A stretch of DNA of 42,206 nt from Bacteroidia bacterium (GTDB lineage: Bacteria; Bacteroidota; Bacteroidia; J057), in NCBI GenBank assembly GCA_030430205.1, contig JAUIGE010000050.1:1-42206 (forward strand). Reading direction: 5' to 3'. Positions 1 through 42,206 of the stretch are shown here, piece after piece. Position numbers and translations under genes: made by a program. The first letter of the stretch is position 1; each line of letters begins with the position of its first letter. The notes beneath the pieces are model-generated. The model had not been told where the DNA came from. It was given only the letters and a program-made list of their open reading frames with translations, and searched no databases.

Positions 1-1
1 C

Positions 2-1234
2 TGGCCAAATGGTAGCCAGGGGCTAAGCTACCTGGTTACTAATCCGGGAACATATCATCTAAATGCCTGGCGATCAGTCTGCCATGCGGAAGACAGCATC
101 CATATTCAGTATGTAGATTATCCCATCCTTGATTTGGGAGCAGACACCACGCTTTGCGAAGGAGAGACCCTAAGCCTTCGGGTATTTCCGCAGCTGAATG
201 TGCTGTATAAATGGCCGGATGCTTCCACTCAATTGAGCTATCAGGTTTCCAGCCCGGAGCAGGTAATCCTGCAAGCCAGCCGCTATCATTGCCTGATAAG
301 GGACAGCCTGGAGGTATCCTTCGATCCCTATCCCCAGGTGAACCTGGGAGCAGATACGGTATTGTGCGAAGGGGCAAGCCTCAACCTGAACGCCTTTTTC
401 CCTGATGCCCGCTATGCCTGGAGTGATGGTTCCATGCAACCCCATTTGCTGATTCACCAGCCTGGGACCTACGCAGTCACAGTGAGTAATGATTGTTCAG
501 AAGCTTCTGATATGATTCAGGTGGAATATGAAATTCCTCCTACAGTAGATTTAGGACCAGATACAATCCTATGTGAAGGAGAATTATTGGCATTGGATGC
601 CACTTTTTCCCGGGCAAGCTATCGCTGGCAGGATGGTAGCATAGAACCGAATTTCCTGCTGGATCAGGAGGGGATATATAGCGTTTGGGTACAGAACCTC
701 TGTGGCGAAGCGGAAGACGAAATTTTTGTAAAATATGAAGAGGTGCCCCCCCTCTCCCTCGGCACCGACACCACGCTCTGCGTGGATGAAATCCTCTTCC
801 TGGACGTCTATGCGCCCAACAGCGCATTTCTCTGGCAGGACGGCAGTCGCCGTCCGGGGCTCGAAGTCCGCGAAGCGGGCTTGTACTCCGTCCTGCTCAG
901 CCACCGCTGTGGCACCGCCACAGACAGCATCGCCATCGCCTATCAGCATTGCGAATGCAATTTTTTCATGGCTAATGCCTTTTCGCCTAATAGCGATGGC
1001 CAGAATGACCGTTTCGGTCCTGTTTTCGCCTGCACCTACAGTGATTATCACTTTCAGCTCTTCAACCGCTGGGGGCAATTGCTTTTTGAAAGCGCTGATC
1101 CGACGCAGCAATGGGATGGGACTTACCAGGGTGCGGCTGTGCCGGAAGGGGTGTATGTCTGGCGACTGAAGTATCAGTCGGCTTTGGAGTATAGGAGCGT
1201 GGAGAGGCGGGGGAGTGTGACGGTTTTGCGGTGA
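2..1234 (+). CDS. Surface/adhesin-like protein, CHU_C C-terminal domain (5' partial)
   Basis: The frame is open from the left edge, so only the C-terminal 410 or so residues are present. They consist of about four tandem modules of roughly 75-80 residues. Each begins with a motif like LGADTTLCEGE, has a W.DGS strand, a G.Y.V turn and a second Cys, and ends in D.I.V.Y: a repetitive Ig/PKD-like beta fold. The last 90 or so residues match the gliding motility-associated C-terminal domain: NAFSPNSDGQNDRF, FNRWGQLLFES, WDGTYQGAAVPEGVYVWRL. In Bacteroidota this domain is a type B sorting signal for T9SS, so the protein is probably exported and surface-attached. Its function (adhesion, matrix) cannot be told. 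The ligand-binding or catalytic part, if any, lies outside the window. Confidence 0.88.
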   Translation, partial: WPNGSQGLSYLVTNPGTYHLNAWRSVCHAEDSIHIQYVDYPILDLGADTTLCEGETLSLRVFPQLNVLYKWPDASTQLSYQVSSPEQVILQASRYHCLIRDSLEVSFDPYPQVNLGADTVLCEGASLNLNAFFPDARYAWSDGSMQPHLLIHQPGTYAVTVSNDCSEASDMIQVEYEIPPTVDLGPDTILCEGELLALDATFSRASYRWQDGSIEPNFLLDQEGIYSVWVQNLCGEAEDEIFVKYEEVPPLSLGTDTTLCVDEILFLDVYAPNSAFLWQDGSRRPGLEVREAGLYSVLLSHRCGTATDSIAIAYQHCECNFFMANAFSPNSDGQNDRFGPVFACTYSDYHFQLFNRWGQLLFESADPTQQWDGTYQGAAVPEGVYVWRLKYQSALEYRSVERRGSVTVLR

Positions 1235-1276
1235 TGCGGGCGGCTGAGAATCTTGAAAATTCCGTATCTTTATCCT

Positions 1277-2983
1277 ATGATTCGAATACCTTACGGCATC
1301 AGTGATTTTGAAACGCTTGTCAAAGAGAACTATTTCTTTGTTGATAAAACGCCCTATATCGAATGGTTAGAAAACCTCAATGAGCACTATCTCTTTTTCC
1401 TTCGCCCCCGGCGATTTGGCAAAAGCTTGTGGATATCGATGTTTCAGCATTATTATGGACTGGAGCATAAGGAGGATTTTCAGACTTTATTTGGGTCTTT
1501 TTATATTGGGAAAAAACCAACAGCCAGTGCGAATAGCTACCTGGTGCTTCGCCTGGAATTTAGCCGGATCAATACGAACTCGGCAGAAAGCACTTTCAAT
1601 GGTTTTTTGACCAATGTGAGACAAGGAGTAGCCAATTTCTTGAATACCTATGACACGATTTTCCCAAGGGAAATCCACCCGGATATCCTCAATATGGCCG
1701 ATCCGGAAGCCATCCTCAAGATGTTGTTCACGGAAGTAGGACGCAGACGTGATGCTAAAATATTTTTGCTCATCGACGAATACGACCATTTTGCCAATGA
1801 ACTCCTTTCCTTTCGGGAGCAGGATTTTAAGGACATGGTAAGCAAAAATGGTTTTGTCCGAAAGTTTTACGAAACCATCAAAAACGGAACGGGAGAAGGC
1901 ATCGTAGATCGCCTTTTTGTCACTGGTGTATCGCCTCTCACGCTGGATAGCATGACCAGTGGGTTTAATATTGGAACCAATCTGAGTACCCATCCCAGGC
2001 TCAATGAGATGATGGGCTTTTTGGAAAAAGAAGTCTACACCATCATGGAAGGCGTAGGCATACCTCCGGCAGATTTGCCCGATTTGATCGTCGAATTGCG
2101 CCAATGGTACAACGGCTATAAGTTTCACCCCAAGGGAGAAAATCGCTTGTACAATCCTGATATGGTGCTGTATTTTGCCAAAGAATTTGCCTCAAGGGGT
2201 GAATATACCGATCAGTTGCTGGATGTCAACATTGCCTCTGATTATGGAAAAATCAGGAAACTCTTTCGTATTGGTGGAAAGGAAGCAGAGAATATTGCTA
2301 TTTTGGAAAAGCTGATTATCGAGGGAGAGGTATCTGCACTTTTGACAAACCAGTTTAACCTGGAAATGGCTTTTACCACAAGCGATTTTATCAGCTTACT
2401 CTATTTTATGGGCATGGTAACAATCAAGGAAGCCAAACTGAGTTTGCTGACTTTTCAAATGCCCAATGCCGTCATCAAAGAATTGTATTACGATTATTTT
2501 ACCTCTGTCATCCAGGAACGAGCCAATCTGCCCGCAGACATAGATCCGATCCGCAATCAGGTGCTCACACTTGCATTGGAGAATAATCCTCGCCCCCTTA
2601 TTGCGCTGGTAGAAGAAGCCCTGCTCCAACTCTCTAACCGCAATTTTCGCAACTTTGACGAGAAGTACGTTCAAGCCATTTTTACGGCTTATCTGCATTT
2701 GCCTCGTTTGTATTTTATCAAAAATGAATACGAATTGAAACAAAAATATGCAGATATTCTGGTACTCCGCCGGCCTCCCTACGAACCCCCTTTCCAATTT
2801 CTCTTTGAACTCAAATACCTCAAAAAGAAAGATGCAGCCCACCTAGAATCCGTCACTGAGGAAGCAAAAAAGCAGCTTCGGGGTTATCTTCAGGCAGAAG
2901 AGGTAAAAGGCCTCCCCGGCCTCCGGGGCTGGGTGATTGTTTTTGTTGGGCCAGAGGCGAAAGTTATCGAAGAGGTATCTTAG
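1277..2983 (+). CDS. AAA-ATPase-like / PD-(D/E)XK nuclease family protein
   Basis: A 568-residue protein of the AAA-ATPase_like plus DUF1703-type nuclease family common in Bacteroidota. The N-terminus has the family opening (IPYGISDFETLVKENYFFVDKT), then the atypical Walker A RPRRFGKSL near residue 45 and Walker B IFLLIDEYDH near residue 160. The C-terminal 90 or so residues carry the nuclease-like motifs ADILV, FELKY and AKKQL, matching the D, E-x-K and Q positions. The family's biological role is unsettled; it is abundant, often strain-variable and sometimes proposed to be mobile or defence-linked. The ATG at 1277 is preferred over a TTG at 1253 because the conserved family start follows directly. 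TATCTTTA lies 5 bp upstream and resembles a Bacteroidota -7 element, but no clear -33 element was found. The gene follows the CHU_C gene in the same direction. Confidence 0.85.
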   Translation: MIRIPYGISDFETLVKENYFFVDKTPYIEWLENLNEHYLFFLRPRRFGKSLWISMFQHYYGLEHKEDFQTLFGSFYIGKKPTASANSYLVLRLEFSRINTNSAESTFNGFLTNVRQGVANFLNTYDTIFPREIHPDILNMADPEAILKMLFTEVGRRRDAKIFLLIDEYDHFANELLSFREQDFKDMVSKNGFVRKFYETIKNGTGEGIVDRLFVTGVSPLTLDSMTSGFNIGTNLSTHPRLNEMMGFLEKEVYTIMEGVGIPPADLPDLIVELRQWYNGYKFHPKGENRLYNPDMVLYFAKEFASRGEYTDQLLDVNIASDYGKIRKLFRIGGKEAENIAILEKLIIEGEVSALLTNQFNLEMAFTTSDFISLLYFMGMVTIKEAKLSLLTFQMPNAVIKELYYDYFTSVIQERANLPADIDPIRNQVLTLALENNPRPLIALVEEALLQLSNRNFRNFDEKYVQAIFTAYLHLPRLYFIKNEYELKQKYADILVLRRPPYEPPFQFLFELKYLKKKDAAHLESVTEEAKKQLRGYLQAEEVKGLPGLRGWVIVFVGPEAKVIEEVS

Positions 2984-3007
2984 CAGGCTCCTCCCCAGCC
3001 GCAGGCC

Positions 3008-3955
3008 CTAAAAATTCAAATCATAAATCTGAATCACCCCCACCAACTTATCATTTTCAGTTACCAGCAAAGAAGTCACCTTCTTCTCCTGCATCAATTT
3101 TTCAGCATGCGCTGCTTGGGTATCCATCGGAATGGAGATGGGAGAAGGCGTCATTAACTCTTTTGCTTTCAGGGAAAAAAAGCCCGTTTCGGAGCGCTCC
3201 ATCGCGCGGCGGATGTCCCCATCGGTGATGATGCCCTCGATTTTGTCGCCTGCCATCACGATGGCAAGGCCCAGTCTCCCCGAGGAGACCTGATGGATGA
3301 TCTCTGAAATGGCCGAATCTGCCTGCACCAGCGGCAGATTTTCGGTACGCATCAGCTGGCTGACAGTGGTCAGCAGGCGGCGTCCCAGGCTGCCGCCAGG
3401 GTGGAAGAGGGCGAAGTCTTCCTGCCGGAAGTTGCGCTCTTTCATGAGCGCGATGGCCAGGGCATCGCCCATGGCGAGGGTGGCGGTCGTGGAGGCCGTA
3501 GGCGCAAGCTGAAGCAGGTCTGCTTCCTTTTCGACGGAGACGTCCAGCACGACATCGGCGTGCCGGGCCAGGGTGGAGTCCAGCCTGCCTAGCAGGCTGA
3601 TATGAGGCACCCCCAGCTGTTTCAGCTGAGGGATCAGCCGCAGGAGTTCGTCGGTTTCGCCCGAATTCGAAATACTGACCAGGATGTCTCCCTTGCTGAG
3701 CATGCCCAGGTCCCCATGCAGGGCTTCTGCGGGATGAAGAAACATGCTGGGGGTGCCCGTGCTGGAAAAAGTGGCGGAAATTTTTTTGCCAATATGTCCG
3801 GATTTCCCCATTCCTGAGATCAATACCTTGCCCTCGCAAAGCTGCAATAGCCGGATCGCCTGTACAAATGAATCATCCAGGCGCTCAGCCAGCTTCAGCA
3901 CAGCCTTGCCTTCCGTTTCGAAAACCTGTCTTGCAATAGAAATGATGTCTGCCAT
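3008..3955 (-). CDS. kdsD: Arabinose-5-phosphate isomerase (KpsF/GutQ family)
   Basis: 315 residues, close to the usual 320-330. It interconverts ribulose 5-phosphate and arabinose 5-phosphate, the first committed step to Kdo for lipopolysaccharide, in the cytoplasm. The N-terminal SIS domain (about 1-200) shows GMGKSGHIGKK, SSTGTPSMFLHPAEALHGDLG, SISNSGETDE and the APTASTTATLAMGDALA and FHPGGSLGRRL blocks typical of the family. Two CBS domains follow (about 205-315; ITDGDIRRAME is in the first). It converges with the ATPase gene upstream (24 bp between stops). The next minus-strand gene upstream, the DnaQ-like protein, ends 45 bp before this start, so the two may be co-transcribed although no functional link is evident. 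Confidence 0.93.
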   Translation of the reverse strand: MADIISIARQVFETEGKAVLKLAERLDDSFVQAIRLLQLCEGKVLISGMGKSGHIGKKISATFSSTGTPSMFLHPAEALHGDLGMLSKGDILVSISNSGETDELLRLIPQLKQLGVPHISLLGRLDSTLARHADVVLDVSVEKEADLLQLAPTASTTATLAMGDALAIALMKERNFRQEDFALFHPGGSLGRRLLTTVSQLMRTENLPLVQADSAISEIIHQVSSGRLGLAIVMAGDKIEGIITDGDIRRAMERSETGFFSLKAKELMTPSPISIPMDTQAAHAEKLMQEKKVTSLLVTENDKLVGVIQIYDLNF

Positions 3956-4000
3956 AGGGCGGCAATTTAGTGATCCTACAATTAAGCTCTATGCGCTTCT

Positions 4001-4714
4001 TTAAGGCTTTCCGGGATAGGCTTTTTTCAGCTGAAAAAAAGCTTTCGCAATCACCGCCACATTTTCGGCGGCATCATGGCGGTTGCTGAAGTTTTCGCCC
4101 GCTAAGATGGCATGGATGACTGAGTGGAAAGAATTGGATTCAAGTTTCAGGAGAAGAGCTGCTTCTTCCATCATGTCGAAGCTTTGCATTTTGTTCAGGG
4201 GATTGTCATATCCCAGGCGCACATAATCCGCACCGATGATGGTGTGGCGGAAATAATTGTAATGCGAAATGACGCAGTCGGTCCTCGCGAGGGCCTTGCT
4301 CAATTCCGTCAGGGTTTCCTGTATGGGCACGCCCTGCTCTTTGGCCAGTTCGGTGGTGATGCCATTGATGGCGCTGGCTTCCAGTGGGATCAGGTAGCGA
4401 TCCGGCCTGATGGTAAAAGACCTGGCTTCTGCCAGTTTGTTTCCTTCGTAAAGTCGCCAGGCGATTTGCACGGTTCGCGGCACTTTCGATAAGTCATCGG
4501 AAGCAGTGTATTTGCCCTGGATGAGGCCTGTGGTTTCATTATGGATAAACAAAGGCCGCTCAATGCGGGCGATTTTGTTTTTGATATGTGCCCTTTTTTC
4601 AGCAAAAAAATCATTGACTTCCCTGGGCCTGGGCACAGCCGTTTTTCTCTTTTTTACCTGAAGAAAAAGGATCAAAACCAAAACCACCAAAATCAAAATA
4701 CCTGTTATTTCCAT
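4001..4714 (-). CDS. Membrane-anchored DnaQ-fold protein, exonuclease site apparently lost
   Basis: 237 residues from the ATG at 4714; a TTG 30 bp upstream is less likely. Residues 4-20 form one hydrophobic segment followed by basic residues, so it is probably anchored to the inner membrane with the domain in the cytoplasm. Residues 55-237 resemble the DEDDh exonuclease fold, but the metal ligands are changed. The Exo I motif reads FIHNETTGL (His58 where Asp is expected, Glu60 kept). The Exo II region reads SHYNYFRHT (Arg156 where Asp is expected). The Exo III region reads HDAAEN (His kept, Asn where Asp is expected). The usual IHGIT also reads INGIT. The fold assignment comes from these motif positions, so it is moderate. 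If correct, the protein is unlikely to be a nuclease and may bind nucleic acid or a partner. Confidence 0.65.
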   Translation of the reverse strand: MEITGILILVVLVLILFLQVKKRKTAVPRPREVNDFFAEKRAHIKNKIARIERPLFIHNETTGLIQGKYTASDDLSKVPRTVQIAWRLYEGNKLAEARSFTIRPDRYLIPLEASAINGITTELAKEQGVPIQETLTELSKALARTDCVISHYNYFRHTIIGADYVRLGYDNPLNKMQSFDMMEEAALLLKLESNSFHSVIHAILAGENFSNRHDAAENVAVIAKAFFQLKKAYPGKP

Positions 4715-4852
4715 ATCTGCCTGATTTCCTTTCAAGAAAAACAACTATTCAGAATTAGCAAAATGAAAGCCTGAAAAGAGGATAGACACAGATTATCGCT
4801 GATTTGACTGATTTGCACTGTAAAGAGTTTTGTTTTTGACTTCTGTTTTTCA

Positions 4853-5121
4853 GTACAGGACAATTTTTCAGGAAAGTCCCCCAAAGTCCCGAAGGGACGC
4901 CATATTCAGCATGGGGCGAAGCCCCATGAAGGTAAACGCCCCCAATAGAAGTCCTGAAAGGACGGCATATCTTAGGAAGCCATAGCTAATATATCGCCCT
5001 TTCAGGGCTTTAGGACCTGGTGTGAATCGAATGATCGGGCTTTGCCCGATCGTAGTATATAGCGTCCCTTCAGGACTTTGAGGATGTTTATTATTCATGG
5101 CTTTCATTTTTTGTCCTGTAC
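4853..5121. repeat. 269-bp inverted-repeat-bounded element with six internal hairpins
   Basis: The stretch between the DnaQ-like gene and the phosphodiesterase gene is about 540 bp and has no convincing gene. It is bounded by a perfect 11-bp inverted repeat: GTACAGGACAA at 4853-4863 and TTGTCCTGTAC at 5111-5121. Inside are six short hairpins, mostly with three-base loops: 4886-4898 (GTCCC/GGGAC, GAA loop), 4910-4928 (CATGGGGC/GCCCCATG, GAA), 4951-4963 (GTCCT/AGGAC, GAA), 4996-5008 (GCCCT/AGGGC, TTC), 5033-5051 (GATCGGGC/GCCCGATC, TTT) and 5064-5076 (GTCC/GGAC). An outer inverted repeat, ACACAGATTA at 4786-4795 and TAATCTGTGT at 5152-5161, encloses it. A 79-codon minus-strand frame (4868-5107) crosses the element but reads through the hairpins and is probably not a gene. 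The layout suggests a dispersed non-coding intergenic repeat. Confidence 0.7.
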
Positions 5122-5200
5122 AAAGATTCTGTTTATTTGTCTGTATCAGTTTAATCTGTGTAAATCCGTGTCAACTCTTCATCTTCAAATGGGTGTTTCT

Positions 5201-5208
5201 TACTTTTG
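5201..5208 (+). promoter_or_regulatory. Candidate Bacteroidota -7 promoter element
   Basis: TACTTTTG matches the Bacteroidota -7 consensus TAnnTTTG exactly and lies 43 bp before the ATG of the phosphodiesterase gene. No clear TTG/TTTG is found 19-21 bp upstream, so this is only half of a promoter by sequence. Confidence 0.35.
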
Positions 5209-5251
5209 ATCTTTTCCTAAGCTTATTTCTTAATACATTAAATCCCTGGAA

Positions 5252-6514
5252 ATGAAAAAAGTACTTGTTCTGTTTGTCGCGCTATCGGGCATCACTTTCC
5301 TTTGGGCTCAAAAGAAGGATGTCATCATCACAAATGTACGCCCCAACGCGCCGGAAACCCTGGACAAACCCTATGTTGTGCTCGTTTCCATTGATGGTTT
5401 TCGCTTTGATTATGCAGAAAAATACGGGGCTAAAAACATTGCCGAAATCGCCCGGCAAGGGGTTTATGCAGAATCGCTGATTCCCAGCTTTCCCTCCTCT
5501 ACTTTCCCCAATCATTACACCATCGTGACGGGTATGTATCCCTCTTCTCATGGATTGGTTTCCAATACCTTTTATGAGCCGGTCGGCATGGAAAAATACC
5601 GGATCGGTGACCGGGATGGGGTAGAGGATGGCAAATGGTATGGGGGCACGCCTGTCTGGGTGCATGCCGAGCGGCAGGGCATGCGATCTGCCAGTTATTT
5701 TTGGGTGGGCTCGGAAGCGGATGTAGACAGCGTCAGACCGTCTCAATATTATCGATATAAGGCTAGCACACCCTATAAAGATAGAGTCGCCCAGGCGCTG
5801 AAGTGGTTAAAGGAACCCCCTGAGACACGTCCGCATTTCATCACTTTATACTTCGAGTCGGTAGATTCAAAAGGCCATGCAAATGGCCCCGAATCCGTGG
5901 AAGTAAAAAAGGCTGTGCTGGAAGTAGATAAATGGATCGGGAAATTGTGGGAGAAACTGCAAAAAACGGGTTTGCCCGTCAACCTTATCCTGGTTTCCGA
6001 CCACGGCATGCAATTGACAAAAAATGATCAGCCGATCTTTCTGGATGGAATGGCAGATCTCTCCGGCTACGAAATAGCGCGCAGCAGCGGTGTGATCAAT
6101 TTGCTCTATGCAAAGAATAAAGATTCGGTGAAAATCGAAGAAACGATCGCTGAATTGCGGGCAAAGGCGGAAGGTAAGTACGAGGTTTTTCGCCCTTCAG
6201 AGATGCCTGCGCATCTCCATTATTCAGACAATGATCGCCTGGGCGATATCGTGGTTTATAGCCTTGCGCCTTATGTTTTTGGCAATCCCGGTTGGCGGCC
6301 ATCTCCCGGCGCTCACGGATTTGATCCCTATCAGGCAAAAGATGTGCATGGCATTTTTTATGCCGTGGGACCTCATTTTAAGTCAGGTGTGAAGCTTTTT
6401 AGCTTTGAAAATATTCACATTTTCCCGGCTATCATGGAGATTCTCCAGCTTCAGTACGATCCTGAGAGGATAGATGGAGACAGCGCTCCCCTGTCACCTG
6501 CCATTCAGCCTTGA
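5252..6514 (+). CDS. Secreted nucleotide pyrophosphatase/phosphodiesterase (ENPP-like)
   Basis: 420 residues with a signal peptide (residues 1-20, ending LWAQ), so it is exported to the periplasm or surface. It belongs to the type I phosphodiesterase/nucleotide pyrophosphatase group of the alkaline phosphatase superfamily, which hydrolyses phosphodiester or pyrophosphate bonds of nucleotides using two zinc ions. All expected site elements are visible: Asp48 in VSIDGF, the nucleophile Thr84 in PSSTFPNH, ESVDSKGH (Asp and His ligands), LVSDHGM (Asp and His) and GAHGFDP (His). Length is normal for bacterial members. It has no recognisable T9SS tail. Its stop overlaps the stop of the convergent ABC ATPase by 10 bp (6505-6514). 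The substrate (nucleotide, nucleotide sugar or lipid headgroup) is not predictable. Confidence 0.9.
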   Translation: MKKVLVLFVALSGITFLWAQKKDVIITNVRPNAPETLDKPYVVLVSIDGFRFDYAEKYGAKNIAEIARQGVYAESLIPSFPSSTFPNHYTIVTGMYPSSHGLVSNTFYEPVGMEKYRIGDRDGVEDGKWYGGTPVWVHAERQGMRSASYFWVGSEADVDSVRPSQYYRYKASTPYKDRVAQALKWLKEPPETRPHFITLYFESVDSKGHANGPESVEVKKAVLEVDKWIGKLWEKLQKTGLPVNLILVSDHGMQLTKNDQPIFLDGMADLSGYEIARSSGVINLLYAKNKDSVKIEETIAELRAKAEGKYEVFRPSEMPAHLHYSDNDRLGDIVVYSLAPYVFGNPGWRPSPGAHGFDPYQAKDVHGIFYAVGPHFKSGVKLFSFENIHIFPAIMEILQLQYDPERIDGDSAPLSPAIQP

Positions 6515-8238
6515 GGCTGCATGCGTTCCCTGATCCGATCTACCGATCCTTTGGGGATAGCCTCCAGCAATTTTGCTGTATAAGCGGACTGCGGATTTTC
6601 ATAAATATCCTCAGCAAGACCCATTTCCACGATTTTCCCCTCTTTCATCACCATCACACGGTCACAGAGAAAGCGGACCACACTCAGGTCGTGTGAGATG
6701 AAAATGTAGGTGAAGCCAAATTCTTCCTGCAGGCCTTTCAACAGGTTGAGCACCTGTGCCTGGATGGAGACATCCAGCGCAGAAACGGACTCATCACAGA
6801 TGATAAATCGCGGCTCCACCGCCAGTGCACGTGCGATGCACACCCGCTGTCGCTGGCCGCCCGAAAACTCGTGCGGATAGCGGTCAAAGTGCATCTCGGA
6901 AAGGCCCACCTTTTCGAGCAATTCAAGGGCTTTGGCCTTTCTGCCCGCAGCATCTGTATGAAGCTGGTGCACCTTCATGGGCTCCATGATGGCCTTGCCG
7001 ACAGGCAGGCGGGGATTGAGGGAGCTGTAGGGGTCCTGGAAGATGATCTGCATGTCCTTGCGGACAGCCCGCATTTGCCCCGCCAAAAGCTTGGTAAGGG
7101 ATTTTCCCTCGAAAAAAATTTCCCCCTCTGTGGGTTCTTCCAGGCGCAGGATGCTGCGGCCAAGGGTCGTTTTTCCACATCCTGATTCGCCTACCAACCC
7201 CAGAGCTTCTCCTGAAAAAACTTCAAAGGAAAGGTCATCCACAGCTTTGATGTATTTTTTCCTCCCTCCCAATAATCCCCCTTTTTGCGGGAACCAGGTT
7301 TTTAAGCCCTGGACGCGGAGCAAGGGGGGACCCATTTCGGTTTTCGGCTTACTGCCTACTTCCTGCTGCGCACTGCCAACGGCTCCTTCTTCTTTCATAA
7401 AATCACTGATGGTGGGCAGTCTATGGACCTTGCGGTCGAGGGGAGGTCTGCAGGCCAGCAGGCCTTGTGTATAGGGATGCTGGGGATTTTCGAAAATATC
7501 CAGCACGGAGCCGCTTTCCACGATTTTACCCTTGTACATGACAAGGACATCATCGGCAATCTCGGCGATGACCCCCAGGTCATGAGAGATAAAGATGGTA
7601 GACATCTTTTCGCTTTCCTGCAACTGGCGCAGCAGCGCCAGGATGTTTTGCTGGACGGTCACGTCCAGGGCAGTGGTGGGCTCATCTGCGATGAGCAGAG
7701 AGGGGTTACAGCTGATCGCCATGGCGATCATGACTCGCTGCTTTTGGCCACCAGATATCTGGTGGGGATAGGCTTTGAGCAATTTCTCCGGTCGGGGGAG
7801 CTCGACCTTTTTGAAGAGCTCGATAGCTCTTTGGCGAGCCTCCTGCTTGCTGAGGGTGGTATGGAGCCGAAGGCTCTCGATGACCTGAAAACCGCAGGTG
7901 TAGACGGGATTAAGGGAAGTCATCGGCTCCTGAAAGATCATGCTGATTTCATTTCCCCTGTATAATCGCATTTCTTTTTCAGACAGGCTCAGGAGCTTGG
8001 CTACTTCCTGGTTTCGATTGCGAAAGAGAATCTCGCCGGAGTCAATTTTTCCTGATTCAGAAATCAGCCGCATGATGGAAAGCGCGCTCACCGACTTCCC
8101 ACTACCTGATTCGCCCACTATTCCCAGGGTTTTGCCCTTTTTTAGCTGGAATGAAATTCCATCCACCGCCTGGGTATCACGAAAGGAAATGCCCAGATTC
8201 TGAACCTCCAGCACATTGTCATCGTGCATATTTGCCAT
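6505..8238 (-). CDS. Fused double-NBD ABC transporter ATPase (dipeptide/oligopeptide type)
   Basis: 577 residues with two complete ABC ATPase domains in one chain, equivalent to DppD and DppF/OppD and OppF joined, as in GsiA or YejF. The first NBD (about 8-265) has [15 protein letters not shown] and [12 protein letters not shown]. The second (about 310-560) has [16 protein letters not shown] and [12 protein letters not shown] (Ser where Pro is usual after the catalytic Glu). Each NBD is followed by the short extension typical of peptide/nickel importers (HPYTQGLL in the first copy). It would power uptake of peptides or similar solutes from the cytoplasmic face. No permease or binding protein lies in the window, so its partners must be encoded elsewhere. 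A linker (about residues 270-310) is low in complexity. Confidence 0.93.
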
Positions 8239-8305
8239 TCATAAAGGTTTTTGACTTGAGCGGGAAGATACGACTTCGGTCGGGAAAGGATAAATTATTT
8301 CTTTC

Positions 8306-8346
8306 CAAAAAAAGAAACCCGATGAAGCAGATGCTTTCACCGGGTT
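8306..8346 (-). terminator. Intrinsic terminator after the transglutaminase-like gene
   Basis: Read on the minus strand, a stem begins AACCCG and continues GTGAAAGCA, then pairs back through TGCTTCAT and CGGGTT, with one bulged A. It is followed by TTTC and a run of seven T. It lies 23 bp after the stop at 8369 and before the next minus-strand gene, so it probably ends transcription of the four-gene exported-protein block. Confidence 0.75.
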
Positions 8347-8368
8347 CATATTTTCAGGGAAAAGGAGC

Positions 8369-9916
8369 TTATATCCTCACTACCTCTACCTGTTTGGATT
8401 TGTATTGAGGAAGCAACATCCCGATATCAGCATTGATATAGGTCGGGTCACAAATGATGTATTTTTGACCTCTGTAGGTGATGTAATCACCGCTTACCTT
8501 GCCGGTAAACCTGACAGCCGTAGCTGCATGTCCCGGAAATATCAGGCCTACTGTTTCCAATCCGAGGATTTCGCGGGTGAGGTAGGCAAATAATACCGAC
8601 CTGTCTTCACAGTCACTATACGGGAAAGAGAGGGTTTCTTCTGCGAAGAGGTAGCGCTCGGTCCCAAATTGCTCGCGATCGGTTTTGTAATCAAATGCAT
8701 GTTGAACAAATGAGAGCAGGAAATTTGCGCCCTCTTGCTCAGATATGTTTTGAGTGATTTTTTTCAGGGCCGGTATCAGGCTGTTTTGGGCTTCATAGGA
8801 CAAAGGCGTTTTCATATAAACGGACAGGTCCATGAAGGGATAGCTGGCGTAGAATTCCAACAGATTGTCATTGACCCTTACCGGGATTTGATAGCGTTTT
8901 CCCTTATAATCCACTTTGAATTCTTTGTAACGTCCTCGGCTGGCCAGTTTTGGCGCATCAGTCAACTCAAAGTTGAGTGTTTTTTGAGCTTTGGGAAACT
9001 GGTTGTTGAAAACCCGTACCCGATTGAGCTGTGGCTTGCCGCCATCCATATCAAATACATAGTATTTGGCGCCTTCACTGCCTTTGAGATACGTCCTTCC
9101 GTAGAGCACATGCTGAGAGGGCATCATCAGGTAGAGGTTGTTGCTGGTATAGCAAACGGTGGCGATATAGCCAGACTGAGAGAGGCAAAACCAGTTGAAC
9201 AAGGTTCTGGAGTTGGCGTCATGGGGAAATACCTGATGCGCAACGGTATTGATGAGTTGGACATAGCCCCAATCGTTTAACTTATAGCGCTCAGCGTAGC
9301 GCTCCAGTTGATAGAGAAACAACTCATAATTGGTGCGATCCAATTGCTCCCAGGCGTCAGCGATTTGGTTTTCATTGATATAAACCAAAGGTTTGAAAGC
9401 CATGTTGCGGTCATATCGGAGGTAGACCGGCGCTCCGAAAAACTGTGCGTTCATGGTTGCAGCGAGTGCTTCGATATTTTTTTCGATAAACGCATTTCCT
9501 TCTTCCCTGCGGTCATCGCCTGGCTCCACATGAGCCCTTGGGGCGGGTTCTGGTGCCATTTCTGGCAGTTCATTTACAGGGACTTCTACTTCCCGTGGAT
9601 CGGGAATATCTACCGGCGCGGGCGCCGGAACGATGATCAGTTCGGTGGCACCGCCTTTGGGCGTTATCACAGGATCAAATATCTGCGGATTGACTGGTTT
9701 GGGGACAGGAGGCACGTCAATACCGTCTGAAAGGGTAGCTTCTTTCCAGACTCGGCGCATTTGGTTGGCATATCGGGTATCAACGGTTCTTTGTTGATTT
9801 TCCAGTTTCTTCTGGACCCGATTTTCCATAGCCTCAATTTTTTCTTTCCAGCTTTGGGCAGACAAAAGGGTGACGCTCAGCATGAGGCTGAGTAGTACAA
9901 TGATGTTTTTCTTCAT
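8369..9916 (-). CDS. Exported transglutaminase-like cysteine-fold protein
   Basis: 515 residues with a signal peptide (1-20, ending LLSAQ). Residues 22-50 are charged and probably helical; residues 65-130 are Pro/Glu-rich and probably disordered. The C-terminal region looks like a transglutaminase/papain-type fold, with a plausible triad Cys436 in SDCEDRS, His463 in PGHAATAV and Asp490 in CDPTY. This order and spacing fit bacterial transglutaminase-like domains, which are mostly peptidases or cross-linking enzymes; activity is inferred only. It is the last gene of a minus-strand run with a DUF4384-like protein, an LPP20-like protein and a TPR-caspase, all exported. The 46 bp between the preceding stop (9963) and this start contain no evident terminator. 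Confidence 0.7.
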   Translation of the reverse strand: MKKNIIVLLSLMLSVTLLSAQSWKEKIEAMENRVQKKLENQQRTVDTRYANQMRRVWKEATLSDGIDVPPVPKPVNPQIFDPVITPKGGATELIIVPAPAPVDIPDPREVEVPVNELPEMAPEPAPRAHVEPGDDRREEGNAFIEKNIEALAATMNAQFFGAPVYLRYDRNMAFKPLVYINENQIADAWEQLDRTNYELFLYQLERYAERYKLNDWGYVQLINTVAHQVFPHDANSRTLFNWFCLSQSGYIATVCYTSNNLYLMMPSQHVLYGRTYLKGSEGAKYYVFDMDGGKPQLNRVRVFNNQFPKAQKTLNFELTDAPKLASRGRYKEFKVDYKGKRYQIPVRVNDNLLEFYASYPFMDLSVYMKTPLSYEAQNSLIPALKKITQNISEQEGANFLLSFVQHAFDYKTDREQFGTERYLFAEETLSFPYSDCEDRSVLFAYLTREILGLETVGLIFPGHAATAVRFTGKVSGDYITYRGQKYIICDPTYINADIGMLLPQYKSKQVEVVRI

Positions 9917-9962
9917 GGTGGTTAGACTTTTGAAAGAATTAGTCGAGACTGCTCGAAAAAAC

Positions 9963-10856
9963 TCACTTGGAGACAGTGATATCCACCCTTTCTACCTGGA
10001 TACCTTCGTGATAGCGTCTGTTTTCAGCCAGCCAGCGCTGGAAATCCTGAAAATCGAGTTCCATAGGCATTTCGATACCCGCCTGAGGCGCATTTCCCTT
10101 GCTTAGGGAAGGTTTTACCAATGGCTTTTCACTGTAAATAACATAAATGCGGTTTTGATCAACTTCGTTTTCCGCATACAATTCGTATTCGTCTACATAA
10201 GAACGAAGATCTAATAGGTCTTTGTCTTTTGAGAAGAGAATATATTCTCTGTCTGCCTGAATTTTGACGCCATTCAGCTGATTTTCAGGCATATCTCTGT
10301 AGGGAAAAATGCGTTGTGCGATGGTCCCATCAGAAAGATAGACCGAGACATAGCCGGGAGCAGCACTTTTCAGAAAAACGAAAAAATCCTCTCCATCTTT
10401 GAATGCGAAAGTTTCGCAATTATTCTCATTACAATCGAGTGGCTTGACAGCAATGTCCACTTTGGGCCCTGTCAATTCCTGTACGATTCCTTTTACTTTA
10501 CATTTAACCCAAAACTCATTCTCATAAACAAAACGCTCACAGGATTCATCCAAAGTTTCGATCCAATCTCCATTTACATAGGTCTCTGCAATCATGTTAA
10601 AGATCTGATCTGTTTGCACCTCTTCACCGGTTCTGGTATTGCGTATCGTGGTGGTATTGCCCTGTATCAGGACTGTTCCGAATACTTTTTCGATGGCCTC
10701 GATGCGAGCCAGGGCCTTGCATGCGTCACAAGCCTGGTTTTCGCTGTATTCGCTTTTGGAAAGGTTGAGTTGGTATTCACCGGTGGCGCGCTTTTGCTTT
10801 TGGGCAAAAGCGGTCAGAAAGCAACAGAGGATGAAAAATAGGAGAAGTTTCTTCAT
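9963..10856 (-). CDS. Exported DUF4384-like protein
   Basis: 297 residues from the ATG at 10856. The open frame continues upstream through a low-complexity repeat, but the signal peptide MKKLLLFFILCCFLTAFAQ marks the true start. The middle and C-terminal part (about 120-240) has the beta-rich pattern of DUF4384, with PGYVSVYLSDG, a Phe-Pro stretch and REYILFS. Bacterial DUF4384 domains are often found with caspase-like or kinase-like signalling proteins. The N-terminal part (about 25-115) has paired Cys (QACDACKA and others) and resembles the LPP20-like pattern of alanine-rich helix plus strand. The function is unknown. It lies between the LPP20-like and transglutaminase-like genes, and shared expression is likely despite the repeat upstream. 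Confidence 0.6.
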   Translation of the reverse strand: MKKLLLFFILCCFLTAFAQKQKRATGEYQLNLSKSEYSENQACDACKALARIEAIEKVFGTVLIQGNTTTIRNTRTGEEVQTDQIFNMIAETYVNGDWIETLDESCERFVYENEFWVKCKVKGIVQELTGPKVDIAVKPLDCNENNCETFAFKDGEDFFVFLKSAAPGYVSVYLSDGTIAQRIFPYRDMPENQLNGVKIQADREYILFSKDKDLLDLRSYVDEYELYAENEVDQNRIYVIYSEKPLVKPSLSKGNAPQAGIEMPMELDFQDFQRWLAENRRYHEGIQVERVDITVSK

Positions 10857-10888
10857 GGCTAGATGATAAGCGAGATTTAGGAATAAGA

Positions 10889-10994
10889 GAGTTTTGGGTT
10901 TGGAGTTTCGGGTTTCGGGTTTTGGGTTTCGAGTTTTGGGTTTCGAGTTTTGGGTTTCGAGTTTTTGTACCCGAAACCCAAAACCCAAAACTCG
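10889..10994. repeat. GGGTTT-type minisatellite with inverted copy
   Basis: Tandem copies of a roughly 14-bp unit GTTTTGGGTTTCGA, with variants, run from 10889 to about 10965. They are followed immediately by an inverted stretch of CCCGAAACCCAAAAC type to about 10994. The two halves could pair into a long hairpin. The tract occupies nearly the whole 147-bp gap between the LPP20-like stop (11004) and the DUF4384-like start (10856), so it lies within the putative operon. Confidence 0.85.
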
Positions 10995-11003
10995 GAACTT
11001 CTA

Positions 11004-11741
11004 TCAACGTCCGTCGTGGAAGATTTTGTTGATTTCTTTGATCAAATCGTCAGCCTCGTCTTCGAGGTCAGCGCGAGCTTTAGCTTCAAGCGCTTTCTCA
11101 GCAGCGATCATGGCTTCTTCTACATTGTAGTAAAGCTTGACAGCTACTTCGAGGTTGTTGTCACCTACCTCACGGATAACTTTGAAAGCAGGCTTGATAT
11201 AAGAAAGCTGCTGGATGATGTAGTTTTTGCCACCGGCAACAAACTTGGTCAGCGTAGTAGCAGTCTCACGGTCTACTTGCTCGTTAGCGATTTTAGACTC
11301 AACGATCTGGTTGATCTCGTTAGAGATTTGACCAGCAAGCTGAAGCTTGGCAGCTTCGATCGCCTGCATCTCAGCAGCAGTCTGAGTTCCGGCTACGCCG
11401 TTTCCATCAGCAAAGATGTACTTCAGGGTACCACGCTCGTCGCGCTCCAACTGCTTGGTCCAGCAGTACTCGAGCTGCTTGTCCATAGGAATGCTACCTG
11501 GGAATACCGTAAAGTCGTCTTTTTTCAATTTTTTGGCTTCTTTGCGGGCATTCTTATCTGCCTTTTTGCGCATCAATTTCTTGACTTCTCTGGCAGTCTC
11601 TTTGGTCTGTTGCTCATAATATTCCTTTTCGCGCTCAGTCTGGCGTTTTTCCTTGGGAGACATTTGGGCGTTAACTGGCGCTGCAAAGATCACTGCTAGC
11701 ATCAATGTCATTGCAAATGCGAAGAAGTTGGTGATTTTCAT
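11004..11741 (-). CDS. Exported alpha-helical LPP20-like protein
   Basis: 245 residues with a signal peptide (1-25, ending APVNAQ). Residues 26-75 are extremely rich in Lys/Glu/Arg (for example KKLMRKKADKNARKEAKKLKK) and probably form a long charged helix. Residues 110-215 resemble the LPP20 family: an Ala-rich helix (TAAEMQAIEAAKLQLAGQI), a connecting helix, then a strand pair ending VAVKLYYNVEEA. The C-terminus is again a charged helix. LPP20-type domains occur in exported lipoproteins and flagellar accessory proteins without a general function. There is no lipobox here. It sits 13 bp after the caspase gene stop, so it is probably translated from the same transcript. Confidence 0.6.
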   Translation of the reverse strand: MKITNFFAFAMTLMLAVIFAAPVNAQMSPKEKRQTEREKEYYEQQTKETAREVKKLMRKKADKNARKEAKKLKKDDFTVFPGSIPMDKQLEYCWTKQLERDERGTLKYIFADGNGVAGTQTAAEMQAIEAAKLQLAGQISNEINQIVESKIANEQVDRETATTLTKFVAGGKNYIIQQLSYIKPAFKVIREVGDNNLEVAVKLYYNVEEAMIAAEKALEAKARADLEDEADDLIKEINKIFHDGR

Positions 11742-11754
11742 GGTTTTTTCTGGT

Positions 11755-14214
11755 TTAATATTGAACGATTATTTTTCCATCCTTGCCGTTGATTTCTGGC
11801 GTCTGGATGCGGTTTCTAAGTCTGCGGGCCATGTAGGGAACCTCCTCGTTGAGATAAGTCCTCACTTCATTTAATGTCAGTTCACTGTTTCTGTCGACAT
11901 TGGCGGCGCCCTGCAAAGCTTTTAGAAAGTAGTAGGTAAAGAGCGAATGGTACTGATCCGGATACCAGGAAGCTACCTGGTCGCCGGAAGCTGCCGTCAG
12001 GATGACCGCGTTGGGGTCATTGAGTTTTCCTGTTTCGGACTTGATCCGGGCCAGAGAGGTCTGGGCCAGTAGGGTACCTTTATCGGAAGATCCGCTAAAA
12101 CACGCATCTATTACTACTGTAAGCGAGCGATAGGGGATTTTGGATAAATTCTGGTAAAAGGTGTTCATGGAATATCCATTGAACTTGACGAGAGAGGGGT
12201 CACAATCCACCGGTACGAAGTAGCCTGCATTTTCGGCTATATCAGGGGCACCGTGACCGCTGTAGTATATAAAAACGTCGGATTTGCCTGCTTTCACCAG
12301 GTTGTAAAGCCTGGCCTTCTCACTTTCGAGCGTGCCGAAAGTCCCGTTGAAATCTGCCTGCGTAGCATTCAGCAAGGTGATGATGTTGTTGTCATCATAA
12401 CCAAATACCTCCGTCAGGTAGCGCTTCATGCTGATGGCATCCTGTAGGGCAAAGTCTACTGCTGGCACATCGCTGTTGACATAATCTCTGTTGCCGATGA
12501 TAACCGCGACTGCGTCGGGATTGTTGGCCATTGATTTGGGCAGGTTTCTGTCCACATCTGAGCGAAGCTGGATGTCGTTGATATTGACATTGGTGAGCGG
12601 ACCTGCCTGCACAACTACGCGGCTGTCAGCTTCCAATTGTTGATTTACCGCTACGCTCATCACTTTGGTACCGCCAAATTGCCCTAAGCGCTCTGTGATT
12701 TCTGCATAGATGGGCACATCGGTTTTGTTATACCTTCTATTTGTAAAGAATTCATAATCAATGATTTTACTCTCTCCCGGCTCCAGGCTGCCTATGGTAA
12801 AGAGGCCTTCTCCTGCGGTGAAAACATTGGTGGGCACATTGATTTGGACTTTTACGCCTTCGGCGGGGCCTTGCCCACGATTCTGGATGGCCATTTTCAG
12901 GTTTACAGGGATGCCCAGTTGCATTTTTCCACCATTAGGGGTGGTGAAGTGGAAATCAACGATTTCCAGATTGGGCTCCAGAAAGGCTTGTGTGCTCACA
13001 CTGATGCGCACAGAGCGGCTGTCAAAACCATTCTTTTCTTTCACCTGAATCCTGAACTCCGCCTGGTCTGTCATGAGGTCTGTCCCTCCATTTACCTGGA
13101 CTTTCACCTCTTTTCTCTCACCTGGATCAAGGGTTCCAAGGCTTTGTTTTTGGGTATAGCCCAAACCATTTACCCCGTTGATTTCAGATACTTCCAACTC
13201 CATACCTGAAGCGATGCCTCTTCCTTTATTGGTGATAAAGAAATTGATATAGGTCGTTTCACGCGCGTCAATGCGGTTGTTTCCGTCACTATCCGAGAAG
13301 GCAAGGCCTTCAATCTGGACGTCTGCGGGCGCATGGGGTTGGGTATTGTTGGGATAGGTATTTGACTGGTCGTTATTATTGTTGTTGGGATAAGTAGGGT
13401 ATTGGGTCAGCTGTGGATCGTTTTTGTACTGATCGAGATTTCCAATCAGATTTCTGAATGCCTGGCTATAGCGGAGTTTATCAAAATTCATGTCTCGCTT
13501 GAGCCACTCGTACTCAGCAAATCCGCTTCTTAGAGCGATCTCCAGAAACTGCATGGTTTTGCTTTCATTGCCGGTGATGGCTTGCATACCGGCCATATTG
13601 TAATTGAGGTTGGCATACTCCAGGCTCTGGCTGTCCGCACCACGAATGAGGCGGGTCAATATGGCCTCCCCTTCATAGCGGTTTCCCAAAAAGAAATGAG
13701 CAAAAGCGGACTGAATGGAATAATTGGGCCCCAATTCCAATACCCTCTGGAAATCTTTTTCTGCCAAACGATCCCTGTTATAGACCATTTGCTGAATTTT
13801 TCCCCTAAAATAATAGGCATCAGAAACATTGGGACGCATGGCGATGGCGCTGGTAAAGTCCTGTAAAGCGCCGGGATAATCACTTAGGATGTATCCACAA
13901 AGTCCTCTTTGGTAATACAAACGCGCCACTATGCCGGGATCATTTCTATAATACCTGATGGCTTTGGAGTAATCGTTGGTTGCAAGGTGATACTCTCCGG
14001 AAGTGAAATAGGCATGAGCCCGATTTTGAAAATAAATACCACTGTAAGGATTTCGGCGAATCGCCTGGCCGTAGTACTCTACTGCCTGATCGAAGTCGCC
14101 CATTTTCATAGCCTGGTTTCCCAGCTCATTGTAGTGATGTGCATTCTGGGATATCCCAGGGATGATGAGCAAAACTGAAAATAAGAGCGACAAAAGGTAA
14201 CTTTTCTGTTTCAT
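11755..14214 (-). CDS. Exported TPR - CARDB-like - caspase (peptidase C14) protein
   Basis: 819 residues from the ATG at 14214, chosen because a signal peptide (MKQKSYLLSLLF to GISQ) follows; an in-frame upstream start at 14238 is less likely. Residues 25-250 contain TPR-type repeats (for example AMKMGDFDQAVEYYGQAIRR). Residues 290-540 carry two CARDB/Ig-like beta domains with phrases such as NKGRGIASGMELEV and NRGQGPAEGVKVQI. Residues 568-819 are a caspase-fold peptidase with a His-Cys dyad: YYSGHGAPD (about His654) and VIDACFSGSS (about Cys705). Secreted caspase-like proteases occur widely in Bacteroidota; cleavage after a basic or acidic residue cannot be predicted here. It heads a run of four exported proteins. 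Confidence 0.88.
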   Translation of the reverse strand: MKQKSYLLSLLFSVLLIIPGISQNAHHYNELGNQAMKMGDFDQAVEYYGQAIRRNPYSGIYFQNRAHAYFTSGEYHLATNDYSKAIRYYRNDPGIVARLYYQRGLCGYILSDYPGALQDFTSAIAMRPNVSDAYYFRGKIQQMVYNRDRLAEKDFQRVLELGPNYSIQSAFAHFFLGNRYEGEAILTRLIRGADSQSLEYANLNYNMAGMQAITGNESKTMQFLEIALRSGFAEYEWLKRDMNFDKLRYSQAFRNLIGNLDQYKNDPQLTQYPTYPNNNNNDQSNTYPNNTQPHAPADVQIEGLAFSDSDGNNRIDARETTYINFFITNKGRGIASGMELEVSEINGVNGLGYTQKQSLGTLDPGERKEVKVQVNGGTDLMTDQAEFRIQVKEKNGFDSRSVRISVSTQAFLEPNLEIVDFHFTTPNGGKMQLGIPVNLKMAIQNRGQGPAEGVKVQINVPTNVFTAGEGLFTIGSLEPGESKIIDYEFFTNRRYNKTDVPIYAEITERLGQFGGTKVMSVAVNQQLEADSRVVVQAGPLTNVNINDIQLRSDVDRNLPKSMANNPDAVAVIIGNRDYVNSDVPAVDFALQDAISMKRYLTEVFGYDDNNIITLLNATQADFNGTFGTLESEKARLYNLVKAGKSDVFIYYSGHGAPDIAENAGYFVPVDCDPSLVKFNGYSMNTFYQNLSKIPYRSLTVVIDACFSGSSDKGTLLAQTSLARIKSETGKLNDPNAVILTAASGDQVASWYPDQYHSLFTYYFLKALQGAANVDRNSELTLNEVRTYLNEEVPYMARRLRNRIQTPEINGKDGKIIVQY

Positions 14215-14620
14215 GAGCTGAGAAGGTTTATCATTCAAGCTTGAAAAATGTATGGCTAAAACGAGGCGTAAAAGGCAATTTGTATTCGATATACGATGAA
14301 AAGACGACTTTTCCCTATCACTGTGTTGACTCCCTTATCATTCGTGTTTTTCATTTGTATCATCGAATTAGTATCTGTCATTTGGCTCCATGTCGGATAA
14401 TTATTCTTACATTCGAAGCCTGAAATTCGACTCAAACCTCAGCATTTTCAATACAAAAGGAATGAATCAGTGCTGAGGAAGAATGAACCGGTGTATTTTC
14501 AGTATAGATGAATAAGCAGGCATTTTTCCATATCCCAGGCAATCTGAAATACAAGCTTTGGTAAGCTGTGTTGCTGAAAGACTGGAAAAGGCAAAAAATG
14601 GTTGCAAGAACAAAAACGAA
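14215..14620. other. 406-bp intergenic region between divergent genes
   Basis: This gap separates the minus-strand caspase gene from trpS on the plus strand, so it should hold both promoters. No gene could be supported. An 8-bp perfect inverted repeat, CCTCAGCA at 14438-14445 and TGCTGAGG at 14471-14478, is present. No promoter matching TTTG-N19-TAnnTTTG was found with confidence. Confidence 0.5.
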
Positions 14621-15625
14621 ATGTCAAGAATTCTCACAGGAATCCAAAGTACAGGCAGGCCCCATCTCGGCAATATACTGGGAGCGATTCTGCCTGCGAT
14701 AGAACTTTCCCGGCAGGAAGAAAACGATTCCTTTCTATTTATTGCCGATTTGCATTCTCTCACGACCGTGCATGATCCTGAAACCCTCAGGATGAATACC
14801 TATAGCATAGCAGCAGCATGGCTGGCCTGTGGCCTGGATACCGAGCGGGTGACCTTTTACCGGCAGAGCGATATGCCGGAAGCCACTGAGCTCGCCTGGT
14901 ATCTGGGCTGTTTTATGCCCTATGCCCGTTTGCAGCTGGCTCATTCTTTTAAGGATAAGGCAGATCGGCTGGATCAGGTGAATGGCGGTTTATTCTATTA
15001 TCCGGTTTTGATGGCAGCAGACATCCTGCTCTATGATGCCGAAATCGTTCCGGTAGGAAAAGATCAGGCCCAGCATCTGGAATTTGCGCGTATGATGGCT
15101 CAAAAAATCAACAACCAGTATGGAGAAGGGAAACCAGAGGATCGCGTCAACAGCCTCCTCATAGAACCTGCCTCCAGAATGGACGAAAGTGTGATGATTG
15201 TTCCGGGAGTAGATGGTCACAAGATGAGTAAGTCCAGGGGAAATATCATTGATATCTTTGAGTCTAAAGGAAAACTCAAAAAACAGGTCATGAGCATCCT
15301 GACAGATTCTACCCCTCTGGAAGATCCTAAAGATCCTGATAGCTGCCATGTCTTTGCCATATATAAGTTGCTGGCAAGCGCGGAGGAAATCGCTGAAATG
15401 CGCAAGAATTATCTTGCAGGCGGCTATGGCTATGGCCATGCGAAGAAAGAACTCCTCAATTTGATCCTGACGCGCTTTGAAAAAGAGCGTGAAAGTTTCG
15501 ATTACTATATGGCTAATCTCCATGAGATAGATGCCAAACTCGCCGAAGGCGAGGTCAAGGCGCGTAAAGTGGCAAAGCAGGTGCTGAACCGTGTGCGGGA
15601 AAAAATCGGCTACTTAGCTAAATGA
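14621..15625 (+). CDS. trpS: Tryptophan--tRNA ligase
   Basis: 334 residues, the usual length for bacterial TrpRS. It charges tRNA-Trp with tryptophan in the cytoplasm. The class I signatures are present: the HIGH-like motif in TGRPHLGNILGA near residue 12 and the KMSKS motif in GHKMSKSRGNIIDIF near residue 200. FIADLHSLT, YPVLMAADILLYDA and VPVGKDQAQHLE are family blocks. The ATG at 14621 is chosen because MSRILTGIQSTG is the family start; upstream in-frame codons from 14558 lack similarity. It is followed 25 bp later by the deoxynucleoside kinase gene, probably in one transcript. Confidence 0.96.
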   Translation: MSRILTGIQSTGRPHLGNILGAILPAIELSRQEENDSFLFIADLHSLTTVHDPETLRMNTYSIAAAWLACGLDTERVTFYRQSDMPEATELAWYLGCFMPYARLQLAHSFKDKADRLDQVNGGLFYYPVLMAADILLYDAEIVPVGKDQAQHLEFARMMAQKINNQYGEGKPEDRVNSLLIEPASRMDESVMIVPGVDGHKMSKSRGNIIDIFESKGKLKKQVMSILTDSTPLEDPKDPDSCHVFAIYKLLASAEEIAEMRKNYLAGGYGYGHAKKELLNLILTRFEKERESFDYYMANLHEIDAKLAEGEVKARKVAKQVLNRVREKIGYLAK

Positions 15626-15650
15626 TTAAATAAATCGCTAATTTCAGGCC

Positions 15651-16268
15651 ATGCACATTGCAATAGCCGGTAATATCGGCGCGGGTAAAACCACTCTCAC
15701 CTATTTGCTTTCAAAGTATTTTGGCTTTGAGGCCCGCTACGCTGACAACGAGCAGAACCCATATCTGCTGGATTTCTATTCAGAGATGCCCCGATGGGCA
15801 TTTAATCTGCAAATTTCCTTTCTCCATTCTCGTCTGCGCGAGATGCTGGACATCCGCAAGGAAATGAAAAATGTCATCCAGGACAGGACCCTCTATGAGG
15901 ATGGGCAAATATTTGCCCCTAACCTACATGCCATGGGCCTCATGACTACCCGCGATTATGAGACCTATAAGCAACTCTTCGAAGTCGTTGCTGAGCTCAT
16001 CGAGCCGCCCGATCTGCTGATTTACCTCCGGGGAGATATCCCGACACTTGTAGATCAAATCCAGTCGCGGGGCAGAAACTATGAAGATAACCTCAGACTC
16101 GATTACCTGAAAAAACTGAATGTCCGCTACGATGAATGGTATGCGAATTATCAGTTTGGGAAAAAGGTGGAAATCATGATTAAGGAACTGAATTTCAGAG
16201 ATAATCCGGAGGATTTGGGGGTGATTATCAATAAGGTGAAGGCGGAATTGTATGGCTTGTTTAGTTGA
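15651..16268 (+). CDS. Deoxynucleoside kinase (dGK/dAK/dCK family)
   Basis: 205 residues. It phosphorylates deoxynucleosides at the 5' position in nucleotide salvage. Visible motifs are the P-loop GNIGAGKTT (residues 7-15), the substrate-region QDRTLYEDG and the LID Arg-rich QSRGRNYE. It lies 25 bp after trpS. Purine versus pyrimidine preference cannot be set from these motifs; relatives in Bacteroidota are usually annotated as deoxyadenosine/deoxyguanosine kinases. A GAGGCGAG-type repeat starts directly at the stop codon. Confidence 0.92.
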   Translation: MHIAIAGNIGAGKTTLTYLLSKYFGFEARYADNEQNPYLLDFYSEMPRWAFNLQISFLHSRLREMLDIRKEMKNVIQDRTLYEDGQIFAPNLHAMGLMTTRDYETYKQLFEVVAELIEPPDLLIYLRGDIPTLVDQIQSRGRNYEDNLRLDYLKKLNVRYDEWYANYQFGKKVEIMIKELNFRDNPEDLGVIINKVKAELYGLFS

Positions 16269-16316
16269 GAGGCGAGAGGCGAGAAGCGGGAGGCGAGACA
16301 AGAGAATTGAGATAAG
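16266..16316 (+). repeat. GAGGCGAG repeat, copy A
   Basis: Purine-rich degenerate tandem of GAGAGGCGA and AAGCGGGAGGCGAG type. It starts on the stop codon of the deoxynucleoside kinase gene and ends in GAATTGAGATAAGGAG before the next gene. Related tracts occur downstream of tyrA and pheA in the same orientation relative to transcription. Confidence 0.8.
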
Positions 16317-16329
16317 GAGTTAATTTTAA

Positions 16330-16884
16330 GTGAAGAAGAGTAAGCAAATAATCGGAATGATTCTTATCGCCCTGGTGCTTATCACCATGGGGATTTTGAT
16401 ATATGGGCCTAGCTTTGCTTCGCAGGAGTTGGAGGATGCGGCAAGTGAGGATATTGACAATTTGTTGGCTGAGATTCCTGATAATCAGGAATTATACAGA
16501 AATATTTACGGCATGCAATTGCCTGATAGCCTCATGGCTCCGGTCAATCGCCTCCATGCGCAGCTTGCCCAAATCGACGGAATAGCTGCTAATATGTGGG
16601 CGCTGTTGGACTCTGCAAATGCTCGCAGAACCAACAAAAACCACAATTTCCTGCTCAAGCAGGGATATGCCGGGCGTTTTGGCGAAAGCCTTCATCAGGC
16701 TGAAAAGCTGATTTTACTGATCGGGCCCGATCTGGCTGATAGCCTTCAGCTGCATGTAGCTGAGCAGTGGCAGGAAAAAAACCTCAGCGGTCATCCCGTG
16801 ACCGCCCAGAAGTACCTCGCAGACTGGATACTGCGATTGAAACGCGCTGAGCGCAGTGTGCTAGAGGGATTGAAAGGAGATTAA
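16330..16884 (+). CDS. Hypothetical single-pass membrane protein
   Basis: 184 residues from a GTG start; the in-frame ATG at 16357 would remove the basic residues before the membrane segment, so GTG is preferred. Residues 7-26 form a hydrophobic segment (IIGMILIALVLITMGILIYG), followed by an acidic stretch and a mostly helical domain with Leu and Ala heptad-like spacing. It is therefore probably membrane-anchored with the domain outside the cytoplasm. No family was recognised. It may share a transcript with the kinase (61 bp away) and with the next small membrane protein (58 bp). Confidence 0.7.
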   Translation: MKKSKQIIGMILIALVLITMGILIYGPSFASQELEDAASEDIDNLLAEIPDNQELYRNIYGMQLPDSLMAPVNRLHAQLAQIDGIAANMWALLDSANARRTNKNHNFLLKQGYAGRFGESLHQAEKLILLIGPDLADSLQLHVAEQWQEKNLSGHPVTAQKYLADWILRLKRAERSVLEGLKGD

Positions 16885-16942
16885 ATTCCTTCCCTTTTAT
16901 GGAATTTGCCTCTCTCTAGGCTCTTTCCATAAAGCCGCATAT

Positions 16943-17389
16943 ATGTCTAAGGAACCCCAACCGTATGAACAAGCACGTCCGCGCAAGCGACGTTCCCATC
17001 CCTACCGCCTGCCTCTGGGCGCATTTTGCTGCATTCTGATCTGGTTTTTTGCCGTTTTTCTGAATGGAAATTCAGAAGATAAGCCTGAAAAAGCCCTGAC
17101 ATGGGAAAATTTCCCCCAGGCCACCGCAGCGAGCAATCCTTTTAAAGTTTACGACTTTAAATCTGATCTGCAGGACGTAGAGGAGCTTGATAAAGAAATC
17201 GCAAATGCGATCCAGTATTATAGCCTCGTATCGAGAAAAAGCAAGAAGCCCGTTGCTGAGGCCCATATTTTACTTCCCGATTCATTTTCCTATCAGTCTT
17301 TTCTTCAGCTTGTAAAAGTAAGCCAGGAAGAAAATCTTCAGCTGGCTGTTGGGATGGATAAGCGGCTTATTGTAAAGGCATTAGATTAG
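16943..17389 (+). CDS. Hypothetical small membrane protein, ExbD-like topology
   Basis: 148 residues with a basic N-terminus (RPRKRRSHPYR), one membrane segment at about 25-44 (LPLGAFCCILIWFFAVFL) and a soluble C-terminal part. The C-terminal pattern, a helix, a strand AEAHILLPDSFSYQSFLQLVKVSQEE and a final strand, is reminiscent of the periplasmic domain of ExbD/TolR proteins. The similarity is only topological, however, and no conserved membrane Asp is present. No ExbB-like partner lies nearby. Function unknown. Confidence 0.65.
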   Translation: MSKEPQPYEQARPRKRRSHPYRLPLGAFCCILIWFFAVFLNGNSEDKPEKALTWENFPQATAASNPFKVYDFKSDLQDVEELDKEIANAIQYYSLVSRKSKKPVAEAHILLPDSFSYQSFLQLVKVSQEENLQLAVGMDKRLIVKALD

Positions 17390-17463
17390 CTATTTGCCTT
17401 TACCCTGGTGATATCTCACCAACCCGCTCCGACAAAGGATACAAACCATCAAAACAAAACGCT

Positions 17464-17857
17464 ATGAATGTATCCTTCATCAAAAACATTGCCCAAAGCC
17501 CCATTACTCTCCTGCTGATTTTGTGTTGAGGTATGTCAACGGTGCCAGACTCAGCGCTCAAACCATCTATACGCTGGAGTATAGGTATCGGACCCAAATC
17601 CGAAATGGTCGATATTGGTACGATGCCCAGACAGGTTGGTGGGGCATTGAAGGCCAGATTCCGTCGGGCATCATCATGCCGGGGCTGAATTTTGGCAAGG
17701 GGTATGCAGGTGAAAGCTTCGGGGGGAAATACGGGTATTTATGTGAATGGCCGCGAATTGAACCCGCGCGAGCTGTGGCGCCACCGGCAATGGCTATAGC
17801 TCCACCGGCAAGGATTTCTACATCATGGGCAATGGCTTCAGCTACAGCAATTTCTAG
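17464..17857 (+). pseudogene. Frameshifted remnant of a short exported or structural protein
   Basis: Three reading frames must be joined to obtain a coherent protein. An ATG at 17464 opens a signal-like segment (MNVSFIKNIAQSPITLLLIL) that stops at a TGA after 21 codons. A second frame (from about 17523) encodes RNGRYWYDAQTGWWGIEG and IPSGIIMPGLNFGKG. An apparent one-base insertion at about 17703 moves the sequence to a third frame encoding MQVKASGGNTGIYVNGREL. Another shift at about 17779 leads to ATGNGYSSTGKDFYIMGNG and a stop at 17857. The WYD..TG.WG.EG and G.TGIYVNGREL phrases look like conserved structural motifs, so the gene was probably functional. True decay and sequencing or assembly error cannot be distinguished here. 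Confidence 0.65.
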
Positions 17858-17920
17858 GATTCTTAGGCTGCTAAACAGGCGTTTGCTACCTTTACCCCTA
17901 TACCTACAAACGCCTGTTTT

Positions 17921-19198
17921 ATGAACTCAAATCGCATTTTTCGCCTCTCGCTTCTCGCCTCTCTCCTCTTCCTCCTCCCCACTCTCCAGGCTCAGGACAC
18001 CGTCCGCGTGATGCACTACAACCTGCTTTATTATGGCAATTGCAGTGGCGTAACTACTACCCAGAAAGATGCCTGGTTGGAACCCATCATGAACCATTAC
18101 CAGCCTGATATTCTGACGGTGAACGAAATGTCTGACCGCATAGCTTTCGCCAACCGCATCAATGTAAAGGCCCTGACTTATGGGGAGATGGAGTACACCA
18201 GCTTTACCAATACCACCGGATCGAATATTGTCAATATGCTGTTTTACAACAAGCAAAAGTTTGGTTATAAAGGGGTAGAAAAAATTGGGACAAGCATCCG
18301 CGATATCAATGTGTATACCTTATACCACCTGAATTCGATTCAGGGAAATGATACGGTATTTTTGTACTGCATCGTTGCGCATTTGAAGGCGGGAAATACT
18401 ACCGGAGACGGAAATTCAAGGGCTGTGGCAGCACAGCAGGTCATGAGCTGGCTCAATGCACATCCTGATAAGGAGGGCAATTTTATCCTTTCAGGTGACC
18501 TGAATCTTTATGGCGCCACCGAAGGCGCCTGGACAGCGCTTGTCCGCAACAGCGATCCCATTCGCTTTTATGATCCCATCGGTCTGACCAATGGCTGGAA
18601 TGCAGGAAATGTCAGGTATATGACGCAATCTACCCGCTGCAGCGGGGTGGGGGATTGCGGAACTTCCGGCTGCCTCGATGACCGCTTTGATTTTATCTTG
18701 CCTACGCAGGCAGTGATGAATGGCACAGCCGGTATTGCCTATGTGCAAAATTCCTATGCCAGCCTTGGCAATGACGGCATGATCCCCTATAATGGAGATC
18801 TGACAAATTATTGCGCCAATAATACAAGTGTGCCACCTACTGTGTGCAACGCGCTTATAAGTATGTCAGATCACCTTCCTGTGGTGATGGAACTCGCATT
18901 TTTGCGGTCCAATGGGTTGAGCGATCTAAGGGCTTCCATACCAGGCTTGAAAATCCAGGCCATAAATCCATTTGACGATCAGCTGGAGCTATTCTGGAAA
19001 TCAACTGCCGAACCAACCCGGCTTCGCTGGCAGTTGTTGGATGCCCAGGGAAAGCTATGTTTTTCTCATACAGAAATGCTCCAGGCAGATTCGGGAGAAT
19101 TGACCTTTCCCTGCTCCCATCTGAGCGCCGGGCTGTATCTCCTTCGCGTGACAGATGCATCGGGCCGCCAGCTTCAACAAAAAATCGTGAAGAAGTAG
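17921..19198 (+). CDS. Secreted endonuclease/exonuclease/phosphatase-family protein with T9SS tail
   Basis: 425 residues with a signal peptide (to LQAQ). The EEP fold spans residues 25-330: MHYNLLYYG (start of the fold with its metal-region Asn), ILTVNEM (catalytic Glu), LYCIVAHLKAG (His), FILSGDLNLYG (Asp and Asn), DDRFDFIL and MSDHLPVVMEL (the final Asp-His pair). The site therefore appears intact for Mg-dependent phosphoester cleavage of nucleic acid or another phosphate ester. The last 75 residues resemble a type A T9SS sorting domain, with INPFDDQLELFW, LLDAQGK, LSAGLYLLRV and a basic end KIVKK, pointing to outer-membrane export. The codons for the signal peptide core lie inside a CTC-rich repeat related to others in the window. 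Confidence 0.88.
   Translation: MNSNRIFRLSLLASLLFLLPTLQAQDTVRVMHYNLLYYGNCSGVTTTQKDAWLEPIMNHYQPDILTVNEMSDRIAFANRINVKALTYGEMEYTSFTNTTGSNIVNMLFYNKQKFGYKGVEKIGTSIRDINVYTLYHLNSIQGNDTVFLYCIVAHLKAGNTTGDGNSRAVAAQQVMSWLNAHPDKEGNFILSGDLNLYGATEGAWTALVRNSDPIRFYDPIGLTNGWNAGNVRYMTQSTRCSGVGDCGTSGCLDDRFDFILPTQAVMNGTAGIAYVQNSYASLGNDGMIPYNGDLTNYCANNTSVPPTVCNALISMSDHLPVVMELAFLRSNGLSDLRASIPGLKIQAINPFDDQLELFWKSTAEPTRLRWQLLDAQGKLCFSHTEMLQADSGELTFPCSHLSAGLYLLRVTDASGRQLQQKIVKK
17938..17980 (+). repeat. GAGGCGAG repeat, copy B (inverted, inside a signal-peptide coding region)
   Basis: On the plus strand this reads TTTCGCCTCTCGCTTCTCGC followed by CTCTCTCCTC-type sequence: the complement of the GAGGCGAG tracts at 16266, 21365 and 23530. 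It encodes RLSLLASLLFLLP, the hydrophobic core of the signal peptide of the EEP-family protein. Confidence 0.6.
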
Positions 19199-19250
19199 TA
19201 TTCGCAGCAGGGCGATTAAAAAAAGGATTTTCTAATCCCTTGATAATAAA

Positions 19251-19319
19251 TGGCTTAGCTAAGCCAGGCCAATTTTATTAGTATTGATTGCTAATAATGC
19301 TTGCATTTATGCTAATAAT
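19251..19319. promoter_or_regulatory. AT-rich region with palindrome and repeated CTAATAA motifs
   Basis: The 210-bp gap before the SLT gene is AT-rich. It contains a 16-bp perfect palindrome TGGCTTAGCTAAGCCA (19251-19266), an inverted pair TTATTAG/CTAATAA (19275-19297) and a further GCTAATAAT at about 19311. These could be a terminator for the upstream gene and operator-like sites for the SLT gene. No protein-binding role is established. Confidence 0.4.
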
Positions 19320-19408
19320 AGTGCTAAATTGCTGTTGTAAAGGAAATAAATCTAATTTAATTAGTAATTGTTTCTTTCAGGGCATCATCAAAGCAAAGCA
19401 AGCAAGCA

Positions 19409-20155
19409 ATGAAAAAGTTTTTACAAAGCAGCAAAGGCTCAGTGGGCAATAAGCTGGCCAAGGCTCGACCTCAGGGAGGTGCGATCCAGCTCAGCAAGAA
19501 AAAAGCAGGGGTTTTTACCACCCTGGTCGTGGCAACCAATTTCATCACTTATGCACTTTTTACGCCTGGTTTGTTCGTGGCAGCTCCATCGGCTAGTCAT
19601 AGCCACAAGCAGGAAAGTCGCTTGTATTTAATGGATAAAGCCAGTCGCTTTATTTTGGATGTAGAATCCTTTGAGAAAAAGGTCAAAAAAATAGCCGATA
19701 AGCTGGAAGTGCCGCCCGAATGGTTGATGGCTGTGATGTACTCTGAGTCCAGTTTTGATGCTTCCGTTTCTAATCGAAAGGGGAGTGGGGCGGTGGGCCT
19801 CATTCAGTTTACCGCGACTACAGCAAAAGAACTCAATACAACCATTGAAAAAATGCGCAACCTCAACCACGTGGAGCAGTTGGATTATGTCTACAAATAC
19901 CTGAATACAGTTAAAAAACGCTATGGAAGCTTTGGGAGCCTGACAGATTTATATCTCGGGATTCTTTACCCCAAAGCACTGGACCAGGATTATTGTTATA
20001 CCCTTTATGCAAAACCTTCACTCACCTATAGCCGGAATGCCGGCCTGGATGAAGACAAAGACGGCCGTGTGACCGTCAGTGACATAGATCGCCGGATGCA
20101 ACGCATCTTTCCTACCGCCTTCGCCAAACAATTGGGTGAAGAAGGGGAAGAATAA
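19409..20155 (+). CDS. Lytic transglycosylase (SLT)-domain protein with EF-hand-like loop
   Basis: 248 residues. A membrane or signal-like segment lies at about 33-58 (AGVFTTLVVATNFITYALFTPGLFV is its core) after a long basic N-terminus, so it is probably anchored or exported by an unusual signal. Residues 85-190 form a lysozyme-like SLT domain: PPEWLMAVMYSESSFDASVSN with the catalytic Glu, then GAVGLIQFTATTAKEL and a C-terminal helix with YLGILYPKAL. The last 40 residues contain DEDKDGRVTVSDID, which fits an EF-hand/dockerin-like calcium loop (D.D.DG.V...D). It would cleave peptidoglycan or related glycans. Similar SLT proteins occur in phage and conjugative elements, but no other mobile genes are near. 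A strong terminator follows. Confidence 0.8.
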   Translation: MKKFLQSSKGSVGNKLAKARPQGGAIQLSKKKAGVFTTLVVATNFITYALFTPGLFVAAPSASHSHKQESRLYLMDKASRFILDVESFEKKVKKIADKLEVPPEWLMAVMYSESSFDASVSNRKGSGAVGLIQFTATTAKELNTTIEKMRNLNHVEQLDYVYKYLNTVKKRYGSFGSLTDLYLGILYPKALDQDYCYTLYAKPSLTYSRNAGLDEDKDGRVTVSDIDRRMQRIFPTAFAKQLGEEGEE

Positions 20156-20215
20156 TTCGCAGATGAGCTAATTTACAACCGTTCTTTTCTCTCCGATTTT
20201 CCTTTCCTTGTCGAG

Positions 20216-20240
20216 TCCCGGGTGTGTCCCGGGATTTTTT
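20216..20240 (+). terminator. Intrinsic terminator after the SLT gene
   Basis: Stem TCCCGGG (20216-20222) and CCCGGGA (20228-20234) around a TGTGT loop, followed by six T and an ATTTT tail. It lies 60 bp after the SLT stop; its T-run overlaps the stop codon of the convergent DAHP synthase gene. Confidence 0.9.
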
Positions 20241-21342
20241 ATTTTGGGACTTCCTGTGAAGGAGAATTCATCACAACTGCCTGATTTCGGATGGATTCTT
20301 TGTGAATGGCTTGCAGGACCGTGAGCATAAAATCTTCCGACATGCCCATAGGGGCCGCCTGTTCCAGGCGCTCCAATACGATCTCATTCCAACGTGCAGC
20401 CTGAAGAATGGCTACATTATTCTGCTTTTTGTATTCGCCGATCGCGCGGACAAGCCCCATCCTTTTGCCTAAAATATTCACAAGTTCATGGTCCAGATCA
20501 TCAATAGAATGCCTCAAATTCTCCAGTATGTCAATGAATTGGGGGTTGTCGCCCAGGGGTTTTCTTTTGATCAGCTGGGAAGTCATTTCCCTGAAGTTGA
20601 AGGGCGTAAGCTGCTGCTTTGCATCGCTTAGTGCTACATCAGGGTTGATGTGTGATTCGATCATGAGGCCATCAAATCCGAGGTCCAGGGCTTTTTGAGA
20701 AACTGCCGGAATCAGGTCACGAACGCCACAGATGTGGCTGGGGTCACAGATGATGGGCAATTGGGGGTAAAGGCGGCGCAATTCAATCGGAATCTCCCAG
20801 CGCGGATGGTTGCGGTATTTGGTAGGTGTATAGGAGGAAAATCCTCTGTGAATCGCGCCAATCTTGCTGATACCCGCCTGGTTGATGCGCTCCAGCGCAC
20901 CTATCCAAAGGCTCAAATCCGGATTGATCGGATTCTTCACCAATACAGGAATATCCACGCCTTTGAGGGCGTCAGCAATCTCCTGCACAGCAAAAGGGTT
21001 GGTTGTGGTGCGCGCACCTATCCACAGCATATCAATGCCCGCTTTCAGTGCTTCATACACATGCTTCACATTGGCCACCTCCACGGTGACGGGTTTGTTC
21101 TGCTTTTTCGCAGCATCTTTTAGCCATTTCAACCCCTCGCTTCCGACGCCCTCAAATGAATTGGGGCGCGTGCGCGGTTTCCAGATTCCAGCCCGGTAAA
21201 CATCCACCGGGCTATCAGCAAGGCCATCTAGCGTTTGTTCAACCTGCTCCGCACTTTCTGCACTGCATGGTCCTGAAATTAACAGGCGGGTCCCCTGGAT
21301 ATTCAGACCCCATTCATTCATCGGTTTAATGTTTAAAGACAT
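20239..21342 (-). CDS. Bifunctional DAHP synthase / chorismate mutase
   Basis: 367 residues. Residues 1-260 are a type I beta-subfamily (KDO8PS-like) 3-deoxy-7-phosphoheptulonate synthase, which joins phosphoenolpyruvate and erythrose 4-phosphate: LLISGPCSAES, IWKPRTRPNSFEGVG, MLWIGARTTTNP, VLVKNPINPDLSLWIGAL and IICDPSHICG are all present. Residues 270-355 are an AroQ-type chorismate mutase (LRHSIDDLDHELVNILGKRM, with the later Arg/Lys sites), making prephenate from chorismate. The fusion is typical of Bacteroidota and may allow feedback control through the mutase domain. It is the last gene of the minus-strand run pheA - aminotransferase - tyrA - this gene, lying 62 bp after tyrA, a gap filled by a 7-bp tandem repeat. 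Confidence 0.95.
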   Translation of the reverse strand: MSLNIKPMNEWGLNIQGTRLLISGPCSAESAEQVEQTLDGLADSPVDVYRAGIWKPRTRPNSFEGVGSEGLKWLKDAAKKQNKPVTVEVANVKHVYEALKAGIDMLWIGARTTTNPFAVQEIADALKGVDIPVLVKNPINPDLSLWIGALERINQAGISKIGAIHRGFSSYTPTKYRNHPRWEIPIELRRLYPQLPIICDPSHICGVRDLIPAVSQKALDLGFDGLMIESHINPDVALSDAKQQLTPFNFREMTSQLIKRKPLGDNPQFIDILENLRHSIDDLDHELVNILGKRMGLVRAIGEYKKQNNVAILQAARWNEIVLERLEQAAPMGMSEDFMLTVLQAIHKESIRNQAVVMNSPSQEVPK

Positions 21343-21364
21343 CTCTATTTCGTTTTTGGTTCTT

Positions 21365-21475
21365 AATCTCTACTCTCTACTCTCTACTCTCTACTCTCTA
21401 CTCTCTACTCTCTGCTCTCTACTCTCTCCTCTCTGCTCTCTCCTCTCGCCTCCCGCCTCTCGCCTCCCACCTCAA
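21365..21475 (-). repeat. GAGGCGAG repeat, copy C, with TAGAGAG microsatellite
   Basis: On the minus strand this reads GAGGCGAGAGGCGGGAGGCG, then GAGAGCAGAGAG, then about six to eight copies of a 7-bp unit TAGAGAG, ending TAGAGATTAAGAA. It covers the 3' end of tyrA, including its stop at 21405, and the gap before the DAHP synthase start. The last 20 or so residues of TyrA (rich in Arg, Glu and Ser) are encoded by it. Confidence 0.9.
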
Positions 21476-22310
21476 GTATCCTCCCAATCTCATTCGCCTG
21501 AGCCATTTGCTCATAGGTTCCCTCAAAATCGTCCTGAGCGATGAGATCACGAAAGAGCTGAACCTTTTCTACATACAGGTCCAATACATCCAAAAGGTTG
21601 TTTTTGTTTTGCTTGTACACATCTCCCCACATTTTGGGGGAGCTTTTGGCGAGGCGGACAGTGGATCGGAATCCACCGCTTGCGAGGTTGAAGATATTGG
21701 CTTCGCTTTTTTCTTTTTCCAAAACCGTCAGGGCGAGAGCAAAAGAACTGATGTGGGAAATGTGGGATACATAAGCAGCATGTACATCATGCTCTTCTGC
21801 ATCCATATAAATGATGCGCATAAACAGGCTTTTGAATAGTTTCTCAGCCGTTTTTACAGCATCTGCTGCGGACTGCTCCTGTCCGCAAATGATGGCCGCA
21901 TTTTCCTGAAAAAGGTTTCGATGGGCCGCCTGAGGGCCGGAAAATTCAGTTCCAGCCATGGGATGGGCAGCTACAAATCGCGCTCGAAGGGGATGGTTTT
22001 TGACAGATCTGATGATCTCTGCCTTAGTGGAACCCATGTCCAGCACAGTTTGCCGGGCTGTTATTTGCCCCAAGATTTCGGGCAAAAGCCCGATGGTTGC
22101 GCCCACCGGAATGGCCAGGAGCAGGAGGTCTGCCTCCTGGCAGGCGGTTTCCAGATCGACGACTTCGTCGATCAAATCCAGCTCCAGGGCCTGCAGGCCA
22201 TGTTCCCGGCGGCTATCTACGCCGAGCCTCCGCTCTGCAAAGCCATTGGCTTTGAGGTCCAGGCCCAATGAGCCGCCGATCAGGCCGAGGCCAATAATAG
22301 CAACCGTCAT
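21405..22310 (-). CDS. tyrA: Prephenate dehydrogenase
   Basis: 301 residues. It oxidises prephenate to 4-hydroxyphenylpyruvate, the tyrosine branch. The NAD-binding Rossmann motif GLGLIGGSLG sits at residues 7-16, with an Asp at the end of the second strand (GVDSRREH), suggesting NAD rather than NADP. Catalytic and substrate motifs AAHPMAGTEFSGP and YVSHISHISSFAL follow, with a helical C-terminal domain. The start overlaps the aminotransferase stop by 4 bp (ATGA), indicating coupled translation. The tail GGERREARGESREERVESRE is encoded by a repeat and is probably a recent, non-functional extension; the domain itself ends near residue 280. Confidence 0.95.
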   Translation of the reverse strand: MTVAIIGLGLIGGSLGLDLKANGFAERRLGVDSRREHGLQALELDLIDEVVDLETACQEADLLLLAIPVGATIGLLPEILGQITARQTVLDMGSTKAEIIRSVKNHPLRARFVAAHPMAGTEFSGPQAAHRNLFQENAAIICGQEQSAADAVKTAEKLFKSLFMRIIYMDAEEHDVHAAYVSHISHISSFALALTVLEKEKSEANIFNLASGGFRSTVRLAKSSPKMWGDVYKQNKNNLLDVLDLYVEKVQLFRDLIAQDDFEGTYEQMAQANEIGRILEVGGERREARGESREERVESRE

Positions 22311-23512
22311 GCTTCCTGTATGCTTAAAGAGGGTGAAAGAAGCGGGCGTCTGTCAGCAAAAGCTTTTACGCGGCTGAGCGCCAATTCCAAATGGTGGATC
22401 GGGCTGCAGAGCGATAGGCGCAAATAGCCTTCTCCATTTTTCCCGAAAATAAAACCAGGTGTCAGGAATAGCTGGGTTTCATTGAGGATTTCATCACTGA
22501 AAGCAGCGCTATCTGACGCATCTGCCGGAATTTTTGCCCACAAAAACATGCCTGTTTGATTGGGATCAAAGCTGCAATTCAGGCTGCTCATGATCTGTTT
22601 TGCCAATTCAAAACGGCTTTCGTAGATCTCGTTTTGCTCAATATGCCATTGAAAATCCTGCTTCAAAATATGCGCTGCTGCCTCTTGCAGAGGCCGGGCC
22701 ATGCCAGAATCCATATTGGATTTTATTTGCAAAATGGCATGGATATAAGCTGCATCGCCTACGACTACCCCTACGCGCCACCCGGCGATATGGTGGGATT
22801 TACTCATCGAGTTGAGCTCGATGGCGACTTCCCGGGCATCTGCCTGGTGGAGAATACTGGCTGGCTGTTGGCTGCGAATAAGGCTGTAGGGATTGTCGTT
22901 GACGAGCAGGATCTTATGTTTTCGCGCAAAGGCGATCAGTTTTTGAAAAAGTTCGGGACTGCCGGTGGCACCTGTCGGCATATTGGGATAGGAAACCCAC
23001 ATGAGTTTCACCTTCTCCAGCTTTAAGCTGTTGAGCTGCTCCCAATCTGGTTCCCATTGCTTGTCGGCAAGCAAATTATAGGAAATCACTTCCGCCCCTA
23101 CCAATTCGCTTACTGAGCCGTAGGTCAGATAGCCCGGATCGGGCACCAAAACCTGGTCGCCGGGATTGAGGAAAGCCATGGAAATATGCATGATGCCTTC
23201 TTTGGAACCCATGAGGGGCTGTATTTCCGTCTCGGGATTCAGGGAAACGCCATACATCCGGCTGTAAAAATCAGCAAAAGCTTCCCGCAAGGCCGGAATG
23301 CCTTTATAAGGCTGATAAGCGTGCAATCCCGGCTCCGCGACCTGAGCGATCAGCTGCTTTTTAAAATCCACCGGAGGTTCCAGGTCAGGGCTACCAATGC
23401 CCAGATTGAGGATATCCTCCCCCTGCGCAATCCGATCGCGCAACTCCCGCAACTTGCGCGAGAAGTAATATTCAGGAACCTTTTGAAGGCGGTCAGCCAT
23501 TTGAATTATCAT
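22307..23512 (-). CDS. PLP-dependent aminotransferase (class I/II) of the aromatic operon
   Basis: 401 residues; a second ATG 12 bp downstream (23500) could also be the start. It is a fold-type I aminotransferase: LNLGIGSPDLEPP near the N-terminus, YQPYKGIPALREAFADFY, NMPTGATGS, the NDNPYSLI strand with the PLP-ring Asp-x-Tyr, and SMSKSHHIAGWRVG with the PLP lysine. The closest-looking families are LL-diaminopimelate or aspartate/aromatic aminotransferases. Its position between pheA and tyrA suggests it makes phenylalanine and tyrosine from phenylpyruvate and 4-hydroxyphenylpyruvate; this is inferred from context. It overlaps tyrA by 4 bp. The 68 bp separating it from pheA contain a GAGGCGAG repeat. 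Confidence 0.9.
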   Translation of the reverse strand: MIIQMADRLQKVPEYYFSRKLRELRDRIAQGEDILNLGIGSPDLEPPVDFKKQLIAQVAEPGLHAYQPYKGIPALREAFADFYSRMYGVSLNPETEIQPLMGSKEGIMHISMAFLNPGDQVLVPDPGYLTYGSVSELVGAEVISYNLLADKQWEPDWEQLNSLKLEKVKLMWVSYPNMPTGATGSPELFQKLIAFARKHKILLVNDNPYSLIRSQQPASILHQADAREVAIELNSMSKSHHIAGWRVGVVVGDAAYIHAILQIKSNMDSGMARPLQEAAAHILKQDFQWHIEQNEIYESRFELAKQIMSSLNCSFDPNQTGMFLWAKIPADASDSAAFSDEILNETQLFLTPGFIFGKNGEGYLRLSLCSPIHHLELALSRVKAFADRRPLLSPSLSIQEA

Positions 23513-23529
23513 GGAATTCGTTTCTTAAT

Positions 23530-23580
23530 CTCTAATCTCTAATCTCGCCTCCCGCCTCCCGCCTCCCGCCTCTCGCCTCC
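23530..23580 (-). repeat. GAGGCGAG repeat, copy D
   Basis: On the minus strand, directly after the pheA stop: GGAGGCGAGAGGCGGGAGGC repeats, then GAGATTAGAGATTAGAGATT and AAGAAAC, ending about 15 bp before the aminotransferase start. It shares both its GAGGCG core and its TTAGAGATTAAGAA end with copy C behind tyrA. Confidence 0.85.
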
Positions 23581-24435
23581 CTACACCGGCTTCTCCCCCC
23601 TCGGGTATTCCCCCAAACAATGATATTGCTCTACGAGCGGGTTGATCGCAACCATAGCCCGTTGGTATTTGGAAAAATCCTCAAACTCCAGGTCTATGTG
23701 GAAAAAGTATTGCCATTCCCGCCCGGGAATAGGGGAGGACTGGATTTTGGTCAGGTTGAGGTCGAGTGCAGCGAGAGAAAGGAGCACTTGTGCCAGGCAG
23801 CCTTTTTCGTGTTTGAGGTTAAAGCAGATGGAAGCTTTTTGGGGTTCCAACTGGTGCTTGAGCGCTTGCTCAGGCATAGAGAGGACCAAAAAGCGGGTGA
23901 AATTGCGTTTGTTGTCTTCGATATCGGTAGCGAGGATTTCCAGGCCATGCAGCTCCGCCGCTTCGCGGCTGGCAATGGCGGCAACGCCCTCCAGTTTACC
24001 CCTGGCTATTTCTTCGGCACTGCCAGCGGTATCTCCTTTTTCTACTATCCTGATGTGGGGATAGCGCTGTAAAAAGCGCCCGCATTGAGCAAGCGCCATC
24101 GGATGCGAGTGTATCTCGCGGATGTCCTCCAGCTTGTGCCCTGGCAAAGCCATGAGTTGGTGGTCAATTCTGAGGTAGACCTCGCCGATGATGACCAGAC
24201 CCGAATTGCGCAGCAAGACATAGTTCGGCAGGATAGTTCCGGCCAGAGAATTCTCAATGGCCATCACCGCGTAGGTGCTTCTGTTTTTTTGCATGGACAA
24301 AAACAGGTGCTGAAAGGAAGGACACATGTCCATATCCACTTCCTGACCAAAAAACTGTTTCGCCGCCAATTCATGATAAGAAGCGTGATAGCCCTGAATG
24401 GCTACCTTTTGTGCGATGATTTGTGCTGTTTTCAT
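23581..24435 (-). CDS. pheA: Prephenate dehydratase
   Basis: 284 residues from the ATG at 24435 (MKTAQIIAQKVAIQGYHASY); an in-frame ATG 15 bp upstream would fall closer to the terminator U-tract. It converts prephenate to phenylpyruvate, the phenylalanine branch. The dehydratase domain shows AIENSLAGTILPNYVLL and KRNFTRFLVL (the N.TRF motif). A C-terminal ACT domain (about 200-280) begins with GCLAQVLLSLAALDLNLTKIQ and senses phenylalanine in relatives. The usual ESRP motif reads QSSP. There is no chorismate mutase domain; that activity is fused to DAHP synthase at the end of the operon. It is the first structural gene after an aromatic leader peptide and terminator. Confidence 0.95.
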   Translation of the reverse strand: MKTAQIIAQKVAIQGYHASYHELAAKQFFGQEVDMDMCPSFQHLFLSMQKNRSTYAVMAIENSLAGTILPNYVLLRNSGLVIIGEVYLRIDHQLMALPGHKLEDIREIHSHPMALAQCGRFLQRYPHIRIVEKGDTAGSAEEIARGKLEGVAAIASREAAELHGLEILATDIEDNKRNFTRFLVLSMPEQALKHQLEPQKASICFNLKHEKGCLAQVLLSLAALDLNLTKIQSSPIPGREWQYFFHIDLEFEDFSKYQRAMVAINPLVEQYHCLGEYPRGEKPV

Positions 24436-24448
24436 TGTTTTGTAAATC

Positions 24449-24480
24449 AAAAAGCGCCCCTGATTTTTTTCAGGGACGCT
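24449..24480 (-). terminator. Terminator/attenuator hairpin in the pheA leader
   Basis: On the minus-strand RNA, AGCGUCCCUGA (24480-24470) pairs over its whole length (one U-G wobble) with UCAGGGGCGCU (24463-24453) around a six-A loop, followed directly by UUUU-GAUUU. The pheA start is 17 bp beyond. The 5' arm can instead pair with AGGGGGCUUUUG (24521-24510), which begins at the leader-peptide stop codon. That pairing has 10 of 12 positions matched, including two wobbles, around a 2x2 mismatch. The two structures are mutually exclusive. Confidence 0.85.
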
Positions 24481-24519
24481 TTGCGTATTTTCGTTTATGT
24501 TAATTCAAACAAAAGCCCC

Positions 24520-24585
24520 CTACCTATTTTGGTAAATAAAATAGTAGCAAAAATACCAGGCCGTTTGTTTTGAAAAATGTGTCAT
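24520..24585 (-). CDS. Aromatic-rich leader peptide (21 residues) of the pheA operon
   Basis: ATG at 24585, TAG at 24522-24520. The peptide starts MTHFSKQTA and continues WYFCYYFIY, so seven of nine consecutive codons (10-18) are Trp, Tyr or Phe, and eight of 21 residues overall are aromatic. Ribosome stalling here when charged aromatic tRNAs are scarce would leave the segment just after the stop codon free to form the antiterminator. A ribosome reaching the stop would cover it and let the terminator form. The ATG is only 8 bp beyond a promoter -7 element, so the transcript is nearly leaderless. A longer upstream in-frame reading (from 24756) crosses the bestrophin gene and is not credible. 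Function is inferred from architecture; the peptide itself is probably non-functional. Confidence 0.8.
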   Translation of the reverse strand: MTHFSKQTAWYFCYYFIYQNR

Positions 24586-24593
24586 ATTGAGAG

Positions 24594-24624
24594 CAAGTAT
24601 AAATAAAAATATGTTAACTGCAAA
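24594..24624 (-). promoter_or_regulatory. Promoter of the pheA leader/aromatic operon
   Basis: On the minus strand, TTTG (24624-24621), exactly 19 bp, then TATACTTG (24601-24594). The Bacteroidota consensus is TTTG-N19-21-TAnnTTTG, so one of the informative positions differs. Transcription would start within the 8 bp before the leader ATG. Confidence 0.7.
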
Positions 24625-24661
24625 TCGTATTTGATGAAAATTGTTAAGTATTCGCTCTATT

Positions 24662-25540
24662 TTATTGAGGATCAGCAAAAGAAAAGATTTCTTCCAGGTT
24701 GTTTTTGATGTTATGAGCGATCTTATCAACGGGTAAATCGTTGTCATCTCTTCCAAAGGGATCTTCGATTTCTTCGGCGATGATGACCACCGCCATCATG
24801 AAGTAATAGATCAGTGCAACCACCAGGATGGACCACCAGTGCAGGGTGTCGATCAGACTAAAGGGAAGAATCAGGGCGTAAATAATTACGCTTACCCGCA
24901 ACACATAATTGTGCGACAAAGGCAGGGGCGTATTGTGGATGCGTTCGCATTTGCCGAGTATATCGACCAGCTCATCGGTATTTTCGATGAGTTTGAGCAT
25001 CTGAAAGTCGGTGACGACCTTTTGGTCATACAAAGACCTGATGCGCGAAAGCAGCAGTTGGATGATGCGGTTGGGTTTGTGTTGAGCCTGCTCAATCTGC
25101 GATTTCAATTGGCCTTCGGGCAAGCCGAGTTCTTCCATGATTACGCCCTGGCGGAGGTGTTCTTTCAGCGAAAAAACAAAAGCCACGAGGAGAGATTGAA
25201 AGTCCTTCTGGTCTTTTTCAGGCGTCTCTGTCAGCAGCGAGCGCAGTTGCATGGCAAAATTGCGGCTGGTATTGACCAGGCCACCCAGGATTTTGCGGGC
25301 TTCCCACCAACGGTCATAAGCGGTATTATTTCTAAAAACCAGCAGCATACCGATGACCACACCCAGCAGGCCGGGAAGGGAAAGGCTGACTTCCAGCACA
25401 AAAATGCCGCTATCATGCAACCAGGTAAATAAACCTGTCAGCACAACCAAAAATGCCAGGCTGGCCCACAGCCTGCGGATAAGGGAACCTTTAAATTGAA
25501 AAATGAGTTGGAGGTCTTTCGCCCAGTGGTAGAGTCTCAT
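24662..25540 (-). CDS. Bestrophin-family ion channel
   Basis: 292 residues, the normal size for bacterial bestrophins, which form pentameric anion or cation channels in the inner membrane. Membrane segments are seen at about 25-45, 50-70, 213-230 and 235-255. The family signature RNNTAYDRWWEARKILGGLVN follows segment two, and the acidic EEIEDPFGRDDNDLPVD follows the last one, as in other members. The gene ends 76 bp upstream of the pheA leader ATG, in the same direction. A separate promoter lies between them, so read-through is possible but the leader can act independently. Confidence 0.92.
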   Translation of the reverse strand: MRLYHWAKDLQLIFQFKGSLIRRLWASLAFLVVLTGLFTWLHDSGIFVLEVSLSLPGLLGVVIGMLLVFRNNTAYDRWWEARKILGGLVNTSRNFAMQLRSLLTETPEKDQKDFQSLLVAFVFSLKEHLRQGVIMEELGLPEGQLKSQIEQAQHKPNRIIQLLLSRIRSLYDQKVVTDFQMLKLIENTDELVDILGKCERIHNTPLPLSHNYVLRVSVIIYALILPFSLIDTLHWWSILVVALIYYFMMAVVIIAEEIEDPFGRDDNDLPVDKIAHNIKNNLEEIFSFADPQ

Positions 25541-25877
25541 GCTTTGTTTGGAGGATTGAGCTACAAAGAAAGCTTCCCTTTCTTATATGCCAAAATATGT
25601 AGGGTGATTTTTTGCTTTGCGGATAAAACTTTTTCGGGTGAAAAATTATTTGTAGTTTGAAGTAAAGCCGTTCTTTTTATTCCATTTAGGGCAGTACCCG
25701 AACAAAACTGGAAAAATCTGACGCTGCAAATTGTGATGCGGGGAGGCGTTTTTACACAAGTGGTGTTTCAACTCAAAAACTTCGTTTTTGAACTCCACCA
25801 AAATGTTAGAAGAACCTAAAATATCAATTTTCCATCATTGGCTGTGTCCTTTTGGACACAGCCTTATCATATTTCTT
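25541..25877. promoter_or_regulatory. Intergenic region with two hairpins before a T9SS cargo gene
   Basis: No gene is supported in these 337 bp between divergent genes. A first hairpin (25761-25800) has CAAAAAC and GTTTTTG around a TTC loop, with outer TGGTG/CACCA arms. A second (25840-25863) is perfect: GGCTGTGTCC and GGACACAGCC around TTTT, ending 14 bp before the ATG at 25878. The second would sit in the 5' untranslated region of the cargo gene and could affect its translation or stability. Confidence 0.55.
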
Positions 25878-27410
25878 ATGAAAAATATTTCCCTTTTTCT
25901 ATTAATATTTTTTTTGTTTGCTGAAAATCAGGCTCAAACGATCTCCCCTTTTTTTACCCATTTTGATATTGATAGAGAGCCTGATTCAGGAGGGGCTATA
26001 TTGCCTGTTGGAGATTCTGCTTATTGGGTTTTGGGGAGAGGGGGAAAATGGAATCCAGAAGGCTGGTATACAAAATACCTAAGTCTACATAAAATAACCA
26101 ATTCCGGGCACCTTATAGTTGATAAATTTTATGGCTACTCGCAAGGGAATTGGTACTTTGCAAGGGCTTCTACTTGTGTGAACACTTTTGATGGAAACCT
26201 AATGATTGCGGGTATAGTTTCAGTGTTTGATACCATTTCCCAATCCGAAAAGTATCATATCAAGATGATAAAATTTGATATTAATGGAGATAGCCTTTGG
26301 TCAAAATCTTTTGACTGGGGAAGAATTGTGAATGTTTTTTCCATGATACAGACACCTGATTCTGGCTTCATTATTACAGGCAATTATTATACAATTGGTG
26401 ATAACGACACCAAATCAGATATGTATGTTTTAAAAACAAATGCCATCGGTGAGCAAGAGTGGTTATATGAAGCAGGATATGCAAACCAATCAGATGGGGC
26501 TTCATCCGTCATTCTTTCACCTCATGGCTATTTGATTGGAGGCTATGGTTTTAATCGATCCAGTGCCTCAGTAGACGGCATGGTTATTTTATTAAACCCG
26601 CATGGCCAAAAAATCACTGAATGGTTTTATTCAGAGCGAGAGCAGGCATCCGATTGTGGAACCATTTTATTCCCTATTCAAAATAGTACAGATTTCTTTA
26701 TGAGTCATTGCCATCCTGATACTTCCATTGAGGGTAGTAGAGAGTTCATCGTTTTTTCTCTCTCCAGAGTAGCTATTAGTGGTCAGGTAATCTGGAAACG
26801 ATGGCTGGCTGGGCCTGGCTTCAGGAATCTTTGGCGAGTCAGAGAACTTCCCAATGGGGATGTGATGGCAGCCGGGCAATGGACCCCTCCCTTTCCTGAA
26901 TCCAGCAAACATACTCTGGGGTGGCTATCCCGCTTTTCGGCTGAAGGAGAACCTCTTTGGGAGAGCTTTATCCTGCCAAAAGATACAAGCCATTTAAGAA
27001 TTGAAGATTTTTATCCTGCCCCTGACGGCGGCTTTTACTGTACTGGCATGTTCAACTCTCTTACATTTTATGGTTCCGACATCGCCTTTTTCAAGACCGA
27101 CTCCTTCGGCTGCATCCAGCCGGGCTGTCAGATTTTTGCGGGGGTAGAGGAGGAGATAGCGAAAAAAAAACTCCGTATTTATCCCAATCCTGCTTCAGGT
27201 AGACTCTATATCGAAGCTGATAAGCCTATGCAAAACATGCAGCTACAGATTGTGGATGTGAATGGGAGAAGGATACATTGGGAAGAGGAATCAGTCTTTT
27301 CCGGGCTGAAGGAAATTGATGTTTCCAACTGGAAATCAGGCATGTACTGGGTGTTGTGGACGGTCGATGGTCAGGTAAAGCGTAGCCAGAGCATTGTCAT
27401 AACGCACTGA
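25878..27410 (+). CDS. Secreted beta-propeller-like protein with T9SS type A sorting domain
   Basis: 510 residues from the ATG at 25878, chosen because a signal peptide (MKNISLFLLIFFLF to ENQAQ) follows; the frame is open further upstream without it. The body (about 25-430) contains repeated blocks such as DSGFIITGNY, HGYLIGGYGF and NGDVMAAGQW, each followed by a strand with W or F: the pattern of delta-60/BBP-like repeats that usually form a beta propeller. The C-terminus (about 440-510) is a type A sorting domain: LRIYPNPASGRLYIEA, LQIVDVNGRRI, WKSGMYWVLW and a final SQSIVITH. It is therefore a T9SS cargo released or anchored at the surface. Codon third positions look more AT-rich than in neighbouring genes. 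Confidence 0.85.
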   Translation: MKNISLFLLIFFLFAENQAQTISPFFTHFDIDREPDSGGAILPVGDSAYWVLGRGGKWNPEGWYTKYLSLHKITNSGHLIVDKFYGYSQGNWYFARASTCVNTFDGNLMIAGIVSVFDTISQSEKYHIKMIKFDINGDSLWSKSFDWGRIVNVFSMIQTPDSGFIITGNYYTIGDNDTKSDMYVLKTNAIGEQEWLYEAGYANQSDGASSVILSPHGYLIGGYGFNRSSASVDGMVILLNPHGQKITEWFYSEREQASDCGTILFPIQNSTDFFMSHCHPDTSIEGSREFIVFSLSRVAISGQVIWKRWLAGPGFRNLWRVRELPNGDVMAAGQWTPPFPESSKHTLGWLSRFSAEGEPLWESFILPKDTSHLRIEDFYPAPDGGFYCTGMFNSLTFYGSDIAFFKTDSFGCIQPGCQIFAGVEEEIAKKKLRIYPNPASGRLYIEADKPMQNMQLQIVDVNGRRIHWEEESVFSGLKEIDVSNWKSGMYWVLWTVDGQVKRSQSIVITH

Positions 27411-27415
27411 CAAAA

Positions 27416-29179
27416 TCATTTGATCATCCCTACCACCCATTCTCTCGCCTTGCGGCTCTCCACCATATATCGGGAGATAGAAACCCGCCCGATTTCGGGC
27501 TGGAAAAAGGCTGTGAGCTGGTAAAAGCCGCTTTCGGCTGTTTCTGTATCGAAAAAGATTCGATAGGTGGTATTGCCGATTTCGGTCACTTTGACATAGT
27601 CGTACACCCAGCTGCCGTCTTCGGGGTAGCCACGAAATCCCAGCGCATTCATGCGCTTTTTGAGTGTATCCATGGGATTTTTGCCTTTGACTATCATGGC
27701 AATCCGAAAGCCGGATATATCTACAAAAATGCCGTCTTTTTGACCTGAAAGCAGCAGGGAATCTATGATGCGCAGCGTATCCATTTGTACAGCCTGGCTA
27801 GGTGAGATGAGCATTTTGCGGGACCTGGCAAGTTCTTTTGCAAGCCAGTCATTTTCTGCTATCAGCGCACCCGTTTCCACTTTATTGCTGTCCACTGTCG
27901 CACCGACCCTTTTCAGCCTGAGAGCTTGCTGCAGGCGTTCTACCTCCTGTATCAGGTAGCTGTTTTCTGCTTTCATGGCTTCATAGCTCAATTGATCTGC
28001 ATAATCTGAAGTGCCTTCTTTCAGCTCTTTAAGCTGGGCTTTAAATGCTTCATTTTCAGCTTGCAGGCGGATGCTTTGCTCGTGCAAATTGATCAGGCTG
28101 TCCCGCTCTTTTTGGGTGTCAACCATCTCTCCCAGGAGCGCATAGGCTTGCCTTTTCCATCCGGCAGCTTCCGCCTCCTCTTTTACCTTTTCTGTTTCCA
28201 ATGCCCATTGCAGGCTATCCAGCAAGCTGTTAAGGCTGTCGCAATTATTGATTTCTTCCCCGCTGTAGATGTTGGGCATGCCTTGCATGGACTGCTTGAG
28301 GCCGGGGACGATGGCCGTGGGATTGGGCGTTTGGGTGGGCAAAGGATCTTCCAGCTGATGGCTGAAAAGAGTATGTGTCGTTGTTTGGTTTCTGCTGCGT
28401 GGCCCTGGCCTTTCAGGCCGGTTGATGAAGTGTATGCTCGCGCCGAGCTGCAGCACATGCAATTGATCATTGCCCTCAAATCCTCCCAGGTGACCGATAT
28501 TATCGATATAGTCGGTGCCGGTCTTGCGGTAGGTGTAGGAAAAATGCAAGCCCAGGCGATCGTCCAGGTTGTATTCAATACCAACTGTAAGCGGCATTTG
28601 ATAAGTGATGGTATTGTAGATGTCCTCGCTGGGGGCGCGGGTGGACACTTTTCGAACGAGGGGAATGCCCGTTTCGCTTTGCGGAAAGAAGGCAAGTATG
28701 CCGAAACCAACCCCTAAAAAAGGCTTTAGCCTTTTGGGTTGGCGGATCAGGTTGATCCGAAATCCCAGGTTGTTGTGGACCATAAAGGTCTCTGTATAGC
28801 GGTTGGGTTGTATGATGAGGGGCGGAAAGCCATCTCCCAGATCAAATTTTACAGCAGGAATATCCGGGTTTTGGCCAACAATTTTGCCATATCCCAGTTC
28901 AAATTGCAGGTTGAGCCGACGGGGAGCACCTGAGCGAAAGGAAAGATTGAAGCCGGGGTAAAAGCTGAAAAAATTGCTGTTCAGGATGCCTTCTTCATTG
29001 TAATTCAAATCTCCATAATAGCCTGTAGCTGTCATGGAAAGGCCCAAAACCCAGTCATTGGCCTTTTCGGCAGAGTCAGGAGTCTGCGGAGATTGGCCCG
29101 CCAAGGGGAGGGAAATGAAAAGAATTGCTAAAGTGATCCAGCTTTTCACCTGTTTTTGTATGCTACTTTCCCTGGACAT
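27416..29179 (-). CDS. Exported beta-barrel plus coiled-coil protein
   Basis: 587 residues. The signal segment (about 12-29, ending PLAGQ) follows a longer-than-usual N-terminus. Residues 42-255 have alternating aromatic/polar strands (for example LGLSMTATGYYGDLNY, LGLHFSYTYRKTGTDYIDN) like an eight-stranded OmpA/porin-type outer-membrane barrel. After a Pro-rich linker, residues 315-440 form a coiled coil (LLDSLQWALETEKVKEEAEA and following). A C-terminal globular domain (about 470-587) has no recognised family. Such barrel proteins with periplasmic helices may link the outer membrane to the cell wall or a complex; this is a guess. The stop is 5 bp from the stop of the convergent T9SS cargo gene. 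Confidence 0.75.
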   Translation of the reverse strand: MSRESSIQKQVKSWITLAILFISLPLAGQSPQTPDSAEKANDWVLGLSMTATGYYGDLNYNEEGILNSNFFSFYPGFNLSFRSGAPRRLNLQFELGYGKIVGQNPDIPAVKFDLGDGFPPLIIQPNRYTETFMVHNNLGFRINLIRQPKRLKPFLGVGFGILAFFPQSETGIPLVRKVSTRAPSEDIYNTITYQMPLTVGIEYNLDDRLGLHFSYTYRKTGTDYIDNIGHLGGFEGNDQLHVLQLGASIHFINRPERPGPRSRNQTTTHTLFSHQLEDPLPTQTPNPTAIVPGLKQSMQGMPNIYSGEEINNCDSLNSLLDSLQWALETEKVKEEAEAAGWKRQAYALLGEMVDTQKERDSLINLHEQSIRLQAENEAFKAQLKELKEGTSDYADQLSYEAMKAENSYLIQEVERLQQALRLKRVGATVDSNKVETGALIAENDWLAKELARSRKMLISPSQAVQMDTLRIIDSLLLSGQKDGIFVDISGFRIAMIVKGKNPMDTLKKRMNALGFRGYPEDGSWVYDYVKVTEIGNTTYRIFFDTETAESGFYQLTAFFQPEIGRVSISRYMVESRKAREWVVGMIK

Positions 29180-29317
29180 GAAATTTCAAAAATGATTATT
29201 ACCCAAAAAGGTATTCAAAAATAAAAAATGAAAGATAAGGATTATTTGATGCCAAAATTGTTCCTAATTCAATTAAGGCTTCAAAAATTACTTTTCCAAG
29301 TGCTGCCCGAATACTCC

Positions 29318-29348
29318 TTGAATATCACACCGATTATCCCTAACTTTC
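29318..29348 (+). promoter_or_regulatory. Candidate promoter for the lipoprotein gene
   Basis: TTG (29318-29320), 20 bp, then TAACTTTC (29341-29348), close to the Bacteroidota TTG-N19-21-TAnnTTTG pattern. It ends 11 bp before the ATG at 29360. Confidence 0.5.
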
Positions 29349-29359
29349 GTTAAGAAGGT

Positions 29360-29842
29360 ATGTCAATGAAAAGAATTGTTATAGGTATTGGAATCATCTC
29401 TCTTTTGGCTGCGGCATGCAATACGGAGCCTGTTTTCTCCATTATCCCGGAGATAGACTATGTTGATATACAGCCGCGTGAAGCGAGGGAGAACGTAGAT
29501 TCCATCCTGATTACCATCAGTTTTAAAGACGGAGATGGTGATTTGGGCGACCTCCCCAATAGCGGTACCCAAAGCATTACCATTCGCGACAACCGGATTT
29601 TGCCCGATGGCAACCTCCTGCCTGACTCGCTGGCGATCTCTCGCTTCAGCATTCCTGATCTCAAATCCAAGGCCCGCAATCCTTCCATTCAGGGAAAAAT
29701 ATTTATCACCTTGTCTCCCACAATTGTTTTTCCCCGCAACCTGAGTGAGCAGCGCGTCCCCTTCAGTATCTATATCAAAGACCAATCTGAGCATGTAAGC
29801 AATGTCGTCTTCACAGACGAGATTCTGCTGAAGAAACAATAA
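29360..29842 (+). CDS. Small lipoprotein of unknown function
   Basis: 160 residues. A lipoprotein signal (MKRIVIGIGIISLLAAAC, with Cys as the lipid site) places it on the periplasmic or surface side. MSMKR has two possible starts two codons apart. The rest is a beta-rich domain with FKDGDGDLGDLP, an Asp/Gly loop, and a final strand VVFTDEILLKKQ. Proteins with this FKDGDGD...G motif are common in Bacteroidota as hypothetical lipoproteins; no role was recognised. It is followed 5 bp later by the DUF2007-like gene. Confidence 0.75.
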   Translation: MSMKRIVIGIGIISLLAAACNTEPVFSIIPEIDYVDIQPREARENVDSILITISFKDGDGDLGDLPNSGTQSITIRDNRILPDGNLLPDSLAISRFSIPDLKSKARNPSIQGKIFITLSPTIVFPRNLSEQRVPFSIYIKDQSEHVSNVVFTDEILLKKQ

Positions 29843-29847
29843 TACCC

Positions 29848-30147
29848 GTGGCCAAGCTCATCAAACTAACAGCTGCTTCCATGCCCGCCGATGCCATGCG
29901 CCTCCGCATTCTCCTTGACCGTGCGGACATTCCGTATACCACCTTCAATGAACTGAATTTTCTGATGACGGCCCAGGGGCCCATCCAGTTTTTCGTTCCC
30001 GAAATCTTCTTCAAAGAAGCACTCGCCCAGCTTGATGCCGCTTTCGAAGTGGATATGGACAATGTGCCGGACCATTGCCCGGCCTGCCATACCGAAACCA
30101 TGCCCGGTAGGGCTGATTGTGTGGCTTGCGGCCTGTTTTTGGGCTGA
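29848..30147 (+). CDS. DUF2007-like protein with C-terminal zinc-ribbon half
   Basis: 99 residues from a GTG start, 5 bp after the lipoprotein stop, so translation is likely coupled. Residues 3-65 match the DUF2007 pattern (A.RLRILLDRADIPYTTFNE, then VPEIFFKEALAQL), a small ACT-like fold proposed to be a signal transducer. The C-terminus has two CxxC pairs (CPACHTE and CVACG), which would bind one zinc ion. Cytoplasmic; function unknown. Confidence 0.75.
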   Translation: MAKLIKLTAASMPADAMRLRILLDRADIPYTTFNELNFLMTAQGPIQFFVPEIFFKEALAQLDAAFEVDMDNVPDHCPACHTETMPGRADCVACGLFLG

Positions 30148-30148
30148 G

Positions 30149-30760
30149 TTATTTCTTCAAAATAATATTTCGCCTCCCTTCCCAAACCCCCTCCTCATTC
30201 TTCTCCAACCTGACAATTGCAGAAAATAAGCCCTTGTCTGCTTCTTCCGCGATGCTTGTTTCACTGATCAAAGGATCTCCTTCAAAAAGGGTGGATTCTA
30301 TCCAGTATTCCTCGATTTCATCGCTGGAAAGGGTGATATGAACATGCGCCGGCTCGGGCCGGTTGGGGTATGGGGCAGGCTTGATGCTGCGAAAAGCATA
30401 TCTCCCACGCGCATCGCTGCGCATCCAGGACCGCAGGTATCCATGGCGGCGGCCGTTGCCGCTTTCGTCTCCTTTCTTATCATAAATGCCTTTTTGGTTG
30501 GTATGGTAGGCATATACCAATATGCCTTCAGCAGGCGTAACACTATCTGAAAGATAGATAACTCCCGATATGTATATCGGTTCTCCCGGCTCATCCTCAG
30601 GCGCGATTCGCGTCTGCCAATCCAACTCTTGCGGCGCGTCCATCGCGCCGCACCATTCGCAATCGGGAAGAGGCTGCCTTTTGGCAGCAGTTTTTTGGGG
30701 TGTCTGACAGCTCAGAGAAAGCGAAGCTACAAGCAAAATGGCAATCAGGAAATCTTTCAT
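30149..30760 (-). CDS. Lipoprotein resembling intradiol ring-cleavage dioxygenases
   Basis: 203 residues with a lipoprotein signal (MKDFLIAILLVASLSLSC), so it is membrane-attached outside the cytoplasm. The domain (about 55-175) follows the protocatechuate 3,4-dioxygenase beta-type pattern: ISGVIYLSDSVTPAEGILVYAYHTN, HGYLRSWMRSDARGRYAFRS, then PAPYPNRPEPAHVHITL. The Tyr (HGYLR), Tyr (PYPN) and His-x-His residues match the Fe(III) ligand positions. Substrate unknown; many exported relatives in Bacteroidota have no assigned substrate. It lies 77 bp after tolC in the same direction and converges with the DUF2007-like gene, whose stop ends one base before this stop. Confidence 0.82.
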   Translation of the reverse strand: MKDFLIAILLVASLSLSCQTPQKTAAKRQPLPDCEWCGAMDAPQELDWQTRIAPEDEPGEPIYISGVIYLSDSVTPAEGILVYAYHTNQKGIYDKKGDESGNGRRHGYLRSWMRSDARGRYAFRSIKPAPYPNRPEPAHVHITLSSDEIEEYWIESTLFEGDPLISETSIAEEADKGLFSAIVRLEKNEEGVWEGRRNIILKK

Positions 30761-30836
30761 AATCGGTTGGATTCTTTTGTTTCAAGTTAACAAATGAACG
30801 ACACCGAAGTAGGTCAAAGATTGCAAATCCATACAT

Positions 30837-32270
30837 TTATTCACCTGCCAACTGCAAACTCATCGCCGCAAACTGCCATGCAGCCTGGGTTTTGGCATAT
30901 TTAGCCTGGAGGCTCAGCAGTTTTTGACGGGCGTCTATCAGCTTCATTTCCCGCGAATTGATCAGGAAAAGCGTGCTTTGACCATTTCGAAGCTTTTCTT
31001 CCTCTGCCTCCAGCAATCGCTCATAATTGCCTACGGCATCGCTTTGAAGGCTGATTTGTGCGCTCAGGCCCAGCGAGAGAGATTGGTAGTATAAAAGCTT
31101 ATTTTCCACCTCCAGACGCTTGCGGTCGCGCTCCAGTTGAGTTTGCTGTATTTTGATTTTCGTGGCTGCCAGCTCGCCTCTTTCTTTTCGCAGAAAAATC
31201 GGAAATCCCACCTCAAATCCCCATTTGTAGTTTTGCGTGGGCAAAAAGTCCGTCTGCGTCCATCCTTCCTCAAATGCCTGGCCGGAGCTCAGGATGTTGT
31301 AGTTGACATCCAGTTGGGGTTTGAGCATCTCTGCCTTGAGCTTGCGCTCGATGTCAAGGCTTTCAAGCTTGAAAGCATTTTGAAGCATCAGGGGATGCTG
31401 GTCTATTTGGGCAAGCAAGAGGCTTAGTTCTTCCTGGGAAAAAGCAGTTTCAGCCGCTTTTTCCAATAGAGAAAAAGGCCTCACTTCCAGCTTCAACTCG
31501 AGCGGCAAGCCGCTTTCGCTCCACAAAAAATTGGACAGTTCTATGCCCGCATTTTGAAATGCATTCCTTGCTTCCAGAGCGAGCAGCTGTATGCTTTGAA
31601 ACTGTGTGAGGGCGTCGGTGGTATCAATGGCAGCTTTGTCGCCGGATAGGAATGCCTGGCGGATGGCTTCAAACCTCCCCGCTGCGCGCTGCGCAGCTTC
31701 TTCAAAAAGCGCCAAAGCGCTGTATTGCGCAGCCCAATGCCAATAGCGGAGGCTTGCCTCATAGATGAGTTCATTGAACGCAAGTTGCTGGTCCACAGCT
31801 GTTTGCTCAAGCAAAACTTTTGCCTGCTGAAGCGCTGCGCGCCGCCCGTCTATGCGCAAGCCGCGCAGCAGAGGAAGCGAGACACCCAATACAGCCTGGC
31901 CCTGTTTGGGCAGTTTATCCATCGGATTGGTAAATGCGCCTTCATTGCTGTTAAAAGCCGCTTTTACCTCTATCCCGCTTCGCGTGGGCAGTTTCAATCC
32001 TCCCTCAAAAACATCCCAATAATTGGTTTCCCCATACAATTTGTCGTCATAGCTGGCGTAGAGTTTCGGATCAAAAGCGCCCCGCGCTTTCATGAGCTGG
32101 GCCTGAGCGGCCTCCTCCATGAGGCCGATTTGACGGGCCATAGGGTGGTATGTCGCCACCCATTCGATATATTGGTCGAAGCTGAGCCGTGAGCTGTCTG
32201 CCTCAAGGGGCTGAGCAAAAAACCGAAAAGGAAAAAAAGCGAATAGGCAGATGAAAAGTCTTGTGGTCAT
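30837..32270 (-). CDS. TolC-family outer-membrane efflux protein
   Basis: 477 residues with a signal peptide (to FFAQ). The helical OEP repeats are visible: LSFDQYIEWVATYHPMARQ at the N-terminus, AAQAQLMKARGAFDPKLYASYDD, the second-half repeat with ELAATKIKIQQTQLERDRKR, and NGQSTLFLINSREMKLIDARQ. It would form the outer-membrane trimeric channel of the adjacent HlyD/ABC system. The start overlaps the hlyD stop by 4 bp (ATGA), indicating coupled translation. It starts 63 residues or so shorter than some TolC proteins but within the family range. Confidence 0.92.
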   Translation of the reverse strand: MTTRLFICLFAFFPFRFFAQPLEADSSRLSFDQYIEWVATYHPMARQIGLMEEAAQAQLMKARGAFDPKLYASYDDKLYGETNYWDVFEGGLKLPTRSGIEVKAAFNSNEGAFTNPMDKLPKQGQAVLGVSLPLLRGLRIDGRRAALQQAKVLLEQTAVDQQLAFNELIYEASLRYWHWAAQYSALALFEEAAQRAAGRFEAIRQAFLSGDKAAIDTTDALTQFQSIQLLALEARNAFQNAGIELSNFLWSESGLPLELKLEVRPFSLLEKAAETAFSQEELSLLLAQIDQHPLMLQNAFKLESLDIERKLKAEMLKPQLDVNYNILSSGQAFEEGWTQTDFLPTQNYKWGFEVGFPIFLRKERGELAATKIKIQQTQLERDRKRLEVENKLLYYQSLSLGLSAQISLQSDAVGNYERLLEAEEEKLRNGQSTLFLINSREMKLIDARQKLLSLQAKYAKTQAAWQFAAMSLQLAGE

Positions 32271-33640
32271 TTTCCTTTCTTTTTGATATCCTGTTTTGCT
32301 TTGAGTCCTTCTGGGCCTACATAAAATTCCGGCGGGAAGCCATTGAGCTGCCGCCAGATTTCGTACCAGACGGGTACCTCATTGAGCAAAGCGAAGGCTT
32401 TGGTTCCTGAACCGACCTGCAATTGGGGAGGCCAGGGGTCCAGCGTATCAGCCTGTTGGGAGATCAGGATGCGGTACATGCCATTTTTGCTGATGTTATT
32501 TTCTATGGCAAAAACTTCCCCGCCGAAGGTGCCAAAACTGGATCCGGGCCATCCCGATCCAAAGATAAGGGCAGGCCAGCCGTCAAATTCCAGTCGCACA
32601 TGCTGCCCTTTTTTCACCAGGGGTAAATCCACGGGCCGCACATATATCTCCGCAGCCAGCAGCGGCTGCACCCTGACGATGCTGGCGATAGCTTCGCCTT
32701 CTTTTACAGTTTCTCCTATGCCTGCCTTGAGGACTTTGTTAATCCGCCCGTTTTGCGGTGCGATGATATAGCGGAAGTGAGCCCGCCGCTCATAATTGCT
32801 GAGCTGGTTGCGCAGCTTGCTGTTGGCGCCTGTGGCGTCGTATTGAGCGGAGAGGGCGCTTTGGCGATCGGACTCTGCCTTGGCAATTTTCTCCCTGTAT
32901 TCATTCGATACATTGAGCAATTCTATGCGGGCTGTGGCCAGAGAGACGCGGGCCTGGGCCACTTTGTTTTTCTGCGAAACCAGCTTTGCCTGTGCCTCCT
33001 GGCGGCTTTTCTTTACTTTTTCCAAAGAAGTCCGCGACTCCAGGCCTTTGTCAAAGAGCGATTGCCAGCGATTCAATTGTATCAAAGCGATAGAGTCGCT
33101 GATAAAGGCTGCCTGCAAATCAGCACTGTCTGCTGAGAGTTTATATTGAGCCTCAATTACCTTATTTTCCAATTGCTGCTTTTTCAATATCAAAGCTTCT
33201 TTCAGAAGACGGCTTTGCTCCAGTAAGGCCGCGGCCTTTTCTGTATAGGCGGTGATCGCCTGGGATTTGGCCTGCAACTGCTCGTCGGTGCGCTGAAGGA
33301 GCTCCGGATCAAAATAATCGTCTTTTATTTCAGATAAATAGGCAATGGTGTCACCTTGTTGTACCACATCGCCCTCGATGATGTACCATTTTTCAATCCT
33401 GCCCGCGACCGTGGATTCGATGGTTTGCGGGCGTTCATTGGGTGAAAGGGTCGTCAGATAGCCTTGGGCCTGGATGTTTTGTTGCCAGGGCAAAAACATG
33501 ATGATGAGCAAAATCACCAGGGCACCCATCAACCAAATGCTCAGGCTGAAAGCAAGTCTGGGGTTAATGGTTTTATCGAAAGAGTGATAATTTTCACTTT
33601 CTATTTCCTGTCGGATGGAGGTTGAAGATAAGTTGAGCAT
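32267..33640 (-). CDS. HlyD-family membrane fusion (adaptor) protein
   Basis: 457 residues from the ATG at 33640 (MLNLSSTSIRQEIES); upstream in-frame sequence overlaps the ABC gene and is not used. One membrane segment at about 30-50 (LSIWLMGALVILLIIMFLPW) is followed by a periplasmic beta-barrel/lipoyl part (VAGRIEKWYIIEGDVVQQGD, then NGRINKVLKAGIGETVKEGE) and a long coiled coil between (about 115-300). This is the type I secretion adaptor layout. It links the inner-membrane ABC protein, whose stop is 7 bp upstream, to TolC. Confidence 0.92.
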   Translation of the reverse strand: MLNLSSTSIRQEIESENYHSFDKTINPRLAFSLSIWLMGALVILLIIMFLPWQQNIQAQGYLTTLSPNERPQTIESTVAGRIEKWYIIEGDVVQQGDTIAYLSEIKDDYFDPELLQRTDEQLQAKSQAITAYTEKAAALLEQSRLLKEALILKKQQLENKVIEAQYKLSADSADLQAAFISDSIALIQLNRWQSLFDKGLESRTSLEKVKKSRQEAQAKLVSQKNKVAQARVSLATARIELLNVSNEYREKIAKAESDRQSALSAQYDATGANSKLRNQLSNYERRAHFRYIIAPQNGRINKVLKAGIGETVKEGEAIASIVRVQPLLAAEIYVRPVDLPLVKKGQHVRLEFDGWPALIFGSGWPGSSFGTFGGEVFAIENNISKNGMYRILISQQADTLDPWPPQLQVGSGTKAFALLNEVPVWYEIWRQLNGFPPEFYVGPEGLKAKQDIKKKGK

Positions 33641-33647
33641 AGGATTT

Positions 33648-35381
33648 TTAGGTAAAAAGGGATGAATAGGCGGCTTCCCTGAGGATTTCATCCGGTCTGC
33701 CTTCAGCTTTAACAGTACCATTTTCCATGATGATGACTTTGTCGCACATATTGGCAAAAAGCAGGTCATTGGAAACGGCAACCACCGTATCCAACTCATC
33801 ACAGCATAGAAATTCGCATATCATGCGTTTGTCATCTTTTTCCCAGATGGAAAAAAAGTCATCCATTATCAGCAGTTGGGGGCGTTTGGCGATAGCGCGG
33901 GCAAGTATCAGCTTGCGGGCTATGCTATAAGGCAGTTGAGGGGTTTCCGGATTGATGACCGTGTCCAATCCCTCTGGCATCGAGCGCACAAATTCAGATA
34001 GCCCCAATCTATCCAAAGACCACATCACATTTTCCAGCAGGATATTCTTTTTTCCCATCGTCAGATTTTCGATGAGTGGGGCTTTGAATAGATTTTTTTG
34101 CGAAAGACAATCTCCGATATAGGACCGCAAACTGGTCATATTGATGTTTTTGGAGGAAATATTATTGAAGGAAATACTGCCGTGAGAGCTTTCATATAAA
34201 CCCGTGATGACGTTGAGCAAAACACTTTTTCCCGAACCCGCATGGCCTGCGATGCAGACTTTTTGTCCGGCTTGTATGTGAAAACTCACCTCATGCAGGG
34301 ATTGCATACTTTCGCCGGGGAAGGCAAAATTCACCTTGTGCAATTTCAGGTCAATTCCATTTGCATGATCGATTTCTTTAAAATCGATCCCTTCCATTCT
34401 CTCCAGTGGCAAGTCTGTGACCTTGCCGATCTTCTCCACCGCTGTCAGGACATCGTAGATGGTCTCCATACTGAGGATCAGTTTTTCCACAGAGTTGATC
34501 ACCAAAATGATGATGATCTCAGAAGCTACAAATTGACCAACGTTCAATTGCCTGTCTATCAGGAGTTTGCTGCCCAGGATCAGCAATCCTGCCGTGACGA
34601 CTGTTTTGAAAACAACGATGTTGCTGAATTGAAACAGGAGAACACGGAAATGCTTTTTTCGGGCATCGAGGTAGTTTGAAACAAGCTTGTCTGTTTTTTC
34701 CAGAGGCAGGTCAGTTTTGCCTGCCAGTTTGAAGGAGCTGAGGGTTCTGGCGACCTCTTCGAGCCAGTGTACCACCTGGTATTTGTAATCCGATTCTTCC
34801 AGACTCGTACGCAGGCCCATAGGTCCGGTAAAGCGAAAAATGATGAAGAGAATCAGGAGCAGGATAAAGCCAAAAGCGATGAAAAAGGGATGGTAAAAGG
34901 AAAGCAAAAGCAGGCCAAAAACGATCTGCAAGGTGGATGTGGAGAGGTCTATCAATATTTTAGGCAGGCCTTTTTGAATGGTCAGGGTATCAAAAAAGCG
35001 GTTGACAAGCTCTGGGGGATATTTTTTGAACAAAGCCCCCATGGTGATTTTGGGGAGGCGGTAGGCAAATTCAAAGGAAGAACGCACAAAAATGCGTTGC
35101 TGAATCATCTCCGTGATGGAGATTTGCATGATCTGCAGGGCACCTGCGAGCAGGGTCCCCAGGGTAACTATACCCACCAGGAGCAGCCAGGAGGAGGAAA
35201 GCTGGTTTGCCAAAACCAGGCTGAGGATGGCCTGTATGCCCAGAGGAAGCGAAAGGTTGATCAGCCCACTGAAAATGGAATAGAGATAGATATGACCGAT
35301 TTCGCGGCGCTCCAGGGACAGCAGCCTGAAGAATCGTTGTATAGGTGTGGGCTTTGTATCGTCAAGTATCGTTTCTGTCAT
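33648..35381 (-). CDS. ABC exporter (TMD-NBD) with degenerate ATPase motifs
   Basis: 577 residues from the ATG at 35381. Residues 20-320 are a six-helix ABC exporter membrane domain (type I fold) with no C39 peptidase domain. Residues 350-577 are the NBD: Walker A GHAGSGKS is intact, but the LSGGQ signature reads LPYSI, Walker B is LLIMDDF with Asp where the catalytic Glu is expected, the D-loop SALD reads SIWE, and the H-loop His is Asn (AVSNDLL). With HlyD and TolC it forms a three-gene type I export operon. Cargo is unknown and no candidate substrate gene is adjacent. The divergence implies slow or no ATP hydrolysis in a homodimer, or an unusual cycle. Confidence 0.88.
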   Translation of the reverse strand: MTETILDDTKPTPIQRFFRLLSLERREIGHIYLYSIFSGLINLSLPLGIQAILSLVLANQLSSSWLLLVGIVTLGTLLAGALQIMQISITEMIQQRIFVRSSFEFAYRLPKITMGALFKKYPPELVNRFFDTLTIQKGLPKILIDLSTSTLQIVFGLLLLSFYHPFFIAFGFILLLILFIIFRFTGPMGLRTSLEESDYKYQVVHWLEEVARTLSSFKLAGKTDLPLEKTDKLVSNYLDARKKHFRVLLFQFSNIVVFKTVVTAGLLILGSKLLIDRQLNVGQFVASEIIIILVINSVEKLILSMETIYDVLTAVEKIGKVTDLPLERMEGIDFKEIDHANGIDLKLHKVNFAFPGESMQSLHEVSFHIQAGQKVCIAGHAGSGKSVLLNVITGLYESSHGSISFNNISSKNINMTSLRSYIGDCLSQKNLFKAPLIENLTMGKKNILLENVMWSLDRLGLSEFVRSMPEGLDTVINPETPQLPYSIARKLILARAIAKRPQLLIMDDFFSIWEKDDKRMICEFLCCDELDTVVAVSNDLLFANMCDKVIIMENGTVKAEGRPDEILREAAYSSLFT

Positions 35382-35491
35382 GAAAGGTTTTTGGGGTTTA
35401 AAAAAACAATCTTTTTCATTACAACCCAATCCAAACGAATAGATAGCATTTGTGTTAAGGCTGAAAGGAACTTTAATCAGATTCTAATATC

Positions 35492-35695
35492 AATGCGAAT
35501 CAAGGGTTGAGGATTCTTGTGGCGCGGATTACCCGCAAGGCCCTCCCGCAAGCCGAAATCCACGCCAGCTTTTCTTTGAAAAGCAGAATAAAAGCTACTA
35601 AAGTAGCTTGAAAACAAATAGCTGGAGTGGATTTCGGGCTTTGCGGCTGGTTTTGCGCGTAATCCGCTCCATGTATTCAACTTTTGATTCGCATT
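35492..35695. repeat. MITE-like hairpin element
   Basis: An imperfect inverted repeat about 204 bp long. Outer ends are AATGCGAATCAA (35492-35503) and TTGATTCGCATT (35684-35695). Inside, GCGGATTAC, CCGAAATCCAC and CCAGCT on the left match GTAATCCGC, GTGGATTTCGG and AGCTGG on the right. The centre is AAGCTACT-AA-AGTAGCTT (35592-35609). It lies between the ABC gene and porP and contains no credible gene; a 93-codon minus frame across it (35477-35758) is rejected. The layout fits a non-autonomous miniature element or a large cruciform. Confidence 0.75.
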
Positions 35696-35701
35696 ATCAA
35701 T

Positions 35702-35729
35702 AAAAAAAGCGGGAAGCAAAGCTCCCCGC
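35702..35729 (-). terminator. Intrinsic terminator after the porP/sprF-like gene
   Basis: On the minus strand, GCGGGGAGC (35729-35721) and GCTTCCCGC (35717-35709) form a stem with one wobble and a TTT loop, followed by seven T. It lies 53 bp after the stop at 35782 and ends the giant-adhesin/PorP transcript. Confidence 0.88.
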
Positions 35730-35781
35730 CTAAACCAAATACATCTACAAATTTGCACATCAGCAAATCCGCATATCTCCT

Positions 35782-37476
35782 TTAATTTTTCAAAATCAAG
35801 ATATCCACCCGGCGGTTTTCCTCCCGCTTGTCCTCATTGTCATCTTCCTGTATGAGCGGATCTTCTTCGCCATAAGGCAAAATCATGAAGACAGCATCAG
35901 ACATGCTGATGGACTTGAGGTACTCGCGTACCGCCTTACAGCGGCGGGTAGAAAGCATCATATTGTGGGCGTCGCCCCCTTCAGTACTGGCATTGCCAGT
36001 GAGGTAGACGACCACGACATTGTCCATGCGCTTGTATTTGTCTTTGGTGGCATTGAGTCGTGCCCGCTCGCCTGCGCGTAGCTCATCCTTATCCTTGTCA
36101 AAGTAGACAGAGCCGATCTTGTAAAAAGCGAGTTTGTCGCCATTTTCGGTGGGTATGTACACTGTCTGTACATCAGGATCGACGCTGGGATCGTAACGAT
36201 GGGAAGAGGAACCTCTTTCAGATTCTTCTTTTTTCTGCTTCTCCAATTCTTCGAGGCGCTTGATGATTTCGAGCATTTCCTGATACTTGAGCATATCATC
36301 TATCTCCTTCATGCGCTTGAGCCTGCGAAGTTCTTCGAGTAGGCGAAGGTCGTTATACATCTCGTAGTCTTTGAGCATTTTTAGCTCAGCAGGTGTGAAA
36401 TCTTTTTCACGCTCCGCTTTTTCAATTGCATTCAGGCTATCCTGCTTGCTTTTTTCTGCCTCCATAATCTTCTGGAAACCAGACTCTTCCAGGTCATGCA
36501 TTTTGTCCTCCAGACGGTCTACGCGCTTGCCTGTACCTCCGAATTTAAAGCCAATACTGAACTCATGGGTATCGCCCATGATGTTGCGGTATTTTTGTTG
36601 ACCTGTCATTTCATAGATATAGGTAGCGGAGAAATACTCATTGAGGTTAAATCGCATGGACACATTCAGGCCCGAGGCGAAAGCCCCTTCGGGGCTACCT
36701 GAGCGCCAGCCTGCACCTACAGTAAATTGGTCTTTCCAGTGGAGCAGGAAGTTGGCGTCGTACTGCCACGGCAAGCCTTTTACAACCCGCACCATACCGA
36801 CTGGTTCGAGGTACAATTCATTCTCCAGGCTAACTGGAAATTTGTATCGGACCGCTGTCAGGTAATGATTAATGAGCTGAAAGTCAGCAATCTGCTGGCT
36901 GGTGCCTGCCGCATTCAGGTAGCGGACAGAAGAGTTCACCAGTTGGGGAACGGAAAAGTCAATCGCCAGATTCTCATAGCTATAATGGAAGCCGAAGGCT
37001 GCCTCAAAGGCTGTGCTATTCTGAGCATTATCCAAAATGATCGGATCCGCCCCATCCTGCACCCGTGCCCGGTTGAAGTCAATGGTTTGACTCAAAAATC
37101 CCGCTGAAAGCCCCAGCGATATGCGCTGGTTGTCATTGGGACCCGAAAGGATGTGATAGGCATAGGTAAGCGAACCGCCCACCTTATTGATGATGTGGGT
37201 TTGGTCAGAGTACATGGTGACCCCCACACCTGACCGCTGGGCGACCAGCGGGTAGTCGAATGTCAGAGCGCTTGTCGCAGGCGCGCCAGGCAAGTCTGTC
37301 CATTGCTTTTTGTAGCCCAAAAACAATCTCCCCAGGTCTCCGCTCCCGGCACGAGCCGGGTTGTAGATATAGGGATTGTAGAGGTATTGGTTGAAAACCG
37401 GGATCTGCTGGGCAAAGACCGAGCTTCCCATCATCAGGACCAAAGTGAAGGCGATATATGAAATAAACTTTTTCAT
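35782..37476 (-). CDS. PorP/SprF-family T9SS protein fused to an OmpA-like domain
   Basis: 564 residues with a signal peptide (to VFAQ). Residues 24-310 match PorP/SprF, the outer-membrane beta-barrel proteins that accompany T9SS cargo: PVFNQYLYNPYIYNPARAG, then LFLGYKKQW and TFDYPL near the N-terminus. Residues 325-430 are charged and helical (for example LKMLKDYEMYNDLRLLEEL), probably a coiled coil. Residues 455-564 are an OmpA C-terminal peptidoglycan-binding-like domain: VYFDKDKDEL, LTGNASTEGG, RRCKAVREYL and NRRVDILIL. The gene lies 46 bp after the giant CHU_C adhesin gene in the same direction. PorP/SprF genes are often paired with CHU_C cargo, SprF being needed for SprB export, so it probably helps deliver the adhesin. 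Confidence 0.92.
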   Translation of the reverse strand: MKKFISYIAFTLVLMMGSSVFAQQIPVFNQYLYNPYIYNPARAGSGDLGRLFLGYKKQWTDLPGAPATSALTFDYPLVAQRSGVGVTMYSDQTHIINKVGGSLTYAYHILSGPNDNQRISLGLSAGFLSQTIDFNRARVQDGADPIILDNAQNSTAFEAAFGFHYSYENLAIDFSVPQLVNSSVRYLNAAGTSQQIADFQLINHYLTAVRYKFPVSLENELYLEPVGMVRVVKGLPWQYDANFLLHWKDQFTVGAGWRSGSPEGAFASGLNVSMRFNLNEYFSATYIYEMTGQQKYRNIMGDTHEFSIGFKFGGTGKRVDRLEDKMHDLEESGFQKIMEAEKSKQDSLNAIEKAEREKDFTPAELKMLKDYEMYNDLRLLEELRRLKRMKEIDDMLKYQEMLEIIKRLEELEKQKKEESERGSSSHRYDPSVDPDVQTVYIPTENGDKLAFYKIGSVYFDKDKDELRAGERARLNATKDKYKRMDNVVVVYLTGNASTEGGDAHNMMLSTRRCKAVREYLKSISMSDAVFMILPYGEEDPLIQEDDNEDKREENRRVDILILKN

Positions 37477-37522
37477 GATCTATATTTCTGAGTTAGATAT
37501 TTTCTATCGGGTTTAAAACTTA

Positions 37523-40500
37523 TTATCGGATAATCGTGATAGGACCTTTGATGACGTTTTCCCCTGCGGTAATCACGTACCAATAGGTGCCTTCAGGTAA
37601 TTCGCGACCGCGATAGGTACCATCCCAGTCATTTTGATAATTGACTGTCGTATAAACTTGCGCTCCGGCTCTGTTAAATACCGTCAGTTGGTAGTTTTGC
37701 AAGCGTTGAATGCCGCTGATTACCCAGGTATCATTCATTCCATCACCATTGGGCGTAAATAGATCATAGACCACCAACTCGTCTGGAGTGACAGGCGGAA
37801 GCTCTTCTACAACCGTTACCTTCACCGTATCCGAACCACTACAACCGTTCAGGTCAATGGCATCCACCCAGTAGACAAATTCACCCAGGGGTGGACTCTG
37901 TACGATCGGGTTAGGGATGTTGGGGAAGCTGAGGAAATTCGTTGGGAACCACTGGAAGGTGACCCCTCCGATAGCGTTCAACTGTGCATCCTGACCCACC
38001 TGAATGGTGATATCCGGTCCTGCATTTACATCCAGACCATTTCCTACACTTACTGTGGTGGTACCCGATCCCGTCAAACCGTTGGGTAGGGTGACATTCA
38101 CAGTATATAGGCCTGCATCACTTGCAGAAACATTCACCAGGATGGGGTTCTGATCATTTGACTGGAAGCCGTCTGGACCAGTCCAGGAGTAAATGGCTCC
38201 CGGTATCACTGATACCATCAGTCGAACCGTATCGCCGGGACAGGCGGGGCCATCATTGTCCACAAAGATCGAAATGCTGCCAATTCCTGGCTCGATATCT
38301 ACATATAATGTGAGCGGCTCAGAGCTACAACCCGTAGTCGTATCTGTGATTACCAGGGTATAATCGCCCTGATTATCAGCTTCATTGACGTTGACGAGGA
38401 TCGGGTTCTGTTCGCTCGATCTAAAGCCCGCAGGGCCACTCCAGTTATAGATCACATTGGGTACAAATGGGGCGAATAGCTCCAGGTCCTCTCCTTCCTT
38501 GATTGGAGCATTAGAGAAAATAATGATCGCCGGTGGCAATGGATTCACCGTGACGACGGTGATGCCAGCCTGGGGAGAAAGACAGCCTGTGGCCGAGATA
38601 TAGCGCACTTCGTAGCTTCCTGCATTTGCCACCCCAACCTGGGGGATCAGTGGGTTTTGCAGGTTCGAGCTAAAGCCATTGGGGCCTGTCCAACTGTATT
38701 GGCCACCAATACCGCCCATGGCGGTAAGCTGCAGGTTATCGCCCGCACAATGTGGGCCATCATTGGCAGCTGTAGGTGCCGAAGGCACAGGGTCAATGAA
38801 CACATTGGCAATACCTGCCAGAGATTCGCAACCATTGAGGCTTACCGTCACCTGGTATTGACCGGAGTCTGCCGAAGTGGTATTGTTGATCACCAGGATG
38901 GGTTGCGTAGTGGTCGTTGTATTGCCATCTGGACTTGTCCAGTTGTAACGGGCTCCTGCCACTGCTCCCACTGTCAGGGTGAGATCATCTCCTGCACAGA
39001 CAGGACTGTTTGACTGAACTGTCGGCGTAGCCGGTCTCGGGTTAATGATAACCAGAATAGAAGTAGAGACAGAAGGACATCCGGTGCCTATATCCGTTAG
39101 CGTTAGGCTGTAAACACCCTGATGCAAGCCCAGAGTGACACTGTTGATTACAGGGTTTTGCTGGGTGGAGGTATAGCCATTAGGTCCTGTCCAATTGTAC
39201 ACCACATTGGGTACAGTAGAAGCCGTAAGGAGCAGGGTATCACCTTCACATAGCGGTGAATTGCTACCGATGGTTGGTGTACTTGGCAAGCCATTTACCG
39301 TAACTACCACCGTTTCCCTTATGCTTTCACATCCGTTGATGTCCAGACTTACATAGTAGGTCGTCGTACGGGTGAGGATAGGCGTGGTAAAAGTCAATCC
39401 AATATGGATCAGGTTACCACCTACCGGCGCATCATACCAGCGGAAAGTACCTGTACCGGGAGCTTTTAGGGTAACCCTATTCCCTTCACAGATAGAAGTA
39501 TCATTGATGGAAGGCTGAGCCGGGCGCGCTGTAACTACAACAGAAACAGCAGAGCGGGAGCTCTTACAGCCTGTAGCTGTATTTTCTTCTTCGATATAAT
39601 AAGTATAAGTGCCCGGTGTGAATGGCCCAACGGCGAGGGTCGCATTCCGTGGAGGCATGGGGCTGACTTGTATAGGCAGGACAAAAGTTGCATTGTCATA
39701 CCAATTCAGTACTGTGTTGGCATTTCCCGTACCTGAGGCAGTGATAAAGCCGGTTGTTCCCTCACACAGATAAAGCGTTGTAGCTGAAGGCGCAGGTGGT
39801 AGAGGATTTACCACTGCCGTCACAGGCGTCAACGCACTTTCACAACCCGTACCAACAATGATTTGCCTCACATAATAGGTGGTCGTTTGCGTCAAGGCAC
39901 TTGTCGTGTACACGCTACCTGTAAACAGGAGGTTGATGCCATTGGGGTCTGAGTACCAATTCAGGAAATTACCTGCTGTACCCGCAGCTGCGAGCATAGC
40001 AGTTTGGCCTGAACAGATCGTATCTGGAACCACAGAAGGCGCAGAAGGCGCTGGATTTACCGTAACCGTCACAACTGTTCGTGAACTTTCGCATATGCTA
40101 TCCTTCTCCGTTACGATAAAAGTAGTTGTGCCCGAAAGCTGGCTTGTAGTAAAAGTCCCTCCGATGAACAGGAGCGTAGTCCCACTTGCATCATACCAGC
40201 GGAAATCACCTCGTGTAGTCCCTCCAAAGTTGGCGGTAAGCACTGCGCTTTGGCCCACACATACTGTGACAGGAGCTACAACAGGCGCATTCGGAACAGG
40301 TAAAACGTTCACGTTCATCGCTGTGCGCGTACTGGCACAGGTCCCGTTAAATTCATCTACATAGAATACAAAGGTGCCGGTTGCAAAAGGCCCTACCGAA
40401 AAATGGGCAGTCGCTGGCGGCATGCCATCTATGCGAACAGGAGTAGTTGCTCCTGGCGTATCGTACCAACGCAGGCTACCCGTACCAGAACCTGTTGCAG

Positions 40501-42205
40501 TGAGTGTTCCCATGCTACCTGCACAGATGGTAATGTCTGAAGCAGAAGGAGGTGCAGGAAGCGGCAGAACCGTTACATTAACAGGAATCAAATCACTTTC
40601 ACATCCTGTATTGGGATTCACCTGATTGACATAAAAAGTTGTATTCTGAGTCAGTGCAGATGTTGTAAATAGATTTCCTGTAAATAAAAGGGTATTGGCC
40701 GAAGGGTTATTGTACCAGTTGATGTTGTTTCCAGGTGTACCCGCTGCCAGGAGAGTCGCCATTTGTCCGGAACAAACGGTAGAAGGTACAACGATCGGAT
40801 TGCTCGGTTTCGGATTGACAGTGACTGTCACTTTTGCTGCGATACTGCGGCAACTTCCTACAAGCTCAGCTACCCAGTAGCTCGTTGTAGTCAAAGGCGT
40901 AACGTTCAGGGTCGAGCCTGTAAACAACAGATTGGTCAGTGCTGAGTCCGCATACCAGCTAAAAGATCCTGTAGTACCTGTACTGGAGGTGGCTGTCAGG
41001 CTGGTGCTGGCTCCTTCACATATTGTGAGGATACCGGCCACATTGGGATTGGCAGGCGCAGGCAATACGGTGATAGTCACCGCTACCCGTGCGCTGATAC
41101 ATCCACTGCTCAGGTTTTCCTCTTCGACATAATAGGTATATGATCCCACCGACAACATGCCAATGTTAAAATTAACCGGCGTTGTGGCAAGCGGTCCGTT
41201 TTGAATAACTGTTCCTCCCGTGGCCACATTATATAGATTGATGCGGGTATTGGCAATACCAGAAGCAGAAGCCACGATGATAACATCTTCACTTGCACAG
41301 GCAGTAACAGCAGAAGCCGATGGCGCCACAGGCGCTGGAACCACCACTGCCAAGACAGGAACCAGGTTGCTTACACAGCCTGTACCTACGGTAGTTTGCT
41401 GAACCCAATAGGTAGTGGTCTGTCCCAAAATGGGAGTCGTGAAGCTCGGCCCGGTTGCAATCGGACTGTTGCCATTTGCATTGTCATACCAGTTCAGTGT
41501 GCCGCCGGTGATGCCGACAGCGCTCAAAGTAGCACTTTGTCCCACACAAACTGTATCGCCTGTTACGACAGGATTGGTTGGCATCGGATTTACCGTAACT
41601 ACTACCTGGGTAGCGCCACTTTCGCAGCTACCGATGGTTGCGGTTACATAGTAATTGATGGAGCTGTTAAGGGGTGGGGTAATGAAAGTATTTCCGGTAA
41701 AGACGAGGTTGGTTAAGGCCGCGTCGTCATACCATTTGAAAATGCCATTTCCACCCCCACCAGCGGTTGCTGTCAAGGTCGCTGACTGTCCTATACAAAC
41801 TATTGCGCCAGGCGCAGTGGGGTTTGCCGGAATCGGATCAACCCTTACCGTAACCGAAGTCCTTGGGCTTGCACAGCCTGTGAGCAGGTTGATTTCTTCA
41901 ACATAATACACAAAAGTGCCCGGGCCGAGGAGGCCTAAACTGAATATCTCTGTGGCAGTTGCCCCAGAACCTGTTTGGAGAGGCGAGCCGCCAGTTGCCA
42001 GGCTATACAAATCAATTCTTGTATTGGCATTGCCGGTTCCTGACACCGTCAGGTTAACGGGCTGGTTGGTACAAGCATTCACATTGTTAGCCGACGGTGC
42101 CGGAGGCGCAGCATTCACCACTACCGAAACAGCCGAAAGCGGACTTGCACAACCCGTACCAATGACGACTTGCTCTACCCAATAAGTGATGGTCTGAGCG
42201 AGTGG
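37523..42205 (-). CDS. Giant Ig-like repeat adhesin with CHU_C domain (5' partial)
   Basis: The frame is open through the right edge, so at least 1560 residues are present and the N-terminus is missing. A GTG at 42121 is not the start: residues upstream (TYWVEQVVIGTGCASP) continue the repeat. Modules of about 85-90 residues repeat: one class has SATLTA, NWYDN, LLFTG, TTYYV and a Cys before P, and a second, C-terminal class of about five modules has Y.WTGPNG, QNP and VNP. Both are Ig/PKD-like beta folds. Residues before the stop form a CHU_C domain: VYDLFTPNGDGMNDTWVI, LTVFNRAGAQVY, WDGTYRGRELPEGTYWYVI. It is probably a T9SS-exported surface adhesin or gliding-related filament, followed by its PorP/SprF partner. 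Confidence 0.92.
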   Translation of the reverse strand, partial: PLAQTITYWVEQVVIGTGCASPLSAVSVVVNAAPPAPSANNVNACTNQPVNLTVSGTGNANTRIDLYSLATGGSPLQTGSGATATEIFSLGLLGPGTFVYYVEEINLLTGCASPRTSVTVRVDPIPANPTAPGAIVCIGQSATLTATAGGGGNGIFKWYDDAALTNLVFTGNTFITPPLNSSINYYVTATIGSCESGATQVVVTVNPMPTNPVVTGDTVCVGQSATLSAVGITGGTLNWYDNANGNSPIATGPSFTTPILGQTTTYWVQQTTVGTGCVSNLVPVLAVVVPAPVAPSASAVTACASEDVIIVASASGIANTRINLYNVATGGTVIQNGPLATTPVNFNIGMLSVGSYTYYVEEENLSSGCISARVAVTITVLPAPANPNVAGILTICEGASTSLTATSSTGTTGSFSWYADSALTNLLFTGSTLNVTPLTTTSYWVAELVGSCRSIAAKVTVTVNPKPSNPIVVPSTVCSGQMATLLAAGTPGNNINWYNNPSANTLLFTGNLFTTSALTQNTTFYVNQVNPNTGCESDLIPVNVTVLPLPAPPSASDITICAGSMGTLTATGSGTGSLRWYDTPGATTPVRIDGMPPATAHFSVGPFATGTFVFYVDEFNGTCASTRTAMNVNVLPVPNAPVVAPVTVCVGQSAVLTANFGGTTRGDFRWYDASGTTLLFIGGTFTTSQLSGTTTFIVTEKDSICESSRTVVTVTVNPAPSAPSVVPDTICSGQTAMLAAAGTAGNFLNWYSDPNGINLLFTGSVYTTSALTQTTTYYVRQIIVGTGCESALTPVTAVVNPLPPAPSATTLYLCEGTTGFITASGTGNANTVLNWYDNATFVLPIQVSPMPPRNATLAVGPFTPGTYTYYIEEENTATGCKSSRSAVSVVVTARPAQPSINDTSICEGNRVTLKAPGTGTFRWYDAPVGGNLIHIGLTFTTPILTRTTTYYVSLDINGCESIRETVVVTVNGLPSTPTIGSNSPLCEGDTLLLTASTVPNVVYNWTGPNGYTSTQQNPVINSVTLGLHQGVYSLTLTDIGTGCPSVSTSILVIINPRPATPTVQSNSPVCAGDDLTLTVGAVAGARYNWTSPDGNTTTTTQPILVINNTTSADSGQYQVTVSLNGCESLAGIANVFIDPVPSAPTAANDGPHCAGDNLQLTAMGGIGGQYSWTGPNGFSSNLQNPLIPQVGVANAGSYEVRYISATGCLSPQAGITVVTVNPLPPAIIIFSNAPIKEGEDLELFAPFVPNVIYNWSGPAGFRSSEQNPILVNVNEADNQGDYTLVITDTTTGCSSEPLTLYVDIEPGIGSISIFVDNDGPACPGDTVRLMVSVIPGAIYSWTGPDGFQSNDQNPILVNVSASDAGLYTVNVTLPNGLTGSGTTTVSVGNGLDVNAGPDITIQVGQDAQLNAIGGVTFQWFPTNFLSFPNIPNPIVQSPPLGEFVYWVDAIDLNGCSGSDTVKVTVVEELPPVTPDELVVYDLFTPNGDGMNDTWVISGIQRLQNYQLTVFNRAGAQVYTTVNYQNDWDGTYRGRELPEGTYWYVITAGENVIKGPITIIR

Positions 42206-42206
42206 T

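Follow-up and report, generated by a model that had tools for sequence, protein, structure and literature searches.

A putative phenylalanine/tyrosine attenuator before the pheA operon of a Bacteroidia bacterium and its relatives in the class

Between a bestrophin-like gene and an aromatic amino acid operon in a Bacteroidia bacterium (assembly GCA_030430205.1) lies a short region that raises a simple question: is it a control element and, if so, what does it sense? The window (that is, the whole stretch of 42,206 nucleotides that was analysed, from contig JAUIGE010000050.1) carries pheA, an aminotransferase gene, tyrA and a gene for DAHP synthase fused to chorismate mutase (DAHPS/CM). In E. 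coli, control elements of this kind (pheL before pheA, trpL before the trp operon) combine a short ORF holding codons for the pathway's product, regions that pair as 1:2, 2:3 or 3:4, and a terminator just before the first gene. The ORF, the predicted pairings and the terminator placement are the same in the window. We conclude that a classical ribosome-mediated transcription attenuator (the trp/phe/his logic, with regions 1–4) very probably controls the pheA–aminotransferase–tyrA–DAHPS/CM operon.

The predicted elements are compact (table 1). The first-pass annotation of this DNA had proposed a TTTG-N19-TATACTTG promoter, and all of its parts are present on the minus strand with a spacer of 19 nt. 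It had also read a 21-codon leader with seven aromatic codons within residues 10–18 (WYFCYYFIY), and the sequence agrees exactly: the ORF runs from an ATG at 24585-24583 to a TAG at 24522-24520, and its control codons are TGG TAT TTT TGC TAC TAT TTT ATT TAC. The terminator lies where that annotation had put it, between the leader ORF and the pheA ATG at 24435, but its stem AAGCGTCCCTGA/TCAGGGGCGCTT has 12 bp by folding (24481-24452, one G-U) instead of 11, followed by five T to 24449. There is only one leader–terminator module in the window.

Table 1. Predicted control elements, operon genes and upstream neighbour in the window.
Feature	Position	Strand	Basis
Bestrophin-like gene upstream of leader	24662-25540	-	PF25539
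TTTG, -33-like promoter box (predicted)	24621..24624	-	sequence; consensus as in the accessible text of PMC7366714
TATACTTG, -7-like box, Bacteroidota TAnnTTTG type (predicted)	24594..24601	-	sequence
Leader ORF (predicted)	24520..24585	-	MTHFSKQTAWYFCYYFIYQNR-stop; sequence, shuffles, comparison
Region 1, inside leader ORF	24554..24574	-	region 2 partner in minimum-energy fold; family-level support
Region 2	24504..24524	-	folding; includes antiterminator strand
Antiterminator strand GTAGGGGGCTTT	24523-24512	-	part of region 2 pairing with region 3
Region 3, terminator 5' arm	24470..24481	-	folding and comparison
Region 4, terminator 3' arm (24463-24452) with T tract to 24449	24449..24463	-	sequence, folding, comparison
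pheA, prephenate dehydratase	23581..24435	-	PF00800
Class I/II aminotransferase	22307..23512	-	domain match
tyrA, prephenate dehydrogenase	21405..22310	-	NF006307 above its cut-off
DAHP synthase fused to chorismate mutase	20239..21342	-	PF00793 and PF01817

Could these elements be accidental? One alternative is that a T/A-rich stretch happens to read as an aromatic ORF and that the hairpin is merely the terminator of the bestrophin gene. The setting lends it some colour: that gene shares the strand, with 76 nt between its end and the leader ATG, and T-rich DNA readily reads as Phe and Tyr. The rival pairing that the first-pass annotation had placed at the leader stop codon is present (GTAGGGGGCTTT with AAGCGTCCCTGA, -11.7 kcal/mol) but is not significant by itself (p 0.19). 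The 1:2 pairing alone gives p 0.12, and in a matrix of swapped partners (see below) 26 arms from other loci outscore the window's own arm as partners of its region 2. Against this alternative, when the 300 nt upstream are shuffled with dinucleotide composition kept, only one of 3000 shuffles yields a short ATG ORF with at least seven aromatic codons in ten. The RNA from 24584 to 24436 folds with a z of -5.2, equalled by 0/200 shuffles, and in its minimum-energy fold the full leader forms 1:2 together with 3:4. Together with the comparisons below, this makes a chance origin extremely improbable. The rival pairings as predicted from sequence are convincing for the leader family as a whole, not for the window alone.

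The element was therefore followed among relatives. A first set held 101 pheA loci, including those of the best 80 of 179 relatives, and 99 had enough upstream sequence; named members are Saprospiraceae, Chitinophagales, Flavobacterium, Cyclobacterium, Solitalea and Bacteroidales, which point to Bacteroidia as the class sampled. Among these best-matching relatives, 59 of the 99 loci carry an ATG ORF with at least seven aromatic codons in ten within 300 nt upstream, a cut-off reached by 0.3% of shuffles and by 0/99 reverse strands (lower cut-offs are reached by shuffles more often: 7.2% at five or more, 1.9% at six or more). Since this first set consists of best-matching relatives, an even draw across the class was made. 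The query was matched in 78 of 295 genomes, giving 77 usable loci (a fragment in G043 was left out). pheA stands first in an aromatic operon at 69 of them; the other eight were classed as stand-alone, and one of those (L364) has a DAHPS gene further downstream. An aromatic ORF precedes 51/69 operon loci at a score of at least five, again arguing against chance, and 46/69 at six or more. None of the eight stand-alone loci has one.

The leader is found at six or more in every locus of family labels f47 (9/9), f48 (8/8), f39 (5/5) and f1, the window's own (3/3). The first-pass annotation had named as the damaging case a relative that keeps the gene order and lacks the ORF. Such relatives do occur outside the window's family (f21 has the ORF in 3/6 loci and f18 in 0/8, namely L340, L344, L345, L346, L350, L352, L354 and L356), but not inside it: all eight loci of the window's family (L001-L008) have both aromatic ORF and terminator, counting loci with pheA and upstream sequence (a ninth, L020, is truncated where its contig stops). 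The f18 loci keep the pheA–aminotransferase order, with tyrA seen in seven of the eight. Overall, 18 of the 69 operon loci in the class draw have no ATG leader, some with the same gene order and one (L380) with a non-ATG ORF; we read the leaderless loci with kept gene order as loss or replacement. Scanning upstream of 21 loci with no leader or a doubtful one found no convincing ATG leader adjoining the gene. GTG-start candidates exist at some of them, and leaders at L232, L263 and L380 seem to start with GTG, so the ATG-only counts are lower bounds.

How far does the element reach? In a draw across the phylum, 282 of 325 genomes had PF00800, and 60 loci were hand-picked among the best-scoring matches listed. 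Because of this picking, with several loci per family label, the sample is weighted to stand-alone pheA of other classes. Only one locus (L160) reaches six or more; L125 scores five with an ORF unlike a leader. By context, this is 1/9 operon loci and 0/51 stand-alone loci, and the idea of a phylum-wide element was rejected on the 1/60 count. The predicted aromatic leader is class-wide, not universal, and the putative attenuator in the window has counterparts across the class.

A few details govern how these counts should be read. Control regions before trpE, hisG and ilvD reach five aromatic codons in ten at 6/37 loci, so a threshold of five is loose and six to seven safer; three of the six are WWW leaders (L170, L172, L173), L174 has a single W before trpE, and L287 and L288 look like chance. 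A genome of the same genus (G001) gives no DNA match to the window's leader, and it is uninformative on this point because pheA and tyrA are also without a match there. Fragments (L020, L023), loci with too little upstream sequence (L033, L047) and near-duplicates (L024, L047, L050, L057, L085) were left out; L053 is likewise listed as a near-duplicate but has no leader. Some genomes occur in several sets (e.g. L042/L230, L043/L274); such repeats between sets were removed for the composition and tree tests only.

The leader ORF is only one part of an attenuator. A terminator lies between the aromatic run and pheA at 76/78 leader loci (those of L049, L051 and L057 were re-picked). Among 71 non-duplicate loci, the distance from the last aromatic codon to the terminator stem is narrow (median 55 nt, 5–95% range 45–69 nt), which speaks against a chance ORF beside an unrelated hairpin. 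The distance from that codon to the antiterminator strand has a median of 11 nt (10–90% range 7–15), and 11 nt is about the stretch that a ribosome covers ahead of its A site (its footprint). Pairings are better than in shuffles at p<0.05 for the antiterminator in 51/71 loci and for 1:2 in 42/71.

The first-pass annotation had proposed looking for compensatory change in the two stems. Within the window's family, RNAalifold recovers the 1:2 and terminator hairpins, with pairing kept through two-sided change in 11/28 pairs. No covariation of 2:3 appears in the family alignment, where GTCC is invariant in all eight sequences, and for this reason partners were swapped across the class instead. Over the 71 loci, own 2:3 duplexes average -12.1 kcal/mol against -9.4 for permuted ones, and own 1:2 duplexes -18.7 against -13.2 kcal/mol; in each case 0/10,000 permutations reach the observed mean. 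Over the whole set, these swap tests are decisive in favour of an attenuator, yet at individual loci the own arm ranks first among partners in only 8/71 and in the top tenth in only 27/71. Exact complements of at least 6 nt between region 2 and the arm occur in 39/71 loci, with 21 distinct cores, and in 23% of swapped pairs; that is, the partners change together. Sequence and comparison together establish the predicted leader, terminator, rival pairings and spacing. In the terms by which ribosome-mediated attenuators are recognized, there is a short ORF rich in product codons, an intrinsic terminator between this ORF and the first gene and, at family level, an antiterminator that excludes the terminator and lies shortly after the control codons (the window alone staying at p 0.19).

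Would these pairings respond to a ribosome? We folded the RNA downstream of a modelled ribosome (footprint 13 nt) before the terminator 3' arm exists, at equilibrium rather than kinetically. At least four expected 2:3 pairs form in 68/71 loci with the ribosome in mid-run, in 0/71 with the ribosome at the stop codon and in 40/71 with no ribosome. In the window, the expected 2:3 pairs are 7.9, 0 and 2.4, respectively. Other footprints give 3/71 (11 nt) and 0/71 (16 nt) at the stop codon, and 47/71 for a 16-nt footprint stalled on the last aromatic codon. Geometry accounts for most of the stop-codon result, because the assumed footprint covers the antiterminator, and the 40/71 without a ribosome mean that 1:2 does not dominate everywhere. 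The measure also depends on the antiterminator picked for the shuffle test. An earlier metric, which counted any upstream pairing of region 3, exceeded 0.5 at the stop codon in 14/71 loci and was replaced; the window's value of 0.75 came from a small local hairpin. In this model, the folding is what stalling-dependent antitermination needs.

The proposed mechanism can be set out as follows. With ample charged Phe- and Tyr-tRNA, the ribosome would reach the leader stop codon and cover region 2, leaving region 3 to pair with region 4 and transcription to stop before pheA. If charging of either tRNA is poor, the ribosome would stall in the aromatic run; region 2, now free, would pair with region 3, no terminator would form and the operon would be transcribed. 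Without any translation, 1:2 and 3:4 would both form and transcription would end. From this arrangement we infer that the ORF is translated, that ribosome and polymerase are coupled and that the element responds to tRNA charging.

The best windows of 137 leaders, which were chosen for being aromatic, hold 632 TTT/TTC and 446 TAT/TAC codons against seven TTA/TTG; these Leu codons are thus nearly absent from the runs, which speaks against a chance reading of T-rich DNA. Among 59 changed aromatic codons in 27 pairs, 32 changes are synonymous, 13 exchange F, Y or W and 14 lose the aromatic residue. This bears on a second alternative, in which a T-box, a riboswitch or a protein-binding attenuator does the work; the U-rich tract would then be where binding occurs, and the ORF would play no part. 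T-boxes or TRAP do serve aromatic operons elsewhere. Here, however, the identity of F and Y is kept and synonymous change is the commonest, the leader residues vary with operon content (see below) and the antiterminator sits at a set distance from the codon run. Moreover, no Rfam leader, T-box or riboswitch family reaches its gathering score in the window's leader, at 17 pheA loci or at three other leader loci (the two Rfam matches among these 20 loci are tRNAs). We consider such an element exceedingly unlikely.

Leader composition appears to track the genes controlled. After deduplication, 120 operon leaders with a score of at least six hold 5.3 Phe and 3.7 Tyr on average, with at least one Tyr in each. 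The six leaders before a stand-alone pheA at the same cut-off average 6.5 Phe and 0.5 Tyr (Mann–Whitney p 1.6e-5 against the operon leaders). At five or more, stand-alone leaders are Phe-rich with at most one Tyr in the run in 8/8 cases; four operon leaders (L042, L055, L060, L100) also have at most one. On the tree, there are three supported independent contrasts between operon and stand-alone loci (five when all branches are used). All three go the expected way, but their number is too small for significance (sign test p 0.25). No further stand-alone leaders for this test were found: the G382 order proved to be the same sampled genomes as the G380 order, and the class draw held none. A search for tyrA covered 17 genomes, chosen mostly for their stand-alone pheA, and gave a match in 12. 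Nine of the 12 tyrA operons have a Phe/Tyr leader of their own, five of these with Trp, and a terminator follows the leader in the same nine. A fit of leader codons to operon content is suggested by these comparisons.

A third alternative keeps the stalled ribosome and changes its cause: in an arrest peptide, the nascent chain plus a ligand would stall the ribosome, not an uncharged tRNA. Some sensing peptides do resemble hydrophobic aromatic runs, yet the present run swaps F and Y with no fixed motif seen, stand-alone pheA leaders are Phe-rich and Tyr-poor, and candidate trp and his leaders of the same genome carry W and H. An arrest peptide is, in our judgement, highly improbable. With tRNA charging as the preferred signal, which amino acids count? 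The first-pass annotation had Phe, Tyr and Trp set expression jointly. Phe and Tyr hold, but Trp is only minor: it appears in the run of 21/121 pheA operon leaders, and the trp operon has its own WWW leader. The best reading is that the window's leader senses Phe and Tyr, and Trp at most weakly. More broadly, we lean towards a picture in which much of Bacteroidia uses a Phe-OR-Tyr attenuator whose codon mix is rewritten when the operon splits (Phe-only before a lone pheA; Phe/Tyr, often with Trp, before tyrA–DAHPS), with a serial duplicate in one branch.

Serial modules are indeed seen. Two leader–terminator modules in succession occur at 15/65 leader loci in a sample of Bacteroidales type, drawn from the order to which L043's genome belongs, at 2/71 loci of the first set and at 2/12 tyrA loci; no triple was seen. 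Both antiterminators reach p<=0.05 in 11 of 19 tandem rows, which include repeats or close relatives (L042/L230, L238/L239). The rows at this level are L238, L239, L242, L248, L253, L254, L255, L256, L260 and L209 for pheA and L192 for tyrA; the eight further tandem rows are weaker. If correct, such loci would place two ribosome-gated terminators in succession before one gene, and these natural tandem copies offer a means to study serial transcription gates.

Leader peptides in the window's genome may not be limited to pheA. Candidate leaders precede trpE (WWW, MSFNWWWHTSIPLVGHRRIL, L168), hisG (HH.HHH, MFTQFHHIHHHTTTDSSGG, L286) and ilvD (rich in Ile, Leu and Val, MLLWVINNVIIVLVGLIPHP, L297), so that, judged by sequence, leader peptides may serve at least four operons. 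Short ORFs with a cluster of three Trp codons lie upstream of trpE at 10 of 13 loci examined of 20 (L164-L173), as WWW in nine and WWRW in L165. One of them belongs to G001, the genome of the same genus, which has trpE with a WWW leader (L170) and no match for pheA, tyrA, hisG or ilvD; perhaps it is an amino acid auxotroph.

The predicted start of the leader is also unusual. The first-pass annotation had called it nearly leaderless, which holds as a prediction: TATACTTG lies 8 nt before the ATG, and in probable promoters of F. johnsoniae the start site follows the -7 box after 4–5 nt (PMC6847099), so the predicted 5' UTR is 3–4 nt. The window's family (L001-L008) shares a promoter-like box 4–11 nt upstream of the leader ATG. 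More widely, a TAnnnTTG box lies within 60 nt of the leader ATG at 45/71 loci, at a median distance of 18. A 5' UTR as short as the one predicted here is uncommon in the phylum: in the accessible parts of the respective studies, about 3.7% of 5' UTRs are <10 nt in B. thetaiotaomicron (PMC7366714), 5.5% are leaderless in F. psychrophilum (PMC9723704) and 87% are >10 nt in F. johnsoniae (PMC6847099).

Attenuation through leader peptides is a well-established kind of control, and its principle has been partly anticipated in this phylum. Rfam holds amino acid leader families for Phe, Trp, His and others; the window's element works like these, yet it belongs to no described RNA family. Compared with E. 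coli, the window's leader has codons for two amino acids (Phe and Tyr), both made by the operon, it has a predicted 5' UTR of 3–4 nt and no Rfam leader match, and its phylum does not use Shine–Dalgarno sequences (PMC6847099, as far as its accessible text goes). The first-pass annotation knew of no well-described example in this group, a statement that two papers qualify. A 2021 transcriptome of F. psychrophilum (PMC9723704) reports a structured 5' element before pheA (same gene, same phylum), counts it among elements conserved in Flavobacteriaceae without Rfam matches and sees 'strong clues' that amino acid operons are attenuated through leader peptides; the portion of the paper accessible to us gives neither a leader sequence nor a pairing model, and mentions neither tandem forms nor a link to operon content. 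In B. thetaiotaomicron, an attenuator before the same operon type, pheA>hisHb>aroAIb-aroQ>tyrA, was predicted in the Merino database by 2005 (PMC1173090, Table 7), as a database structure prediction, and the word 'leader' is absent from the main text as available. No account of a dual Phe/Tyr leader peptide in this group, or of its link to operon content, appeared in the largely open-access literature searched.

For ribosome-mediated attenuation to work, translation of the leader has to start promptly and the ribosome has to follow the polymerase closely. Widespread use of such control without Shine–Dalgarno sequences, here with so short a predicted 5' UTR, would make this leader a natural reporter for initiation and coupling in Bacteroidota, and one that should sense two amino acids. 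For annotation, it matters that the tested loci match no Rfam leader family.

Minor features of the window deserve mention. The gap between pheA and the aminotransferase gene (23526-23580) holds short purine-rich repeats, GGCGGGAGGCGGGAGGCGGGAGGC and GATTAGAGATTAGAGATTA, and the TyrA tail GGERREARGESREERVESRE also looks repeat-derived. Far from the operon, positions 4885-4928 on the minus strand match the Acido-Lenti-1 RNA with 39.1 bits against a gathering score of 37.
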